54,185 nt of DNA from Burkholderiaceae bacterium. Its GTDB lineage: Bacteria; Pseudomonadota; Gammaproteobacteria; Burkholderiales; Burkholderiaceae_C. The stretch spans positions 110,957 through 165,141 of the forward strand of contig JAGOPK010000012.1 in assembly GCA_017992055.1 (NCBI GenBank). The letters run 5' to 3'. The position numbers and the translations under genes are program-made. Positions 1-54,185 of this stretch are shown one piece after another (the first letter of the stretch is position 1; the number at the start of each line of letters is the position of its first letter). The notes beneath the pieces were generated by a model. It worked only from the letters and a program-made list of their open reading frames with translations, made no database searches and was not told the DNA's origin.

Positions 1-718
<718 letters not shown>

Positions 719-722
<4 letters not shown>

Positions 723-1840
723 TGCTTCTTCTCCGTGGCCTTCTTGAACAGGCCCACGATGCCGTTGGGCAGGAACAGCGTCACCGCGATGAACAGCGCG
801 CCCAGGAAGTAGAGCCAGAACTCGGGGAACGCGACGGTGAACCAGCTCTTGGCGCCATTGACGAAAAACGCGCCGACGATGGGGCCGATCAGCGTGGCCC
901 GGCCGCCCACCGCGGCCCAGATGGCGATCTCGATCGAGGCCGCGGCGCTCATCTCGCCGGGGTTGATGATGCCCACCTGGGGCACGTACAGCGCGCCGGC
1001 CACCGCGCACATCACCGCGCTCAGCGTCCAGATCGTCAGCTTGTAGACCAGCGGGTTGTAGCCGGTGAACATGACGCGGCTCTCGGCATCGCGGATGGCC
1101 TGCAGTACGCGGCCGAACTTGCTGTTGACGATGGCCCGCGCCAGCAGATAGCAGCCCAGCAGGGTGCAGCCGGTCAGCGCGAACAGCCCCACACGCATCT
1201 CGGCGGTGGCGATGGGCACACCCAGGATGCGCTTGAAGTCGGTGAAGCCGTTGTTGCCGCCGAAGCCGGTCTCGTTGCGGAAGAACAGCAGCATGGCCGC
1301 GAAGGTCAGGGCCTGGGTGATGATCGAGAAGTACACGCCCTTGATGCGCGAGCGGAAGGCGAACCAGCCGAACACAAAGGCCAGCAGGCCGGGCACGGCC
1401 ACCACCAGCAGCATCTGCAGCACGAAGCTGTCGCTCCAGGCCCAGTGCCAGGGCAGTTCCTTCCAGTTCAGGAACACCATGAAGTCGGGCAGGTCGCTCT
1501 TGTACTGGCCGTCGCGGCCGATCTGGCGCATCAGGTACATGCCCATGCCGTAGCCGCCCAGCGCGAAGAACAGGCCGTGGCCCAGGCTCAGGATGCCGGT
1601 GTAGCCCCAGATCAGGTCCATGGCCAGCGCGCAGATGGCATAGCACAGGATCTTGCCGGCCAGGCTGACCGTGTAGTCGCTGACATGCAGCCAGCTGCCC
1701 TCGGGCACCATCAGGTTCAACACCGGCACGACCACGGTGAACAGCAGCAGCGCCGCCAGCACCACGGTCCAGCCACGCAGGCCCAGCAACAGGCCACGCT
1801 TCTGCTCAAGGACGACGGAAGAACTCATCACCGCGCTCAT
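719..1840 (-). CDS. urtC: Urea ABC transporter permease UrtC
   Basis: Inner-membrane permease of the urea importer, in the LivM-like branched-chain permease family. The 373-residue product begins with a short cytoplasmic stretch, then a first membrane segment (LVLAALLLFTVVVPVLNL, near residues 27-45) and further helices to the C-terminus. The LivM-type motif LWGYTGILSLGHGLFFALGG lies around residues 78-97. Length is normal for UrtC. The start codon overlaps the urtB stop (ATGA), and the urtC stop overlaps the urtD start in the same way, so the three genes are tightly coupled. UrtC is expected to pair with UrtB to form the channel fed by UrtA. Confidence 0.95.
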
Positions 1841-3420
1841 GCTTCGGCACTCCGGCCCTTCATCGCAAACAGGCCCTGGGGTCGCTTCTGGATGAAGGCG
1901 ACGATGAACACCAGCACCATGATCTTGGCCAGCACCGCGCCCTGCCAGCCTTCCAGCAGCTTGGCCAGCACACCCAGGCCCAGGCCGGCGATCACCGTGC
2001 CGGCCAGCTGGCCCACGCCGCCCAGCACCACCACCATGAACGAGTCGACGATGTAGGCCTGGCCCAGATCGGGCCCCACATTGCCCACCTGGCTGAGTGC
2101 GCAGCCGGCCAGGCCGGCGATGCCAGCGCCCAGTGCAAAGGCCAGGGTGTCGACCCGGGCGGTATCCACGCCCACGCAGGAGGCCATGCGCCGGTTCTGC
2201 GTGACGCCGCGCACGAACAGGCCCAGCCGCGTCTTGCCGATCAGCAGGGCCATGCCCAGCAGCACCAGGGCGGCGAAGGCCAGGATGGCCAGGCGGTTGT
2301 AGGGCAGCACCAGGTTGGGCAGCACCTGCAGGCCGCCGGACAGCCAGCCGGGGTTTTCCACCGCCACGTTCTGCGCGCCAAACAGCGAGCGCACGGCCTG
2401 CATCAGCATCAGGCTGATGCCCCAGGTGGCCAGCAGGGTTTCCAGCGGCCGGCCATAGAGCCAGCGGATCACGCCACGCTCCAGCACCGCGCCCACCAGG
2501 CCGGCGGCCAGGAACGAGGCCGGGATGGCGGCGACGATGTACCAGTCGAAGGCGCCGGGCAGGTGCTGGCGGAACAGGTTCTGCACCACATAGGTGGCAT
2601 AGGCGCCGATCATCATCAGCTCGCCATGGGCCATGTTGATCACGCCCATCAGGCCGTAGGTGATGGCCAGGCCCAGCGCCACCAGCAGCAGGATGGAGCC
2701 CAGGCTGATGCCGGTGAACAGCACGCCCAGGCGCTCGCCCCAGGCCAGCGTGCCCTGCACCTTGTCCAGCGCCGCGCTCAGCGCGGCCTTGACCGCCGGA
2801 TCGCTCTCGGCATTGCTCTGCTCCAGCAGCAGGCTGCGTGTGCTGGGGTCGGGGCTGGCGGCCAGGGCCTGGGCCGCGGCGATGCGCTTGGCCGGATCGG
2901 CGGCGCCGATCAGCACCTTGGCGCGCAGCAGCGTCAGCTTGGCCTTGACGCCGGCATCGGTCTCGGCGGCCAGCGCCTTTTCGATCAGCGGCAGCTTGGC
3001 CTCGTCGGCCGTGTCCTGCAGGTCGGTGACGGCCTTGGCGCGCAGCGCGGCATCCGGCGCAAACAGACCCAGCGCGGCCACCGCGCCTTCCAGCTCACGG
3101 CGCATGCGGTTGTTGTTGACCACGTCCTCGGCATCGGCCGGCAGCGTGGCGGCGGCGCCGGTGGCGGCCTCGACGGCCTTGCCGTCGCGCACGATGAAGG
3201 CCTTGCCGCCGGCGGTCTTGACCGCGTCGTCCAGCATGGCCTGCACAAAGGGCAGCAGCGCCGCATCGCCGGCGGCCACCCGCTCGGCCAGCGCCGCCAC
3301 CCGGTCATCGGAATCGCCGGCGGCGATCTTGCCGGCCTGCTCGGGCGTGAGGGCAAAGGCCGACGGCAGCACCAGCACCCAGGCCAGCACCACCCGCCAC
3401 AACATCTTTGGCAATTGCAT
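1837..3420 (-). CDS. urtB: Urea ABC transporter permease UrtB
   Basis: LivH-like permease partner of UrtC. I start it at ATG 3420 (MQLPKMLWRV), which opens a clear signal sequence ending near PSAFA. The longer in-frame upstream extension would run through the intergenic hairpin and lacks signal character. The 527-residue product has the family's distinctive extracytoplasmic N-terminal half (about residues 20-250, alpha-helical, HEAT-like) that is absent from amino-acid LivH proteins. The membrane domain follows, with the LivH motif NMAHGELMMIGAYATYV. Length matches UrtB. It is separated from urtA by a 164 bp gap containing a strong hairpin and overlaps urtC by 4 bp. Confidence 0.94.
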   Translation of the reverse strand: MQLPKMLWRVVLAWVLVLPSAFALTPEQAGKIAAGDSDDRVAALAERVAAGDAALLPFVQAMLDDAVKTAGGKAFIVRDGKAVEAATGAAATLPADAEDVVNNNRMRRELEGAVAALGLFAPDAALRAKAVTDLQDTADEAKLPLIEKALAAETDAGVKAKLTLLRAKVLIGAADPAKRIAAAQALAASPDPSTRSLLLEQSNAESDPAVKAALSAALDKVQGTLAWGERLGVLFTGISLGSILLLVALGLAITYGLMGVINMAHGELMMIGAYATYVVQNLFRQHLPGAFDWYIVAAIPASFLAAGLVGAVLERGVIRWLYGRPLETLLATWGISLMLMQAVRSLFGAQNVAVENPGWLSGGLQVLPNLVLPYNRLAILAFAALVLLGMALLIGKTRLGLFVRGVTQNRRMASCVGVDTARVDTLAFALGAGIAGLAGCALSQVGNVGPDLGQAYIVDSFMVVVLGGVGQLAGTVIAGLGLGVLAKLLEGWQGAVLAKIMVLVFIVAFIQKRPQGLFAMKGRSAEA

Positions 3421-3514
3421 GAACAAGCCCAAACAAAGGAAGGCCCGCACCCCACCCATCCCCGGCAGGGGACAGGCCGCAACGCGGCCAGGGGAGCGGG
3501 CTCTTGTCGGAAGG

Positions 3515-3550
3515 GCCAGACCGGATCCGGGTTTCCCGGTCCGGTCTGGC
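3515..3550 (-). terminator. Strong hairpin in the urtA-urtB gap
   Basis: The arms gccagaccgga and tccggtctggc are perfect 11-base complements, continued by ccggg/cccgg around a TTT loop with one bulged base. It lies 35 bp after the urtA stop and about 95 bp before the chosen urtB start. There is no T-run after it on the minus strand. I therefore read it as a partial terminator or an mRNA-stabilising stem that keeps the binding protein more abundant than the permeases, not as a full intrinsic terminator. This is inference from placement. Confidence 0.6.
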
Positions 3551-3584
3551 AACCCCTAGGGGGTGGCCGCCCGGCGGCCGGGGC

Positions 3585-4859
3585 TCACTTCTTGGCGGGC
3601 ACGTTCTTCTTGCCCTTGTTCTCGGCGATGTAGTCGCTCCAGGGGTCGGCCACCACCGGGCCCTTGGTCTTCCACACCACGTTGAACTGGCCGTCGGCCT
3701 TGATCTCGCCGATGAACACCGGCTTGTGCAGGTGGTGGTTTTCCTTGTCCATCGTCGACACGAAGCCGCCCGGCGCCTGGAAGGTCTGGCCGGCCATCGC
3801 GGCGATGACCTTGTCGGTGTCCACGCTCTTGGCCTTCTCGACCGCCTGCTTCCACATCATGATGCCGATGTAGGTGGCCTCCATCGGGTCATTGGTCAGC
3901 GGCTTGTCCTTGTGGCCGGCAATGCCCTTGGCCTTGGCATAGTCGCCCCACTTCTTGACGAACTCGGTGTTGGCCGGGCTCTTGATGCTCATGAAGTAGT
4001 TCCAGGCCGCCAGGTGGCCGACCAGGGGCTTGACGTCCACGCCGCGCAGCTCTTCTTCACCCACCGAGAAGGCGACCACCGGCACATCGGTGGCCTTCAG
4101 GCCCTGGTTGCCCAGTTCCTTGTAGAAGGGCACGTTGGAGTCGCCGTTGATGGTCGACACCACGGCGGTCTTCTTGCCTTCGGACGCGAACTTCTTGATC
4201 TTGGCGATGATGCTCTGGTAGTCGGAGTGGCCGAACGGCGTGTACTCCTCCAGGATGTCGGCGTCCTTGATGCCCTTGGCATTCAGGAAGGCGCGCAGGA
4301 TCTTGTTGGTGGTGCGCGGGTACACATAGTCGGTGCCCAACAGCACGAAGCGCTTGGCGCCGCCGCCGTCCTTGCTCATCAGGTATTCCACCGCCGGAAT
4401 GGCCTGCTGGTTGGGCGCGGCACCGGTGTAGAAGACGTTCTTGCTCAGCTCTTCGCCTTCGTACTGCACCGGGTAGAACAGCAGCGAGTTCAGCTCTTCA
4501 TAGACCGGCAGCACCGACTTGCGGCTGACCGAGGTCCAGCAGCCGAAGGTCACGGCGACCTTGTCCTTGCTGATCAGCTGGCGCGCCTTCTCGGCGAACA
4601 GCGGCCAGTTGGAGGCCGGGTCCACGACCACCGGCTCCAGCTTCTTGCCCAGCACGCCGCCCTTGGCATTGATCTCGTCGATGGCCATCAGGGCCACGTC
4701 CTTGAGCACGGTCTCGGAAATGGCCATCGTGCCCGACAGCGAGTGCAGCACGCCGACCTTGATGGTCTCCTGCGCGGCGGCGGGCAGGCTCACCAGGCCG
4801 GCGGACAGGGCGACCGCGCCCAGGGTGGCGGTGAACGTGCGACGGGTGGCTTGGGTCAT
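3585..4859 (-). CDS. urtA: Urea ABC transporter substrate-binding protein UrtA
   Basis: Periplasmic urea receptor of the UrtABCDE importer, in the LivK/Peripla_BP_6 family. The 424-residue product begins MTQATRRTFTATLG, a twin-arginine-like export signal, with likely cleavage after LPAAA near residue 29. The mature protein opens with ETIKVGVLHSLSGTMAISE, the hallmark start of UrtA/AmiC-type receptors, and contains FGCWTSVSRKSVLPV and FYPVQYEGEE, typical of urea and short-chain amide binding proteins. A good ribosome site (GGAGGAGTTCC) lies just before ATG 4859. First gene of the operon; promoter elements should be in the 125 bp upstream. FmdD, the amide homologue, is the alternative, but the UrtBCD partners favour urea. 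Confidence 0.95.
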   Translation of the reverse strand: MTQATRRTFTATLGAVALSAGLVSLPAAAQETIKVGVLHSLSGTMAISETVLKDVALMAIDEINAKGGVLGKKLEPVVVDPASNWPLFAEKARQLISKDKVAVTFGCWTSVSRKSVLPVYEELNSLLFYPVQYEGEELSKNVFYTGAAPNQQAIPAVEYLMSKDGGGAKRFVLLGTDYVYPRTTNKILRAFLNAKGIKDADILEEYTPFGHSDYQSIIAKIKKFASEGKKTAVVSTINGDSNVPFYKELGNQGLKATDVPVVAFSVGEEELRGVDVKPLVGHLAAWNYFMSIKSPANTEFVKKWGDYAKAKGIAGHKDKPLTNDPMEATYIGIMMWKQAVEKAKSVDTDKVIAAMAGQTFQAPGGFVSTMDKENHHLHKPVFIGEIKADGQFNVVWKTKGPVVADPWSDYIAENKGKKNVPAKK

Positions 4860-4921
4860 CTCGGAACTCCTCCAGGTGCGGCTTGCACCGTGTTGATCGA
4901 CGGATCGGAGTCTCGAGAATC

Positions 4922-4967
4922 GGCCCGCATCGGGCCATACGACACCCTGCGTATGCCGTACGCAGGG
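4922..4967. promoter_or_regulatory. Cluster of inverted repeats upstream of urtA
   Basis: Two perfect inverted repeats sit in the 125 bp between the VWA gene stop and urtA. One is ggcccg-cat-cgggcc at 4922-4936 (6 bp arms). The other is ccctgcgta-tgccg-tacgcaggg at 4945-4967 (9 bp arms). They are followed by two copies of gccgggctcag (from 4967), running into the stop of the VWA gene. They could be an operator for urt control, a terminator of the upstream minus-strand operon, or both. I cannot name a binding factor, and no convincing sigma-54 promoter was recognised. Confidence 0.4.
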
Positions 4968-4984
4968 CCGGGCTCAGGCCGGGC

Positions 4985-6028
4985 TCAGGCCACGCGGCCA
5001 AACCACCACAGGCTCAGCCCCGCCGAGCCCAGCACCAGCAAGGCGCCCAGGGCCGCGAACAGGCCGCTGATCTCGGTTTCTTTGGTCTCCACCACCAGGC
5101 GGCTGGACAGGCCGGTGTAGACCTGCTTCAGGTCCTCGGCCGTGCCGGCATAGAAGTAGTTGGCGCGGGTCATGCCGGCAATCGTCTTCAGCGTGTCCTC
5201 GTCCAGGCGCACGCGCATGCTCCAGCCCTCGAAGCCGATCACCTCGCCGGCCTTGGTGCCGATGCCCACGGTGTAGACCTTGACGCCGCGCTCGGCGGCC
5301 ATGGTCGCGGCCTCCACCGGATCGGGCCCGGTGGTGCGCTGGCCGTCGGTGAGCAGGATCACCGCGGCCGAGGCATAACTTCCCGGCTCCACCGGCGTGA
5401 AGGGCTTCTTCTCGGCCTTCTTCTCGCCCGGCATGGCGCGTGCGCCGGTGATCTGGCTCAGGTCGATGCCATGCTCGGGAAACAGTGTGGCCAGCGACAG
5501 GATCAGGCCCGAGCCGATGGCCGTGGCGCGCTGCATCTGGAAGCGGTCGATCGCCGCCACCACATCGTCGCGGCTCAGCGTGGGCGCCTGCACCACGGCG
5601 GCGGTGCCGGCAAAGGACACGATGCCCACGCGCACATTGCGCGGCAGGCCGGCGATGAAGGCCTTGGCCGCCTCCTGCGCCGCCACCAGGCGGTTCGGCT
5701 TGACGTCGGTGGCGCGCATGCTGCCCGATACGTCCATGGCCAGGATGATGGTCTGCTGCGACGAGGGCAGGCGCAGCTTGGCCATCGGCCGGGCCATGGC
5801 CAGCAGCAGCACGGCCACGGCCAGCAGCAGCAGGGCCGGCGGCACATGGCGGCGCCAGCCCGGGCCCGGGCCCAGGGCCTGCCGCACCAGGGCGATGCTG
5901 GGCAGGGTGAGCGCCACGCGGCGGCGCCGGCGCAGCAGCCACAGGTACAGCAGCAGCAGCAGCGGCAGCAGGATCAGGCTCCACAGGGCCTCGGGCCACT
6001 GGAAGACCAGCGGTGCGTTGTCGATCAT
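4985..6028 (-). CDS. VWA-domain membrane protein (BatA-like)
   Basis: Membrane-anchored von Willebrand factor A protein that usually acts with a MoxR ATPase and a DUF58 protein in envelope assembly or stress functions. The start at ATG 6028 (MIDNAPLVF) is chosen because the BatA-type N-terminus follows at once: a membrane helix near residues 14-32, a basic RRRRR stretch, and a second helix near 63-79. The VWA domain has an intact MIDAS DVSGS (D99, S101, S103) and LLTDGQRTTGPDP. A final hydrophobic segment (ALGALLVLGSAGLSLWWF) anchors the C-terminus. It lies 32 bp after the DUF58 gene in one operon. The metal site looks intact; the client is unknown. Confidence 0.9.
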   Translation of the reverse strand: MIDNAPLVFQWPEALWSLILLPLLLLLYLWLLRRRRRVALTLPSIALVRQALGPGPGWRRHVPPALLLLAVAVLLLAMARPMAKLRLPSSQQTIILAMDVSGSMRATDVKPNRLVAAQEAAKAFIAGLPRNVRVGIVSFAGTAAVVQAPTLSRDDVVAAIDRFQMQRATAIGSGLILSLATLFPEHGIDLSQITGARAMPGEKKAEKKPFTPVEPGSYASAAVILLTDGQRTTGPDPVEAATMAAERGVKVYTVGIGTKAGEVIGFEGWSMRVRLDEDTLKTIAGMTRANYFYAGTAEDLKQVYTGLSSRLVVETKETEISGLFAALGALLVLGSAGLSLWWFGRVA

Positions 6029-6060
6029 GGCCTGGCGTCCCCTATCCCCTGGTCTTCGGT

Positions 6061-7030
6061 TCAGGCCGCCGCGACCGCGGCGTCCAGGCGGCGCAGTTCG
6101 GCCGGCGCGCGGCGCGGCAGCGGCTGGCGCTGACGCTGGCGGCGCAGCAGGGTGCAGCGCAGCAGGGCCTGCAGCAGGTCGTCGTCGGTGGCCAGCTCCA
6201 GCACATCCACGCCGGCCTGGGCCAGCGCGGCCTGCAGCGCGTCTTCGTGGGCCGCCACCGCGGCCTCGAAGCGCTGGCGGAAGCCCGGGTCCTGGGCATC
6301 GACCAGCAGCTGCTCGCCGGTCTCGGCATCCTGCACGGTGATCAGGCCGGCCTCGGCCGGCAGCTCCATCTCCATGGCATCGAATACACGCACCGCCATC
6401 AGGTCGTGGCGCCGCGCCAGCCGGCCCAGCGCCGCCTCCCAGCCCGGGGCGCTGACAAAGTCGGACAGCACGAAGACCATGGACCGCCGGCGCATCAGCG
6501 ATTCGGCCCGGGCCAGCGGCAGGGCCAGCCGGGTCTCGGCACCGGCCCGCGGCGGCGCCGGCGGCTGGCGCAACCGGGTCAGCAGCTGCAGCACCTGCAG
6601 CCGGCCGGCGCCCGGCGGCAGCAACTCCAGCTGCTCGCCGCCACGGTAGATCAGCGCGCCGACGCGGTTGCCATGGCGGGTGAGCAGGCGCGCCAGCGTG
6701 GCGGTGAAGCCCTCGATCACCGCGCGCTTGGTGCTGCCGACGGCAGAGCCGAAATCCACGCTGCCGGTCAGGTCCAGCACGAACCAGGCGCTGAGGTCGC
6801 GGTCCTCGATGAACTGGCGCACATGGGGCGCGTCCAGCCGGGCAGTGACGTTCCAGTCGATGTGGCGCACATCGTCGCCGCCCTGGTATTCGCGCAGGTC
6901 GGCCAGATCGAGGCCGGTGCCCCGCGCCAGCGTGCGGTGGTCGCCCTGCAGCAGGCCGTCCAGGCGCTTGAGCACCGTCCACTCCAGGCGCAGCAGCAGC
7001 GCCTGCGGGGTTTCCGGGGGCTGGGCGGTC

Positions 7031-7050
<20 letters not shown>
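6061..7050 (-). CDS. DUF58 domain protein of the MoxR cluster
   Basis: Cytoplasmic DUF58 protein, the usual partner of MoxR ATPases; its biochemical role is not well defined. The 329 residues include the family core motif REYQGGDDVRHIDWNVTAR (about 53-71) followed by a VWA-like fold (AWFVLDLTGSVDFGS). No membrane segments are visible, so this is the short soluble form. The 5' end overlaps the moxR stop. Two ATGs are possible, 7050 and 7038, and neither has a clear ribosome site, so the exact start is uncertain and coupling to moxR is likely. Context (MoxR upstream, VWA protein downstream) supports a chaperone-like module. Confidence 0.88.
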
Positions 7051-8038
<988 letters not shown>

Positions 8039-8071
8039 GGTGGATGGGGGCTGGGTTTGGCTGGGCGGATG

Positions 8072-9115
8072 TCAGAACGGTGGCAGGCCGGCGCCGGAGG
8101 CGGCGTTTTCGATCGGCACGGCAAAGCCGATGCCGATGAAGGTGCGCGCCGGTGTCGGGTTCATGATGGCGGTGACGATGCCGATCACATGGCCGTCCAT
8201 CGTGACCAGCGGGCCGCCGGAATTGCCCGGGTTGGCCGCGGCGTCGAACTGGATCAGGTTGGACAGCAGGCGCTTGCCCTCGGGCGAGCGGAACTCGCGC
8301 TTCAGGCCGGAGACGATGCCGGCCGAGGCCGACGGCCCGATGCCGAACGGAAAGCCCACCGCCAGCACTTCGTCGCCGGGCGCCAGGCCCTGGGTGCTGC
8401 GCAGCGTGGCCGCATGCAGGTCGTCGGGAATGGTCTTGGCCTGCAGCACGGCCAGGTCGTGCTCGGGCTGGTGGCTCACCACCACGGCCTCGCTCTGGCT
8501 GCCGTCGGCAAAGGTCACGGTGACGCGGTCGGCGCCGGCCACCACATGCAGATTGGTCAGGATCAGGCCGGTGTTGACGATGACCACGCCGGTGCCGACG
8601 CTGCGGCCCTCATCCTCGTCGTCGTCGCCCTCGGCCGCCCGGCCGCCCGGCGGCGTCGAAGGACGGGCCGCGCGGCGCCCGGGGGCCGAGGCGGCGCGTG
8701 GCGCCGAGGCCGCATGGGCCGATGCCGCGGGCGGCCGGGCCATCTGGCCGACCACCCGCACCACCGACGGCAGCACCGCCGCATAGGCCGCGGCGGCGGC
8801 CGAGGCCAGCGGCTCCTTGGCAATGGATTCGCGCATTGCCGCGTCGATCTGCTCGAAGCTGGCCGGCGGCTGCAGCCGCAAGGTCCAGGCCGGCCAGCCG
8901 GCCAGCAGGGCCAGCGCCAGCATGGCCGTGGCCCACAGCCAGCGCTCGCGCCGCTGCAGCGCGGCGGCCCAGCGCCGGCGGCGCGGCAGCGGGGCCTCGG
9001 GCGGGGCTTGTGCCCCCGCCGCTGCCGGCGGCGCAGCGGGCACCGCCGCCGGCACGGCCAGGGGCCTGCCGGTGCGGCGCTGCGGAGAACGACTGGTGAG
9101 CGGCGTGCGGGCCAT
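8072..9115 (-). CDS. Membrane-anchored trypsin-like serine protease
   Basis: DegP/HtrA-type protease domain without a PDZ domain. I start it at ATG 9115 (MARTPLTSRS); the longer upstream frame runs into the tatD start region. The 347-residue product has a proline/alanine-rich cytoplasmic N-terminus, one membrane helix (about residues 60-76), a low-complexity A/P/acidic linker (125-170), then the protease. The triad is visible as NLHVV (H190), EHDLAVL (D220) and NPGNSGGP (S299). The end follows the protease fold closely, so substrate selection by PDZ is absent. First gene of the MoxR-DUF58-VWA operon, and divergent from tatD across 116 bp. Cell-envelope quality control is a reasonable inference. 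Confidence 0.85.
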   Translation of the reverse strand: MARTPLTSRSPQRRTGRPLAVPAAVPAAPPAAAGAQAPPEAPLPRRRRWAAALQRRERWLWATAMLALALLAGWPAWTLRLQPPASFEQIDAAMRESIAKEPLASAAAAAYAAVLPSVVRVVGQMARPPAASAHAASAPRAASAPGRRAARPSTPPGGRAAEGDDDEDEGRSVGTGVVIVNTGLILTNLHVVAGADRVTVTFADGSQSEAVVVSHQPEHDLAVLQAKTIPDDLHAATLRSTQGLAPGDEVLAVGFPFGIGPSASAGIVSGLKREFRSPEGKRLLSNLIQFDAAANPGNSGGPLVTMDGHVIGIVTAIMNPTPARTFIGIGFAVPIENAASGAGLPPF

Positions 9116-9231
9116 CGTCGGCGGCGGCCGGAACCGGTGCGCAGGCTCCGGGCGCGCGGCCACGGTAACACGGACCGCCGGGCATTGCAGACCTGCGGAG
9201 ACTGCGCCGGCGCCCACGGCATGATCGCGCC

Positions 9232-10095
9232 ATGGCCCATGGCAACCCATCCGCGCCGTCGAACTGGATCGACACCCACTGCCACCTGGACGCGCCGGAG
9301 TTCGACACCGACCGCGAGGCCGTGGTGGCCCGTGCACGCCAGGCCGGCGTGGGCCTGCAGGTGCTGCCGGCGGTGCTGGCCGCGCACTTCGACACCGTGC
9401 GCCAGCTGGCCCATCACCACGGCCTGGCCTATGCGCTGGGCATCCATCCGCTGTATGTGGAGCGCAGCACCGAAGCCGACCTCGACCGCCTGGCCCAGGC
9501 CCTGCGCCAGCACCGCGACGATCCGCGCCTGGTGGCGGTGGGCGAGATCGGGCTGGACTTCTTCGTGCAGGGCCTGGATGCGCAGCGCCAGCAGCACTTC
9601 TACCTGGCCCAGCTGAAGCTGGCGCGCGCGGCCGGCCTGCCGGTGATCCTGCATGTGCGACGCTCGGCCGACCAGCTGCTGGCCGGGCTGAACCGCGTGG
9701 CCGTGGCCGGTGGCATCGCCCATGCGTTCAACGGCAGCGCGGCGCAGGCGGCACGCTTCGTCGCGCAGGGCTTCAGGCTGGGCTTCGGCGGGGCGATGAC
9801 GCACGAGCGGGCGCTGCAGATCCGCCGCCTGGCCACCGAGCTGCCGGCCACCGCCCTGGTGCTGGAGACCGATGCGCCCGACATCCCGCCGGCCTGGCTG
9901 TACCGACGGGCCGCCGAGCGTGCCGAGGGCGCCGTGCAGCAGCGCAACCAGCCGGCCGAGCTGCCACGCATTGCGCAGACCCTGGCCGGGCTGCGCGGCT
10001 GGACGCTGCAGCAGACGGCCGACATCACCTCGGCCAATGCCCGGGCCGCGCTGCCGCGGCTGCAGGCCCTGGCCGGCGGGGCCGACCCGACCTGA
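9232..10095 (+). CDS. TatD-family metal-dependent hydrolase (DNase)
   Basis: TIM-barrel metallohydrolase of the TatD/YcfH family, linked to DNA 3'-end processing and repair. The 287-residue product starts near the metal-binding motif IDTHCHLDAPEF (H16, H18). It continues with VGEIGLDFF (metal-ligand Glu), VILHVRRS (His), IAHAFNGS (His) and LVLETDAPDI (Asp near the C-terminal end), so all expected ligands are present. Length is slightly above the usual 260 because of a short N-terminal extension and C-terminal tail. Divergent from the serine-protease gene. No operon partner on the plus strand; a minus-strand gene converges 16 bp after the stop. Confidence 0.92.
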   Translation: MAHGNPSAPSNWIDTHCHLDAPEFDTDREAVVARARQAGVGLQVLPAVLAAHFDTVRQLAHHHGLAYALGIHPLYVERSTEADLDRLAQALRQHRDDPRLVAVGEIGLDFFVQGLDAQRQQHFYLAQLKLARAAGLPVILHVRRSADQLLAGLNRVAVAGGIAHAFNGSAAQAARFVAQGFRLGFGGAMTHERALQIRRLATELPATALVLETDAPDIPPAWLYRRAAERAEGAVQQRNQPAELPRIAQTLAGLRGWTLQQTADITSANARAALPRLQALAGGADPT

Positions 10096-10111
10096 ACCGG
10101 CCTGACCGGGC

Positions 10112-10864
10112 TTATCGCGACGCCGCCGGCGCCGGTTCAACCGCCGGCGTGGGCGGCACACGCTCGGCCGTCACCGGGGCTGGCGCCGCGGACGCAGCGG
10201 CGGGGGCCGACGGCGCGACGGGCAGGGTGGCAGGCACGGTGGCGGGCAACACCGCCGCAGCGGGCTCGCGCACCGGCTCCGGCGCGGCCGGCGCCACCAA
10301 GGCGGGCGGCGGGGCCAGCGGGGTGGCCGGGGCCTGCGGCGCGACGGCCGCGGCCTCGGCCGGCGGGGCGGCGCGACCCCGTTCGGTCGGCGGTGAGACC
10401 GTCGGCGGCGCCGGCCTGGCCGCGGCCTGCACCGCCTGGGTGGGCAGGGCCGCCTGGTCGGACGGCGGCGGCTCGGCCACGGGTGCCGAGGTCACCGTGC
10501 CGGTGGCGCGTGGGCCGGTGCCCTCGGCAGCGGTCAGCGTGGCAGCCGAGGCCGCAGCGGCCGCCGCTTGCTCGGTCACGGAGCGTTGGGCCTGGTGGTT
10601 CAGCAAGGCGACCAGGGCCAGCGCTGCCGCGCCGATGCCCAGCACCGGCCAGCCGGGCCAGCGCTGCGGCCCGCGGTTCCACTGGCTGGACTGCCAGGTC
10701 GAGATCGACGGCGCATCGGGTGCACGACCGGCCTCGCTGGCGGCGCGGCGCGGCGCGGAAGCCTCGGCCGTCTTCGCACCACGGGCCGGGGCGGGCGGCG
10801 ACTGGGGGGCTTGGGGCGCGCGGGGCGCCTGGGACGCCTGGGGAGGGGTGAGGACCTGGTTCAT
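10112..10864 (-). CDS. Hypothetical Ala/Pro-rich single-pass membrane protein
   Basis: I do not recognise a family. The 250-residue product is dominated by A, P and V. It has a disordered N-terminal region (residues 1-68), one membrane helix (WPVLGIGAAALALVALL, about 70-86), a short Q/A-rich segment and a long Pro/Ala tail in the periplasm. This resembles TonB-like or sporulation-domain proteins that have lost a globular end. There is no clear ribosome site before ATG 10864, and the opposite strand is also open, so the gene call rests on the membrane helix and its place 92 bp after mscS on the same strand. It could be a spacer-like anchor protein. Confidence 0.55.
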   Translation of the reverse strand: MNQVLTPPQASQAPRAPQAPQSPPAPARGAKTAEASAPRRAASEAGRAPDAPSISTWQSSQWNRGPQRWPGWPVLGIGAAALALVALLNHQAQRSVTEQAAAAAASAATLTAAEGTGPRATGTVTSAPVAEPPPSDQAALPTQAVQAAARPAPPTVSPPTERGRAAPPAEAAAVAPQAPATPLAPPPALVAPAAPEPVREPAAAVLPATVPATLPVAPSAPAAASAAPAPVTAERVPPTPAVEPAPAASR

Positions 10865-10956
10865 GGCCGGCAGCTTGCGCCGGCAGCCCCGCGGCCCGCG
10901 TCGGAGGGCCCTGTGTTTGCATGTCGGCGGCGTCCTACCCCGGCACGCCGGCCCAC

Positions 10957-11766
10957 TCAGCGCGTGCGCGGCGCCAGCGGCGTCTCGGGCACCGGATAAC
11001 CGGCCGCGCCGAAGGTGGCGACGATGGCCCGGTGGGTGTCGAAGTACACCTGCCAGTAGTGGTCGGTGTGGGTATAGGGCCGCACCGCCAGCAGCGGGCC
11101 TTCGGGCGTGAACTGCAGCAGGTCCACGTCGGGCGCCGGCTCGGCCTTGACGTTGGGGATGGCCGCCAGCGCGGTCTTGAGCTTGGCAATCGCCTCCACC
11201 GGATCGACGCCATTGGCCACCTTGGCCGTGCAGTCGACGCGGCGGTGCGGCAGGGCCGAGTAGTTCTGGATGCTGTCGCCGAAGACCTTGTTGTTGCCGA
11301 CGATGGTCAGCACGTTGTCGGGCGTGATGATGGTGGTGCCGAACAGGCCCAGCTCGTGCACCGTGCCGGTGACGCCGCCGGCCTGCACGAAGTCGCCCAC
11401 CTTGAACGGCCGCAGCACCTGCATGAACACGCCGGCGGCAAAGTGCGTCAGCAGGCCGCCCCAGGCCGTGCCGATGGCCAGGCCGGCGCCGGCCAGCAGG
11501 GCCGCGAACGAGGTGGTCTGCACGCCGAAGATGTCCAGGATGGCCAGCACCAGCACCACGTTGAGCACCACGCCCAGGATGCTCTTCAGGTACTGCGTCA
11601 GCGTGGCATCGACCTTGCGGCCGGCCGACAGCGCGGCGCCGAAGGCCTTGACCACCAGGCCGATCAGCCAGCGGCCGACGATCCAGGCCGCCAGCGCGCC
11701 CAGCGCCTTGAGGCCGAAGTCCACGCCCTGGGTGGCGAGAAAAGTGCCTATGGCTTCGATGTTCAT
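10957..11766 (-). CDS. Small-conductance mechanosensitive channel (MscS family)
   Basis: Inner-membrane channel that opens on membrane tension and releases solutes during osmotic downshock. The start is placed at ATG 11766 (MNIEAIGTFLATQG), preceded by AGGAGGA at ideal spacing; the longer frame upstream has no ribosome site. The 269-residue product has three membrane helices. The pore helix TM3 is GAGLAIGTAWGGLLTHFAAGVF, followed by LRPFKVGDFV and GTVHELGLFGTTIITPDNVLTIVGNN, the MscS beta-domain signature. Length is close to E. coli MscS (286). Gene head faces a plus-strand glycosylase gene across 89 bp. Confidence 0.93.
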   Translation of the reverse strand: MNIEAIGTFLATQGVDFGLKALGALAAWIVGRWLIGLVVKAFGAALSAGRKVDATLTQYLKSILGVVLNVVLVLAILDIFGVQTTSFAALLAGAGLAIGTAWGGLLTHFAAGVFMQVLRPFKVGDFVQAGGVTGTVHELGLFGTTIITPDNVLTIVGNNKVFGDSIQNYSALPHRRVDCTAKVANGVDPVEAIAKLKTALAAIPNVKAEPAPDVDLLQFTPEGPLLAVRPYTHTDHYWQVYFDTHRAIVATFGAAGYPVPETPLAPRTR

Positions 11767-11855
11767 CGCAGTTCCTCCTGGCCGCTGCAGGCCGCTGTTG
11801 TGGATCGGACCATCATCGCCGATGCCGGCGCGGGCAGGATCACAATCCCGGCCGC

Positions 11856-12398
11856 ATGACTCACCCATCCCCCCTGGCCGACCCCGACGCCGATGCCGAT
11901 GCCGACCCGGCGCTCAGCGGCCTGGCCCCGGTGGCCGACGGCCGCGCGCGCCTGCTGCTGCTGGGCAGCTTTCCGGGCCAGGCCTCGCTGGCCGCGCAGC
12001 AGTACTACGGCCACCCGCGCAACCAGTTCTGGCCGCTGCTGTCGGCGATCTGGGGCCAGGACCTGGTGGCCCTGCCCTATGCGCAGCGGCTGCAGGCGCT
12101 GCACTTGCACGGCCTGGCGCTGTGGGACGTGCATGCCAGCTGCCGGCGCCAGGGCAGCCTGGACAGCGCGATACGCGACGCCCGGCCCAACGACCTGGCC
12201 GGCCTGGTGGCGCGGCTGCCGGCGCTGGCGGCCATCGCCCACAATGGCGGCGAATCGGCGCGCAGCCGCCGCATCACCGAGGCCTTCGGCCTGCCGGTGC
12301 ACCGCCTGCCCTCGTCCAGCCCGGCCAATGCCAGCTGGTCGTTCGAGCGCAAGCTGGCGGCCTGGCGCGAGGTGTTCGCCGCCCACGGAGTGACATGA
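11856..12398 (+). CDS. DNA-deoxyinosine glycosylase (UDG-fold)
   Basis: Base-excision-repair glycosylase of the UDG superfamily, in the hypoxanthine/mismatch-specific (Mug-related, family 6) branch. In the 180-residue product the motif LLLGSFPGQASL (about 34-45) precedes YYGHPRNQFW (50-59), and the second active-site region is HRLPSSSPANASWSFERKLAAW. These are the family's expected sequences. An acidic DADADAD stretch near the N-terminus is non-conserved, and a later start is possible. The stop overlaps the start of the next gene as ATGA, so the two are coupled. The precise damaged base is inferred from the family, not from catalytic residues. Confidence 0.85.
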   Translation: MTHPSPLADPDADADADPALSGLAPVADGRARLLLLGSFPGQASLAAQQYYGHPRNQFWPLLSAIWGQDLVALPYAQRLQALHLHGLALWDVHASCRRQGSLDSAIRDARPNDLAGLVARLPALAAIAHNGGESARSRRITEAFGLPVHRLPSSSPANASWSFERKLAAWREVFAAHGVT

Positions 12399-13219
12399 GT
12401 TCCAAGCCTTCCCCGCGGCGCCGCGCCGCCGCCCGCGCCCAGACCGAGCTGGCCGGCGCCACCATCAGCGAGTTCGACGGCGTGCGCTACCTGCACCTGG
12501 GCACCGACTGGGTGCAGGGCGCGATGCGCATCCGCAAGCCACGCGCGCTGGAGCTGGAATACATCCAGCGCATGATGGCCTGGATGCTGTGGCGTCCCAC
12601 CGAGCAGCTGACGCAGGGCCGCGCGCTGCAACTGGGCCTGGGCGCCGGCGCCATCACCCGCTTCACGCACCAGGAACTGCACATGCCGACCACGGTGGTG
12701 GAGATCAATGCCACGGTGATCGCCGCCAACAAGCTGTGGTTCCAGCTGCCGCACGAGACCTTTGGCGAGGACGGCCAGATCCTGGTCGTCGAGGGCGATG
12801 CGGCGGCCTGGGTGCAGGACCCGGCCCATCTGCAATGCGCCGAGGTGCTGTGCGTGGACCTCTACGACCACGAGGCCGCGGCGCCGGTGCTCGACGATGC
12901 CGACTTCTACCGCGCCTGCCGCGGCCTGCTCAGCGACGGCGGGCTGATGACGGTCAACCTGTTCGGCCGCGACGCCAGCTTCGAGGCCAGCGCGGCGCGC
13001 ATCGCCGAGGCCTTCGGCAGCGACCAGGTCTGGCAGCTGGCGCCGACCAAGGAGGGCAATACCATCGTCGTCGCCGGCCGCGGCGTGGTGGTGCCCGACC
13101 GCGAAACCCTGACCTCCCGCGCCGAGGCCATCGAGGCCCGCTGCGGCCTGCCGGCGCGCAAATGGCTGCGCCTGGTCAAGCCCTGGCGGCCTACTCCGCC
13201 TTTGCGCCCGAATCCTTGA
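12395..13219 (+). CDS. Spermidine-synthase-like methyltransferase-fold protein
   Basis: Rossmann-fold protein of the spermidine synthase-like family. In the 274-residue product an N-terminal beta region (ATISEFDGVRYLHLG) precedes LQLGLGAGAITRF (nucleotide/SAM loop), TTVVEINATVIAAN (acidic end of strand 2) and VEGDAAAWV. The classic spermidine-synthase GGGDG loop is replaced by GLGAG, so true aminopropyl transfer is doubtful and many such proteins remain uncharacterised. The start at ATG 12395 is fixed by the ATGA overlap with the glycosylase gene. Its last 29 bp overlap the end of the convergent Bug-receptor gene. Confidence 0.8.
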   Translation: MSSKPSPRRRAAARAQTELAGATISEFDGVRYLHLGTDWVQGAMRIRKPRALELEYIQRMMAWMLWRPTEQLTQGRALQLGLGAGAITRFTHQELHMPTTVVEINATVIAANKLWFQLPHETFGEDGQILVVEGDAAAWVQDPAHLQCAEVLCVDLYDHEAAAPVLDDADFYRACRGLLSDGGLMTVNLFGRDASFEASAARIAEAFGSDQVWQLAPTKEGNTIVVAGRGVVVPDRETLTSRAEAIEARCGLPARKWLRLVKPWRPTPPLRPNP

Positions 13220-14174
13220 CCACCTTGGCCCACTTGGTGATCTCGGCGGCCTGGAATCTGGCCAGCTCCTCGGGGCTGGAGATCCAGGGCTCCAGGCCCA
13301 GGGTTTTGAGCTTGTCCAGCACCTCCGGCAGCGCGAACACGCGCCTGAACTCGGCATTCAGCCGCGCCACCGCCGCCGGCGGCGTGCCGGCCGGCGCAAA
13401 CACCGCAAACCAGGTGGTGGCCTCGAAGCCGGGCACGGTCTCGGCCACGGTGGGGATGTCGGGCGCGGCCGCCGAGCGCTTGGCCGTGGTCTGGGCCAGC
13501 GCGCGGATCTTGCCCTCCTTGGCCATCGGCAGGGCCGAGGGCATGTTGTCGAACATCAGCTGGATCTGTCCGCCCACCAGGTCGGGGATGGCGAACTGCC
13601 GGCCCTTGTAGGGCACATGGTCCATCTGCGTGCCGGTCAGCGACTTGAACAGCTCGCCCGACACATGCACCGACGAGCCTATGCCCGGCGAGCCGAAGCT
13701 GGCCTTGCCGGGGTTGGCCTTGAGCCAGGTGATCAGCTCGGCCACGCTGCGCACCGGCAGATCGTTGGTGACCACCAGCAGGTTGGGCGCCGAGGCGATG
13801 TGGGCCACCGGCACGAAGTCGCGCACCATGTCGTAGGGCATCTTGCTGTACATGGCGCCGTTGATGGCATGCGTGCCCACCGTGCCCATCACCAGCGTAT
13901 GGCCGTCGGCGGCGGCCTTGGCCACGCGGTCGGCGCCGATGTTGCCGCCGGCACCGGGCACGTTGTCCACCACCACGCCCTGGCCCAGGCCGGCGGCGGC
14001 CTTGTCGGCAAACAGCCGCGCCAGGATGTCGGGCGCACCACCGGGCGGGAAGGTCACCACCAGGCGCAGCGGCTTGGATGGAAAGGCCTGGGCCTGGGCC
14101 AGGCCCGGCAGGGCGCTGGCGGCCAGTGCGGCGGCAAGTGCGGTGGCGGCCTGGATCAGCGAGCGGCGTTGCAT
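13191..14174 (-). CDS. Bug/TctC-family periplasmic substrate-binding protein
   Basis: Extracytoplasmic receptor of the tripartite tricarboxylate transporter (TTT) type, greatly expanded in Burkholderiales. I start it at ATG 14174 (MQRRSLIQAATAL), which gives a clean signal peptide cleaved near LAQAQA. The 327-residue product shows the family pattern: FPSKPLRLVVTFPPGGAPDILAR, VVDNVPGAGGNIGADRVAKAAADGHTL, and DHVPYKG. Length is normal. No TctA/TctB membrane genes are nearby, so it is an orphan receptor. It lies divergent from the alpha-hydroxy-acid oxidase gene, which suggests, but does not prove, that it binds a hydroxycarboxylate. Its 3' end overlaps the spermidine-synthase-like gene. Confidence 0.92.
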   Translation of the reverse strand: MQRRSLIQAATALAAALAASALPGLAQAQAFPSKPLRLVVTFPPGGAPDILARLFADKAAAGLGQGVVVDNVPGAGGNIGADRVAKAAADGHTLVMGTVGTHAINGAMYSKMPYDMVRDFVPVAHIASAPNLLVVTNDLPVRSVAELITWLKANPGKASFGSPGIGSSVHVSGELFKSLTGTQMDHVPYKGRQFAIPDLVGGQIQLMFDNMPSALPMAKEGKIRALAQTTAKRSAAAPDIPTVAETVPGFEATTWFAVFAPAGTPPAAVARLNAEFRRVFALPEVLDKLKTLGLEPWISSPEELARFQAAEITKWAKVVKDSGAKAE

Positions 14175-14387
14175 CGTGCGTGTCTCCTGCTGGGCTGGGG
14201 TGGCACCAGCATAGGCAAGGCCGTTGCCGGCGCGCACCGGGGCAGACCCGCGGCAGGCCCGGCGCAGCACCGCAGGCCGGAATAAGCCTCCGGACCGACC
14301 GGAAGCGGATTCCGCCCGCGCGCCGGCCCGGGCGCTAGCATCGCGCCCCAGACCGCCCGCCGTGCCACAACAAGGAGACCCGCCGCC

Positions 14388-15542
14388 ATGACCGTCATCA
14401 CCTGCATCGAAGACCTGCGCGTGCTGGCCGAAAAGCGCGTGCCGCGCATGTTCTACGACTATGCCGATTCGGGCAGCTGGACCGAAGGCACCTACCGCGC
14501 CAACGAGGCCGACTTCCAGAGCATCAAGCTGCGCCAGCGCGTGGCCGTGAACATGGAAGGCCGCAGCACCGCCACCACCATGGCCGGCGTGCCGGTGGCC
14601 ATGCCGGTGGCGATCGCGCCCACCGGCTCGGCGGGCATGCAGCATGCCGATGGCGAGATCCTGGCCGCGCGCGCGGCCGAGAAGTTCGGCATCCCGTACA
14701 CGCTGAGCACGATGAGCATCTGCTCCATCGAGGACATCGCCGCGCACACGAAGGCGCCGTTCTGGTTCCAGCTGTATGTGATGCGCGACCGCGACTTCAG
14801 CCAGCGACTGATCGAGCGCGCCAAGGCCGCGAAATGCGGCGCCCTGGTGCTGACGCTGGACCTGCAGATCCTGGGCCAGCGCCACAAGGACCTGAAAAAC
14901 GGCCTGTCGGTGCCGCCCAAGCCCACGCTGGCCTCGATGCTGAACCTGGTGACCAAGCCACGCTGGGTGATGGCCATGGCCGGCACCCGGCGCCGCCAGT
15001 TCGGCAACATCTTCGGCCATGTCAAGGGCGTGGAGGACATGGGCAGCCTGTCGAACTGGACCGCCCAGCAGTTCGATCCCACGCTGAGCTGGGACGACGT
15101 GGCCTGGATCAAGAAGCAATGGGGCGGCAAGCTGATCCTCAAGGGCATCCAGGACGTCGAGGACGCCAGGCTGGCGGTGGACTCGGGCGCCGACGCGGTC
15201 ATCGTCAGCAACCACGGCGGCCGCCAGCTGGATGGCGCCGAGTCCAGCATCCGCGCCCTGGTGCCCATCGTCGATGCGGTGGGCTCGAAGATCGAGGTGC
15301 ACATGGACGGCGGCATCCGCTCGGGCCAGGATGTGCTGAAGGCCTGGGCCCTGGGCGCGCGTGGCACCTACATCGGCCGTGCCCACCTCTACGGCCTGGG
15401 CGCCATGGGCGAGGCCGGCGTGAGCAAGGCGCTGGAGATCATCCACAAGGAGCTGGACCTGACCATGGCCTTCTGCGGCCGCACGCAGATCGGCCAGGTC
15501 GACCAGAGCGTGCTGCTGCCGGGCACCTATCCCAAGGTCTGA
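14388..15542 (+). CDS. FMN-dependent alpha-hydroxy-acid dehydrogenase (LldD-like)
   Basis: Oxidises an L-2-hydroxy acid such as L-lactate to the keto acid using FMN, usually at the membrane with quinone as acceptor. The 384-residue TIM barrel has the FMN-binding start MFYDYADSGSWTEGTYR, PVAIAPTGSAGMQHADGE, WFQLYVMRDR, and the active-site SNHGGRQLDG (catalytic H276), then HMDGGIRSGQDVLKA and the phosphate-binding GRAHLYGLGAMGEAG. All catalytic features are present. A good ribosome site (AAGGAGA) precedes ATG 14388. It is divergent from the Bug receptor across 213 bp. Whether the substrate is lactate, mandelate or another hydroxy acid cannot be told from sequence. Confidence 0.9.
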   Translation: MTVITCIEDLRVLAEKRVPRMFYDYADSGSWTEGTYRANEADFQSIKLRQRVAVNMEGRSTATTMAGVPVAMPVAIAPTGSAGMQHADGEILAARAAEKFGIPYTLSTMSICSIEDIAAHTKAPFWFQLYVMRDRDFSQRLIERAKAAKCGALVLTLDLQILGQRHKDLKNGLSVPPKPTLASMLNLVTKPRWVMAMAGTRRRQFGNIFGHVKGVEDMGSLSNWTAQQFDPTLSWDDVAWIKKQWGGKLILKGIQDVEDARLAVDSGADAVIVSNHGGRQLDGAESSIRALVPIVDAVGSKIEVHMDGGIRSGQDVLKAWALGARGTYIGRAHLYGLGAMGEAGVSKALEIIHKELDLTMAFCGRTQIGQVDQSVLLPGTYPKV

Positions 15543-15572
15543 GCGGCCGGCGCGCGGCGCCCGCCTGCCAGG

Positions 15573-16040
15573 CTAGCGCTCGATGATCTCGCGGTACATC
15601 GGCGCCAGCCGCGCCAGCAGGCGGTTCTGCGCGGCAAAGGGCACGCCCAGCTGGTCCATCACGTCCTGCAGCAGCTCCACCTGGGCCAGGCTGTCGGCGC
15701 GGCGGATGCCCATGTCGGCATGGGCCTCGCGCATGCCCGCGCCCTGGTAGACGCAGGGGCCGGCCAGCAGCTGGCAGAGCTGGTCGCCCAGCTGCTTCTT
15801 CAGCTCGGCCAGGTTGGTCCTCTCGAAGTAGTGGCCGATGCGCGCATCGGCGCGCATGCGCTCGACCAGCAGGTCGGCCAGGCGGCGCACACCGGCCTCG
15901 CCGCCAAAGGCGGCCAGCAGGGCGGCGTCGGGCGGGGACTGCGGCGGCGCGGACGGCTGGGCCGACGCGGGCTGGGCGCAGGCCAGCAGGGCGCACAGCA
16001 TCAGGGTCAGGGTCTGCAGCGTTTTCATCGCCAGCGCCAT
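15573..16040 (-). CDS. Exported group 1 truncated haemoglobin
   Basis: Small haem protein of the trHb1 family, but with an N-terminal signal peptide (MKTLQTLTLMLCALLACAQPASA), so probably periplasmic. The globin core runs from LAAFGGEAGVRRL to LAPMYREIIER. The haem-binding segment VYQGAGMREAHADMGI carries the proximal His, and a CQLLAGPC pair precedes it. The start is uncertain: ATG 16040 has GGAGGT 9 bases upstream, ATG 16028 begins the signal peptide directly, and both keep the export signal. It lies 17 bp after the DUF3034 gene and is surely co-transcribed. A role in NO or oxygen chemistry in the envelope is inferred from the family. Confidence 0.85.
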   Translation of the reverse strand: MALAMKTLQTLTLMLCALLACAQPASAQPSAPPQSPPDAALLAAFGGEAGVRRLADLLVERMRADARIGHYFERTNLAELKKQLGDQLCQLLAGPCVYQGAGMREAHADMGIRRADSLAQVELLQDVMDQLGVPFAAQNRLLARLAPMYREIIER

Positions 16041-16057
16041 CGCCATCACCTCCAGCC

Positions 16058-16954
16058 TCAGAACGCCGCCTGCAGCGACAGGTAGGCGCCACGCTGGCGC
16101 CGCGCATCCACCGCCGGCACGATGCGGCCCAGATCCACCCAGGCGGCGGTGAGCGACAGCTGGGCATGTGGCGCCCAGGCGATGAAGACATCGGCCCAGT
16201 CATCCTCGGCCAGGCCGGCGCCCAGGGCCGACGGGTTCAGGTGGTCGGGCTTGAAGCGGTATTCGGCGCCCAGCGCCAGGTTGCGGCGCAGCAGCCAGGC
16301 GGCCGAGAACTCGGGCTGCAGCGTGTGCCGGTGCCGCGCCGCACTTCCAAAGCCCAGCAGGCCGCCCTGGTTGGCCCGGGTGGCGCGCAGCGTGGCATTC
16401 AGCAGCAGGCCCGGCTCCAGCAGCAGCTTGGTGGCGCTGACATACAGGTCGGTGCCGCTGCGGCGCGCGCCCAGGACGGCCAGGGTCGGCGCCAGGCCGC
16501 CGGCATCCAGGCGCTTGGCCAGCAGGCCCACGGCCACGGCCGGCATCCAGCGGTCGCTGTCCAAGATGGCATCGCCGGCGATCTGCCATTTGGCGCCGAC
16601 GATGTGCTGGCTCAGCACCAGGCCGGGCAGGCCCAGCGCCGCGCCGGTGTCGCCGGTATCGAAGCGCTGCTGCGCGAGGCTGATCTCCAGCCGCTCGTTC
16701 CAGCCCAGCGCCAGGCCACCCGCCTGCAGCCGGTGGCCCTGGGTGGACAGTGCGGTGGCAAAGGCCGACAGCCCCCATTGCCCGGCCGTGGCCTGGGTGC
16801 CGGCCATGGCCCAGGGCGTGAGGCCGCCGCCGGCCGCGCCGTCAATGCTGCTGACGCCGCCGGTCAGCGGCAGCTTGCCGATCTCGGCCTGGGCCGGCAG
16901 CGCCAGGGCCCCGGCCAGCAGGACGGACACAGGGGCGAGACAGCAGGTGCGCAT
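16058..16954 (-). CDS. DUF3034 family outer-membrane-like protein
   Basis: Uncharacterised DUF3034 protein. The 298 residues start with a signal peptide (MRTCCLAPVSVLLAGALALPAQA) followed by the family signature GKLPLTGGVSSIDGAAGGGLTPWA. The rest alternates hydrophobic and polar residues, ends in a terminal Phe (YLSLQAAF) and predicts a beta-barrel, fitting an outer-membrane protein. It is directly followed by the exported truncated haemoglobin gene and preceded, 44 bp away, by an M15 peptidase gene on the same strand. Function is unknown; the haemoglobin neighbour suggests a shared envelope role. Confidence 0.85.
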   Translation of the reverse strand: MRTCCLAPVSVLLAGALALPAQAEIGKLPLTGGVSSIDGAAGGGLTPWAMAGTQATAGQWGLSAFATALSTQGHRLQAGGLALGWNERLEISLAQQRFDTGDTGAALGLPGLVLSQHIVGAKWQIAGDAILDSDRWMPAVAVGLLAKRLDAGGLAPTLAVLGARRSGTDLYVSATKLLLEPGLLLNATLRATRANQGGLLGFGSAARHRHTLQPEFSAAWLLRRNLALGAEYRFKPDHLNPSALGAGLAEDDWADVFIAWAPHAQLSLTAAWVDLGRIVPAVDARRQRGAYLSLQAAF

Positions 16955-16998
16955 GGCAGGCTCCTACGCAGGCCGGGCCGCACTGGATGCGCGGAAGT

Positions 16999-17613
16999 CT
17001 AGGGCCTGTTCGCGCTGCAGGCCGTCGACTGGCCACCCGGGTCGGTGCCCCAGCTGCGGTGGCCGGCGGTGTCGACATGGATGCGGCCCGACCGGTAGCG
17101 GCCCAGCCCCATGTCCCAGGCCGGCCCCCGCTCGCGCCAGAAGCTGCACAGCCGGTCCGTGGGATCGTCGCCCTCCAGCGGCGTGAAGTCGATGGCATAG
17201 GCGCGCAGATGGGCACTGCGCTCGGCGCCGCCGGCGCAGGCATTGAGCCGCGGATTGCGGTAGGTCGAATGCACCTCGATGCGGCCCAGCACGCCCGCCG
17301 CGCGCAGCTCCTTCAGCAGCTGCAGCACCCGGACCGCGGCCGGCCAGTGCTCGGGCGGCGGCAAGGCATAGGGCTGGTCATCGCAGACCTGCCAGTCGCT
17401 GGCCGAGCGCAGCAGCTCGTGCAGTTCGACCAGCTGGCCGACGCCGGCCTCCTCCAGGAACTTCTGGAACGCGTCGACCGGCGCCGGATGGGCCTCGCGC
17501 CAGGCGGCAAAGCCGGCGGCGTCGCGGGTCTCCTGGGCCCATGACGGGGCGGCGGCCAGCGCCAGCGTCAGCGCGAGCACGGCGGCGCGGGTCCAGCGCC
17601 GTTCAGAGCACAC
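16999..17613 (-). CDS. Exported M15-family metallopeptidase (D-Ala-D-Ala carboxypeptidase type)
   Basis: Zinc peptidase of the peptidase M15 superfamily, expected to cleave D-amino-acid bonds in peptidoglycan stems. I choose GTG 17613 because GGGAG lies 7 bases upstream and the signal peptide (AAVLALTLALAAAPSWA) follows. This makes a 204-residue protein whose start overlaps the previous stop by 11 bp. Zinc ligands are visible in SAHLRAYAIDF (H135, D142) and RIHVD (H179), with the family's STYRNPRLN upstream. A start at ATG 17649 is possible but less well placed. Coupling to the D-Ala-D-Ala dipeptidase gene supports a joint role in stem-peptide breakdown. Confidence 0.83.
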   Translation of the reverse strand: MCSERRWTRAAVLALTLALAAAPSWAQETRDAAGFAAWREAHPAPVDAFQKFLEEAGVGQLVELHELLRSASDWQVCDDQPYALPPPEHWPAAVRVLQLLKELRAAGVLGRIEVHSTYRNPRLNACAGGAERSAHLRAYAIDFTPLEGDDPTDRLCSFWRERGPAWDMGLGRYRSGRIHVDTAGHRSWGTDPGGQSTACSANRP

Positions 17614-18217
17614 GCGCAAACTCCCGCCGCACCCGCTCGCGGTCGCCATGGTCGAAATGCCACCACTCGGTGGCGATGCCGCGAAAGCCGCCGCGGGCCA
17701 TGGCCGCATACAGCCAGCCGCGGTGCACCAGCTGCTCGGCGCTGAGCACGCCGAGTGCCAGGTGCTGGGCCTCCAGCGCCGGATGCGAGCGCTCGTGCAT
17801 CTCGTCGAAGCCCGAGCCCATGTCCAGCTCGCGGCCCGCCGCGTCCAGCAGGGTCACGTCCACCGCCATGCCGAAGGAGTGGATGGAGCCGCGCTGGGGC
17901 TCGGCGAAGTAGTGCGCCATCTCGGTCTCGGCGACCTCGGCCCAGATCGCCTCCTGCACACGCTGCGGTCGCAGCGCATCCAGCACCAGCAGGCGCCAGC
18001 CGGGGCGCTGCTGGGCCAGCCAGGCGGCGGCCTGCTCCAGGCCCTCGGCGGCCTCGCGGCGCAGCCAGGCGCAGTCCAGGCCGCGGTACAGCATGCGGCC
18101 GGCAAAGTTGTCGCTGCCGGCATAACGCAGATCGTGGGCGACTCCACGCAGGCTGTCCAGGCGGCGGAAGCCCGGATGCGCGGCCATCTCCTCGCAGCGG
18201 ATGGCGGCCGGGTTCAT
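17603..18217 (-). CDS. D-alanyl-D-alanine dipeptidase (VanX/DdpX type)
   Basis: Zinc dipeptidase of family M15D that splits D-Ala-D-Ala into two D-alanines. The 204-residue product has the full VanX active site: SIHSFGMAVD (H113, D120) and ATEWWHFD (E184, H187), plus VLDALRPQRVQEAIW, which holds the conserved catalytic Arg. There is no signal peptide, so it works in the cytoplasm on imported dipeptide. ATG 18217 overlaps the LysR stop (ATGA). No VanH/VanA ligase genes are present, so the context is nutrition or wall recycling like E. coli DdpX rather than vancomycin resistance. Confidence 0.9.
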   Translation of the reverse strand: MNPAAIRCEEMAAHPGFRRLDSLRGVAHDLRYAGSDNFAGRMLYRGLDCAWLRREAAEGLEQAAAWLAQQRPGWRLLVLDALRPQRVQEAIWAEVAETEMAHYFAEPQRGSIHSFGMAVDVTLLDAAGRELDMGSGFDEMHERSHPALEAQHLALGVLSAEQLVHRGWLYAAMARGGFRGIATEWWHFDHGDRERVRREFARVL

Positions 18218-19125
18218 GCCTGCCCCTGGCCGCCGCGCTGCAGGCAGGCCTCGGCGGCCTCGCCCAGGTAGCGCACCATGCGCCGCGCCGCCTGCGACAG
18301 CGGCTGGGCACTGGGCGTCAGCAGGTACAGCGTGACCGGGATCTCCGGCGCCAGCGGCCGCACGGCCACGCGCTGGACATCGGCCTGGGCGGCGGTGAAG
18401 GGATCGACGATGGCCGCGCCCAGGCCGGCCTCGGCCAGCGAGCGTGCCAGCTGGTAGGTCTGCACCGTGATGCGCTGCGCCAGCGTCACGCCGCGGGCCT
18501 CGCATTCGCTGTGCACGCGCAGGCCCAGCGGATCGTCGCCGGCCAGGCCGATGGTGGTGGGCGGCAGGGACTCGATGGCCAGCGGCCCCTTGCCACGCGC
18601 CGCCGCGCCCCGGCCCGGGATCAGCACCGCCATCGGCGCGCTGGCCAGGGCCTCGGCCAGGATGCCCGGGTGCTTGGGATCGTGCAGGGCCAGGCCCAGC
18701 TCGGCCTCGCCCAGCAGCAGCGCATTGACCAGCTCGCGCGTGTGGTGGGTGGACAGCTCGCAGCGCCCGTCCGGCACCGCCTGGGCCCAGCGCTGCATGG
18801 CCGCCGGCACCACCGCCGCGCCCAGCGCCGGCGTCACCGCCAGGCGCAGGTGCTGGGCCTCGCCGCTCTTCAGGCTGGCCGCCAGGCGACGGATGGCCAC
18901 CAGGTCGGCATGCAGCTTGTCGACCTCGGTGAACAAACGCAGCGCCTCGGGCGTGGGATAGAACTTGCCCCGCACGCGCTCGAACAGCGCCAGGCCCAGC
19001 TGGGCCTCGGCATGCTGCAGCACCTTGGTCACCGCCGGCTGCGAGATGTGCAGCAGATGCGCGGCACCGCTGACGGTGCCGGCGCGCATCACCGCATGAA
19101 AGACCTCGATGTGGCGCAGCCTCAC
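18214..19125 (-). CDS. LysR-family transcriptional regulator
   Basis: DNA-binding regulator. The N-terminal winged helix-turn-helix (RLRHIEVFHAVMRAGTVSGAAHLLHISQPAVTKVLQHAEAQLG split over residues 2-44) is standard, and the effector-binding domain spans about 90-295. Length of 303 is typical. It lies 13 bp after the TonB-dependent receptor stop and overlaps the D-Ala-D-Ala dipeptidase gene by 4 bp, so it is inside the operon it probably controls. An effector such as a D-amino acid or muropeptide is plausible from its neighbours, but nothing in the sequence shows it. Confidence 0.92.
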   Translation of the reverse strand: MRLRHIEVFHAVMRAGTVSGAAHLLHISQPAVTKVLQHAEAQLGLALFERVRGKFYPTPEALRLFTEVDKLHADLVAIRRLAASLKSGEAQHLRLAVTPALGAAVVPAAMQRWAQAVPDGRCELSTHHTRELVNALLLGEAELGLALHDPKHPGILAEALASAPMAVLIPGRGAAARGKGPLAIESLPPTTIGLAGDDPLGLRVHSECEARGVTLAQRITVQTYQLARSLAEAGLGAAIVDPFTAAQADVQRVAVRPLAPEIPVTLYLLTPSAQPLSQAARRMVRYLGEAAEACLQRGGQGQA

Positions 19126-19138
19126 GCGGTGATCGACC

Positions 19139-21913
<2,775 letters not shown>

Positions 21914-22175
21914 GTTCCCTCCGGTGGTGTTTGGCTGGATGCCGCCACGACCTCGGTCACTCACCCGACATCCGGCAGCAACAATGATCGCAGACGACTT
22001 TAGCGCAGGGGTCATGCACGAGGCGCGCCAAGCGGTACGCCGGAAGCCTGGGCGCCCATAACCCCAGGGAATGCGCAGGGCGGTTTCCCCGGGCAGCGCC
22101 AGCCTGCGGCGGCGCTACAGTGGCTGCGCGACCCCGCGTCACGTTGCGCTTTACCCACGCCCCGGAAGTCCCGCA

Positions 22176-24007
<1,832 letters not shown>

Positions 24008-24101
24008 TCAGGGCGCACGGCGGCATGCCCCATGCCGCGGCGGCACAGGGCCGGCAGCGCCGGGCCATGGCATCCGCGGTGCGGGACGCACCACACGCGC
24101 T

Positions 24102-24255
24102 CTCTTTCATCCGGACTGTGACCGTCGGCCCTGGCATCGCACCAGGTCTGCTGACCCTGCCCACCATGGCGGTGGGCAGGCGCTCGCGGGCTCCCAGAGG
24201 CGATGGCCTCGCCCCTGGATACCGCCGGTGGGGAATTCCACCCCGCCCTGAGAAC
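24102..24255 (-). promoter_or_regulatory. FMN riboswitch (RFN element) upstream of ribH
   Basis: Read on the minus strand, the segment opens with GTTCTCAGGGCGGGGTGGAA, continues with CCCCACCGGCGGTA and AGCCCGCGAGCG, then GGTCAGCAGACCTGGTG and closes with GACGGTCACAGTCCGGATG and AAAGAGAG. These are the conserved blocks of the RFN element, in order and complete. It lies in the 383 bp gap between the dadA-like gene and ribH, facing ribH. The roughly 100 bases between the aptamer and the start codon should hold the expression platform; I did not resolve a terminator with a clear U-run, so translational control is possible. The remaining gap (24256-24354) probably holds the promoter. Confidence 0.96.
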
Positions 24256-24354
24256 GCTGCCGACACCACGGAACTTCCGCGGCATCGACAGGCGCGAGTC
24301 TAGGCGCTGGCCAGTGGCCCGGTTGTCTCTGGGGCGACCGGGCCTGGATCTGCG

Positions 24355-25608
24355 TCAACCGCGCAGCGTCAGCCCGTCGGTCGGGATGCTGGTCGGCGCG
24401 CCGGCCATCTGCTGGGCCAGCAGCTGCGCCGTGCCGCAGGCGAAGGTGAAGCCCAGCGCGCCATGGCCCAGGTTCAGCCACAGGCCGGCCTGGCCGCTGG
24501 CGCCAACGATGGGCGTGCCGCCCGGCGTGGCCGGGCGCAGGCCGGCCCAGGGCTCGGCGCGGTCGTAGTCGCCGGCCACCGGCAGGTCGGCGCGGGCCAC
24601 GCGCAGCAGGCTGGCCAGGCGGGCGGGATCGATGGACTGATCTTCGCCGACCAGGTCGACCATCGCCGCGATGCGCAGCCGCTCGCCGATGCGCGCATAC
24701 AAGACCTTGCGCTCGAAGTCGGTGATGCTGGCGCGTGGCGGCGTGTGCGCCGGGCCGATCGGCGCGTCCAGGCTGTAGCCCTTCAGCGGGTACAGCGGCA
24801 GGTCCACGCCGGCGGTGGCCGCCAGGCGCCGGCTGGCGATGCCGGCGGCCAGCACAAAGGCATCGGCGCCGATCAGCGGCTGCGGGCCGCCGTCGCAGCG
24901 CAGCTGCAGGCGGCCGCTGGCGGCATCGCGCTCGAAGGCCTGGGCGCGGCCCAGCACCAGGCCGGCAAAGCCCGGGTGGTCGCGCAGGCGCTGCATCAGC
25001 GCAAAGCAGAAGGCATGGCAGTCGGCCACCGCCTCGTCACGGCTGAAGATGCCGCCAGCTAGGCGCCCGGCCAGGCCCTGCAGCACCGGCTCGTGGGCCA
25101 CGCACTGCGCCACGTCCCAGCGCTGCTGGGCCTGGGCATCCAGGCCGCGCGCGGCGCGCTGCAGCAGGCCGGGGCTGCGGTAGACCACCAGCTTGCCCGG
25201 CTGCTGCCAGTCGAACGGTGGCAGCGACTGCTCGCGCAGCATCCGGTCCATGCAGTCTCGGCTGAGAGCGCCCAGCCGCGCCAGCCTGTCGGTGGCCAGG
25301 CGGTTGACGCCGCCGCGGCAGCGGGCGACAAACTGCGCCAGCCAGCGCCACTGCTGGGCATCGGCCTGGGGCTTCCAGCGCAGCGGCCCATCGGGCTGGA
25401 CCAGCCATTTCAGCGCCTTCAGCGGCACGCCGGTATCGGCCAGCGGCGACACATAGCGGTAGCTCAGCTGGCCGCCGTTGCGCAGGCTGGTGCCCTGGGC
25501 CACGCCCGCACGATCCAGCAGCGTCACGCGCCAGCCGGACTCGACCAGGAACCAGGCCGTGGTGATGCCCACCACGCCGGCGCCGATGACGGTGACCTCT
25601 CCCCTCAT
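24355..25608 (-). CDS. FAD-dependent D-amino acid dehydrogenase (DadA-like)
   Basis: Flavoprotein that oxidises D-amino acids such as D-alanine to keto acids, passing electrons to the respiratory chain. The 417-residue product begins with the FAD dinucleotide fold VTVIGAGVVGITTAWFLVESG (GxGxxG), followed by the DadA-type block GTSLRNGGQLSYRYVSPLADTGVP and later YPLKGYSLDAPIG. The C-terminal WAGLRPATPGGTPIVG and LNLGHGALGFTFACGTA match this family. It sits between the FMN riboswitch and an AstE/AspA-type gene and has no amino-acid racemase next to it. Because a D-Ala-D-Ala dipeptidase lies 6 kb away, it could burn the released D-alanine. Confidence 0.88.
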   Translation of the reverse strand: MRGEVTVIGAGVVGITTAWFLVESGWRVTLLDRAGVAQGTSLRNGGQLSYRYVSPLADTGVPLKALKWLVQPDGPLRWKPQADAQQWRWLAQFVARCRGGVNRLATDRLARLGALSRDCMDRMLREQSLPPFDWQQPGKLVVYRSPGLLQRAARGLDAQAQQRWDVAQCVAHEPVLQGLAGRLAGGIFSRDEAVADCHAFCFALMQRLRDHPGFAGLVLGRAQAFERDAASGRLQLRCDGGPQPLIGADAFVLAAGIASRRLAATAGVDLPLYPLKGYSLDAPIGPAHTPPRASITDFERKVLYARIGERLRIAAMVDLVGEDQSIDPARLASLLRVARADLPVAGDYDRAEPWAGLRPATPGGTPIVGASGQAGLWLNLGHGALGFTFACGTAQLLAQQMAGAPTSIPTDGLTLRG

Positions 25609-25704
25609 GCGGCGAGCCTAGCCCAGGCCCGGGGCCGCGGCCGATGACGGCGCGGCGGCCGGCCATAACCGCGCGGCATGCCAGGCCACGCGACAATCGC
25701 CGCC

Positions 25705-26679
25705 ATGAGCACCCCCACCGCCCTGCATCCCTTCAAGTCCGTCAGCTACAGCGGCCGCGCGCCGGGCACGCGGTTGATCGTCACCGGCGCGGTGCACGGC
25801 AACGAGGTCTGCGGCACGCTGGCCATCCGCCGCCTGATCGATCAGATCGACCGCGGCGAGCTGGCCATCGCCCGTGGCCAGCTGACGCTGGTGCCGGTGA
25901 CCAACCCGCTGGCCCATGCCAAGGGCGTGCGCGCCGGCGACCGCAACCTGAACCGGGCGCTGGGGCCGGCGGCGATCCCGCGCGAGTTCGAGGACCATGT
26001 GGCCAACTGGCTGTGCCCGCTGCTGGCGGCGCACCAGGTGCTGCTGGACCTGCATTCCTTCCAGTCCAACGGCCGGCCGTTCGTGATGGTCGGCCCGCTG
26101 GACAACCGCGGCCCGGTCGAGCCCTTCGAGCAGGCCGCGCGCGAAGAAGCCTGGGTGCGCGTGCTGGGCGTGGACCGTGCGGTCGACGGCTGGCTGGGCA
26201 CCTATGCCCATGGTGTGGCGCGGCGCCAGGCCGAGGCTGCCGCGGCCGGCCTGTCGGGCACGCTGGACCTGAACCCGAACTACGGCGTCGGCACCACCGA
26301 ATACATGCGCGCCCAGGGCGGCTGCGCGCTGACGCTGGAATGCGGCCAGCACCAGGACCCGGCGGCCCCCGAGGTGGCATACCGCGCGATCCGCCATACG
26401 CTGGCCCACTTCGGCCTGACCGACGAGCCGGCACCGGCGCCGGTGCCGCAGATCGAGGCGCTGTCGCTGCACGAGGTCATCGACAAGCGCCATGCCAACG
26501 ACCGCTTCGCCCGGCCCTGGCAGAGCTTCGATGCCCTGGCCGAGGGCGAGCTGATCGGCACCCGCGCCGATGGCACCGAGGTGCGCGCGCCACGCGCCGG
26601 CCGCATCGTGTTTCCGAATGCGGTGGCCCAGGCGCGCAACGAGTGGTTCTACCTGGCCCAGCCCTCGGGCCGGTTCTGA
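25705..26679 (+). CDS. AstE/AspA-family zinc hydrolase (aspartoacylase-like)
   Basis: M14-like zinc deacylase of the succinylglutamate desuccinylase/aspartoacylase family. The zinc motif is GAVHGNE (His and Glu ligands) with DLHSFQ as the third ligand. RAGDRNLNRALGP and ALTLECGQHQD (catalytic Glu) complete the site. I use ATG 25705 (MSTPTALHPF); an ATG 27 bases earlier is in frame but the extra residues are not conserved in style. The 324-residue product has a C-terminal beta region ending with RIVFPNAVAQARNEWFYLA, as in AspA. The acyl-amino-acid substrate is unknown, and no arginine-degradation (ast) genes are nearby. Confidence 0.85.
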   Translation: MSTPTALHPFKSVSYSGRAPGTRLIVTGAVHGNEVCGTLAIRRLIDQIDRGELAIARGQLTLVPVTNPLAHAKGVRAGDRNLNRALGPAAIPREFEDHVANWLCPLLAAHQVLLDLHSFQSNGRPFVMVGPLDNRGPVEPFEQAAREEAWVRVLGVDRAVDGWLGTYAHGVARRQAEAAAAGLSGTLDLNPNYGVGTTEYMRAQGGCALTLECGQHQDPAAPEVAYRAIRHTLAHFGLTDEPAPAPVPQIEALSLHEVIDKRHANDRFARPWQSFDALAEGELIGTRADGTEVRAPRAGRIVFPNAVAQARNEWFYLAQPSGRF

Positions 26680-26685
26680 GCGCCC

Positions 26686-28125
26686 TCAGCCCGCCTTGGG
26701 CGCAAAGCCCAGCACCGCCTGGGTCTCCAGGAACTCGCCGAAGGCATGGTCGCCCCATTCGCGGCCATTGCCCGACTGCTTGAAGCCGCCAAACGGCGCC
26801 ATCAGGTCCGGCGCGGCGCTGTTCAGGTTGACCTGGCCGGCACGCAGCCGGCGGGCCACCGCCCGCACCTGCTCGGCATCGCTGCCCGAGACATAGGCCG
26901 CCAGGCCATAGGGCGTGTCGTTGGCGATGGCCACGGCCTCGTCCACCGTGTCGTAGCCGATGATGACCAGCACCGGGCCGAAGATCTCTTCGCGCGCCAC
27001 GATGGACTGGTTGCTCACCGGGCCCAGCACCGTGGGCCGCACGTAGTAGCCACGCTCCAGCCCGGCCGGCCGGCCCGGGCCGCCGGCCACCACCGGCGCG
27101 CCTTCGGCAATGCCCTGCTCGATCAGGGTCTGGATCTTGTCCCACTGCGTGGCCGAGACCACCGGGCCCAGCGTGGCGCCGCTGGCCGGATCGCCGACGG
27201 TGATGGCCTCGGCGGTGGCCTTGGCCACCGCCAGCGCCTCGGCCATGCGGGCATTGGGCACCAGCATGCGCGTGGGCGCATTGCAGCTCTGGCCGGAGTT
27301 GGCCATCACGCCCTTGACGCCGGCGGCCACGGCCTTGGCGAAGTCGGCATCGGGCAGCATGATGTTGGGCGACTTGCCGCCCAGCTCCTGGTGCACGCGC
27401 TTGACCGTGGGCGCCGCGGCGCGCGCCACCTCGATGCCGGCGCGCGTGCTGCCGGTGAAGGACACCAGGTCCACGCCCGGATGGCTGCTGATGGCCGCGC
27501 CCACCGTGGGCCCGTCGCCATGCACCAGGTTGAAGACACCGGCCGGCACGCCGGCGGCATGCAGGATCTCGGTCCAGATCTGGGCCGAGAACGGCGCGAT
27601 CTCGCTGGGCTTCAACACCATGGTGCAGCCGGTGGCCAGGGCCGGCGCCACCTTGCACGAGATCTGGTTCACCGGCCAGTTCCAGGGCGTGATGAAGCCG
27701 CACACGCCGATCGGCTCCTTGCGGATCAGCGTGCTGCCCCGCTGCTCCTCGAAGCGGTAGTCCTTCAGCACCGCCAGCGCCGTCTGCAGATGGGCCAGGC
27801 CCATCGCCGCCTGGGCCTTGTTGGCCAGCACGGCCGGTGCGCCCATCTCCTCGGTGATGGCCGCGGCCATGTCGGCATAGCGGTTCTTGTATTCGGCGAT
27901 CACACGTTCCAGCAGGGCCGTGCGTTCGGCCACCGAGGTCTGTGAATAGCTCTCGAAGGCGCGGCGCGCGGCCTGCACCGCACGATCCACGTCCACCGCC
28001 GAGCCCAGCGCGATGCGGCCGGCCAGGCCCTCGGTGGCGGGATTGATCACGTCCAGCCGCCGCGCCGCCGGATCGGCCGGGTCCACCCAACGGCCATCGA
28101 TGTAGAACTGCAGGGATTCGCGCAT
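26686..28125 (-). CDS. NAD(P)-dependent aldehyde dehydrogenase
   Basis: Oxidises an aldehyde to the acid. The start at ATG 28125 has GGAGA upstream and begins MRESLQFYIDGRWVDP, the usual ALDH opening. In the 479-residue product the motifs are FITPWNWPVNQISCKVAPAL (cofactor site), FTGSTRAGIEVA, catalytic Glu in HQELGGKSPN and catalytic Cys in NSGQSCNAPTR, with EEIFGPVLVI near the C-terminus. Length is standard. It is divergent from the acyl-CoA dehydrogenase pair across 259 bp, which suggests a shared catabolic setting. The actual substrate cannot be read from the sequence. Confidence 0.93.
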   Translation of the reverse strand: MRESLQFYIDGRWVDPADPAARRLDVINPATEGLAGRIALGSAVDVDRAVQAARRAFESYSQTSVAERTALLERVIAEYKNRYADMAAAITEEMGAPAVLANKAQAAMGLAHLQTALAVLKDYRFEEQRGSTLIRKEPIGVCGFITPWNWPVNQISCKVAPALATGCTMVLKPSEIAPFSAQIWTEILHAAGVPAGVFNLVHGDGPTVGAAISSHPGVDLVSFTGSTRAGIEVARAAAPTVKRVHQELGGKSPNIMLPDADFAKAVAAGVKGVMANSGQSCNAPTRMLVPNARMAEALAVAKATAEAITVGDPASGATLGPVVSATQWDKIQTLIEQGIAEGAPVVAGGPGRPAGLERGYYVRPTVLGPVSNQSIVAREEIFGPVLVIIGYDTVDEAVAIANDTPYGLAAYVSGSDAEQVRAVARRLRAGQVNLNSAAPDLMAPFGGFKQSGNGREWGDHAFGEFLETQAVLGFAPKAG

Positions 28126-28384
28126 GGGGGTCTCCGGTGTGTCGTCAAGCTGCGGAGCCGGCACTCTAGCGCGCCGGCGCCGGCCCCCGGGTCGCCTGGG
28201 TTGCAGGCGCGGCGGGCGTGGCTGCAGTGCGGACGGCGTTCCGCACAGCGAAGCATCGGTCGCCCTGGGGAAGACCAGGAACACGGCTTGTCGCAGCAGG
28301 GACAAATGGAAATCGAACGACCGTGCTAAAAACTCGTGTCGCGGTCTGCGTCCGCTCACCGCCTGCCCAGGAGACACACGCACC

Positions 28385-29563
28385 ATGGACCTGAACTTCA
28401 CTCCGGAAGAACTGGCCTTCCGCGCCGAGATCCGGCAATGGGTGGCCGAGAGCCTGCCCAAGGACCTGAGCCACAAGGTCTTCAACTCGCTGCGCCTGTC
28501 GCGCGACGACCTGCAGCGCTGGGCCAAGATCCTGGGCGCCAAGGGCTGGCTGGGCTATGGCTGGCCCAAGCAGTTCGGCGGCCCGGGCTGGACCGCGGTG
28601 CAGAAGCACCTGTTCGAGGAAGAATGCGCGCTGGCCGGTGCGCCGCGCATCATCCCCTTCGGCCCGGTGATGGTGGCGCCGGTGATCATGGCCTTCGGCT
28701 CGCCCGAGCAGCAGCAGCGCTTCCTGCCCGGCATCGCCTCGGGCGAGGTGTGGTGGAGCCAGGGCTACAGCGAGCCGGGTGCCGGCTCCGACCTGGCCGG
28801 ACTGAAGACGCGTGCGGAACGCGTGGGCGACAAGTACATCGTCAACGGCCAGAAGACCTGGACCACGCTGGGCCAGTACGGCGAGTGGATCTTCTGCCTG
28901 GTGCGCACCGACCCCGAGGCCAAGAAGCAGCAGGGCATCAGCTTCCTGCTGATCGACATGAAGAGCCCCGGCATCACCGTGCGCCCCATCATCACGCTGG
29001 ACGGCGAGCACGAGGTCAACGAGGTGTTCTTCGACAACGTCGAGGTGCCGGCCGAGAACCTGATCGGCGAGGAGAACAAGGGCTGGACCTATGCCAAGCA
29101 CCTGCTGGCCCACGAGCGAACCAACATCGCCGACGTGAACCGCGCCAAGCGCGAGCTGGAGCGCGTCAAGCGCATCGCCAAGGCCGAAGGCCTGTACGAC
29201 GAGCCGCGCTTCCGCGACCAGATCGCGCTGCTGGAGGTGGACATCGTGGCGCTGGAGATGCTGGTGCTGCGCGTGCTGTCGGCCGAGAAGAGCGGCAAGA
29301 ACAGCCTGGACATCGCCGGCCTGCTGAAGATCAAGGGCAGCGAGATCCAGCAGCGTTACAGCGAGCTGATGATGCTGGCCGCCGGGCCCATGACCCTGCC
29401 CTACCAGCACGAGGCCATGGAGGCCGGCTGGCAGGGTGACTTCGCCGGCGCCGCCGTCTGCGCGCCGCTGGCCGGCACCTACTTCAACATGCGCAAGACC
29501 ACCATCTACGGCGGCAGCAACGAGGTCCAGCGCAACATCATTGCGCAGACCGTGCTCGGCTGA
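28385..29563 (+). CDS. Acyl-CoA dehydrogenase, large subunit of a paired enzyme
   Basis: Flavin acyl-CoA dehydrogenase that introduces an alpha,beta double bond in an acyl-CoA. The start at ATG 28385 (MDLNFTPEELAFRAEIRQWV) is preceded by AGGAGA. The 392-residue product shows GYGWPKQFGGPGW, QGYSEPGAGSDLAGLKTRAE (FAD/substrate site), KTWTTLGQYGEWIF, and the C-terminal KTTIYGGSNEVQRNIIAQTVLG. The pattern and length fit the large subunit of heteromeric dehydrogenases such as pimeloyl-CoA or steroid side-chain types. The second subunit follows 13 bp later. The 5' region (28126-28384) has a T/A-rich patch near 28300-28345 likely to hold the promoter. Confidence 0.9.
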   Translation: MDLNFTPEELAFRAEIRQWVAESLPKDLSHKVFNSLRLSRDDLQRWAKILGAKGWLGYGWPKQFGGPGWTAVQKHLFEEECALAGAPRIIPFGPVMVAPVIMAFGSPEQQQRFLPGIASGEVWWSQGYSEPGAGSDLAGLKTRAERVGDKYIVNGQKTWTTLGQYGEWIFCLVRTDPEAKKQQGISFLLIDMKSPGITVRPIITLDGEHEVNEVFFDNVEVPAENLIGEENKGWTYAKHLLAHERTNIADVNRAKRELERVKRIAKAEGLYDEPRFRDQIALLEVDIVALEMLVLRVLSAEKSGKNSLDIAGLLKIKGSEIQQRYSELMMLAAGPMTLPYQHEAMEAGWQGDFAGAAVCAPLAGTYFNMRKTTIYGGSNEVQRNIIAQTVLG

Positions 29564-29576
29564 CAGGAGACAACCC

Positions 29577-30710
29577 ATGGACTTCGAATTCACCGACGAC
29601 CAGAACTCGCTGCGCGACGCCGTCGCCAAGTGGGTCGAGAAGGGCTTCGACTTCAGCCGCCGCCATGCGCTGGCCAAGGCCGGCGGCAAGACCCGCGAGG
29701 TCTACAACGAGCTGGCCGAGCTGGGCCTGACCGGCCTCTTGGTGCCCGAGGCCGAAGGCGGCATGGGCCAGGGCCCGGTCGAGGCCATGGTGGTGATGGA
29801 AGAGCTGGGCCGCGGCCTGGTCAACGCCCCCTATGCCGCCGCGGCCCTGGTGGCGCCCACGCTGCTGGACGCCGGCCCGCAGGACCTGCAGGCCGCCTGG
29901 CTGCCGCGCATCGCCACCGGCGAGGCCCTGGTGGTGCCGGCGCTGCAGGAGCGCGGCGCGCGCTACAAGACCCAGCGCGTGACCACCCGCGCCACGCCGG
30001 CCGGCGAGCTGTTCACCCTCAGCGGCCACAAGAGCGTGGTGCCGGCGGCCGACGAGGCCGACGAGTTCATCGTGCCGGCGCGTCTGTCCGGCGCCGACGA
30101 CGACACCGCCGGCATCGGCCTGTTCCTGGTCAATGCCAAGGCCGCCGGCGTCACCGTCAAGGCCTATCCCACGCAGGACGGCGGCCGCGCCGGCGAGCTG
30201 CTGCTCGACGGCGTCACCGCCACGCCCATCACCACCGACGGCTGGGCCGCGCTGGAGCGGGCCATCGACATGGGCATCGCCGCCAGCTGCGCCGAAGGCG
30301 TGGGCGCGATGGACAAGCTGGTGGCCCTGACCTTCGAGTACCTGAACACGCGCAAGCAGTTCGGCGTGGCCCTGTCCAGCTTCCAGGCCCTGCGCCACCG
30401 CGCCGCCGACGTGAAGATGCAGCAGGAGCTGGGCCGCTCGATGAGCTACTACGCCACGCTGAAGCTGGGCGAGCCGGCGCCGCAGCGCCGCCGCGCCATC
30501 AGCCAAGCCAAGGTGCAGCTGGGCAACAGCATGCGCTTCGTGGGCCAGCAGTGCACGCAGATGCACGGCGGCATCGGCGTCACCGACGAGTACATCGGCA
30601 GCCACTACTTCAAGCGCCTGACGATGCTGGAGATGGCCTACGGCGACACCATGCACCACCTGGGCGAGGTGTCCGACCGCATGCAGGACACGGCCGGCGT
30701 GTTTGCATAG
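29577..30710 (+). CDS. Acyl-CoA dehydrogenase, small subunit of a paired enzyme
   Basis: Partner subunit. ATG 29577 follows CAGGAGACAACCC. The 377-residue protein starts MDFEFTDDQNSLRDAVAKWVEKG and keeps the acyl-CoA dehydrogenase fold, with GGMGQGPVEAMVVMEELGRGLVNAPYA split over residues 62-88 and the C-terminal FVGQQCTQMHGGIGVTDEYI. The central FAD-side loop is altered relative to the large subunit, as in PimD- or FadE27-type partners. In such pairs one chain supplies the catalytic base and the two together bind FAD. The stop directly abuts the convergent receptor gene with no spacer. Confidence 0.88.
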   Translation: MDFEFTDDQNSLRDAVAKWVEKGFDFSRRHALAKAGGKTREVYNELAELGLTGLLVPEAEGGMGQGPVEAMVVMEELGRGLVNAPYAAAALVAPTLLDAGPQDLQAAWLPRIATGEALVVPALQERGARYKTQRVTTRATPAGELFTLSGHKSVVPAADEADEFIVPARLSGADDDTAGIGLFLVNAKAAGVTVKAYPTQDGGRAGELLLDGVTATPITTDGWAALERAIDMGIAASCAEGVGAMDKLVALTFEYLNTRKQFGVALSSFQALRHRAADVKMQQELGRSMSYYATLKLGEPAPQRRRAISQAKVQLGNSMRFVGQQCTQMHGGIGVTDEYIGSHYFKRLTMLEMAYGDTMHHLGEVSDRMQDTAGVFA

Positions 30711-33170
30711 TCAGAAGCTGGCGTGCAGCTTGGCGAAGTACGAGGCGCCGCTCAGGCCGAACTGCACGCTGTCGTACTTGAAGCCGTTGTCGGTCTCGTC
30801 GGGGTTCTGCTTGGACGGCTTGACGTTGAAGATGTTGTTGCCGCCCACGGTGATCCTCACATTCTTGGCCAGCTGGGTGCTGATGGCCAGGTCGGCCGAG
30901 GTGCGCGGCGCATAGACCAGGTTGGGCACGCCGTTGGCCGTGCCCGACCACGAGCCCAGGGTCTGGCTGCCGAAGTGCACGATCTTGAAGTCGGTGCTCC
31001 AGGCGCCGCGCTGGTACTCGAAGCCCAGCGTGGCCTTCATCTTCGGCGCGCCCTGCTCGATGTACAGGCGCTCGCGCTCGGACAGCAGCACGTCCTCGTG
31101 GCCCACCAGCGAGGCCGGCGCATGCACGCCGGTGACCTTGGTGCTGCCGCGGTTCAGCGCCAGCCGGGTGTCGAGCTGGCCGCCGGCCAGCTTCATGCTG
31201 TGGGCGGCGGTGATGTCGATGCCCTGGGTGCGCGTATCGACCGAGTTGACGAAGAACTGCGCCTGGCCCACGCCCAGTGCCGCCAGCGTGCTGGCCAGGG
31301 CCGGGTAGTTGCTGTCGTCGAAGCGGCCCGACAGCACGATGCGGTCGCGGATCTCGATGCGGTACAGGTCGGCCGTCATGGTCCAGGCGCGGCTGGGCTT
31401 GAAGGTCGCGCCCAGCGTCAGGTGGCGGCTCTTCTCCTCCTTCAGCCTCGGGATGCCGGCGGCATTGGCCACCGCGCCGCCATTCGGCGCCAGCACCACG
31501 TCCATGGGCTGGCCGGCGACGAAGTCGGTGAAGGTCGACGAGAAAAACACCTGCTGCAGGCTGGGCGCGCGAAAGCCCGTGCTGGCCGAGCCACGCAGCA
31601 GGGTCTGCGGCGACAGCCTCAGCGCGCCGGCCAGCTTGCCGGTGGTGGTGGCGCCGAAGTCGCTGTAGCGCTCATAGCGCAGGGCGGCCTGGGTCGTCAG
31701 CGCCGCGGTCGGCGTGCTCTCGATCTCCAGATACAGCGCCCGGCTGCGGCGTGACTGGTTGGTGGCGTCGCCGGGCATGAAGCCCGGGAAGCCCTGGCTG
31801 CCGGCATTGCCGCCGTTGCCCACGCCATCGGCATCGATGTAGGAGCCCGGCTCGCCGGCCGTGATGCTGTAGCGCTCGCGGCGCAGCTCGGCGCCGAAGG
31901 CCACATTGGTGCCGCCCCACAGGCTGTCGAAGAAGCGCGACAGGTCCAGGTTGCTCGTGTCCTGGCGGAAGGCAAAGCCGCCGGCGTCGAAGCGCGTGGC
32001 GCTGAGGCCGGCGCCGCCGTTCAGCAGGTCCTGGTTGGCGATGGACGCGTTCAGCGTGTTCGTCACGTCGTAGCGCATGGTGTTGCGGCCCAGGGTCTGC
32101 GACAGGTCCAGCGTCCAGCCACCCAGGAAGCCCGGCTGGCCCTTCCAGCCGGCCGTGCCCCAGCGGTCGCTGATGTCGGCATTGATGAAGGGCACGAAGC
32201 CGTCCGGGTACATGGCTGCCGAGTTGCGCGACGGGATGTCGTCCGAGCCCAGGCCGTCGCGGGCCCAGGCGCCCGACGAGGCGCGGCGCTGCTGGCCGCC
32301 GCCGCTGACATAGAACTTGCCGCTGCCGGCGCCCCATTCGCCGTTCAGGTACAGGGTTTCATTGCGCACCGCGCTGTCGCCGATGGTGCGCGGGTTGCCG
32401 GGCTCGGCGCGGTTGCTGCGGCCGCGGTCCTGCCATTCGCCGGTGATGGCCAGCGTGCCATCGCCCAGGGCCAGGCCGCAGTAGGCCGACAGCAGGCTGT
32501 TCTCGCCATCGCCCACGCTGTACTGGCCCCAGCTGGCCACGGCCTCGCAGCCGCGCTTCTTCTTCAGCGTGATGTTCATGACGCCGGCGATGGCGTCCGA
32601 GCCGTACTGCGCCGCCGCGCCGTCGCGCAGCACCTGGATGTTGTCCACCGCCAGCAGCGGCATGGCATTCATGTCGGTGCCGGTGTTGCCGCGGTTGCGC
32701 GCGCCGAACAGGTTGACCAGGGCCACGGTGTGGCGGCGCTTGCCATTCACCAGCACCAGGGTCTGGTCCGAGCCCAGGCCACGCAGCGCGGCCGAGTCGA
32801 TCAGGTCGGCGCCGTCCGAGCCGGTCTGGCGCGTGGACGTGAACGAGGGCACCAGGTACTGCAGGGTCTGGGCCAGGTCGAACTGGCCGCCGCTCTCCAC
32901 CGCCTTGCCCAGGCCGTAGATGTCCACCGGCACCACGGTGTCGACGGCGCTGCTGGCCGGCGTGGCGCGGCGCGTGCCGACGATGGTCACGCGCTCATCG
33001 GCAGCAGCGGCGGCGGCCGGCGCGGGCTGGGTCTGGGTCTGGGTCTGGGTCTGGGTCTGGGCCTGGGCCTGGGCCTGGGCCAGCAGCGGCAGCAGGCCCA
33101 GCACGGTGCAGCGCGCGGCCTGGGCCACGCAGCGGGGAAGGCAGGGGACGGGCGAGGACAGCGGCTTCAT
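30711..33170 (-). CDS. TonB-dependent receptor with (QA/QT) repeat at the signal peptide
   Basis: Outer-membrane receptor of 819 residues. The signal sequence (MKPLSSPVPCLPRCVAQAAR then VLGLLPLLAQA) runs into an AQ/TQ dipeptide tract encoded by nine hexamers. The plug has VTIVGTRRA, SAALRGLGSDQTLVLVNGKRR, IQVLRDGAAAQYGSDAIAGV, and the barrel ends in the terminal Phe of FAKLHASF. Ligand is unknown. The gene is downstream of and co-oriented with the large winged-helix/STAND regulator gene. Its promoter region (33171-33297) carries 11-bp-spaced TGAC half-sites like those before the beta-helix and globin genes. I infer that this regulator controls it. Confidence 0.9.
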   Translation of the reverse strand: MKPLSSPVPCLPRCVAQAARCTVLGLLPLLAQAQAQAQTQTQTQTQTQPAPAAAAAADERVTIVGTRRATPASSAVDTVVPVDIYGLGKAVESGGQFDLAQTLQYLVPSFTSTRQTGSDGADLIDSAALRGLGSDQTLVLVNGKRRHTVALVNLFGARNRGNTGTDMNAMPLLAVDNIQVLRDGAAAQYGSDAIAGVMNITLKKKRGCEAVASWGQYSVGDGENSLLSAYCGLALGDGTLAITGEWQDRGRSNRAEPGNPRTIGDSAVRNETLYLNGEWGAGSGKFYVSGGGQQRRASSGAWARDGLGSDDIPSRNSAAMYPDGFVPFINADISDRWGTAGWKGQPGFLGGWTLDLSQTLGRNTMRYDVTNTLNASIANQDLLNGGAGLSATRFDAGGFAFRQDTSNLDLSRFFDSLWGGTNVAFGAELRRERYSITAGEPGSYIDADGVGNGGNAGSQGFPGFMPGDATNQSRRSRALYLEIESTPTAALTTQAALRYERYSDFGATTTGKLAGALRLSPQTLLRGSASTGFRAPSLQQVFFSSTFTDFVAGQPMDVVLAPNGGAVANAAGIPRLKEEKSRHLTLGATFKPSRAWTMTADLYRIEIRDRIVLSGRFDDSNYPALASTLAALGVGQAQFFVNSVDTRTQGIDITAAHSMKLAGGQLDTRLALNRGSTKVTGVHAPASLVGHEDVLLSERERLYIEQGAPKMKATLGFEYQRGAWSTDFKIVHFGSQTLGSWSGTANGVPNLVYAPRTSADLAISTQLAKNVRITVGGNNIFNVKPSKQNPDETDNGFKYDSVQFGLSGASYFAKLHASF
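33027..33080 (-). repeat. Nine tandem hexamers encoding a QT/QA tract
   Basis: Five copies of ctgggt followed by four copies of ctgggc on the plus strand encode, on the minus strand, alternating Ala-Gln and Thr-Gln just after the hydrophobic core of the receptor's signal peptide. The unit is six bases, so copy-number change would lengthen or shorten the mature N-terminus without shifting the frame. The sharp boundary between the two versions suggests expansion by slippage. Confidence 0.9.
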
Positions 33171-33230
33171 CGAGGGCTCCGGGTGTTTGTGATGTCAACG
33201 CACCGGATTCTGCGGACCCGCCCCGCCGCT

Positions 33231-33253
33231 GTCGTCAGGCCGTGGTCAGACTT
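33231..33253 (-). promoter_or_regulatory. Predicted operator: two TGAC half-sites, 11 bp apart, before the receptor gene
   Basis: On the minus strand the sequence reads AAGTCTGACCAC, then GGC, then CTGACGAC. The TGAC cores are exactly 11 bp apart. The last core starts 25 bp before a -10-like CAGAAT (33212-33207) and lies about 64 bp before the start codon at 33170. The same AAGTCTGACCAC, a different 2-3 bp, then CTGACGAC occurs before the globin gene at 37449-37471. Spacing of one helical turn is typical for OmpR/PhoB-type dimers; assignment to the neighbouring regulator is inference. Confidence 0.65.
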
Positions 33254-33277
33254 GATGCGGCCGCGCCACGCCCGCCG

Positions 33278-33295
33278 CCTGACCGGGATCTGACC
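33278..33295 (+). promoter_or_regulatory. Second TGAC pair in opposite orientation
   Basis: CCTGACC at 33278 and TCTGACC at 33289 are 11 bp apart on the plus strand, just after the stop of the regulator gene (33298-33300 on the minus strand) and about 25 bp from the first operator. It could be an upstream accessory site for the receptor promoter. Being a single pair in the reverse orientation, it is less certain than the other arrays. Confidence 0.4.
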
Positions 33296-33297
33296 GA

Positions 33298-35967
33298 TCA
33301 GGGCATGGCCACCGGCAGGATCGCCGCCGAGGCGCCCGGGCCCAGGGCCAGTTCCACCGCCGCCGCGTCGCCGGCCGGCACCTGATCGGCATCGACCGCA
33401 TCGGCGGCCGCGCCCAGCGCCGCGCGCAGATCGCTGCGCATGCCGTTGAAGATCGGCCCGCGCTGGTCGCCGCGGGCCGCCACCAGGCGGTCGGACCAGG
33501 CCTGCAGCCGCGCCGCATCGCCGGGCCGGCCGTCGTGCCAGGCGGCCCAGGGCAGGGCATCGGACACCCACCACACCATGCCGTCGCTGGCCAGCAGGCG
33601 CAGCGCCTCCAGCGCCCGCGCGCGGCTGTCCGCATCCAGCCGGCGGCGCAGCGCCAGCGCCGCGCCCATGGCCACCAGTTGCACCTGGGTGCGCAGCCAG
33701 CCGGCGGCGCGCACGCTGTCCACCGCCTGCGCATAGTGCTCGCAGGCCTCGTCGCGCCGGCCCAGCAGCAGCAGGGCCTGGCCGATGATCTGGTCGGCCA
33801 GCCAGGCCTCGACCTGGGCACCCACCGACAAGGCCAGGCTGCGAAAGCGCTGGCCGTGCGCCAGGTAGCCGGCCATGTCGCCGTCGTCGCGGCACTGCAC
33901 GGCCTGCAGCGTGAAGGCAAAGCGCGCCGCCAGCGGCGGCCAGGCGGGATCGACCGCGGCCACCGCCGCCTCCACCACCGGCCGGCGCGACTGGCCGGGC
34001 TCGCAGCGCAGCATCAGCTGGAACTCGGCATGCAGCGAGGCATACAGGCGTGGCCGGTCGCCCTGCCCGGCCAGCAGCGGCCGGGCCGCGCGCAGGTCGG
34101 CCAGGGCCTGCACCGGATCGCCCACCTGGGCATAGCAGACGAACAGGCCATGGGCATGGTCCAGCCAGGCCCGCTGCAGCGCCGTCAGCGGCAGGGCCTG
34201 GCTGGCGGCCCGCTGGCGCGCCTGCTGCAGCCAGCGCGAGCCCTCGGCGCGGCGCCCGCTGCGGTGCCAGAACGGCACGCTGTGCGCCGCCAGCAGCACA
34301 GCGCAGGCGGCGGTGGCCGGCGCGGCCTGGCCGTCCAGGCCGTGGCGCAGCGCCGCGCGCAGGCTGTCCACATCGGCCTGGCAGGCGGGCAGCCAGTGGG
34401 CCAGCGGCTGCTGCAGATCGATCAGGTGCAGCGATTCGTAGCGCCGGCCCAGCCAGTCGACCAGACGATGGCGCGCATCGGCCTCGCGCCCGGACGGCGC
34501 CAGCCCGGCCAGCGCATGGCGGCGCACGCTGTCGTACAGGCGCAGCCGCGGCGAGGACGCGCCGGCGCCGGCGACCTCGTCGGCGCTGGCCAGCAGCGAG
34601 CGGGCATGCAGCTCGTCGACCACGTCCAGCGCCGCCTGGTCCCACAGCCCGTCCAGCACGCCCTCGGCATCGGCCAGCGTGAAGCTGCCGGCAAACACCG
34701 CCAGGCGCTGCAGGGCCTCGCGCTCGTGCGGCTGCAGCAGCGAGAAGGTCCAGTCCAGCGCCGCGGCCAGGGTGCGGTGGCGGCTGGCGGCATCGCGCGC
34801 GCCGCGGGTCAGCAGCGTGAAGCGCTCGTCCAGCCGGGCGCGCACGCCGGCCAGGCCCAGCAGCGGCACGCGCGCGGCGGCCAGTTCCAGCGCCAGCGGC
34901 ACGCCGTCCAGCGCACGGCAGATGGCGGCGATGTCGGCCGAGTCGGCCGCGGCGGGCTGCCAGCCGCCACGCTGCTGGGCAATGCGCGCGCACAGCAGCC
35001 GCGCCGCCGCATAGCCCTCGGGCGACGGCGCGCTGTCGCCCCAGTCGGCCGGCAGGGACAGCGGCGCCAGCGCCAGCACACGCTCGGGGCCCAGGCGCAG
35101 CGGCAGCTGGCTGGTGACCAGCAGCTGCACGCCGGGCGCCGCGGCCAGCAGGGCCGCCGCCAGCTCGGCCACCGCGCCGACCAGGTGCTCGGCGTTGTCC
35201 AGCACCAGGCGCAGGCGCAGGCCGGCGACGGCCCGGGCCAGCTCGTCGGCACCGGCTGCGGCCCGGGGCCCCAGCTGCAGCAGGCTGGCCAGCGTGGGCC
35301 ACAGCAGGGCCGGATCGTCCAGATCGTCCAGGCGCTGCAGCCACACGCCGTCGGCCGGCGCCTCGGCCGCACCGGCGGCGGCCAGCGCCAGCCGGGTCTT
35401 GCCCACGCCGCCCAGGCCGGTGAGCGTGACCAGGCGGTGGCCCTGCATCAGCGCCAGCACCTGCTGCAGCTCGTCGCCACGGCCGATCAGCGCGTCCATC
35501 TGCGCCGGCAGATTGCCCGGGCGGAGGGCGGCAGCGGCCGGCGCCGGTGGCGCCGCTGGTACTGGCGCCTCGGGTGCCGCGGGTGCCGCGGGTGCCGCAG
35601 CCACCGCGGCCACCTCGGCCACCTGGGCCACCTGGGCCACGAAGCGGTAGCCACGGCGCGGCACGGTCTCGACATAACGCGGCGCCCGCGCGTCGTCGCC
35701 CAGGGCCTCGCGCAGCAGGTTCACCGCGCCCTTGAGCACCGACTCGGTGACATGGCGATGGCCCCACACCGCGTCCAGCACCTCGTCCTTGCTGAGCAAG
35801 CGTCCGGGGTGAGCGGCCAGCAGCGCCAGCACCTGCAGCGGCCGGCCGTTCAGGCCCAGCGGCGCGGTCCCCCGCAGCAGGCGCGCCTGCGCCATATCGA
35901 GCACGAAGTCGCCAAAGGCCACCGGCCCGGGCGGCGCAACAAGCTGGGAAGAAGGTGGGACGCTCAC
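33298..35967 (-). CDS. OmpR-type winged-helix / STAND ATPase transcriptional regulator
   Basis: Large cytoplasmic regulator of 889 residues. An OmpR/PhoB-type winged helix spans about 17-112 (FVLDMAQARLLRG, LLSKDEVLDAVWG, ESVLKGAVNLLREALGDD, YVETVPRRGYRFVA). An Ala/Pro/Val-rich linker follows (112-150), then a STAND/NB-ARC-like ATPase with Walker A GLGGVGKTR (184-192) and RLVLDNAEH as Walker B, then a long helical C-terminal region that looks TPR-like. There is no receiver domain and no membrane helix, so a ligand or partner protein probably switches it through the ATPase. It sits among three transcription units that carry matching 11-bp direct repeats, the binding geometry expected for this DNA-binding domain. 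Simple repeats in the linker DNA (35560-35650) may vary its length. Confidence 0.88.
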   Translation of the reverse strand: MSVPPSSQLVAPPGPVAFGDFVLDMAQARLLRGTAPLGLNGRPLQVLALLAAHPGRLLSKDEVLDAVWGHRHVTESVLKGAVNLLREALGDDARAPRYVETVPRRGYRFVAQVAQVAEVAAVAAAPAAPAAPEAPVPAAPPAPAAAALRPGNLPAQMDALIGRGDELQQVLALMQGHRLVTLTGLGGVGKTRLALAAAGAAEAPADGVWLQRLDDLDDPALLWPTLASLLQLGPRAAAGADELARAVAGLRLRLVLDNAEHLVGAVAELAAALLAAAPGVQLLVTSQLPLRLGPERVLALAPLSLPADWGDSAPSPEGYAAARLLCARIAQQRGGWQPAAADSADIAAICRALDGVPLALELAAARVPLLGLAGVRARLDERFTLLTRGARDAASRHRTLAAALDWTFSLLQPHEREALQRLAVFAGSFTLADAEGVLDGLWDQAALDVVDELHARSLLASADEVAGAGASSPRLRLYDSVRRHALAGLAPSGREADARHRLVDWLGRRYESLHLIDLQQPLAHWLPACQADVDSLRAALRHGLDGQAAPATAACAVLLAAHSVPFWHRSGRRAEGSRWLQQARQRAASQALPLTALQRAWLDHAHGLFVCYAQVGDPVQALADLRAARPLLAGQGDRPRLYASLHAEFQLMLRCEPGQSRRPVVEAAVAAVDPAWPPLAARFAFTLQAVQCRDDGDMAGYLAHGQRFRSLALSVGAQVEAWLADQIIGQALLLLGRRDEACEHYAQAVDSVRAAGWLRTQVQLVAMGAALALRRRLDADSRARALEALRLLASDGMVWWVSDALPWAAWHDGRPGDAARLQAWSDRLVAARGDQRGPIFNGMRSDLRAALGAAADAVDADQVPAGDAAAVELALGPGASAAILPVAMP

Positions 35968-36038
35968 GGCGCGCGATTGTCGGGGCAGCAGGCCGCCGCC
36001 ACGCCGCCATCCCCCTCATCGCGGGACCGGGCGGGGCC

Positions 36039-36105
36039 TGACCCGGTCCGGACCACGGCCGGACGCCGGCCTGACGACTTGCGCGACGGGGCGCCAGACA
36101 CTGCC
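36039..36105 (+). promoter_or_regulatory. Predicted operator/promoter: four half-sites at 11-bp steps, before the beta-helix operon
   Basis: Cores start at 36039 (TGACC), 36050 (GGACC), 36061 (GGACG) and 36072 (TGACG), each exactly 11 bp from the next. The first and last match TGAC and the middle two are GGAC. From the last core it is 25 bp to a -10-like GACACT (36097-36102), within ACACTGCC, which is identical to the sequence at 37491 before the globin gene at the same distance. The site lies between the divergent regulator (start 35967) and the beta-helix gene (start 36171), so it could control both. Confidence 0.68.
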
Positions 36106-36170
36106 GGCCATGGTTCAGCGCACCGCCGGACCCGCCCCAAAACCCATCCCAAACCCACGGAGAACATCCC

Positions 36171-36947
36171 ATGCCCCGCTTCTGCTCCCACCCGCTGCGC
36201 CTGGCCGCCCTGTCCACCCTGTCGGCCCTGGCCCTGACCCTGGCGGGCACCGGCTCCGCCCAGGCCCAGGCCACCATCGACCAGGCCAAGGCCCTGGCCG
36301 GCAACATGACCCCGGGCGACGGCGCCGGCTTTCCGGTCACCCTCAGCCAGCCCGGCAGCTACAAGCTGACCAGCAATCTGTATGTGCCGGCCGGCCAGTT
36401 CGGCTTCCACATCACCGCCAGCAACGTCACGCTGGACCTGAACGGGTTTTCCGTCATCGGCCCGGGCACCTGCAGCCGCGATGCCAGTACGTTCGTGGTC
36501 GTCTGCAGCCAGCCGCACATGGGGATCTATGGCATCTACGCCGAAGCTGCGACCGATGGCGTCGTGGTGCGCAACGGCGGCGTCAGCGGCTTTGCCAGCA
36601 TCGGCGTCTATCTTGCGGGCACCAACGACGCGGCGCAGGACCTGCGGGTCAGCCACAACGGCGGCTACGGTCTTTCTGCGGCCAGCATGGCCAGCGGCGT
36701 GATGGCCTCGATGAACGCGTCCAGCGGCATCATCGGAAGCTCGATGGTGACCCACAGCGTGGCACGCATGAACGGCGGCACCGGCATCAATGCCGGCGTC
36801 ATTCAGCAAAGCATGTCCGAGCAGAACCTCGTGGGCATCTCAGGCACGGCAGTGCGCGACAGCGCGGCCCGGTACAACAAGAATGGCGATATCCCGCCGG
36901 CGACCAAATCCCTGGGCGGCAACCTGAGCGGCAACGCCCTGTACTGA
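36171..36947 (+). CDS. Secreted right-handed beta-helix-like protein of unknown function
   Basis: I do not recognise a named family. The 258-residue product has a signal peptide (LAALSTLSALALTLAGTGSAQA, cleaved near residue 33). A region rich in short beta-turn repeats follows: YKLTSNLYVPAGQFGFHITASNV split over residues 64-86, LDLNGFSVIGPG, GVVVRNGGVSGFASIGVYL, DLRVSHNGGYGL, MVTHSVARMNGGTGINAG. This matches the pectate-lyase-like parallel beta-helix (Beta_helix/NosD type). Two Cys frame an insertion (TCSRD and VVCSQ). It is too short for an autotransporter and has no visible catalytic set. It starts an operon with a small exported protein and is preceded by the four-copy TGAC array. Confidence 0.78.
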   Translation: MPRFCSHPLRLAALSTLSALALTLAGTGSAQAQATIDQAKALAGNMTPGDGAGFPVTLSQPGSYKLTSNLYVPAGQFGFHITASNVTLDLNGFSVIGPGTCSRDASTFVVVCSQPHMGIYGIYAEAATDGVVVRNGGVSGFASIGVYLAGTNDAAQDLRVSHNGGYGLSAASMASGVMASMNASSGIIGSSMVTHSVARMNGGTGINAGVIQQSMSEQNLVGISGTAVRDSAARYNKNGDIPPATKSLGGNLSGNALY

Positions 36948-36955
36948 GCCAGGCC

Positions 36956-37423
36956 ATGGCCCAGCCTTTCTGCGCAGCCAGCGCGGCACTGGCCGTGTCG
37001 CTGCTGACCGCCGCCGCACCGGCGCTGGCCGATCCCGGCGTGCAGCGCCGGGGCACGGGCTGGCTGATCCAGCCCCAGGGCCGCAGCCTGGCCGAGCTGG
37101 CCCAGGCCCTGGCCGCGGCCTCGGGCAGCCGGCTGGCCGGGCCGCTGGAGGCGCTGAACCAGTCCGTGCGCTGGCCCGGCCAGGGCCGCTGGCAGGTGGC
37201 CAGCCTGGACCAGGGCTGGGCCCTGCTGCTCGATGGCCGCGTCAACCACGCCCGCCAGTGCCTGGGCCAGGGCCGGAGCGAGCGCTGCACGCTGTGGCTG
37301 GTCTCGGCCAGGCCTGGCGGCGCGACACCGGCACCGGCGCCTCCGCCGATGCCCCCCGCACCCGCCGCGCCCCGGCCCACCGCCGATCCGCCAGGACTGT
37401 TTCCGTCCGAGGCCGGCTCCTGA
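36956..37423 (+). CDS. Small exported protein, possibly STN-like
   Basis: 155-residue product starting at ATG 36956, 8 bp after the beta-helix stop and probably coupled. A signal peptide (ALAVSLLTAAAPALA) is followed by a domain of about 90 residues (GWLIQPQGRSLAELAQALAA, RLAGPLEALNQSVRWPG, SLDQGWALLLDG) and a Pro-rich tail. The order, SLAELAQALAAASG then a short strand region then LDQGWALLLDG, resembles the STN/secretin N0 fold seen in TonB-related proteins, but this is a weak pattern match. It holds one Cys pair (RQCLGQG and RCTLW). Function unknown; it is probably a partner of the beta-helix protein. Confidence 0.65.
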   Translation: MAQPFCAASAALAVSLLTAAAPALADPGVQRRGTGWLIQPQGRSLAELAQALAAASGSRLAGPLEALNQSVRWPGQGRWQVASLDQGWALLLDGRVNHARQCLGQGRSERCTLWLVSARPGGATPAPAPPPMPPAPAAPRPTADPPGLFPSEAGS

Positions 37424-37442
37424 TGGCGGCCGCCCCGCCTTG

Positions 37443-37495
37443 TGACCGAAGTCTGACCACCCCCTGACGACGCCGACGCCGGTCGCGCCCACACT
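37443..37495 (+). promoter_or_regulatory. Predicted operator/promoter: three TGAC half-sites at 11-bp steps, before the globin operon
   Basis: TGAC cores start at 37443, 37454 and 37465, exactly 11 bp apart. The last two and their flanks (AAGTCTGACCAC, then CTGACGAC) repeat the receptor-promoter site almost base for base. A -10-like CACACT starts 25 bp after the last core, at 37490, and the globin start codon is 66 bp from that core. Gene-proximal placement over the -35 region fits activation by a PhoB-type protein. Confidence 0.7.
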
Positions 37496-37530
37496 GCCTT
37501 CACCCACTTCCACCCGATCCGAGGACCCCC

Positions 37531-37962
37531 ATGACCCCCGCCGACATCCAGCTGATCCAGTCGAACTTTGCCCTGGTGGCGCCGGTGGCGCCGCAGGCCG
37601 CCGCGATGTTCTACGACCGCGTGTTCGAGCGCGAGCCGGGCGCGGTGGCGATGTTCCGCGGCGACATGGTGGTGCAGGGCCAGCGCCTGATGGCGATGAT
37701 CGGCGCGGCCGTCAACGGCCTGCACGACCTGCCCGCGCTGGACCGCACGCTGGCCGAGCTGGGCCGGCGCCATGTCGGCTATGGCGTGCAGGCACCGCAT
37801 TACGACCTGGTCGGCGGCGCCCTGCTGGACACGCTGGCCGCGGCCCTGGGCAGCGAGTTCACGCCGGCCCATCGGGCCGCCTGGGCCGCGTTCTACGGCC
37901 ACATCGCGCGCACCATGCTGGCCGCCTCGGCAACGCAGGCCGCTCCGGCCGCGGCAGCCTGA
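37531..37962 (+). CDS. Single-domain globin (Vitreoscilla-type family)
   Basis: Cytoplasmic haem protein of 143 residues, similar in plan to bacterial single-domain globins and the globin half of flavohaemoglobins. IQLIQSNFALVAPVAPQAAAMFYDRVF gives helices A-B (split over residues 7-33), and the proximal His is H81 in GRRHVGYGVQAPHYDLVGGALLDTL, with the family's HY at 90-91. No reductase domain is present. The Ala-rich tail (AAPAAAA) is unusual but harmless. Preceded by the TGAC array and followed after 2 bp by a lipoprotein gene. Expected to bind oxygen or NO; the local regulon suggests that this is tied to outer-membrane uptake. Confidence 0.85.
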   Translation: MTPADIQLIQSNFALVAPVAPQAAAMFYDRVFEREPGAVAMFRGDMVVQGQRLMAMIGAAVNGLHDLPALDRTLAELGRRHVGYGVQAPHYDLVGGALLDTLAAALGSEFTPAHRAAWAAFYGHIARTMLAASATQAAPAAAA

Positions 37963-37964
37963 GC

Positions 37965-39206
37965 ATGGCACGCCGGTTGCGCCGGGCCGGCCTGCTGGCG
38001 CTGGCGGCCCTGGTCGGCTGCGCCGGTGGCGCCGGCCAGGTGGGCGATGCGCTGGACGCCGGCCCGCTGCGCCTGCAGCAGCTGGAGCAGCGCAGCGGGC
38101 TGCAGATCAGCGTCAACCACAGCGGCCGCGTCACCTACTACACGCTGCAGCTGCAGCACCGCGGCCGGCCGGTGCCGCTGCCCGATGCCGGCAGCGGCCG
38201 GCTGCGCCAGACAAATGATGCGCGCCAGGGCTGGCTGCTGGCCGATGCGCCGCAGCCCGCGGCCCTGCTGGCCACCGACCGCTGGCTGCTGGTGACCGAG
38301 CAGGACGGCCAGCCGCGGGTGCAGGAGATCGCGCCCGGCGGCAGGCAGTGGCGCTGGCTGCCGCTCGACCCGGGCGGCACGGCAGGTCCGGCCCGCGCCG
38401 AGACCGCGGCGGCCAACGGCAGCGGCGGCCGCGTTCTCACCGAGCCGCAGCCGCGGCTGTCGCTGTCCGGCGGGCGCCGCCTGCTGCTGGAAGACAGCGT
38501 GCTGCTGGACCTGGCCACGCTGCGCGTGCAGCCGCTGAACGCCAGCGTGCCGGCCGGCTACAGCAGCGCCGAAGCCGGCATCGTGTCCGCGGCACCGGAC
38601 GGCAGCGCCATCGCCCGCCTGTACCTGGGCCCCTCGCGCCAGCCGCGCGATGCCCTGCTGCTGGTGCGCGCCACCGACCGCGACCAGCAGGCCCTGCTGC
38701 CGCTGGACCTGGCGGCCTACACCGATGACCAGGGCCGCGCGCTGACCGCCGGCGAGCTGCTGCAGCGCCACGGCCGCTGGCAGCCGGCGCGCGACGGCGG
38801 CCCGGCCGTGCTGCAGCTCGATGCGCCGCCGCAGCACGGCCCCTGGCGCAGCCGCTACGAGCTGGGCCTGCGCGCGCCGCGCATCGCTGGCCGGCCCTGG
38901 CCACGCTTCACGCTGGAGCCGGTGCGGCCCTCGGCCCTGGCCGCCGCGGTGGCCGCGGCGCTGGCGCCCGATTTCCAGCCGCGGCCGCCGCTTCCGGGCG
39001 ATCCGCCGCCCGAGCGCCAGGTGCGGCTGTGGCTGGACAAGCTGGACGTGGAGGTGCTGCTGCGCCTGGACGGTGAGCGGCTGGTGATCGAGAGCGACGC
39101 CAGCCACAACCCGGACTGGTCGCAGTCGCTGGTGCGGCGCCTGGGCGAACGCCTGGAAGAGCGGCTGCGCGCCGGCGGCTGGCGCGAGCACCTGGCCGCG
39201 CGCTGA
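37965..39206 (+). CDS. Hypothetical lipoprotein
   Basis: No family recognised. The 413-residue product begins MARRLRRAGLLALAALVGCAGG, a lipoprotein signal with the lipobox LVGC, so Cys19 is the likely lipidation site. The first half is predicted to be beta-rich (YYTLQLQHRGRPVPLPD, RWLLVTEQDGQPRVQEI, LSLSGGRRLLLEDSVLLDL), as in propeller-like proteins. The second half is more helical (LAAAVAAALAPDFQPRPPLPG) and ends with LAAR. It begins 2 bp after the globin stop and so is surely co-transcribed with it. Cell-envelope location is supported; function is unknown. Confidence 0.7.
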   Translation: MARRLRRAGLLALAALVGCAGGAGQVGDALDAGPLRLQQLEQRSGLQISVNHSGRVTYYTLQLQHRGRPVPLPDAGSGRLRQTNDARQGWLLADAPQPAALLATDRWLLVTEQDGQPRVQEIAPGGRQWRWLPLDPGGTAGPARAETAAANGSGGRVLTEPQPRLSLSGGRRLLLEDSVLLDLATLRVQPLNASVPAGYSSAEAGIVSAAPDGSAIARLYLGPSRQPRDALLLVRATDRDQQALLPLDLAAYTDDQGRALTAGELLQRHGRWQPARDGGPAVLQLDAPPQHGPWRSRYELGLRAPRIAGRPWPRFTLEPVRPSALAAAVAAALAPDFQPRPPLPGDPPPERQVRLWLDKLDVEVLLRLDGERLVIESDASHNPDWSQSLVRRLGERLEERLRAGGWREHLAAR

Positions 39207-39291
39207 GCACGTTGCCGGGCACGGCCCCGGACGGCACCGCGCCAGGGCTTAGCATGCACGGCTGTCCGTCGCCGCCGCCGCGCCCTGCCCC

Positions 39292-40266
39292 ATGTTCCCT
39301 GGTGCCATCACCGACATCCCCGGCCTGAAGCTCGGCCACTTCACCGATGCGCGCCGTCCCACCGGCTGCAGCGTGCTGCTGTGCGAGGCCGGCGCGGTGG
39401 CCGGCGTGGATGTGCGCGGCGCCGCCCCCGGCACGCGCGAGACCGATCTGCTGCACCCGCTGGCCACGCTGGAAACGGTGCATGCCCTGCTGCTGACCGG
39501 CGGCAGCGCCTTCGGCCTGGATGCCGCCGGCGGCGTGATGCGCTGGCTGGACGAGCGCGGCCATGGCGTGCCGGTGGGCCCGGCGCGGGTGCCCATCGTG
39601 CCGGCGGCGGTGCTGTTCGACCTGTGGGTCGGCGATGCCTCGATCCGCCCCGATGCGGCGGCCGGTTATGCCGCCTGCGAGGCGGCCAGCACGGCCCATC
39701 CGGCCCAGGGCAGCGTCGGCGCCGGCGCCGGCGCCACCGTGGGCAAGCTGTTCGGCATCCAGCATGCGATGAAGGGCGGCATCGGCACGGCCGCCATCCG
39801 CGTCGGCGCGGTCACGGTGGCGGCGCTGATCGCCGTGAATGCCATCGGCGACGTGGTCGACCCGGCCGGCGGCCGCGTCATCGCCGGCGCGCGCGACGAC
39901 AGCGGCCAGCGGCCGCTGGACATCGTGGCCGCGCTGTGCGACGGCCAGCTGCCGGCCTCGCTGATGGACGGCATGGCCACCACCATCGGCATCGTCGCCA
40001 CCGACGCCCGGCTCAGCAAGGCCCAGGCCAACAAGCTGGCCAGCATGGCCCACGACGGCCTGGCGCGCAGCATCAACCCGGTGCACACCGCCACCGATGG
40101 CGATGCGCTGTTTGCGCTGGCCACCGGCGGCTCGGGCCGCACGCCGCACCTGAGCGTGCTGGGCGCACTGGCCGCCGAGGTCACGGCGCGTGCGGTGCTG
40201 AATGCGGTGCGCGCGGCCAGCGGCCTGCCCGGCATCCCGTCGGCCCGCGAGCTGGGCCTGGCCTGA
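39292..40266 (+). CDS. P1-family N-terminal-nucleophile peptidase (DmpA/BapA-like)
   Basis: Self-processing aminopeptidase of the DmpA/peptidase S58 type, acting on L- or D-N-terminal residues or beta-peptides. In the 324-residue product the motifs are DIPGLKLGHFTDARRPTG, LLTGGSAFGLDAAGGV, GSVGAGAGATVGKL and the cleavage/nucleophile region MATTIGIVATDARL, where a Thr at about 230-231 should become the new N-terminus. HTATDGDALFALATGG completes the fold. Most homologues have Asn before the Thr pair; here it is Ala, so autoprocessing efficiency is uncertain. No signal peptide. The gene starts 85 bp after the lipoprotein gene and 23 bp before a lipase-like gene. Confidence 0.88.
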   Translation: MFPGAITDIPGLKLGHFTDARRPTGCSVLLCEAGAVAGVDVRGAAPGTRETDLLHPLATLETVHALLLTGGSAFGLDAAGGVMRWLDERGHGVPVGPARVPIVPAAVLFDLWVGDASIRPDAAAGYAACEAASTAHPAQGSVGAGAGATVGKLFGIQHAMKGGIGTAAIRVGAVTVAALIAVNAIGDVVDPAGGRVIAGARDDSGQRPLDIVAALCDGQLPASLMDGMATTIGIVATDARLSKAQANKLASMAHDGLARSINPVHTATDGDALFALATGGSGRTPHLSVLGALAAEVTARAVLNAVRAASGLPGIPSARELGLA

Positions 40267-40289
40267 ACACACGAACAACCGAGGAGACG

Positions 40290-41705
40290 ATGATGAACCT
40301 GCTGCACCGCCGCACCTGGCTGGCGCTGGCCGCCGCGGCCCTGCTGGCCGGCTGCGCCAGCACGCCGCCCCCGGCCCCCGCCCCAGTCGCCTCCGGCGAG
40401 GCGCAACCGCCGATCGTCTTCGTGCACGGCAACGGCGACTCGGCCGCGCTGTGGCACACCACGATGTGGCGCTGGGAAAGCAATGGCTGGCCACGCGAGC
40501 GCCTGCATGCGGTGAACTTCCCTTATCCGCTGGCCCGCGACGACAACAGCCAGGCCCAGGCCGGCCGCAGCGGCAGCGACGAGCAGCGCGCCCACCTGGC
40601 GGCCGAGGTCGACCGCGTGCTGGCCGCCACCGGTGCCAGGCAGCTGGTGCTGATGGCCAATTCGCGCGGCGGCAATGCGGTGCGCGACTGCATCGCCACG
40701 CCGGCCGAGCAGGGCGGCTGCGCCGGCAAGGTCTCGCATGCCATCCTGGGCGGCACGCCCAACCACGGCGTGTGGGCCAATGCCGGCTTCCGGCCGAACA
40801 ACGAGTTCAACGGCGCCGGCCCGTTTCTGACGCGGCTGAATGCGCCCAAGGGGCCGAACGGCGACGAGGTCACGCCGGGCCTGAAGTGGCTGACGATCCG
40901 CTCGGACAACAACGACAAGTTCGCCCAGCCCGACGGCGTGTGGATCGGCGCCAAGGGCACGCCGACGAACGTGAGCTTCGACGGCCCGGCGCTGAAGGGC
41001 GCCGAGAACGTGGTGCTGCCCGGCCGCGACCACCGCGAGGTCAGCTACCACGCCGATGCCTTTGCCCAGGCCTACCGCTTTGTCACCGGCCGCGCGCCGG
41101 CCAGCCTGGCGATCACGCCGCAGCCGCGCATCACGCTGGACGGCCTGGCCACCGGCGCCAGCGCCGCCGGCCCGAGCAATCTGCCGCTGGCCGGTGCCCG
41201 CGTCACGGTGTATGCGGTGGATGCGCAGACCGGCGAGCGCCGCGGCGCGGCCCTGCTGGACAAGACCACCGGCGCCGACGGCCGCTGGGGCCCGCTGGAG
41301 ACCGACTCGCGCACCGCGCTGGAGTTCGTGCTGGCCTCGCCGGTTGCCGGCCAGGCCACGGTGCACATCTACCGCGCGCCCTTTCTGCGCTCGTCGTCGC
41401 TGGTGCACCTGCGGCCCGAGCGCCTGGCGCCGGCCGATGCCCAGGCCGGCGCGGTCGTGCAGTTCACCCGGCCGCGCGGCTACTTCGGCCTGCCACGCGA
41501 CCAGATCCTGCTCGACGGCCAGGCCGCGCCCGGCATCCCGCCCGGCGTGGCCGGCGTGGCCAGCAGCAAGCTGCTGCTGCCGGCCGAGGCCGTGGGCCGG
41601 GCGGTGGTCGGCGACTACCGCTCGGGCAGCGTGGCCGAGCGCATCGTCGGCCGCAGCTGGCCGGCCAAGGACGGGCACCTGACGGTGCTCGAACTGCACG
41701 AGTGA
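40290..41705 (+). CDS. Lipoprotein alpha/beta hydrolase with C-terminal beta domain (lipase-like)
   Basis: Secreted esterase/lipase. Of two adjacent ATGs I use 40290, after GAGGAGACG. The 471-residue product has a lipobox (LLAGC, lipidated Cys22), then PIVFVHGNGDSAALW (oxyanion region), nucleophile S125 in LMANSRGGNAV, and HAILGGTPNHGVW. The C-terminal part (from about 275) is beta-rich (LPLAGARVTVYAVDAQTGER, AQATVHIYRAP in style), resembling the two-domain lipases such as that of Archaeoglobus. The catalytic His is probably in LPGRDHREVSY. The gene lies between the P1 peptidase and rsuA genes, all closely spaced. The substrate (lipid or polyester) is not evident. Confidence 0.82.
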   Translation: MMNLLHRRTWLALAAAALLAGCASTPPPAPAPVASGEAQPPIVFVHGNGDSAALWHTTMWRWESNGWPRERLHAVNFPYPLARDDNSQAQAGRSGSDEQRAHLAAEVDRVLAATGARQLVLMANSRGGNAVRDCIATPAEQGGCAGKVSHAILGGTPNHGVWANAGFRPNNEFNGAGPFLTRLNAPKGPNGDEVTPGLKWLTIRSDNNDKFAQPDGVWIGAKGTPTNVSFDGPALKGAENVVLPGRDHREVSYHADAFAQAYRFVTGRAPASLAITPQPRITLDGLATGASAAGPSNLPLAGARVTVYAVDAQTGERRGAALLDKTTGADGRWGPLETDSRTALEFVLASPVAGQATVHIYRAPFLRSSSLVHLRPERLAPADAQAGAVVQFTRPRGYFGLPRDQILLDGQAAPGIPPGVAGVASSKLLLPAEAVGRAVVGDYRSGSVAERIVGRSWPAKDGHLTVLELHE

Positions 41706-42490
41706 GCGCCAAGGCCAAGACCGCGGCCCAGCGGCCGCAGCGCCTGGAAGACCTGCTGTTCGCCCAGGGCCTGGGCACGCGCCGGGTCTGCGCCGGCCTG
41801 GTCGAGCAGGGCCTGGTGCGTGTGGCCGGCGAGCTGCAGCGCGATCCCGGCGCCTTGTTCTCGCCCGCCGGCCTGGTGCTCAATGTCGAGGGCCGCGACT
41901 GGCCGGTGCAGGCCACGGCCCTGGTGCTGCTGCACAAGCCCGCCGGCTACGAGTGCTCGCAGAAGCCCGGCGCCTGGCCCAGCGTGATGCTGCTGCTGCC
42001 GCCGCCGCTGCGCCAGCGTGGCGTGCAGCCGGTGGGCCGGCTGGACCAGGACACCACCGGCGTGCTGCTGCTCACCGACGACGGCGCGCTGATCCACCGC
42101 CTGACCTCGCCCAAGCACCATGTGCCCAAGGTCTACGAGGTGACGACCGCGCGGCCGCTGGACGAGCGCCAGCTGCAGCGCCTGCGCGACGGCGTGGTGC
42201 TCAACGACGACCCGGCGCCGGTGCGCGCCGAGGGCGCCGAGCAGGTCGGCCCGCAACAGCTGCGCCTGACCCTGGTGCAGGGCAAGTACCACCAGGTCAA
42301 GCGCATGGTGGCGGCGGTGGGCAACCACTGCGAGGCACTGTCGCGCAGCGCCTTCGGTGCGCTGCGCATCGATGGCGCCGACGGCGCGCCGGTGCTGGCG
42401 CCAGGACAGTGGCGTTTTGTCGGCGACGCCGAACGCGCGGCGCTGGTGTCCGGCCCGGCCGCGGCGGCGCCGGCGGTGGCGTCGCGATAA
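41702..42490 (+). CDS. rsuA: 16S rRNA pseudouridine synthase (RsuA-like)
   Basis: Isomerises a uridine in 16S rRNA (U516 in E. coli). A GTG start at 41702 overlaps the hydrolase stop (GTGA), and an S4 domain follows (RLEDLLFAQGLGTRRVCAGL, residues 14-33). The catalytic block is PVGRLDQDTTGVLLLTDDG with D115; HKPAGYECSQK, TSPKHHVPKVYEV and QGKYHQVKRMVAAVGNHCEAL are close to E. coli RsuA. The 262-residue length fits. RluB and RluE/F relatives are the alternative, but the KPxGYxCS and KHH signatures favour RsuA. It is followed 7 bp later by ribF. Confidence 0.87.
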   Translation: MSAKAKTAAQRPQRLEDLLFAQGLGTRRVCAGLVEQGLVRVAGELQRDPGALFSPAGLVLNVEGRDWPVQATALVLLHKPAGYECSQKPGAWPSVMLLLPPPLRQRGVQPVGRLDQDTTGVLLLTDDGALIHRLTSPKHHVPKVYEVTTARPLDERQLQRLRDGVVLNDDPAPVRAEGAEQVGPQQLRLTLVQGKYHQVKRMVAAVGNHCEALSRSAFGALRIDGADGAPVLAPGQWRFVGDAERAALVSGPAAAAPAVASR

Positions 42491-42497
42491 TCGGCCG

Positions 42498-43469
42498 ATG
42501 CGCATCTTCCGAGGCCTCCCAGCGGCGGCGCCCCCCGGCGGCTGTGCCGTCACCATCGGCAACTTCGACGGCGTGCACCGTGGCCACCAGGCCATGCTGG
42601 CGCTGCTGGACAACGAGGCCCGCCACCGCGGCGTGCCGTCCTGCGTGCTGACCTTCGAGCCGCATCCACGCGACTACTTCGCCCGCATGGCCGGCCGGCC
42701 CGAGCTGGCGCCGGCGCGCATCGCCACGCTGCGCGACAAGCTGGGCGAGCTGCAGCGCTGCGGCGTGCAGCAGGTGGTGGTGCTGCGCTTCGACCAGCGC
42801 TTCGCCGCGCAAAGCCCGCAGGCCTTCATCGACGACGTGCTGCTGCATGGCCTGGGTGCGCGCTATGTGCTGGTCGGCGACGACTTCCGCTTCGGCAGCA
42901 AGCGGGCCGGCGACTACGCCATGCTCGACGCCGCCGGCACGGCCAGCGGCTTCGACGTGGCGCGCATGCTGAGCTACGAGGTGCATGGGCTGCGCGTGTC
43001 CAGTTCGGCCGTGCGCGAGGCCCTGGCGGCCGGCGACATGGACCGTGCCGCGGCCTTGCTGGGCCGGCCCTATGCGATCAGCGGCCATGTGATCCACGGC
43101 CGCAAGCTGGGCCGCGAGCTGGGTTTCCGCACCCTCAACCTGCGCTTTGCCCACCCGCGGCCGGCGGCCATGGGCATCTTCGCGGTGCGCGTTCACGGCC
43201 TGGGCGATGGCCCGCTGGCCGGCGTGGCCAGCCTGGGCGTGCGGCCCACGGTCGAGGACCAGGGCCGCGTGCTGCTGGAGGTGCACTGCCTGGACTGGCC
43301 CGAGGCCCTGGGGGCCGACGGCGCCTATGGCCGGCTGCTGCGCGTGGACCTGCTGCACAAGCTGCACGACGAGCGCAAGTACGCCTCGCTGGAGGCGCTG
43401 CGCGAGGGCATTGCGCAGGACGTGGTGGACGCCCGCGCCTGGCTGGCCGGGCCTCCGTCGCGCGGCTGA
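42498..43469 (+). CDS. ribF: Bifunctional riboflavin kinase / FAD synthetase RibF
   Basis: Converts riboflavin to FMN and then FAD. In the 323-residue product the N-terminal FAD-synthetase domain has TIGNFDGVHRGHQ (residues 19-31), LTFEPHPRDYF, VGDDFRFGSKRAGD and RVSSSAVREALAAGD. The C-terminal riboflavin-kinase domain has GRKLGRELGFRTLNL and GVASLGVRPTV with HKLHDERKYASLEALREGI. Complete and typical. It shares its dependence on riboflavin with ribH, which is riboswitch-controlled elsewhere in the window; ribF itself shows no riboswitch. It ends 16 bp from the convergent tolC-like gene. Confidence 0.95.
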   Translation: MRIFRGLPAAAPPGGCAVTIGNFDGVHRGHQAMLALLDNEARHRGVPSCVLTFEPHPRDYFARMAGRPELAPARIATLRDKLGELQRCGVQQVVVLRFDQRFAAQSPQAFIDDVLLHGLGARYVLVGDDFRFGSKRAGDYAMLDAAGTASGFDVARMLSYEVHGLRVSSSAVREALAAGDMDRAAALLGRPYAISGHVIHGRKLGRELGFRTLNLRFAHPRPAAMGIFAVRVHGLGDGPLAGVASLGVRPTVEDQGRVLLEVHCLDWPEALGADGAYGRLLRVDLLHKLHDERKYASLEALREGIAQDVVDARAWLAGPPSRG

Positions 43470-43485
43470 GCGCCGCGGCGACGCC

Positions 43486-44844
43486 TCACTCCAGCGGCAG
43501 CCCCAGCACCGGCAGCAGGCTGCCGGTCAGCACCAGCTGGCGCAGCTGGGCCCCCAGCAGGCGGTGCGCCTGCTCGTTGCGCCGCTGCTGGGCGGCAAAG
43601 CGGCTGTCGTGCAGCTGCACCAGCTGCGGCAGCGTGCGCCGGCCGGCCTCGAACTGCAGCTCGCCGGCCTTGACCAGGGCCGTGTACTGCTCGATCTGGC
43701 GGTCCAGCTGGGCCACGGCGCGTGTGGCCTGGGCGATGCGCGCCGGCAGCGCCGCCAGCTCGGCGGCGGCCTGGCGCTGCACACGCTCGGCCTCGGCCGC
43801 GGCGGCCTCGGCGCGGCGCTCGACCTCGGCGCGGCGCGCCTGGGCCTCGCCCAGCAGCGGCATGTCCCAGCGCGCGCTGACGGTCCAGCCGTACTGGGTC
43901 TCGGTGGTGGCCACCGGCAGCGTGCGGTCGTGCAGGCGGTGGCGGTATTCGGCATCGATGCGCGGCGTCAGCAGCGAGGGCAGCGGCCGCACCCGCTCGC
44001 GCGCCGCCTCGGCGCGCTGGCGCGCCCCGGCCACCAGGCCGCTGGCCGGCTCGCGCGGCTCGGCCATCGGCGGCGGCAGCAGCACCGGCACCACGCCGGG
44101 CACGGTGCCACCGGCCTCCACCGCCACCAGCCGCTGCAGGCTGTCGCGCGCACTCTGCAGATCGGCCAGCAGCTGCTCGTGGGCCACCTCGGCATCCAGC
44201 AGCGTGGCCTGGGCCTGCTGGGCATCGGCGTCCGAGATCTTGCCGGCCTCGTTCTGCTGCAGCGTCTGCTGCACCAGGCGGCGCACCGTGGCCAGGCGCT
44301 GCTCGGACCAGGGCAGCAGCGTCTGCCAGCGCAGCAGCTCGGCATAGGCGGTGGCGATGCGCTCGGCGGCCTCTTCCCGGGCGCGGCGCAGGTCTTCGGC
44401 CACGGCGTCCAGCTCGCGCGCCTGCGACTGCACTTCGGCCCAGTCGTTGCCCTGGTTGTAGAGGTTCCAGCGCAGCGTGGCCTCGGCGCGGTCGGTGCGG
44501 CGGTCGATCAGCGCGCCGAATTCGCGCTCGCTGGCCCCGCCCCGCGTCACCTGCAGGCCGGCGCTGGGCCCCAGGCGCGAGCGGGCCTGGGCGGCGCGTT
44601 CCTCGCCGGCCTCGCGCAGCGAGCGCGCCACGCGCACCGCCGGGTCGTGGCCCAGCACACGCGCCAGCAGGGCCTGCAGGGTCTCGGGCGAGCCCGGTGG
44701 CGGCGCGGCCGGCGGCTGGGCCGGGCGTGGCGGCTGGCCCAGCTCGGCGCCCCAGCCGGCCGACTGCTCCTGGGCACCGGCCGGCAGGGCCAGCCAGGCC
44801 ACCAGCAGCGCGGCGGCGACGCTGCGCGAAACGGCATAGTCCAT
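43486..44844 (-). CDS. TolC-family outer-membrane efflux/secretion protein
   Basis: Outer-membrane channel of a type I secretion machine. The 452-residue product has a signal peptide (VAAALLVAWLALPAGA), a Pro-rich linker, and long amphipathic helices in two repeats typical of the TolC fold (ALLARVLGHDPAVRVARS, AEATLRWNLYNQGNDWAE; second half WTVSARWDMPLLGEAQARR and ELQFEAGRRTLPQLVQLHDSRF). It is the last gene of the minus-strand run after the giant surface protein, ABC transporter and HlyD-like adaptor genes, 4 bp from the adaptor. The whole set reads as one secretion locus. Confidence 0.9.
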   Translation of the reverse strand: MDYAVSRSVAAALLVAWLALPAGAQEQSAGWGAELGQPPRPAQPPAAPPPGSPETLQALLARVLGHDPAVRVARSLREAGEERAAQARSRLGPSAGLQVTRGGASEREFGALIDRRTDRAEATLRWNLYNQGNDWAEVQSQARELDAVAEDLRRAREEAAERIATAYAELLRWQTLLPWSEQRLATVRRLVQQTLQQNEAGKISDADAQQAQATLLDAEVAHEQLLADLQSARDSLQRLVAVEAGGTVPGVVPVLLPPPMAEPREPASGLVAGARQRAEAARERVRPLPSLLTPRIDAEYRHRLHDRTLPVATTETQYGWTVSARWDMPLLGEAQARRAEVERRAEAAAAEAERVQRQAAAELAALPARIAQATRAVAQLDRQIEQYTALVKAGELQFEAGRRTLPQLVQLHDSRFAAQQRRNEQAHRLLGAQLRQLVLTGSLLPVLGLPLE

Positions 44845-44848
44845 GGTC

Positions 44849-46165
44849 TCAGCGCTCCTGCAAGGCGCCCTGCACGCCGCGCAGCACCGGCTTGAACAGG
44901 TACTGCAGCACGCTGCGCCGGCCGGTCAGGATGCCCACGTCCACCGGCATGCCCGGCGTGATCTCCAGCGCCTGGCCATGCTGCTTGAGCTGGCCACGCG
45001 CGGCGGTGAGCTGGACCTCGAAATACGACTCGCCCTTGTCGTCGACCACCGCATCGGCGCCAACACGCGACACCTTGGCCTGCAGCGAGCCGTAGGTGGA
45101 GGCGTCGTAGGGCAGCACGCGCACATGGGCCTGCTGGCCGACGCGGATGAAGCCGATGTCGCCGGGCTTGACGCGCACCGTCATCTCCAGATCGCTTTCC
45201 AGCGGCACGATCTCCAGCACCGGCTTGGCCGGCGGCGCCACGCCGCCGATGGTGTTGACCAGCACGCGGTTGACCGTGCCGTCCATCGGCGACAGCAGGT
45301 CGCGGCGCTCGGCGCGGTCGCGCTTGCCCAGCAGGGCCGCGTCCAGCATGCCGGCCTTGGCCTCGAACTCGCTGCGCTGCGCACCCCATTGCGCACGCGC
45401 CTTGGCCGCCGCCTCGGCAGCCTGGGCCTGGGCCTCGGCCAGGCCGGCGCGCAGCCGCGGCAGCGACTGCTGCAGGCTGTCCAACTCGGTGCGCTGCTGC
45501 AGCAGTCGCTGCTGGGCGCTGAGGTGGTCGGCACGGGCACCGGCGCCCTGCTTGAACAGCTTGTCCTCGATGGCAAAGCTCTCCTCGGCCACCTTCACCG
45601 AGGCCTGCAGCGAGCGGATGCGCGCCTCGGCCTCGGCCAGCTCGCCCTGGCGACGCTGCACGCCCTCGCGGGCCACGGCCTGGTTGGCCTGCTGCTCGCG
45701 CAGCGCATCGCGCCAGAGCTGGATCTCCTTGTCCACCAGCTCCGGCGCCTCGCGGCGCCAGGCTTCATCGATGCGCGGCGGCTGGCCCGACAGCAGGCCC
45801 TCGACGCGGGCGCGGCCGATCAGCGCGGCCAGCTGCTGCTGGCGGCTCTCGCCGACGTCGGCGCTGGCCTGGGCCGTGTCCAGCCGCGCCAGCACCTGGC
45901 CCTTGCTGACGCGCTGGCCGGGCTGCACCAGCATCTCGCGCACGATGCCGCCTTCCAGGCTTTGCACCTCCTGCAGCCGGCTGGGCGGCACCACCGCGCC
46001 CCGCGCCTGGGCGGCCACGTCCAGCTCGCCGAATGCGGCCCAGGCCAGCAGGGACAGCACCGCCACCAGCAGCACCCCCAGCAGGCCCAGCACCAGGCGG
46101 CGCGGACCCTGGTCGGGGTCCAGCGGCGGCGCGCTGATGGCGCGCTGCTCGGTCGGCGCGCTCAT
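44849..46165 (-). CDS. Type I secretion membrane-fusion protein (HlyD family)
   Basis: Periplasmic adaptor joining the ABC transporter to the TolC-like channel. ATG 46165 overlaps the transporter stop (ATGA). The 438-residue product has one inner-membrane helix (LVLGLLGVLLVAVLSLLAWAAF, about 24-45), then VPPSRLQEVQSLEGGIVREMLVQ (lipoyl domain start), a long coiled-coil hairpin (about 110-300), the second lipoyl half DLLSPMDGTVNRVLVNTIGG, and the HlyD C-terminal block LEITPGMPVDVGILTGRRSVLQYL. This is the PrtE/LapC type used for large unprocessed substrates. Complete. Confidence 0.93.
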   Translation of the reverse strand: MSAPTEQRAISAPPLDPDQGPRRLVLGLLGVLLVAVLSLLAWAAFGELDVAAQARGAVVPPSRLQEVQSLEGGIVREMLVQPGQRVSKGQVLARLDTAQASADVGESRQQQLAALIGRARVEGLLSGQPPRIDEAWRREAPELVDKEIQLWRDALREQQANQAVAREGVQRRQGELAEAEARIRSLQASVKVAEESFAIEDKLFKQGAGARADHLSAQQRLLQQRTELDSLQQSLPRLRAGLAEAQAQAAEAAAKARAQWGAQRSEFEAKAGMLDAALLGKRDRAERRDLLSPMDGTVNRVLVNTIGGVAPPAKPVLEIVPLESDLEMTVRVKPGDIGFIRVGQQAHVRVLPYDASTYGSLQAKVSRVGADAVVDDKGESYFEVQLTAARGQLKQHGQALEITPGMPVDVGILTGRRSVLQYLFKPVLRGVQGALQER

Positions 46166-48417
46166 CGCGTGGCCCCCGGCGCGACGCTGGCCGTGCGCGT
46201 GACGGTGGCCGGGCGCGATGCTGCGCCATCGTCGGCCTGGCGCTGCTGGGCCAGGGCCGCCAGCACCTGGTCGCGCGGACCGTCGGCGATGATGCGGCCT
46301 CGGTCCATCACCACCAGGCGGTCGACCAGGGCCAGCATGGCCATGCGGTGGGTGACGAGCACGATGCTGATGTCCTTCAGCGCGCGCAGGCGCTCGATCA
46401 GCTTCTGCTCGGTGGCCGGGTCGACCATGCTGCTGGGCTCGTCCAGCAGCAGCAGCCGCGGCTGGGCCAGCAGGGCGCGGGCGATGGCCACGGCCTGGCG
46501 CTGGCCGCCCGACAGGCGCTCGCCGCGCTCGCCGACCTCGGTGCCCACGCCGGCCGGCAGCTGGGCGATGATGTCGTCCAGGCAGGCCGTGCGGATGGCC
46601 TGCAGCAGCGCGTTGTCGTCGGCCTGCACGCGGCCCAGCTCGATGTTCTCGCGCAGCGTGCCGTGGAACAGGGTCACGTCCTGCGGCACATAGCCGATCT
46701 GGCGGCGCATCGACAGCGGCTCGAGCTGGGTGTTGACCAGGTTGTCCAGCAGCACGCTGCCGGCCGTGGGCTCGTACTGGTTGAGCAGCAGCTTGAGCAG
46801 CGTGCTCTTGCCCGAGCCCAGCTTGCCGATGATGCCCACGCGCTCGCCGGGGCGGATGCGCAGGTTGATGCGCTCCACCACCGCCGGCTGCTCGGGATAG
46901 GCAAAGCTGACATCGCGGAACTCGACCATGCCGCTGAGCGGCGGCGCCTGCAGCGTGGCGCCGGCGCCGTCGGTGGGCGCGGCCATGATCTTGTCCAGCG
47001 CCTGGAAGCTCAGCTTGGTCTGCTGCCAGCGCACGATCAGGCCCGAGATCTGGCCGATCGGCCCCAGCGCACGGCCGGTGAGCATGCCCACGGCGATGAT
47101 CTGGCCCAGCGTCACCGCCTGCTCGGCGGCCAGCCAGGCGCCCACCGCCACCACCGCGGCGCTGGACGCACCCAGCACCGCGCCGTTGAGGTAGTTGACG
47201 CGCGAGCTGATCTCGCGCGTGTGCAGGTTGTTCTGCGCAATGGCCTGGGTCAGGCCCTCCCACTTGCGGCGGCTCCAGGCCTCGGCACCGATGGCCTTGA
47301 GCGTGTCGATGCCGTTCATGGTCTCGAACAGGTGGGCGGTGCGCTGCGAGCTTTCGCGCATGCCCTCGTTGACCTGGCGCTCCAGCGGCCGGCGTGCGGC
47401 AAAGCCGATCAGCAGCAGCAGCGGCATGCAGGCCACGGTGACCCAGCCCAGCGGCCCGCCGACGGCGAAGATCACCACCAGGTACAGCAGCACAAAGGGC
47501 AGGTCGCCCAGCACGGTGAGCGTGGCGGTGGCGAAGAACTCGCGCACCGCCTCGAAGTCGCGCACGGTGTTGGCCAGCACGCCGCCCGAGGCCGGCCGGC
47601 TGCTGGCGCGCAGCTTCAGGCACTGCGCAAACACCCGCGCCGACAGCGCCACGTCGATGCGCCGCGCGGCGTTTTCCAGCAGGTGGCTGCGCATCAGGCG
47701 CATCGCCAGCTCGAACACGATCAGCAGGCCGACGCCGGTGGTGAGCACGCCCAGGCTGCCCAGCGCGTTGTTCGGGATCACGCGGTCATAGACCGCCATC
47801 GAATAGAACGGCACCAGGGCGCCGAAGATGTTCAGCGCCACCGTGCCCAGCAGGGCCCACTGGAAGATCCACAGGTTGCGGCGGAACACGCCCCAGAACC
47901 AGCTGGACGGCTCGGGCAGCGCATACAGCAGGCTGCGCTGGTCGAAGAACAGCTGCGGCCGCACCGCCCACCACTGTGCGGCCGGCACCTCGTCGGCCAG
48001 GGCCTCGGGCGTCAGCCAGCTGACGCCGGCAATGCCCGGCAGCTGGCATTCGTAGCGGCCGTCCTGCAGCGAGACCACGGCCACGCTGCGTCCGCCCTCG
48101 CCGATCAGCAGCGCCGGCAGCTCGCTGGCGCGGCGCGTGCGCCCCGGCGGCAGCGGCGAGCCGGCCAGGCCGGCATTGGCCAGCAGCTGGCCCAGCAGCT
48201 CGGCCGACAGCGGCGGCGCCTCGGCCGACTGCTGGCCGGCCAGCGTGTCCTGCAGCGGCGCCAGCTGCACCGGCGTGCCCAGGAAGCGCGCCAGGAACAG
48301 CACGCTCTCGTGCAGCGGCACCGGCCGCACCTGGCCCGCCAGGCCGGGCTGGGCCGCAGGCTGCAGGGGCTCGGCGCTGTCGGACGGCAGCGGCACCGAA
48401 GGGCGGTTGGCGGTCAT
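46162..48417 (-). CDS. Type I secretion ABC transporter/permease (LapB/HlyB type)
   Basis: Inner-membrane exporter that drives the substrate through HlyD and TolC. I use ATG 48417 (MTANRPSVPLPSD), giving 751 residues. The N-terminal 150 residues form a peptidase-like domain but lack the C39 catalytic Cys near the start, so it is a C39-like docking domain that does not cleave the substrate. Membrane helices span about 165-450. The ATPase has Walker A GKLGSGKST (near residue 533), signature LSGGQRQAVAIARAL and Walker B LLLLDEPSSM. The gene follows the giant repeat protein by 207 bp and overlaps the adaptor. The substrate is most likely that protein. Confidence 0.93.
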   Translation of the reverse strand: MTANRPSVPLPSDSAEPLQPAAQPGLAGQVRPVPLHESVLFLARFLGTPVQLAPLQDTLAGQQSAEAPPLSAELLGQLLANAGLAGSPLPPGRTRRASELPALLIGEGGRSVAVVSLQDGRYECQLPGIAGVSWLTPEALADEVPAAQWWAVRPQLFFDQRSLLYALPEPSSWFWGVFRRNLWIFQWALLGTVALNIFGALVPFYSMAVYDRVIPNNALGSLGVLTTGVGLLIVFELAMRLMRSHLLENAARRIDVALSARVFAQCLKLRASSRPASGGVLANTVRDFEAVREFFATATLTVLGDLPFVLLYLVVIFAVGGPLGWVTVACMPLLLLIGFAARRPLERQVNEGMRESSQRTAHLFETMNGIDTLKAIGAEAWSRRKWEGLTQAIAQNNLHTREISSRVNYLNGAVLGASSAAVVAVGAWLAAEQAVTLGQIIAVGMLTGRALGPIGQISGLIVRWQQTKLSFQALDKIMAAPTDGAGATLQAPPLSGMVEFRDVSFAYPEQPAVVERINLRIRPGERVGIIGKLGSGKSTLLKLLLNQYEPTAGSVLLDNLVNTQLEPLSMRRQIGYVPQDVTLFHGTLRENIELGRVQADDNALLQAIRTACLDDIIAQLPAGVGTEVGERGERLSGGQRQAVAIARALLAQPRLLLLDEPSSMVDPATEQKLIERLRALKDISIVLVTHRMAMLALVDRLVVMDRGRIIADGPRDQVLAALAQQRQADDGAASRPATVTRTASVAPGATR

Positions 48418-48564
48418 GGACGGCGCGGGTCGGGGTTCAGGGGCATCGCCGGCTTTTCGGCCGCCGGTGGCGGCGGCTGCAGGGGCGGCGGGCGGTGAGC
48501 GGGCGCTGGCCGGGCGATTTCGGCAATCCTGCGCGCTGCGCGGCGGCGCCGGCCCCAAAGACAT

Positions 48565-48599
48565 CGCGCCACGGCCCCCTTGCGGGGCGCCGTGGCGCG
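48565..48599 (-). terminator. Hairpin after the giant surface-protein gene
   Basis: cgcgccacggc pairs with gccgtggcgcg, extended by cccc/gggg with one bulge and a short loop. On the minus strand it lies 26 bp after the surface-protein stop and about 150 bp before the transporter start. The following bases (ATGTCTTTGGGG) give only a weak T-run. It may act as a partial terminator, letting the abundant substrate and the low-level transporter genes be expressed at different levels. Confidence 0.6.
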
Positions 48600-48624
48600 C
48601 GGTTCGGGATCGGCGCCGCTGCGG

Positions 48625-51600
48625 TCAGTGGGCGCTGGCGTGGCTTTCCTGCGTGCTCAGCGCGGCCAGGCGGCGCAGCGCCTCGGTGGCATCGCCACAG
48701 CCGGCCCAGGCCTCGCCGTCACCGCCCAGCAGGCCGGCATGGGCGGCACAGCCGGTGCCGGCGGCGGCCGGGCTGCTGCCCAGCACCGCATCCAGCGAGC
48801 GGTCGTCGCCCATCAGCTCGGCCAGGGTCGGCAGGGCCACGCCCGCGGCGGCGGCATCGGCGGCATCGACGTTGAAGTACACGTCGGTCATGTCCACCGA
48901 GGAGCCATCGGCCAGGGTCGCGCTGCTGCGCTCCAGGTGCAGGTTGCCCTGGGCGTCCAGGAACGGCAGCTCGGTGTAGCCGACGGTCAGCGCGGCCACG
49001 CCGGCCTGGGCCAGGGTCAGCAGCTCGCCGTCGTCGGTCTGGTGGTTGCCGTTGCCGTCCACCCACACGCGCAGCTGGTCGAACTGGGCGTCGGCGGCAT
49101 TGACCTGGCCATCGCCGTTGCTGTCGTAGCTGGCCAGCTGGGCGAAGCCCGCGCCCTTGGCCGTGCCGCCGAACAGCTCGGAGATGTCGTCGATCTTGCC
49201 GTTGCCGTCTTTGTCCACCGCCAGGAAGCCGTCGCCACCCGAGATCCAGCCCGACTTGACGCCGCTGCCGTTGCCGAACAGGTCGAAGGTGGCGTCCGAG
49301 GCGTCGCGAGCCAGGGTCTGGATGCCGTTGCCGTCCAGGTCGATGACGATGGGCGTGATGCCGGCGTCCTTGGTCATGTCGGCCATGCCCGAGGTCAGCG
49401 TGAACACCGAGGTGGTGGTGACGTTGGCCGTGGACACGGCGTCGCCGTTGACGTCGGAGTCGATGGCGTCGTTGCTGCCCTGGTCCTTCTTGGCCCACTT
49501 CCAGTTCGACATGTTGTTCCACTGGTTGTAGTTCCAGTGGTAGACGTTGGTCTTGTCGAACTGCAGGAAGTAGCTGCCCGGATCGAGGTTGCTGAACAGG
49601 TAGTTGCCGTTGCTGTTGGTGGTGGTGGTGCCGATCAGCGTGCCGGTGGACGAGTACAGCTTGACGGTGATGCCGGCGATGCCGAGTTCACCGGCGTCCT
49701 GCACGTTGTCGTGGTCCTGGTCGTCCCACACCTTGTCGCCGACGCTGGCCTTGCGGTAGACGCCGGCATCCACCGTCAGGTTGTGCTCGCCGGCGGCCAG
49801 CGTGATGGTGCCGGTGCTCAGGTTGCTGCCGACGTCCGAATCCACCGCGTCGTTGCCGCCCTGGTTCTGCTTGGTGGCGTAGTAGCCGGTGAAGCTGCCG
49901 TCGCCGAACACCACCTGGTACTTGCCGGCCGCGAGGTTGGTGAACTCGTAGTTGCCGCTGCTGTTGGTGGTGGTGGTGGCGGTGATGTCGTCACCGGTGC
50001 CGAAGCTGCCGTCGACGCCCGCGCCCTTGAGCGTGACCTTGACGCCGGCAATGCCCTTCTCGCCGGCATCCTGGATGCCGTCGAAGTCGGCGTCTTCCCA
50101 CAGCCGGTCGCCGATCGAGCCCTTGGTCGTGGTGTTGTTGCCCTGGCCGGTGTAGTAGGCGTCGTCGGCGTCGGTGACCTTGGCCGTGCCGCCCACGGCA
50201 TCGGTGGCGGTGACGGTGCCGGTGTTCTTGATCGTGCCCGACGAGGCCACCTCGGTGGCCTTGTAGACCCAGCTTTCGTTGGTGTCGAGCAGGCCGTCGT
50301 TGTCGGTGTCGCCGCTGACGTAGCTGACGGTGGCGATGCGGTCATCGGTGACGACCACGTTCTTCAGCGCCGTGTCGCCGGTGTTGCGCACGATGTAGGT
50401 GAAGGTGACCGTGCTGCCGGTGACCACTTCCAGCCCCGGGGGCGCGTCGGAGTCGTACAGCGTGGTGTCGGTGACGCTGCTCCAGGTGGTCTGGCCGGTG
50501 CTCCAGTTGCAGCCCAGGCTGTTCTCCTGCGCGAAGCAGTTGGTGTAGTGGCTGTAGTTGCCGCTGGACACCGCATGCTTGACGTCGGCGCAGACCTGGT
50601 CCTTGGTGAAGGCATAGCTGACGCTGGTGTGGCAGGCGTTCAGGTAGGCCGCCACGGCCTCGCGCATCATCACCGACAAGGTGTCGGTCTTGGTGCTGTT
50701 GAGCACGGTGTACAGGTTCTGCGTGCCGCCGCTGCAGTTGACGCCGAACACCGAGTTGAAGCTCAGCGAGTACTTGACGCCGGTGTTGGCCCAGCCGTAG
50801 TCGCCCAGGCTGGACTGCCAGCTGCAGTTGGACTTCCAGTAGCTGACATTGGCGCCTTCGCCACCGCAGTTGTTGTTGCTGGTGGTGCGCACGCCGGAGA
50901 CGTACTTCTCGATGTCCACGCCCACCTTGTAGACGCCGGCATCCCAGCTCAGGTCGTTCTCGCCGGCGCTCAGCGTGGTCAGCGCCATCTTGCCGCTGGC
51001 ATCGGCGTCGCTGTCCACGTTGTTGTTGCTGCCGATGTCGCGGCGGGTGAAGGCGAAGCCGTCCTGGGCCACCACCTGCACCGAGTAGTCGGCCGGGTTC
51101 AGGTTGCTGAACAGGTACTGGCCGTTGGCGTCGGTGGTGGTGCTGGCCAGCACGGTGCCGGCGCTGTTGAGCAGGTTCACGGTGACACCGGCGATGCCGG
51201 CCTCGCCGCTGTCCTGGATGCCGTCGGCATCCTTGTCATACCAGACGAAGTTGCCGATGCTGGCCTTGGCCACCGGGTTGCAGTAGTCGGGCGCGCAGAC
51301 GCTGACGTTCTGCAGCTTGAAGTAGTCGTCCGGCGTGCCGTCGGTGGTGTCGGCGGCGATGATCAGGATGTTGCCGCGCACACCGCCGTCGTTGACATCG
51401 ACGCTGCGGGCGCCGGTCAGCGTGGTGGTGTCGACCTCGGTGAAGGCCATGCCGGCCAGCACCGAGTTGTTCAGGCTGGTGAGGGTGGTGGCCGAGTTGC
51501 CGACCCAGACCTGCACGTCGCTGTCGCCGACCACATAGCCCAGGAACAGTTCGTCCACGCGCACCGCCTGCGAGAACTGCAGCACGATGTAGTTGTTGCG

Positions 51601-54185
51601 GCCGACGTTGTCGACGGTGTGGCTGTTGCCGCTGCCCGTGCCTTCGCTGGAGTCGGTGACGCCCAGGCCGCCGCCGTAGGCGCCGACGAAGGCCGTCTGC
51701 CAGGTGTTGGTGCCCTTGTCCTGGCTGAAGGCGCGCGCGGTGACCGACACGCCGGTCAGCGCGTCGGTGTAGGTGCGCACATTGCCGTCGGTGCCGTCGG
51801 TGGCGGTGTTGCCGCTGAAGTCGAAGGTGACCGGGCGGCACACCGGCGTCAGGCCGGCGTCGACCGTGGTATTGCTCTGGCCCGAGACCAGGGTGTACAG
51901 GCCGGTCTTGCCGGTGGCTGCGTCGGCATCCGAATCGGCCGCATCGTTGGCGCCGGCGTTGGCCACCGTCAGGTCATAGCCCGACAGCGGCACGAACTGC
52001 ACCGCATAGGCGCCCGGCATCAGGTTGCTGAACAGGTAGTTGCCGTTGGCATCGGTGGTCTGCGTGGCCAGCACGCTGCCGGTGCTGTCCAGCAGCCTGA
52101 CCGTGACACCGGCCACGCCCTGCTCGCCGCTGTCCTGGATGCCGTTGCTGTTGCAGTCCAGCCAGACCTTGTCGCCCAGCGAGGCCAGCTGCACCAGGCC
52201 GGCGTCGACCGACAGGTTCTGCTGGCCGGCGCCGACGCTGACCAGGCCGGTGGTCAGCGTGCTGCGGTCGATGTCGCTGTCGCTCAGGTCGTTGCCGCCG
52301 GCATCGCGCACGGTGGCCACGTAGCCGGCCGGCGTGATGAAGCTGACCAGGTAGTTGGTGTTGGCCGCGACGTCGAACAGGTAGTTGCCGTTGGCATCGG
52401 TGGTGGTGGTCTTCAGCACCGTGCCGGCGGCGTTCTTCAGCTGCACGGTGACGCCGGCCACGCCGGCCTCGCCGGCGTCCTGCACGCCATTGGCATTGGT
52501 GTCCAGCCAGACGCGGTCGCCCAGGGTCTGGCCCAGGCTGCTGGTGGTGTAGTGCGCCAGGTCGCTGTCGGTGGCGCTGCGGCCCGAGACGGCATCGGTG
52601 CCGACCACGGTGCCGGTGTTGACGTATTGCACGCCGGTCTGCACGGCCTCGCTGGCGGTGTAGGTCCAGGTCTCGTTGGTGTCCAGCTTGCCGTCGCCAT
52701 CGGTGTCGCCACCGACGAACTGCAGGTTGGCGATGCGGTCGTCGGTGACCTTGACGTCGCTCAGCGCCACGCTGCCGGTGTTCTTCACCACGTAGGTGAA
52801 GATGGCCTGGCCGCCGACCGGGATGTAGGGGCCGGTGGGGCTGTCGGCGTCCTGGTCGGCGGTCTCGACCCAGTAGCCGCCGGTGGCGGCCGGCGTCGAC
52901 AGGTCGGCGCCCAGCTCGTTCTGGGCCGCGAACAGGTTCTTCGTGGCCTCGTAGTTGCCGCTGGCGAAGGCGGCCTGCGTCATGGCGATGACCTCGGCCA
53001 CCGTGTACTCGTAGTCGACGCTGGGATTGGCCGCGTTCAGCAGCGCCGCGGCCGAGTGGCGCAGCAGCGCGTCCATGCCGCCGCCGCTGGTGCCCAGGGC
53101 CTGCAGCAGGGTCGGCTCGCTGCCGGTGATGCTGACGCCGAAGATGGCTTCATAGCCCTGGTCGGGGTTGTAGCCGGTCTCCGGCCAGCCCGACAGCGGC
53201 GCCGGGCCGTAGCTGGAATGGGTCTTCCAGAAGCCCGGCGTCAGGCCCTCGGTGCCATCGCCGGAATCCTGCACGAAGTAGCGGCCGCGCACGTACTTCT
53301 CGATGTCCACGCCCAGCGTGGCATGGATGCCCATGTCCCAGCTGCGGTCGACCTCGCCGGAGCTCAGCGTGGTCAGCACGGTCTGGCCGGTGACGGCATC
53401 GGCATCGCTGTCGGTGGCATCGGTGGCCGCGGCGGCGTCGCGCGTGGTCACGCTGTAGCCGGCCGGCAGGGTGCTGAGGTCGAAGGCCACGCGGTAGTCC
53501 CCCGGCAGCAGGCCTTCGAACAGGTACTCGCCGCTGGCATCGGTGGTGTCGGTGGCAACCACGCTGCCCGCGGCATTCAGCAGGTTGACCTTGACGCCGG
53601 CCACGCCGGCCTCGCCGGCGTCCTGCACGCCATCGGCGTCCAGGTCCAGCCAGACCTTGTCGCCCAGCGCCGCGCGCTTGAAGATGCCGGCATCCCAGCT
53701 GCGGTCCACCTCGCCGGCGTCCAGCGTGGTGTTGGCCATCACGCCCCAGTTCAGCGGGATCGAGGCCGTGCTGTAGACGTCCGAATCCTTGGCGTCGTCG
53801 GCGCCGGCATTCGGCGTGGTGAACTCGTAGCCCGCCGGCAGCGTGCTCTCGACCACGTCGATGTGGTAGGCCCCGGGGGTCAGGTTGTCGAACAGGTAGT
53901 CACCGTTGGCATCGGTGACGCGGGTCTGCAGCACCGTGCCGCCGGCACCGCCGGCCACATTGGTGCGCAGCTCGACGGTGACACCGGCGACACCGGCCTC
54001 GCCGGCGTCCTGCACGCCGTTGGCGTTGTTGTCGTACCAGATGCGGTCGCCGATGGCGGCCAGCTTCACCAGGCCCGCGTCCCAGCTCAGGTCGTTCTCG
54101 CCCGACTCCAGCGTCGTCACCACCGTCAGGCCGGTGGCCGTGTCCGCATCCGAGTCGCTGCCGTCCGCGCCCTGGTCCTGGCTGC
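48625..54185 (-). CDS. Giant SdrD_B-repeat surface/secreted protein (partial)
   Basis: More than 1,850 residues are visible; the frame is open to the right edge, so the N-terminus is missing. It consists mostly of SdrD_B-type beta-sandwich repeats with the hallmark GDxxWxDxxxxGxQDxGE (for example GDRIWYDNNANGVQDAGE), seven complete copies plus the end of an eighth. Two larger GVDIEKYV modules with a WK motif (TPGFWKTH in one, SYWKSN in the other) are inserted, and one discoidin-like region. The C-terminal 260 residues carry calcium-binding loops (DLDGNGIQTL, DKDGNGKIDDISELF, DSNGDGQVNAADAQF) of the kind found at the end of type I secreted proteins. Followed by a type I secretion system. An adhesin or biofilm protein is likely; LPXTG and RTX nonapeptides are absent. 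Confidence 0.85.
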   Translation of the reverse strand, partial: SQDQGADGSDSDADTATGLTVVTTLESGENDLSWDAGLVKLAAIGDRIWYDNNANGVQDAGEAGVAGVTVELRTNVAGGAGGTVLQTRVTDANGDYLFDNLTPGAYHIDVVESTLPAGYEFTTPNAGADDAKDSDVYSTASIPLNWGVMANTTLDAGEVDRSWDAGIFKRAALGDKVWLDLDADGVQDAGEAGVAGVKVNLLNAAGSVVATDTTDASGEYLFEGLLPGDYRVAFDLSTLPAGYSVTTRDAAAATDATDSDADAVTGQTVLTTLSSGEVDRSWDMGIHATLGVDIEKYVRGRYFVQDSGDGTEGLTPGFWKTHSSYGPAPLSGWPETGYNPDQGYEAIFGVSITGSEPTLLQALGTSGGGMDALLRHSAAALLNAANPSVDYEYTVAEVIAMTQAAFASGNYEATKNLFAAQNELGADLSTPAATGGYWVETADQDADSPTGPYIPVGGQAIFTYVVKNTGSVALSDVKVTDDRIANLQFVGGDTDGDGKLDTNETWTYTASEAVQTGVQYVNTGTVVGTDAVSGRSATDSDLAHYTTSSLGQTLGDRVWLDTNANGVQDAGEAGVAGVTVQLKNAAGTVLKTTTTDANGNYLFDVAANTNYLVSFITPAGYVATVRDAGGNDLSDSDIDRSTLTTGLVSVGAGQQNLSVDAGLVQLASLGDKVWLDCNSNGIQDSGEQGVAGVTVRLLDSTGSVLATQTTDANGNYLFSNLMPGAYAVQFVPLSGYDLTVANAGANDAADSDADAATGKTGLYTLVSGQSNTTVDAGLTPVCRPVTFDFSGNTATDGTDGNVRTYTDALTGVSVTARAFSQDKGTNTWQTAFVGAYGGGLGVTDSSEGTGSGNSHTVDNVGRNNYIVLQFSQAVRVDELFLGYVVGDSDVQVWVGNSATTLTSLNNSVLAGMAFTEVDTTTLTGARSVDVNDGGVRGNILIIAADTTDGTPDDYFKLQNVSVCAPDYCNPVAKASIGNFVWYDKDADGIQDSGEAGIAGVTVNLLNSAGTVLASTTTDANGQYLFSNLNPADYSVQVVAQDGFAFTRRDIGSNNNVDSDADASGKMALTTLSAGENDLSWDAGVYKVGVDIEKYVSGVRTTSNNNCGGEGANVSYWKSNCSWQSSLGDYGWANTGVKYSLSFNSVFGVNCSGGTQNLYTVLNSTKTDTLSVMMREAVAAYLNACHTSVSYAFTKDQVCADVKHAVSSGNYSHYTNCFAQENSLGCNWSTGQTTWSSVTDTTLYDSDAPPGLEVVTGSTVTFTYIVRNTGDTALKNVVVTDDRIATVSYVSGDTDNDGLLDTNESWVYKATEVASSGTIKNTGTVTATDAVGGTAKVTDADDAYYTGQGNNTTTKGSIGDRLWEDADFDGIQDAGEKGIAGVKVTLKGAGVDGSFGTGDDITATTTTNSSGNYEFTNLAAGKYQVVFGDGSFTGYYATKQNQGGNDAVDSDVGSNLSTGTITLAAGEHNLTVDAGVYRKASVGDKVWDDQDHDNVQDAGELGIAGITVKLYSSTGTLIGTTTTNSNGNYLFSNLDPGSYFLQFDKTNVYHWNYNQWNNMSNWKWAKKDQGSNDAIDSDVNGDAVSTANVTTTSVFTLTSGMADMTKDAGITPIVIDLDGNGIQTLARDASDATFDLFGNGSGVKSGWISGGDGFLAVDKDGNGKIDDISELFGGTAKGAGFAQLASYDSNGDGQVNAADAQFDQLRVWVDGNGNHQTDDGELLTLAQAGVAALTVGYTELPFLDAQGNLHLERSSATLADGSSVDMTDVYFNVDAADAAAAGVALPTLAELMGDDRSLDAVLGSSPAAAGTGCAAHAGLLGGDGEAWAGCGDATEALRRLAALSTQESHASAH
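49680..54065 (-). repeat. SdrD_B repeat modules in the giant surface protein
   Basis: The GDxxWxDxxxxGxQDxGE motif recurs at about 54060, 53675, 52530, 52180, 51260, 50120 and 49745 (plus-strand positions of each motif start). Some linkers are nearly identical at DNA level: ggcctcgccggcgtcctgca appears in the copies near 53610, 52465 and 53995. Such identity allows recombination that changes repeat number, but the protein copies are otherwise well diverged, suggesting an old array with some recent exchange. Confidence 0.8.

Follow-up and report, generated by a model that had tools for sequence, protein, structure and literature searches.

Do the 11-bp direct repeats around a gene for a winged-helix/STAND protein serve as operators of that protein, and what would its binding do to the promoters behind them? 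This question is raised by the window, by which we mean the whole stretch of 54,185 nucleotides analysed here, taken from contig JAGOPK010000012.1 of a Burkholderiaceae bacterium. Two repeat units precede the gene of a TonB-dependent receptor on the reverse strand (W_TonB, TGACCACGGCC TGACGAC, 33231..33248, unit starts at 33248 and 33237), four precede a beta-helix operon on the forward strand (W_beta, TGACCCGGTCC GGACCACGGCC GGACGCCGGCC TGACGAC, 36039..36078, with cores TGAC at 36039, GGAC at 36050 and 36061, and TGAC at 36072) and three a globin operon, also forward (W_globin, TGACCGAAGTC TGACCACCCCC TGACGAC, 37443..37471, cores at 37443, 37454 and 37465). The initial annotation, which had described TGAC-like cores 11 bp apart in this arrangement of two, four and three, proved exact to the base, as did its placement of a -10-like hexamer, which starts exactly 25 bp after the start of the last core in all three promoters (CAGAAT at 33212-33207, reverse strand; GACACT at 36097-36102 and CACACT at 37490-37495, forward strand). 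The sequence it reported as common to two promoters is ACACTGCC, and the succession it saw in two of the arrays is AAGTCTGACCAC followed by CTGACGAC.

The pattern RAC-N8-RACGAC-N19-ASAVT, composed after the sites had been seen, has three matches in the window and none in each of 100 shuffles. The bare TGAC-N7-TGAC matrix that the annotation had proposed for scanning fared otherwise: run in the window with up to one mismatch, it gave 21 occurrences vs 28.3 expected and was thus not enriched, so that by itself it would not discriminate genome-wide, whereas the whole element does. Exact TGAC-N7-TGAC matches number four in the window, all within 33234-37468; one of them, a pair at 33280-33294 on the forward strand, is additional to those annotated initially. 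With the 18-site matrix described below, for which all three sites served in training, W_TonB scores 29.7 bits, W_beta 38.5 and W_globin 49.8, and the TonB promoter is the weakest member of the regulon.

Scanning the genome itself (5.9 Mb) with the composite pattern at up to three mismatches returned four matches vs none in the reversed control, namely the three window sites and a new one on another contig (G000:C15:353715-353756), which carries a third in-register core, TGACCAAAGCC, absent from the pattern. The idea of a local regulon therefore holds for the three sites adjoining the regulator but not for this fourth one. The latter precedes three small secreted or membrane genes, whose products gave no Pfam match above cut-off; the first of these genes has homologues in 7 of 299 genomes, its own included. 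A triple TGAC-N7 pattern with up to one mismatch found 16 matches vs 4 in the control, four of them exact (the globin site, the fourth site, C2:250081 and C16:293166), while a looser pattern, again with up to one mismatch, found 7 vs 6 in the control, which counts against the operator reading. The loci of C2:250081 and C16:293166 are not among the top scorers in the matrix control.

Behind W_TonB lies the TonB-dependent receptor gene (30711..33170, reverse strand; PF00593 and PF07715), whose start is here that of the open reading frame, the gene finder favouring 33128. The beta-helix operon opens with P0002 (258 aa, 36171..36947, forward strand), with an N-terminus that looks like a signal peptide by eye; its AlphaFold2 model (pLDDT 81.5) has stacked strands and resembles beta-helix lyases, epimerases and tailspikes at low TM in Foldseek, and its homologues stand at 45% in locus L083, 45% in L082 and 27% in L080. 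The second gene encodes the small protein P0003 (155 aa, 36956..37423, forward strand), a 31% identical homologue of which adjoins the beta-helix gene in L083. W_globin is followed by the single-domain globin P0004 (143 aa, 37531..37962, forward strand; PF00042, E 7.2e-18), with homologues beside orthologous regulators in L080 (61%), L082 (53%) and L081 (38%), and downstream of it by P0005 (413 aa, 37965..39206, forward strand), which has a lipobox-like N-terminus by eye and matched no Pfam family.

The candidate regulator, P0001 (889 aa), is encoded at 33298..35967 on the reverse strand, again taking the start of the open reading frame (the gene finder favours 35922). Its predicted domain architecture begins with an OmpR/PhoB-type winged helix at residues ~16-109, seen in the AlphaFold2 model (mean pLDDT 83.8) and in Pfam, where PF00486 (Trans_reg_C) matches residues 37-109 with E 1.5e-15 and 57.4 bits, vs a curated cut-off of 26.2. 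After a low-confidence linker (residues 118-148) comes an ATPase fold with the Walker A motif GLGGVGKT; AAA_22 reaches 23.0 bits, under its cut-off of 27. The best structural match in Foldseek is the STAND-TPR protein 6mfv (E 4.3e-11), other matches being to STAND, resistosome and CED-4 structures and, for the N-terminal domain, to ToxR-, RstA- and PhoB-DNA complexes. As modelled, P0001 would thus be a STAND ATPase, i.e. a P-loop NTPase with NOD architecture, whose C-terminal half forms a helical superhelix of TPR-like repeats; the fusion of an OmpR/PhoB-type winged helix to a STAND ATPase, already read from the sequence at the outset, agrees with both the PF00486 match and 6mfv. Pfam finds no BTAD, and the model passes from the linker straight to the ATPase fold; Pfam likewise finds no receiver domain, and no domain precedes the winged helix in the model. 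Sequences similar to P0001 occur at 14 places in its own genome, and its winged-helix subfamily is present in 25 of the 399 family genomes sampled, hence not unique to this genome.

Alignment of upstream regions in related genomes, suggested initially as a check, finds regulator and arrays kept together at the same spacing, contrary to the refuting outcome named at the outset, in which the genes would be kept but not the repeats. In L080, L081 and L082, regulators 52-56% identical to P0001 are accompanied by a divergent array of 11-bp units with the -10 hexamer at 25, preceding a beta-helix or globin gene. A family pattern scan of the 399 genomes gave 12 matches vs 5 in the control, of which two belong to the genome itself, two were already known (G003 is the L081 site, G282 the L087 site) and eight are new; five of these eight lie at most 0.1 kb from a homologous regulator and three are not beside such a regulator. 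At 21 loci picked by protein, the strict pattern matched five times at spacing 11 and offset 25 vs twice in the other 62 cells of the grid, one of the five, L211, being a previously seen record. A matrix built from 18 sites exceeded 15 bits in 16 of these 21 loci (15 of 20 excluding L211), with a reversed-sequence maximum of 11.1 bits on 42 strands and one match above 15 bits in 101 other loci (1.37 Mb). The other five regulator loci hold no site above 15 bits, and loci of other P0001 paralogues that were scanned gave no match above 13 bits. The loci are not all independent: L211 is on the same contig as L085, used in training, L215 is the same record as L089, L211/L212, L218/L220 and L178/L213 are close pairs, and a single genome, G231, contributes five surveyed loci.

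The 18 aligned sites, which were anchored at offset 25 and so give no independent test of it, show poor conservation from the last unit to the -10 hexamer and retain the 11/25 spacing. The unit consensus reads TGACCGAAACC, TGACCGCNNCC, TGACGAC, and genomes with other half-site letters retain the spacing. When the -10 block of the matrix was moved, 16 loci passed at shift 0 vs 3 to 10 at other shifts, a soft test, since the repeats alone dominate the score, and the 25-bp offset rests on the strict-pattern grid. Several diverged sites have TANNNT hexamers at offset 25 (TACGCT, TAGCCT, TATCCT), which supports their identity as -10 elements. Searching the regions upstream of regulators de novo for 11-bp autocorrelation proved too noisy to serve as a statistic in GC-rich DNA, lags of 9 and 12 bp often being equally high; in its display the GAGAC arrays of L084 and L085 are visible by eye. 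Judging from its conservation, the array with its spacing is more than a chance arrangement.

The letters of the array also vary with the protein. When the recognition-helix residue is R, Q or H, the first base of the last unit is A in 6 of 7 pairs, vs 1 of 25 for other residues (Fisher p 5e-5, relatedness ignored); L229 was placed among the latter, the motif expression having missed it.

The targets as a set are not conserved between genomes. The association with beta-helix, PEP-CTERM and globin genes recurs, but in Roseateles a TonB receptor gene adjoins without a matrix match upstream, and the targets of other loci are quite different. We rejected the idea that the subfamily always comes with the globin: a P0004 homologue (E <= 1e-25) occurs in 53 of the 399 family genomes, 13 of which also have a subfamily regulator and 40 of which have none at the thresholds used. 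The 1.5-kb flanks of 30 globin loci, too short to reach even the window's regulator, contained no full P0001-like regulator and three weak 30% winged-helix matches, and in four plasmid globin neighbourhoods no OmpR-type regulator is annotated; one of these has LysR and TetR regulators and another TetR. In one of the four (L244, Deinococcus), the gene next to the globin is 3.5 kb long and annotated as 'AAA family ATPase'. Beside the globin genes of L062 and L275, a second STAND clade has its last two units 11 bp apart and AACACT at 25, with different half-sites (TAAG, GAAGG) and the first two cores 10 bp apart.

Cross-genome co-occurrence, spacing and covariation together support the central proposal of the initial annotation: the winged-helix/STAND/TPR-like protein encoded next to the array most likely has its operator there. 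We further regard it as quite probable that P0001 fills the arrays and activates four promoters together. At rest, P0001 would be kept inactive by its STAND ATPase and TPR-like sensor; a signal bound by the TPR part would allow ATP loading and self-assembly, and the assembly would occupy the array, each winged helix reading one 11-bp unit and neighbouring protomers lining up along the two to four direct repeats. If the hexamer is a -10 element at -12 to -7, the last unit would fall at ~-37 to -31, overlapping the -35 region, from where bound P0001 could recruit sigma-70 RNA polymerase to a weak -10 of the GACACT type. The TonB receptor, the beta-helix pair, the globin/lipoprotein pair and the C15 three-gene secreted/membrane operon would thereby be co-activated. 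We infer DNA binding, oligomerisation and dependence on ATP and signal for P0001, and activation by analogy with AfsR and PhoB.

The same position of the last unit would suit a repressor, P0001 covering the -35 of four constitutive sigma-70 promoters until its STAND part is triggered, all the more as CTGACG/TTGACG in that unit resembles a -35 element. With a spacer of 20 bp from CTGACG to the -10 and with poor -10s, however, these promoters look weak without help, and AfsR and PhoB, the closest relatives characterised on 11-bp repeats, are activators; we consider repression unlikely. That the arrays belong to another OmpR/PhoB-type regulator encoded elsewhere, e.g. a two-component response regulator, and lie beside the P0001 gene by coincidence could be argued from the 14 P0001-similar places in the genome and from the fact that OmpR-type domains in general bind such repeats. 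This is very improbable given that, across genomes, the arrays adjoin the P0001 winged-helix subfamily, with core letters that covary with its recognition helix, and stay beside the winged helix even at loci (L172, L173, L176) where a match to the rest of the regulator has been lost, and given the want of matches above 13 bits at the paralogue loci scanned. A resemblance of sigma-70 promoters by chance or by descent through local duplication, with no regulator involved, would account for the 12-mer and then 8-mer common to two window sites; it is strongly disfavoured and less probable still, since spacing outlasts both the sequence between last unit and -10 and, in other genomes, the half-site letters themselves.

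Beyond this locus, we tentatively propose, at somewhat under even chances, that an orphan class of one-component regulators, winged-helix/STAND or winged-helix/AAA, has its regulons defined by a promoter grammar of two to four 11-bp units, with the last unit starting exactly 25 bp before the -10 and half-site letters free to change as the recognition helix does. If so, activation throughout the class would share one step, the DNA-templated assembly of STAND oligomers one repeat upstream of where AfsR binds, and sequence alone would suffice to predict local regulons of surface proteins, globins and efflux-like genes. These bacteria carry many copies of P0001-like proteins, and the titles and abstract openings listed in our open-access searches contain no description of their sites or targets; with fixed spacing and recognition-helix covariation, the regulons can be predicted from sequence and the binding model can be tested directly.

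Among known systems, P0001 resembles 6mfv and the MalT-like activators, which are STAND-TPR proteins, in using a STAND ATPase with a TPR superhelix as sensor and oligomerisation module, but MalT carries a C-terminal LuxR-type domain whereas the predicted DNA-binding domain of P0001 is an N-terminal OmpR-type winged helix. That domain is closest to CadC in NCBIfam, to CadC and ToxR among PDB sequences and to ToxR in winged-helix fold, although the CadC family score of 64.7 is far under the cut-off of 400 and the one-component activators CadC, ToxR and HilA have other C-terminal parts. With PhoB and OmpR, P0001 shares the winged-helix fold (structural matches 1gxp and 4nhj), and the repeats beside its gene have the head-to-tail 11-bp spacing of pho-box-type sites; differences are the lack of a receiver domain, the STAND-TPR sensor and, in these repeats, a core TGAC rather than the TGTCA of PhoB. 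AfsR is built similarly, with an N-terminal OmpR-type winged helix, STAND/NOD and TPR; P0001 differs from AfsR and the SARPs in that no BTAD was found, the NOD/STAND plus TPR of large SARPs being present by the fold match to 6mfv. AfsR is described on 11-bp direct repeats that lie at the -35 region of a promoter whose -10 element, CACTGT, is poor, and for SARPs the distance between the 3' repeat and the -10 is given as 8 bp (PMC10936776). In the P0001 arrays, the -10 comes 25 bp after the start of the last heptamer and 18 bp after its end, compared with those 8 bp, which would place the conserved array about one repeat further upstream than that of AfsR; the register one unit downstream of it has little consensus. 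An array one repeat upstream of the AfsR arrangement would be a concrete mechanistic difference between the two systems.

Base-by-base reading confirmed the three promoters that the initial annotation had proposed in the window, each combining TGAC-like cores at 11-bp spacing with a -10-like hexamer. Two cores precede the TonB receptor gene, four the beta-helix operon and three the globin operon; every core keeps the 11-bp register and the hexamer starts 25 bp past the start of the last core in all three cases. A whole-element pattern, written after the sites were seen, matched the window three times vs none in 100 shuffles, and the bare TGAC-N7-TGAC pair showed no enrichment in the window at one mismatch. 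An additional exact TGAC-N7-TGAC pair (TGACCGGGATCTGAC; 33280-33294, + strand) lies between the TonB array and the stop codon of the regulator gene, points the opposite way to that array and has no good -10 at 25 bp. Within the TonB receptor gene, the part coding for the N-terminus harbors a hexanucleotide repeat, CTGGGT (33027-33079; 8.8 copies, 97% match), read as repeated TQ residues.

The genome containing the window is a 5.9-Mb draft of 40 contigs, which was searched with a composite pattern built from the window sites and one relative, allowing up to three mismatches. Four places were recovered vs none in the reversed control, namely the three window promoters and an intergenic site on another contig (G000:C15:353715-353756), also matched by an exact triple-TGAC search and carrying one more core in register, TGACCAAAGCC, which the composite pattern does not cover. 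Three small genes follow downstream (L057:6054-7668), with products that by eye resemble secreted or membrane proteins; a TonB receptor gene is convergent with this operon, the first gene of which has homologues in 7 of 299 genomes, its own included. A looser pattern with at most one mismatch gave 7 matches vs 6 in the control, both exact ones falling inside the window. Read from the sequence, the regulon would thus comprise four promoters, the putative fourth resting on a three-mismatch match strengthened by its extra core and its position.

The regulator encoded beside the window arrays, P0001 (33298..35967, minus strand), contains Pfam Trans_reg_C, with an AAA_22 ATPase match below its cut-off. 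In its AlphaFold2 model (12-row alignment, mean pLDDT 83.8), the predicted winged helix is joined by a linker of low confidence to a STAND-like ATPase, which is followed by a long helical superhelix. Foldseek placed the STAND-TPR protein 6mfv at the top (E 4.3e-11) and aligned the N-terminus with the DNA complexes of ToxR, RstA and PhoB; BTAD was not found by Pfam or in the predicted structure. Among the putative target products, the globin has a clear Pfam profile, and the modeled P0002 is a predicted beta-helix whose PDB neighbours (lyases, epimerases, tailspikes) are at low TM.

The closest homologues of P0001 (52-56% identity) come from Aquabacterium humicola (G003), which shares its genus with the window genome in the genome grouping used, from a Rubrivivax MAG and from Roseateles caseinilyticus. 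In all three, an array of 11-bp units with GACACT or GAGACT at 25 precedes the gene transcribed divergently from that of the regulator. In L080 this is a beta-helix gene with a globin gene after it, in L081 a globin gene, and in L082 a beta-helix gene with PEP-CTERM-like and globin genes after it. L082 also has a nearby TonB receptor gene, 38% identical to that of the window, with no match above 13 bits upstream to a position matrix built from 18 aligned sites. A further relative, L083, combines a beta-helix gene, a homologue of P0003, the small second gene of the window's beta-helix operon, and two regulators; the arrays of this locus are TAACCGAAACC TAACCG... GAAGGAC, followed by CAGACT at 25.

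When 399 genomes of the family were scanned for ACC-N6-TGACGAC-N19-ACACTGCC, one mismatch being allowed, 12 matches in 11 genomes were obtained vs 5 control matches. Two belong to the window genome, and those in G003 and G282 correspond to L081 and L087, whose sites had contributed to the pattern. A homologous winged-helix regulator gene adjoins five of the eight new matches (L172, L174, L175, L176, L178), and no such regulator lies beside the site in L177, L179 and L180. The L174 site is located at the 3' end of the regulator gene, and a second array precedes that gene.

A profile of the winged helix, built from 16 regulators, gave 32 matches across 25 of the 399 genomes; eight were already seen, and the other 24 fall in 21 loci, all surveyed. 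The strict element pattern at spacing 11 and offset 25 occurred in five of these (L211, L212, L217, L224, L225), vs two matches in the other 62 spacing/offset cells. The 18-site matrix exceeded 15 bits in 16 of the 21 loci (27 matches, all intergenic by gene finder), with none in L215, L221, L227, L230 and L231; because L211 duplicates the record of training locus L085, the fair count is 15/20. On 42 reversed strands, scores reached at most 11.1 bits, and 101 other loci (1.37 Mb) gave one match above 15 bits. In a 20-locus set (without L211 and L215, with L048), 16 loci passed at the native 11-bp spacing vs 0 to 3 with units 7-10 or 12-15 bp apart, and 3 to 10 when the -10 block was moved.

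Arrays are present even where the BLAST match to P0001 is limited to the winged helix (L172, L173, L176). For 32 of 36 regulators paired with their nearest site above 13 bits, a few of them 0.6 to 2.5 kb apart, R, Q or H in the variable position preceding L-R of the recognition helix coincided with A opening the last unit in 6/7 pairs, vs 1/25 with other residues, a count that takes no account of relatedness. In a second STAND clade (L062, L275), TAAG and GAAGG are spaced at 11 bp and AACACT stands at 25, in the register of L083, and a TTAAC/TTAAT core precedes them by 10 bp; the globin genes of this clade are divergent from the regulator, in nearly the window's geometry with other half-sites. 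Relatives from rhizobia and a Pseudomonas have a different type of array, present in 35 of the 62 loci scanned (L098-L159) as counted with an expression made after some were seen. This array, TTTGGAAGT-TTTGAGAACT-TTTGGGAG-CTTAAT ending in a CAGAAT-like hexamer (L103-L159), mostly lies just upstream of the winged-helix gene, apparently as another tandem operator type.

The window's gene set is one variant of the regulon content, judged from the genes that recur downstream of arrays. Beta-helix proteins, globins, PEP-CTERM-type proteins (L082:6307-6939; L083:3848-4525, 5419-6111; L174:6916-8278; L175:6966-7616; L178:4912-8223; several matches below curated cut-offs) and a small protein of ~70 residues recur, as do, in other loci and by eye only, outer-membrane efflux-like proteins. 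The small protein (L173:742-957; L213:6492-6722; L216:14806-15024; L219:6826-7056; L222:10488-10700) is repeatedly the first gene after the array and shares a central motif, G-x-(V/I)-E-(H/N)-L/V-x-(S/T)-G; the one scanned, from L213, matched no Pfam or NCBIfam family. On a plasmid of Deinococcus sp. KNUC1210 (L244), the neighbour of a globin homologue is a gene of 3.5 kb with the annotation 'AAA family ATPase', a pair that may represent a further globin/ATPase-regulator neighbourhood. Judged from search listings, no description of the window's gene combination was found in the open-access literature.

The recurrence of arrays beside homologous regulators supports the earlier proposal that the array is the operator of the adjacent winged-helix/STAND protein. 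The finding is wider than that proposal, pointing to an almost constant promoter grammar in a little-studied class of STAND regulators, which is the most interesting part of the result. We infer activation, the signal and the oligomer: a STAND protein gated by a signal would assemble on the array, and the assembly would recruit sigma-70 polymerase. P0001 has most of its parts and the 11-bp register in common with AfsR (PMC10936776). Across the 18 aligned sites, the register next downstream of the conserved array carries little consensus; the conserved array in the window ends 18 bp before the -10, which places it about one repeat upstream of the position described for AfsR (PMC10936776).
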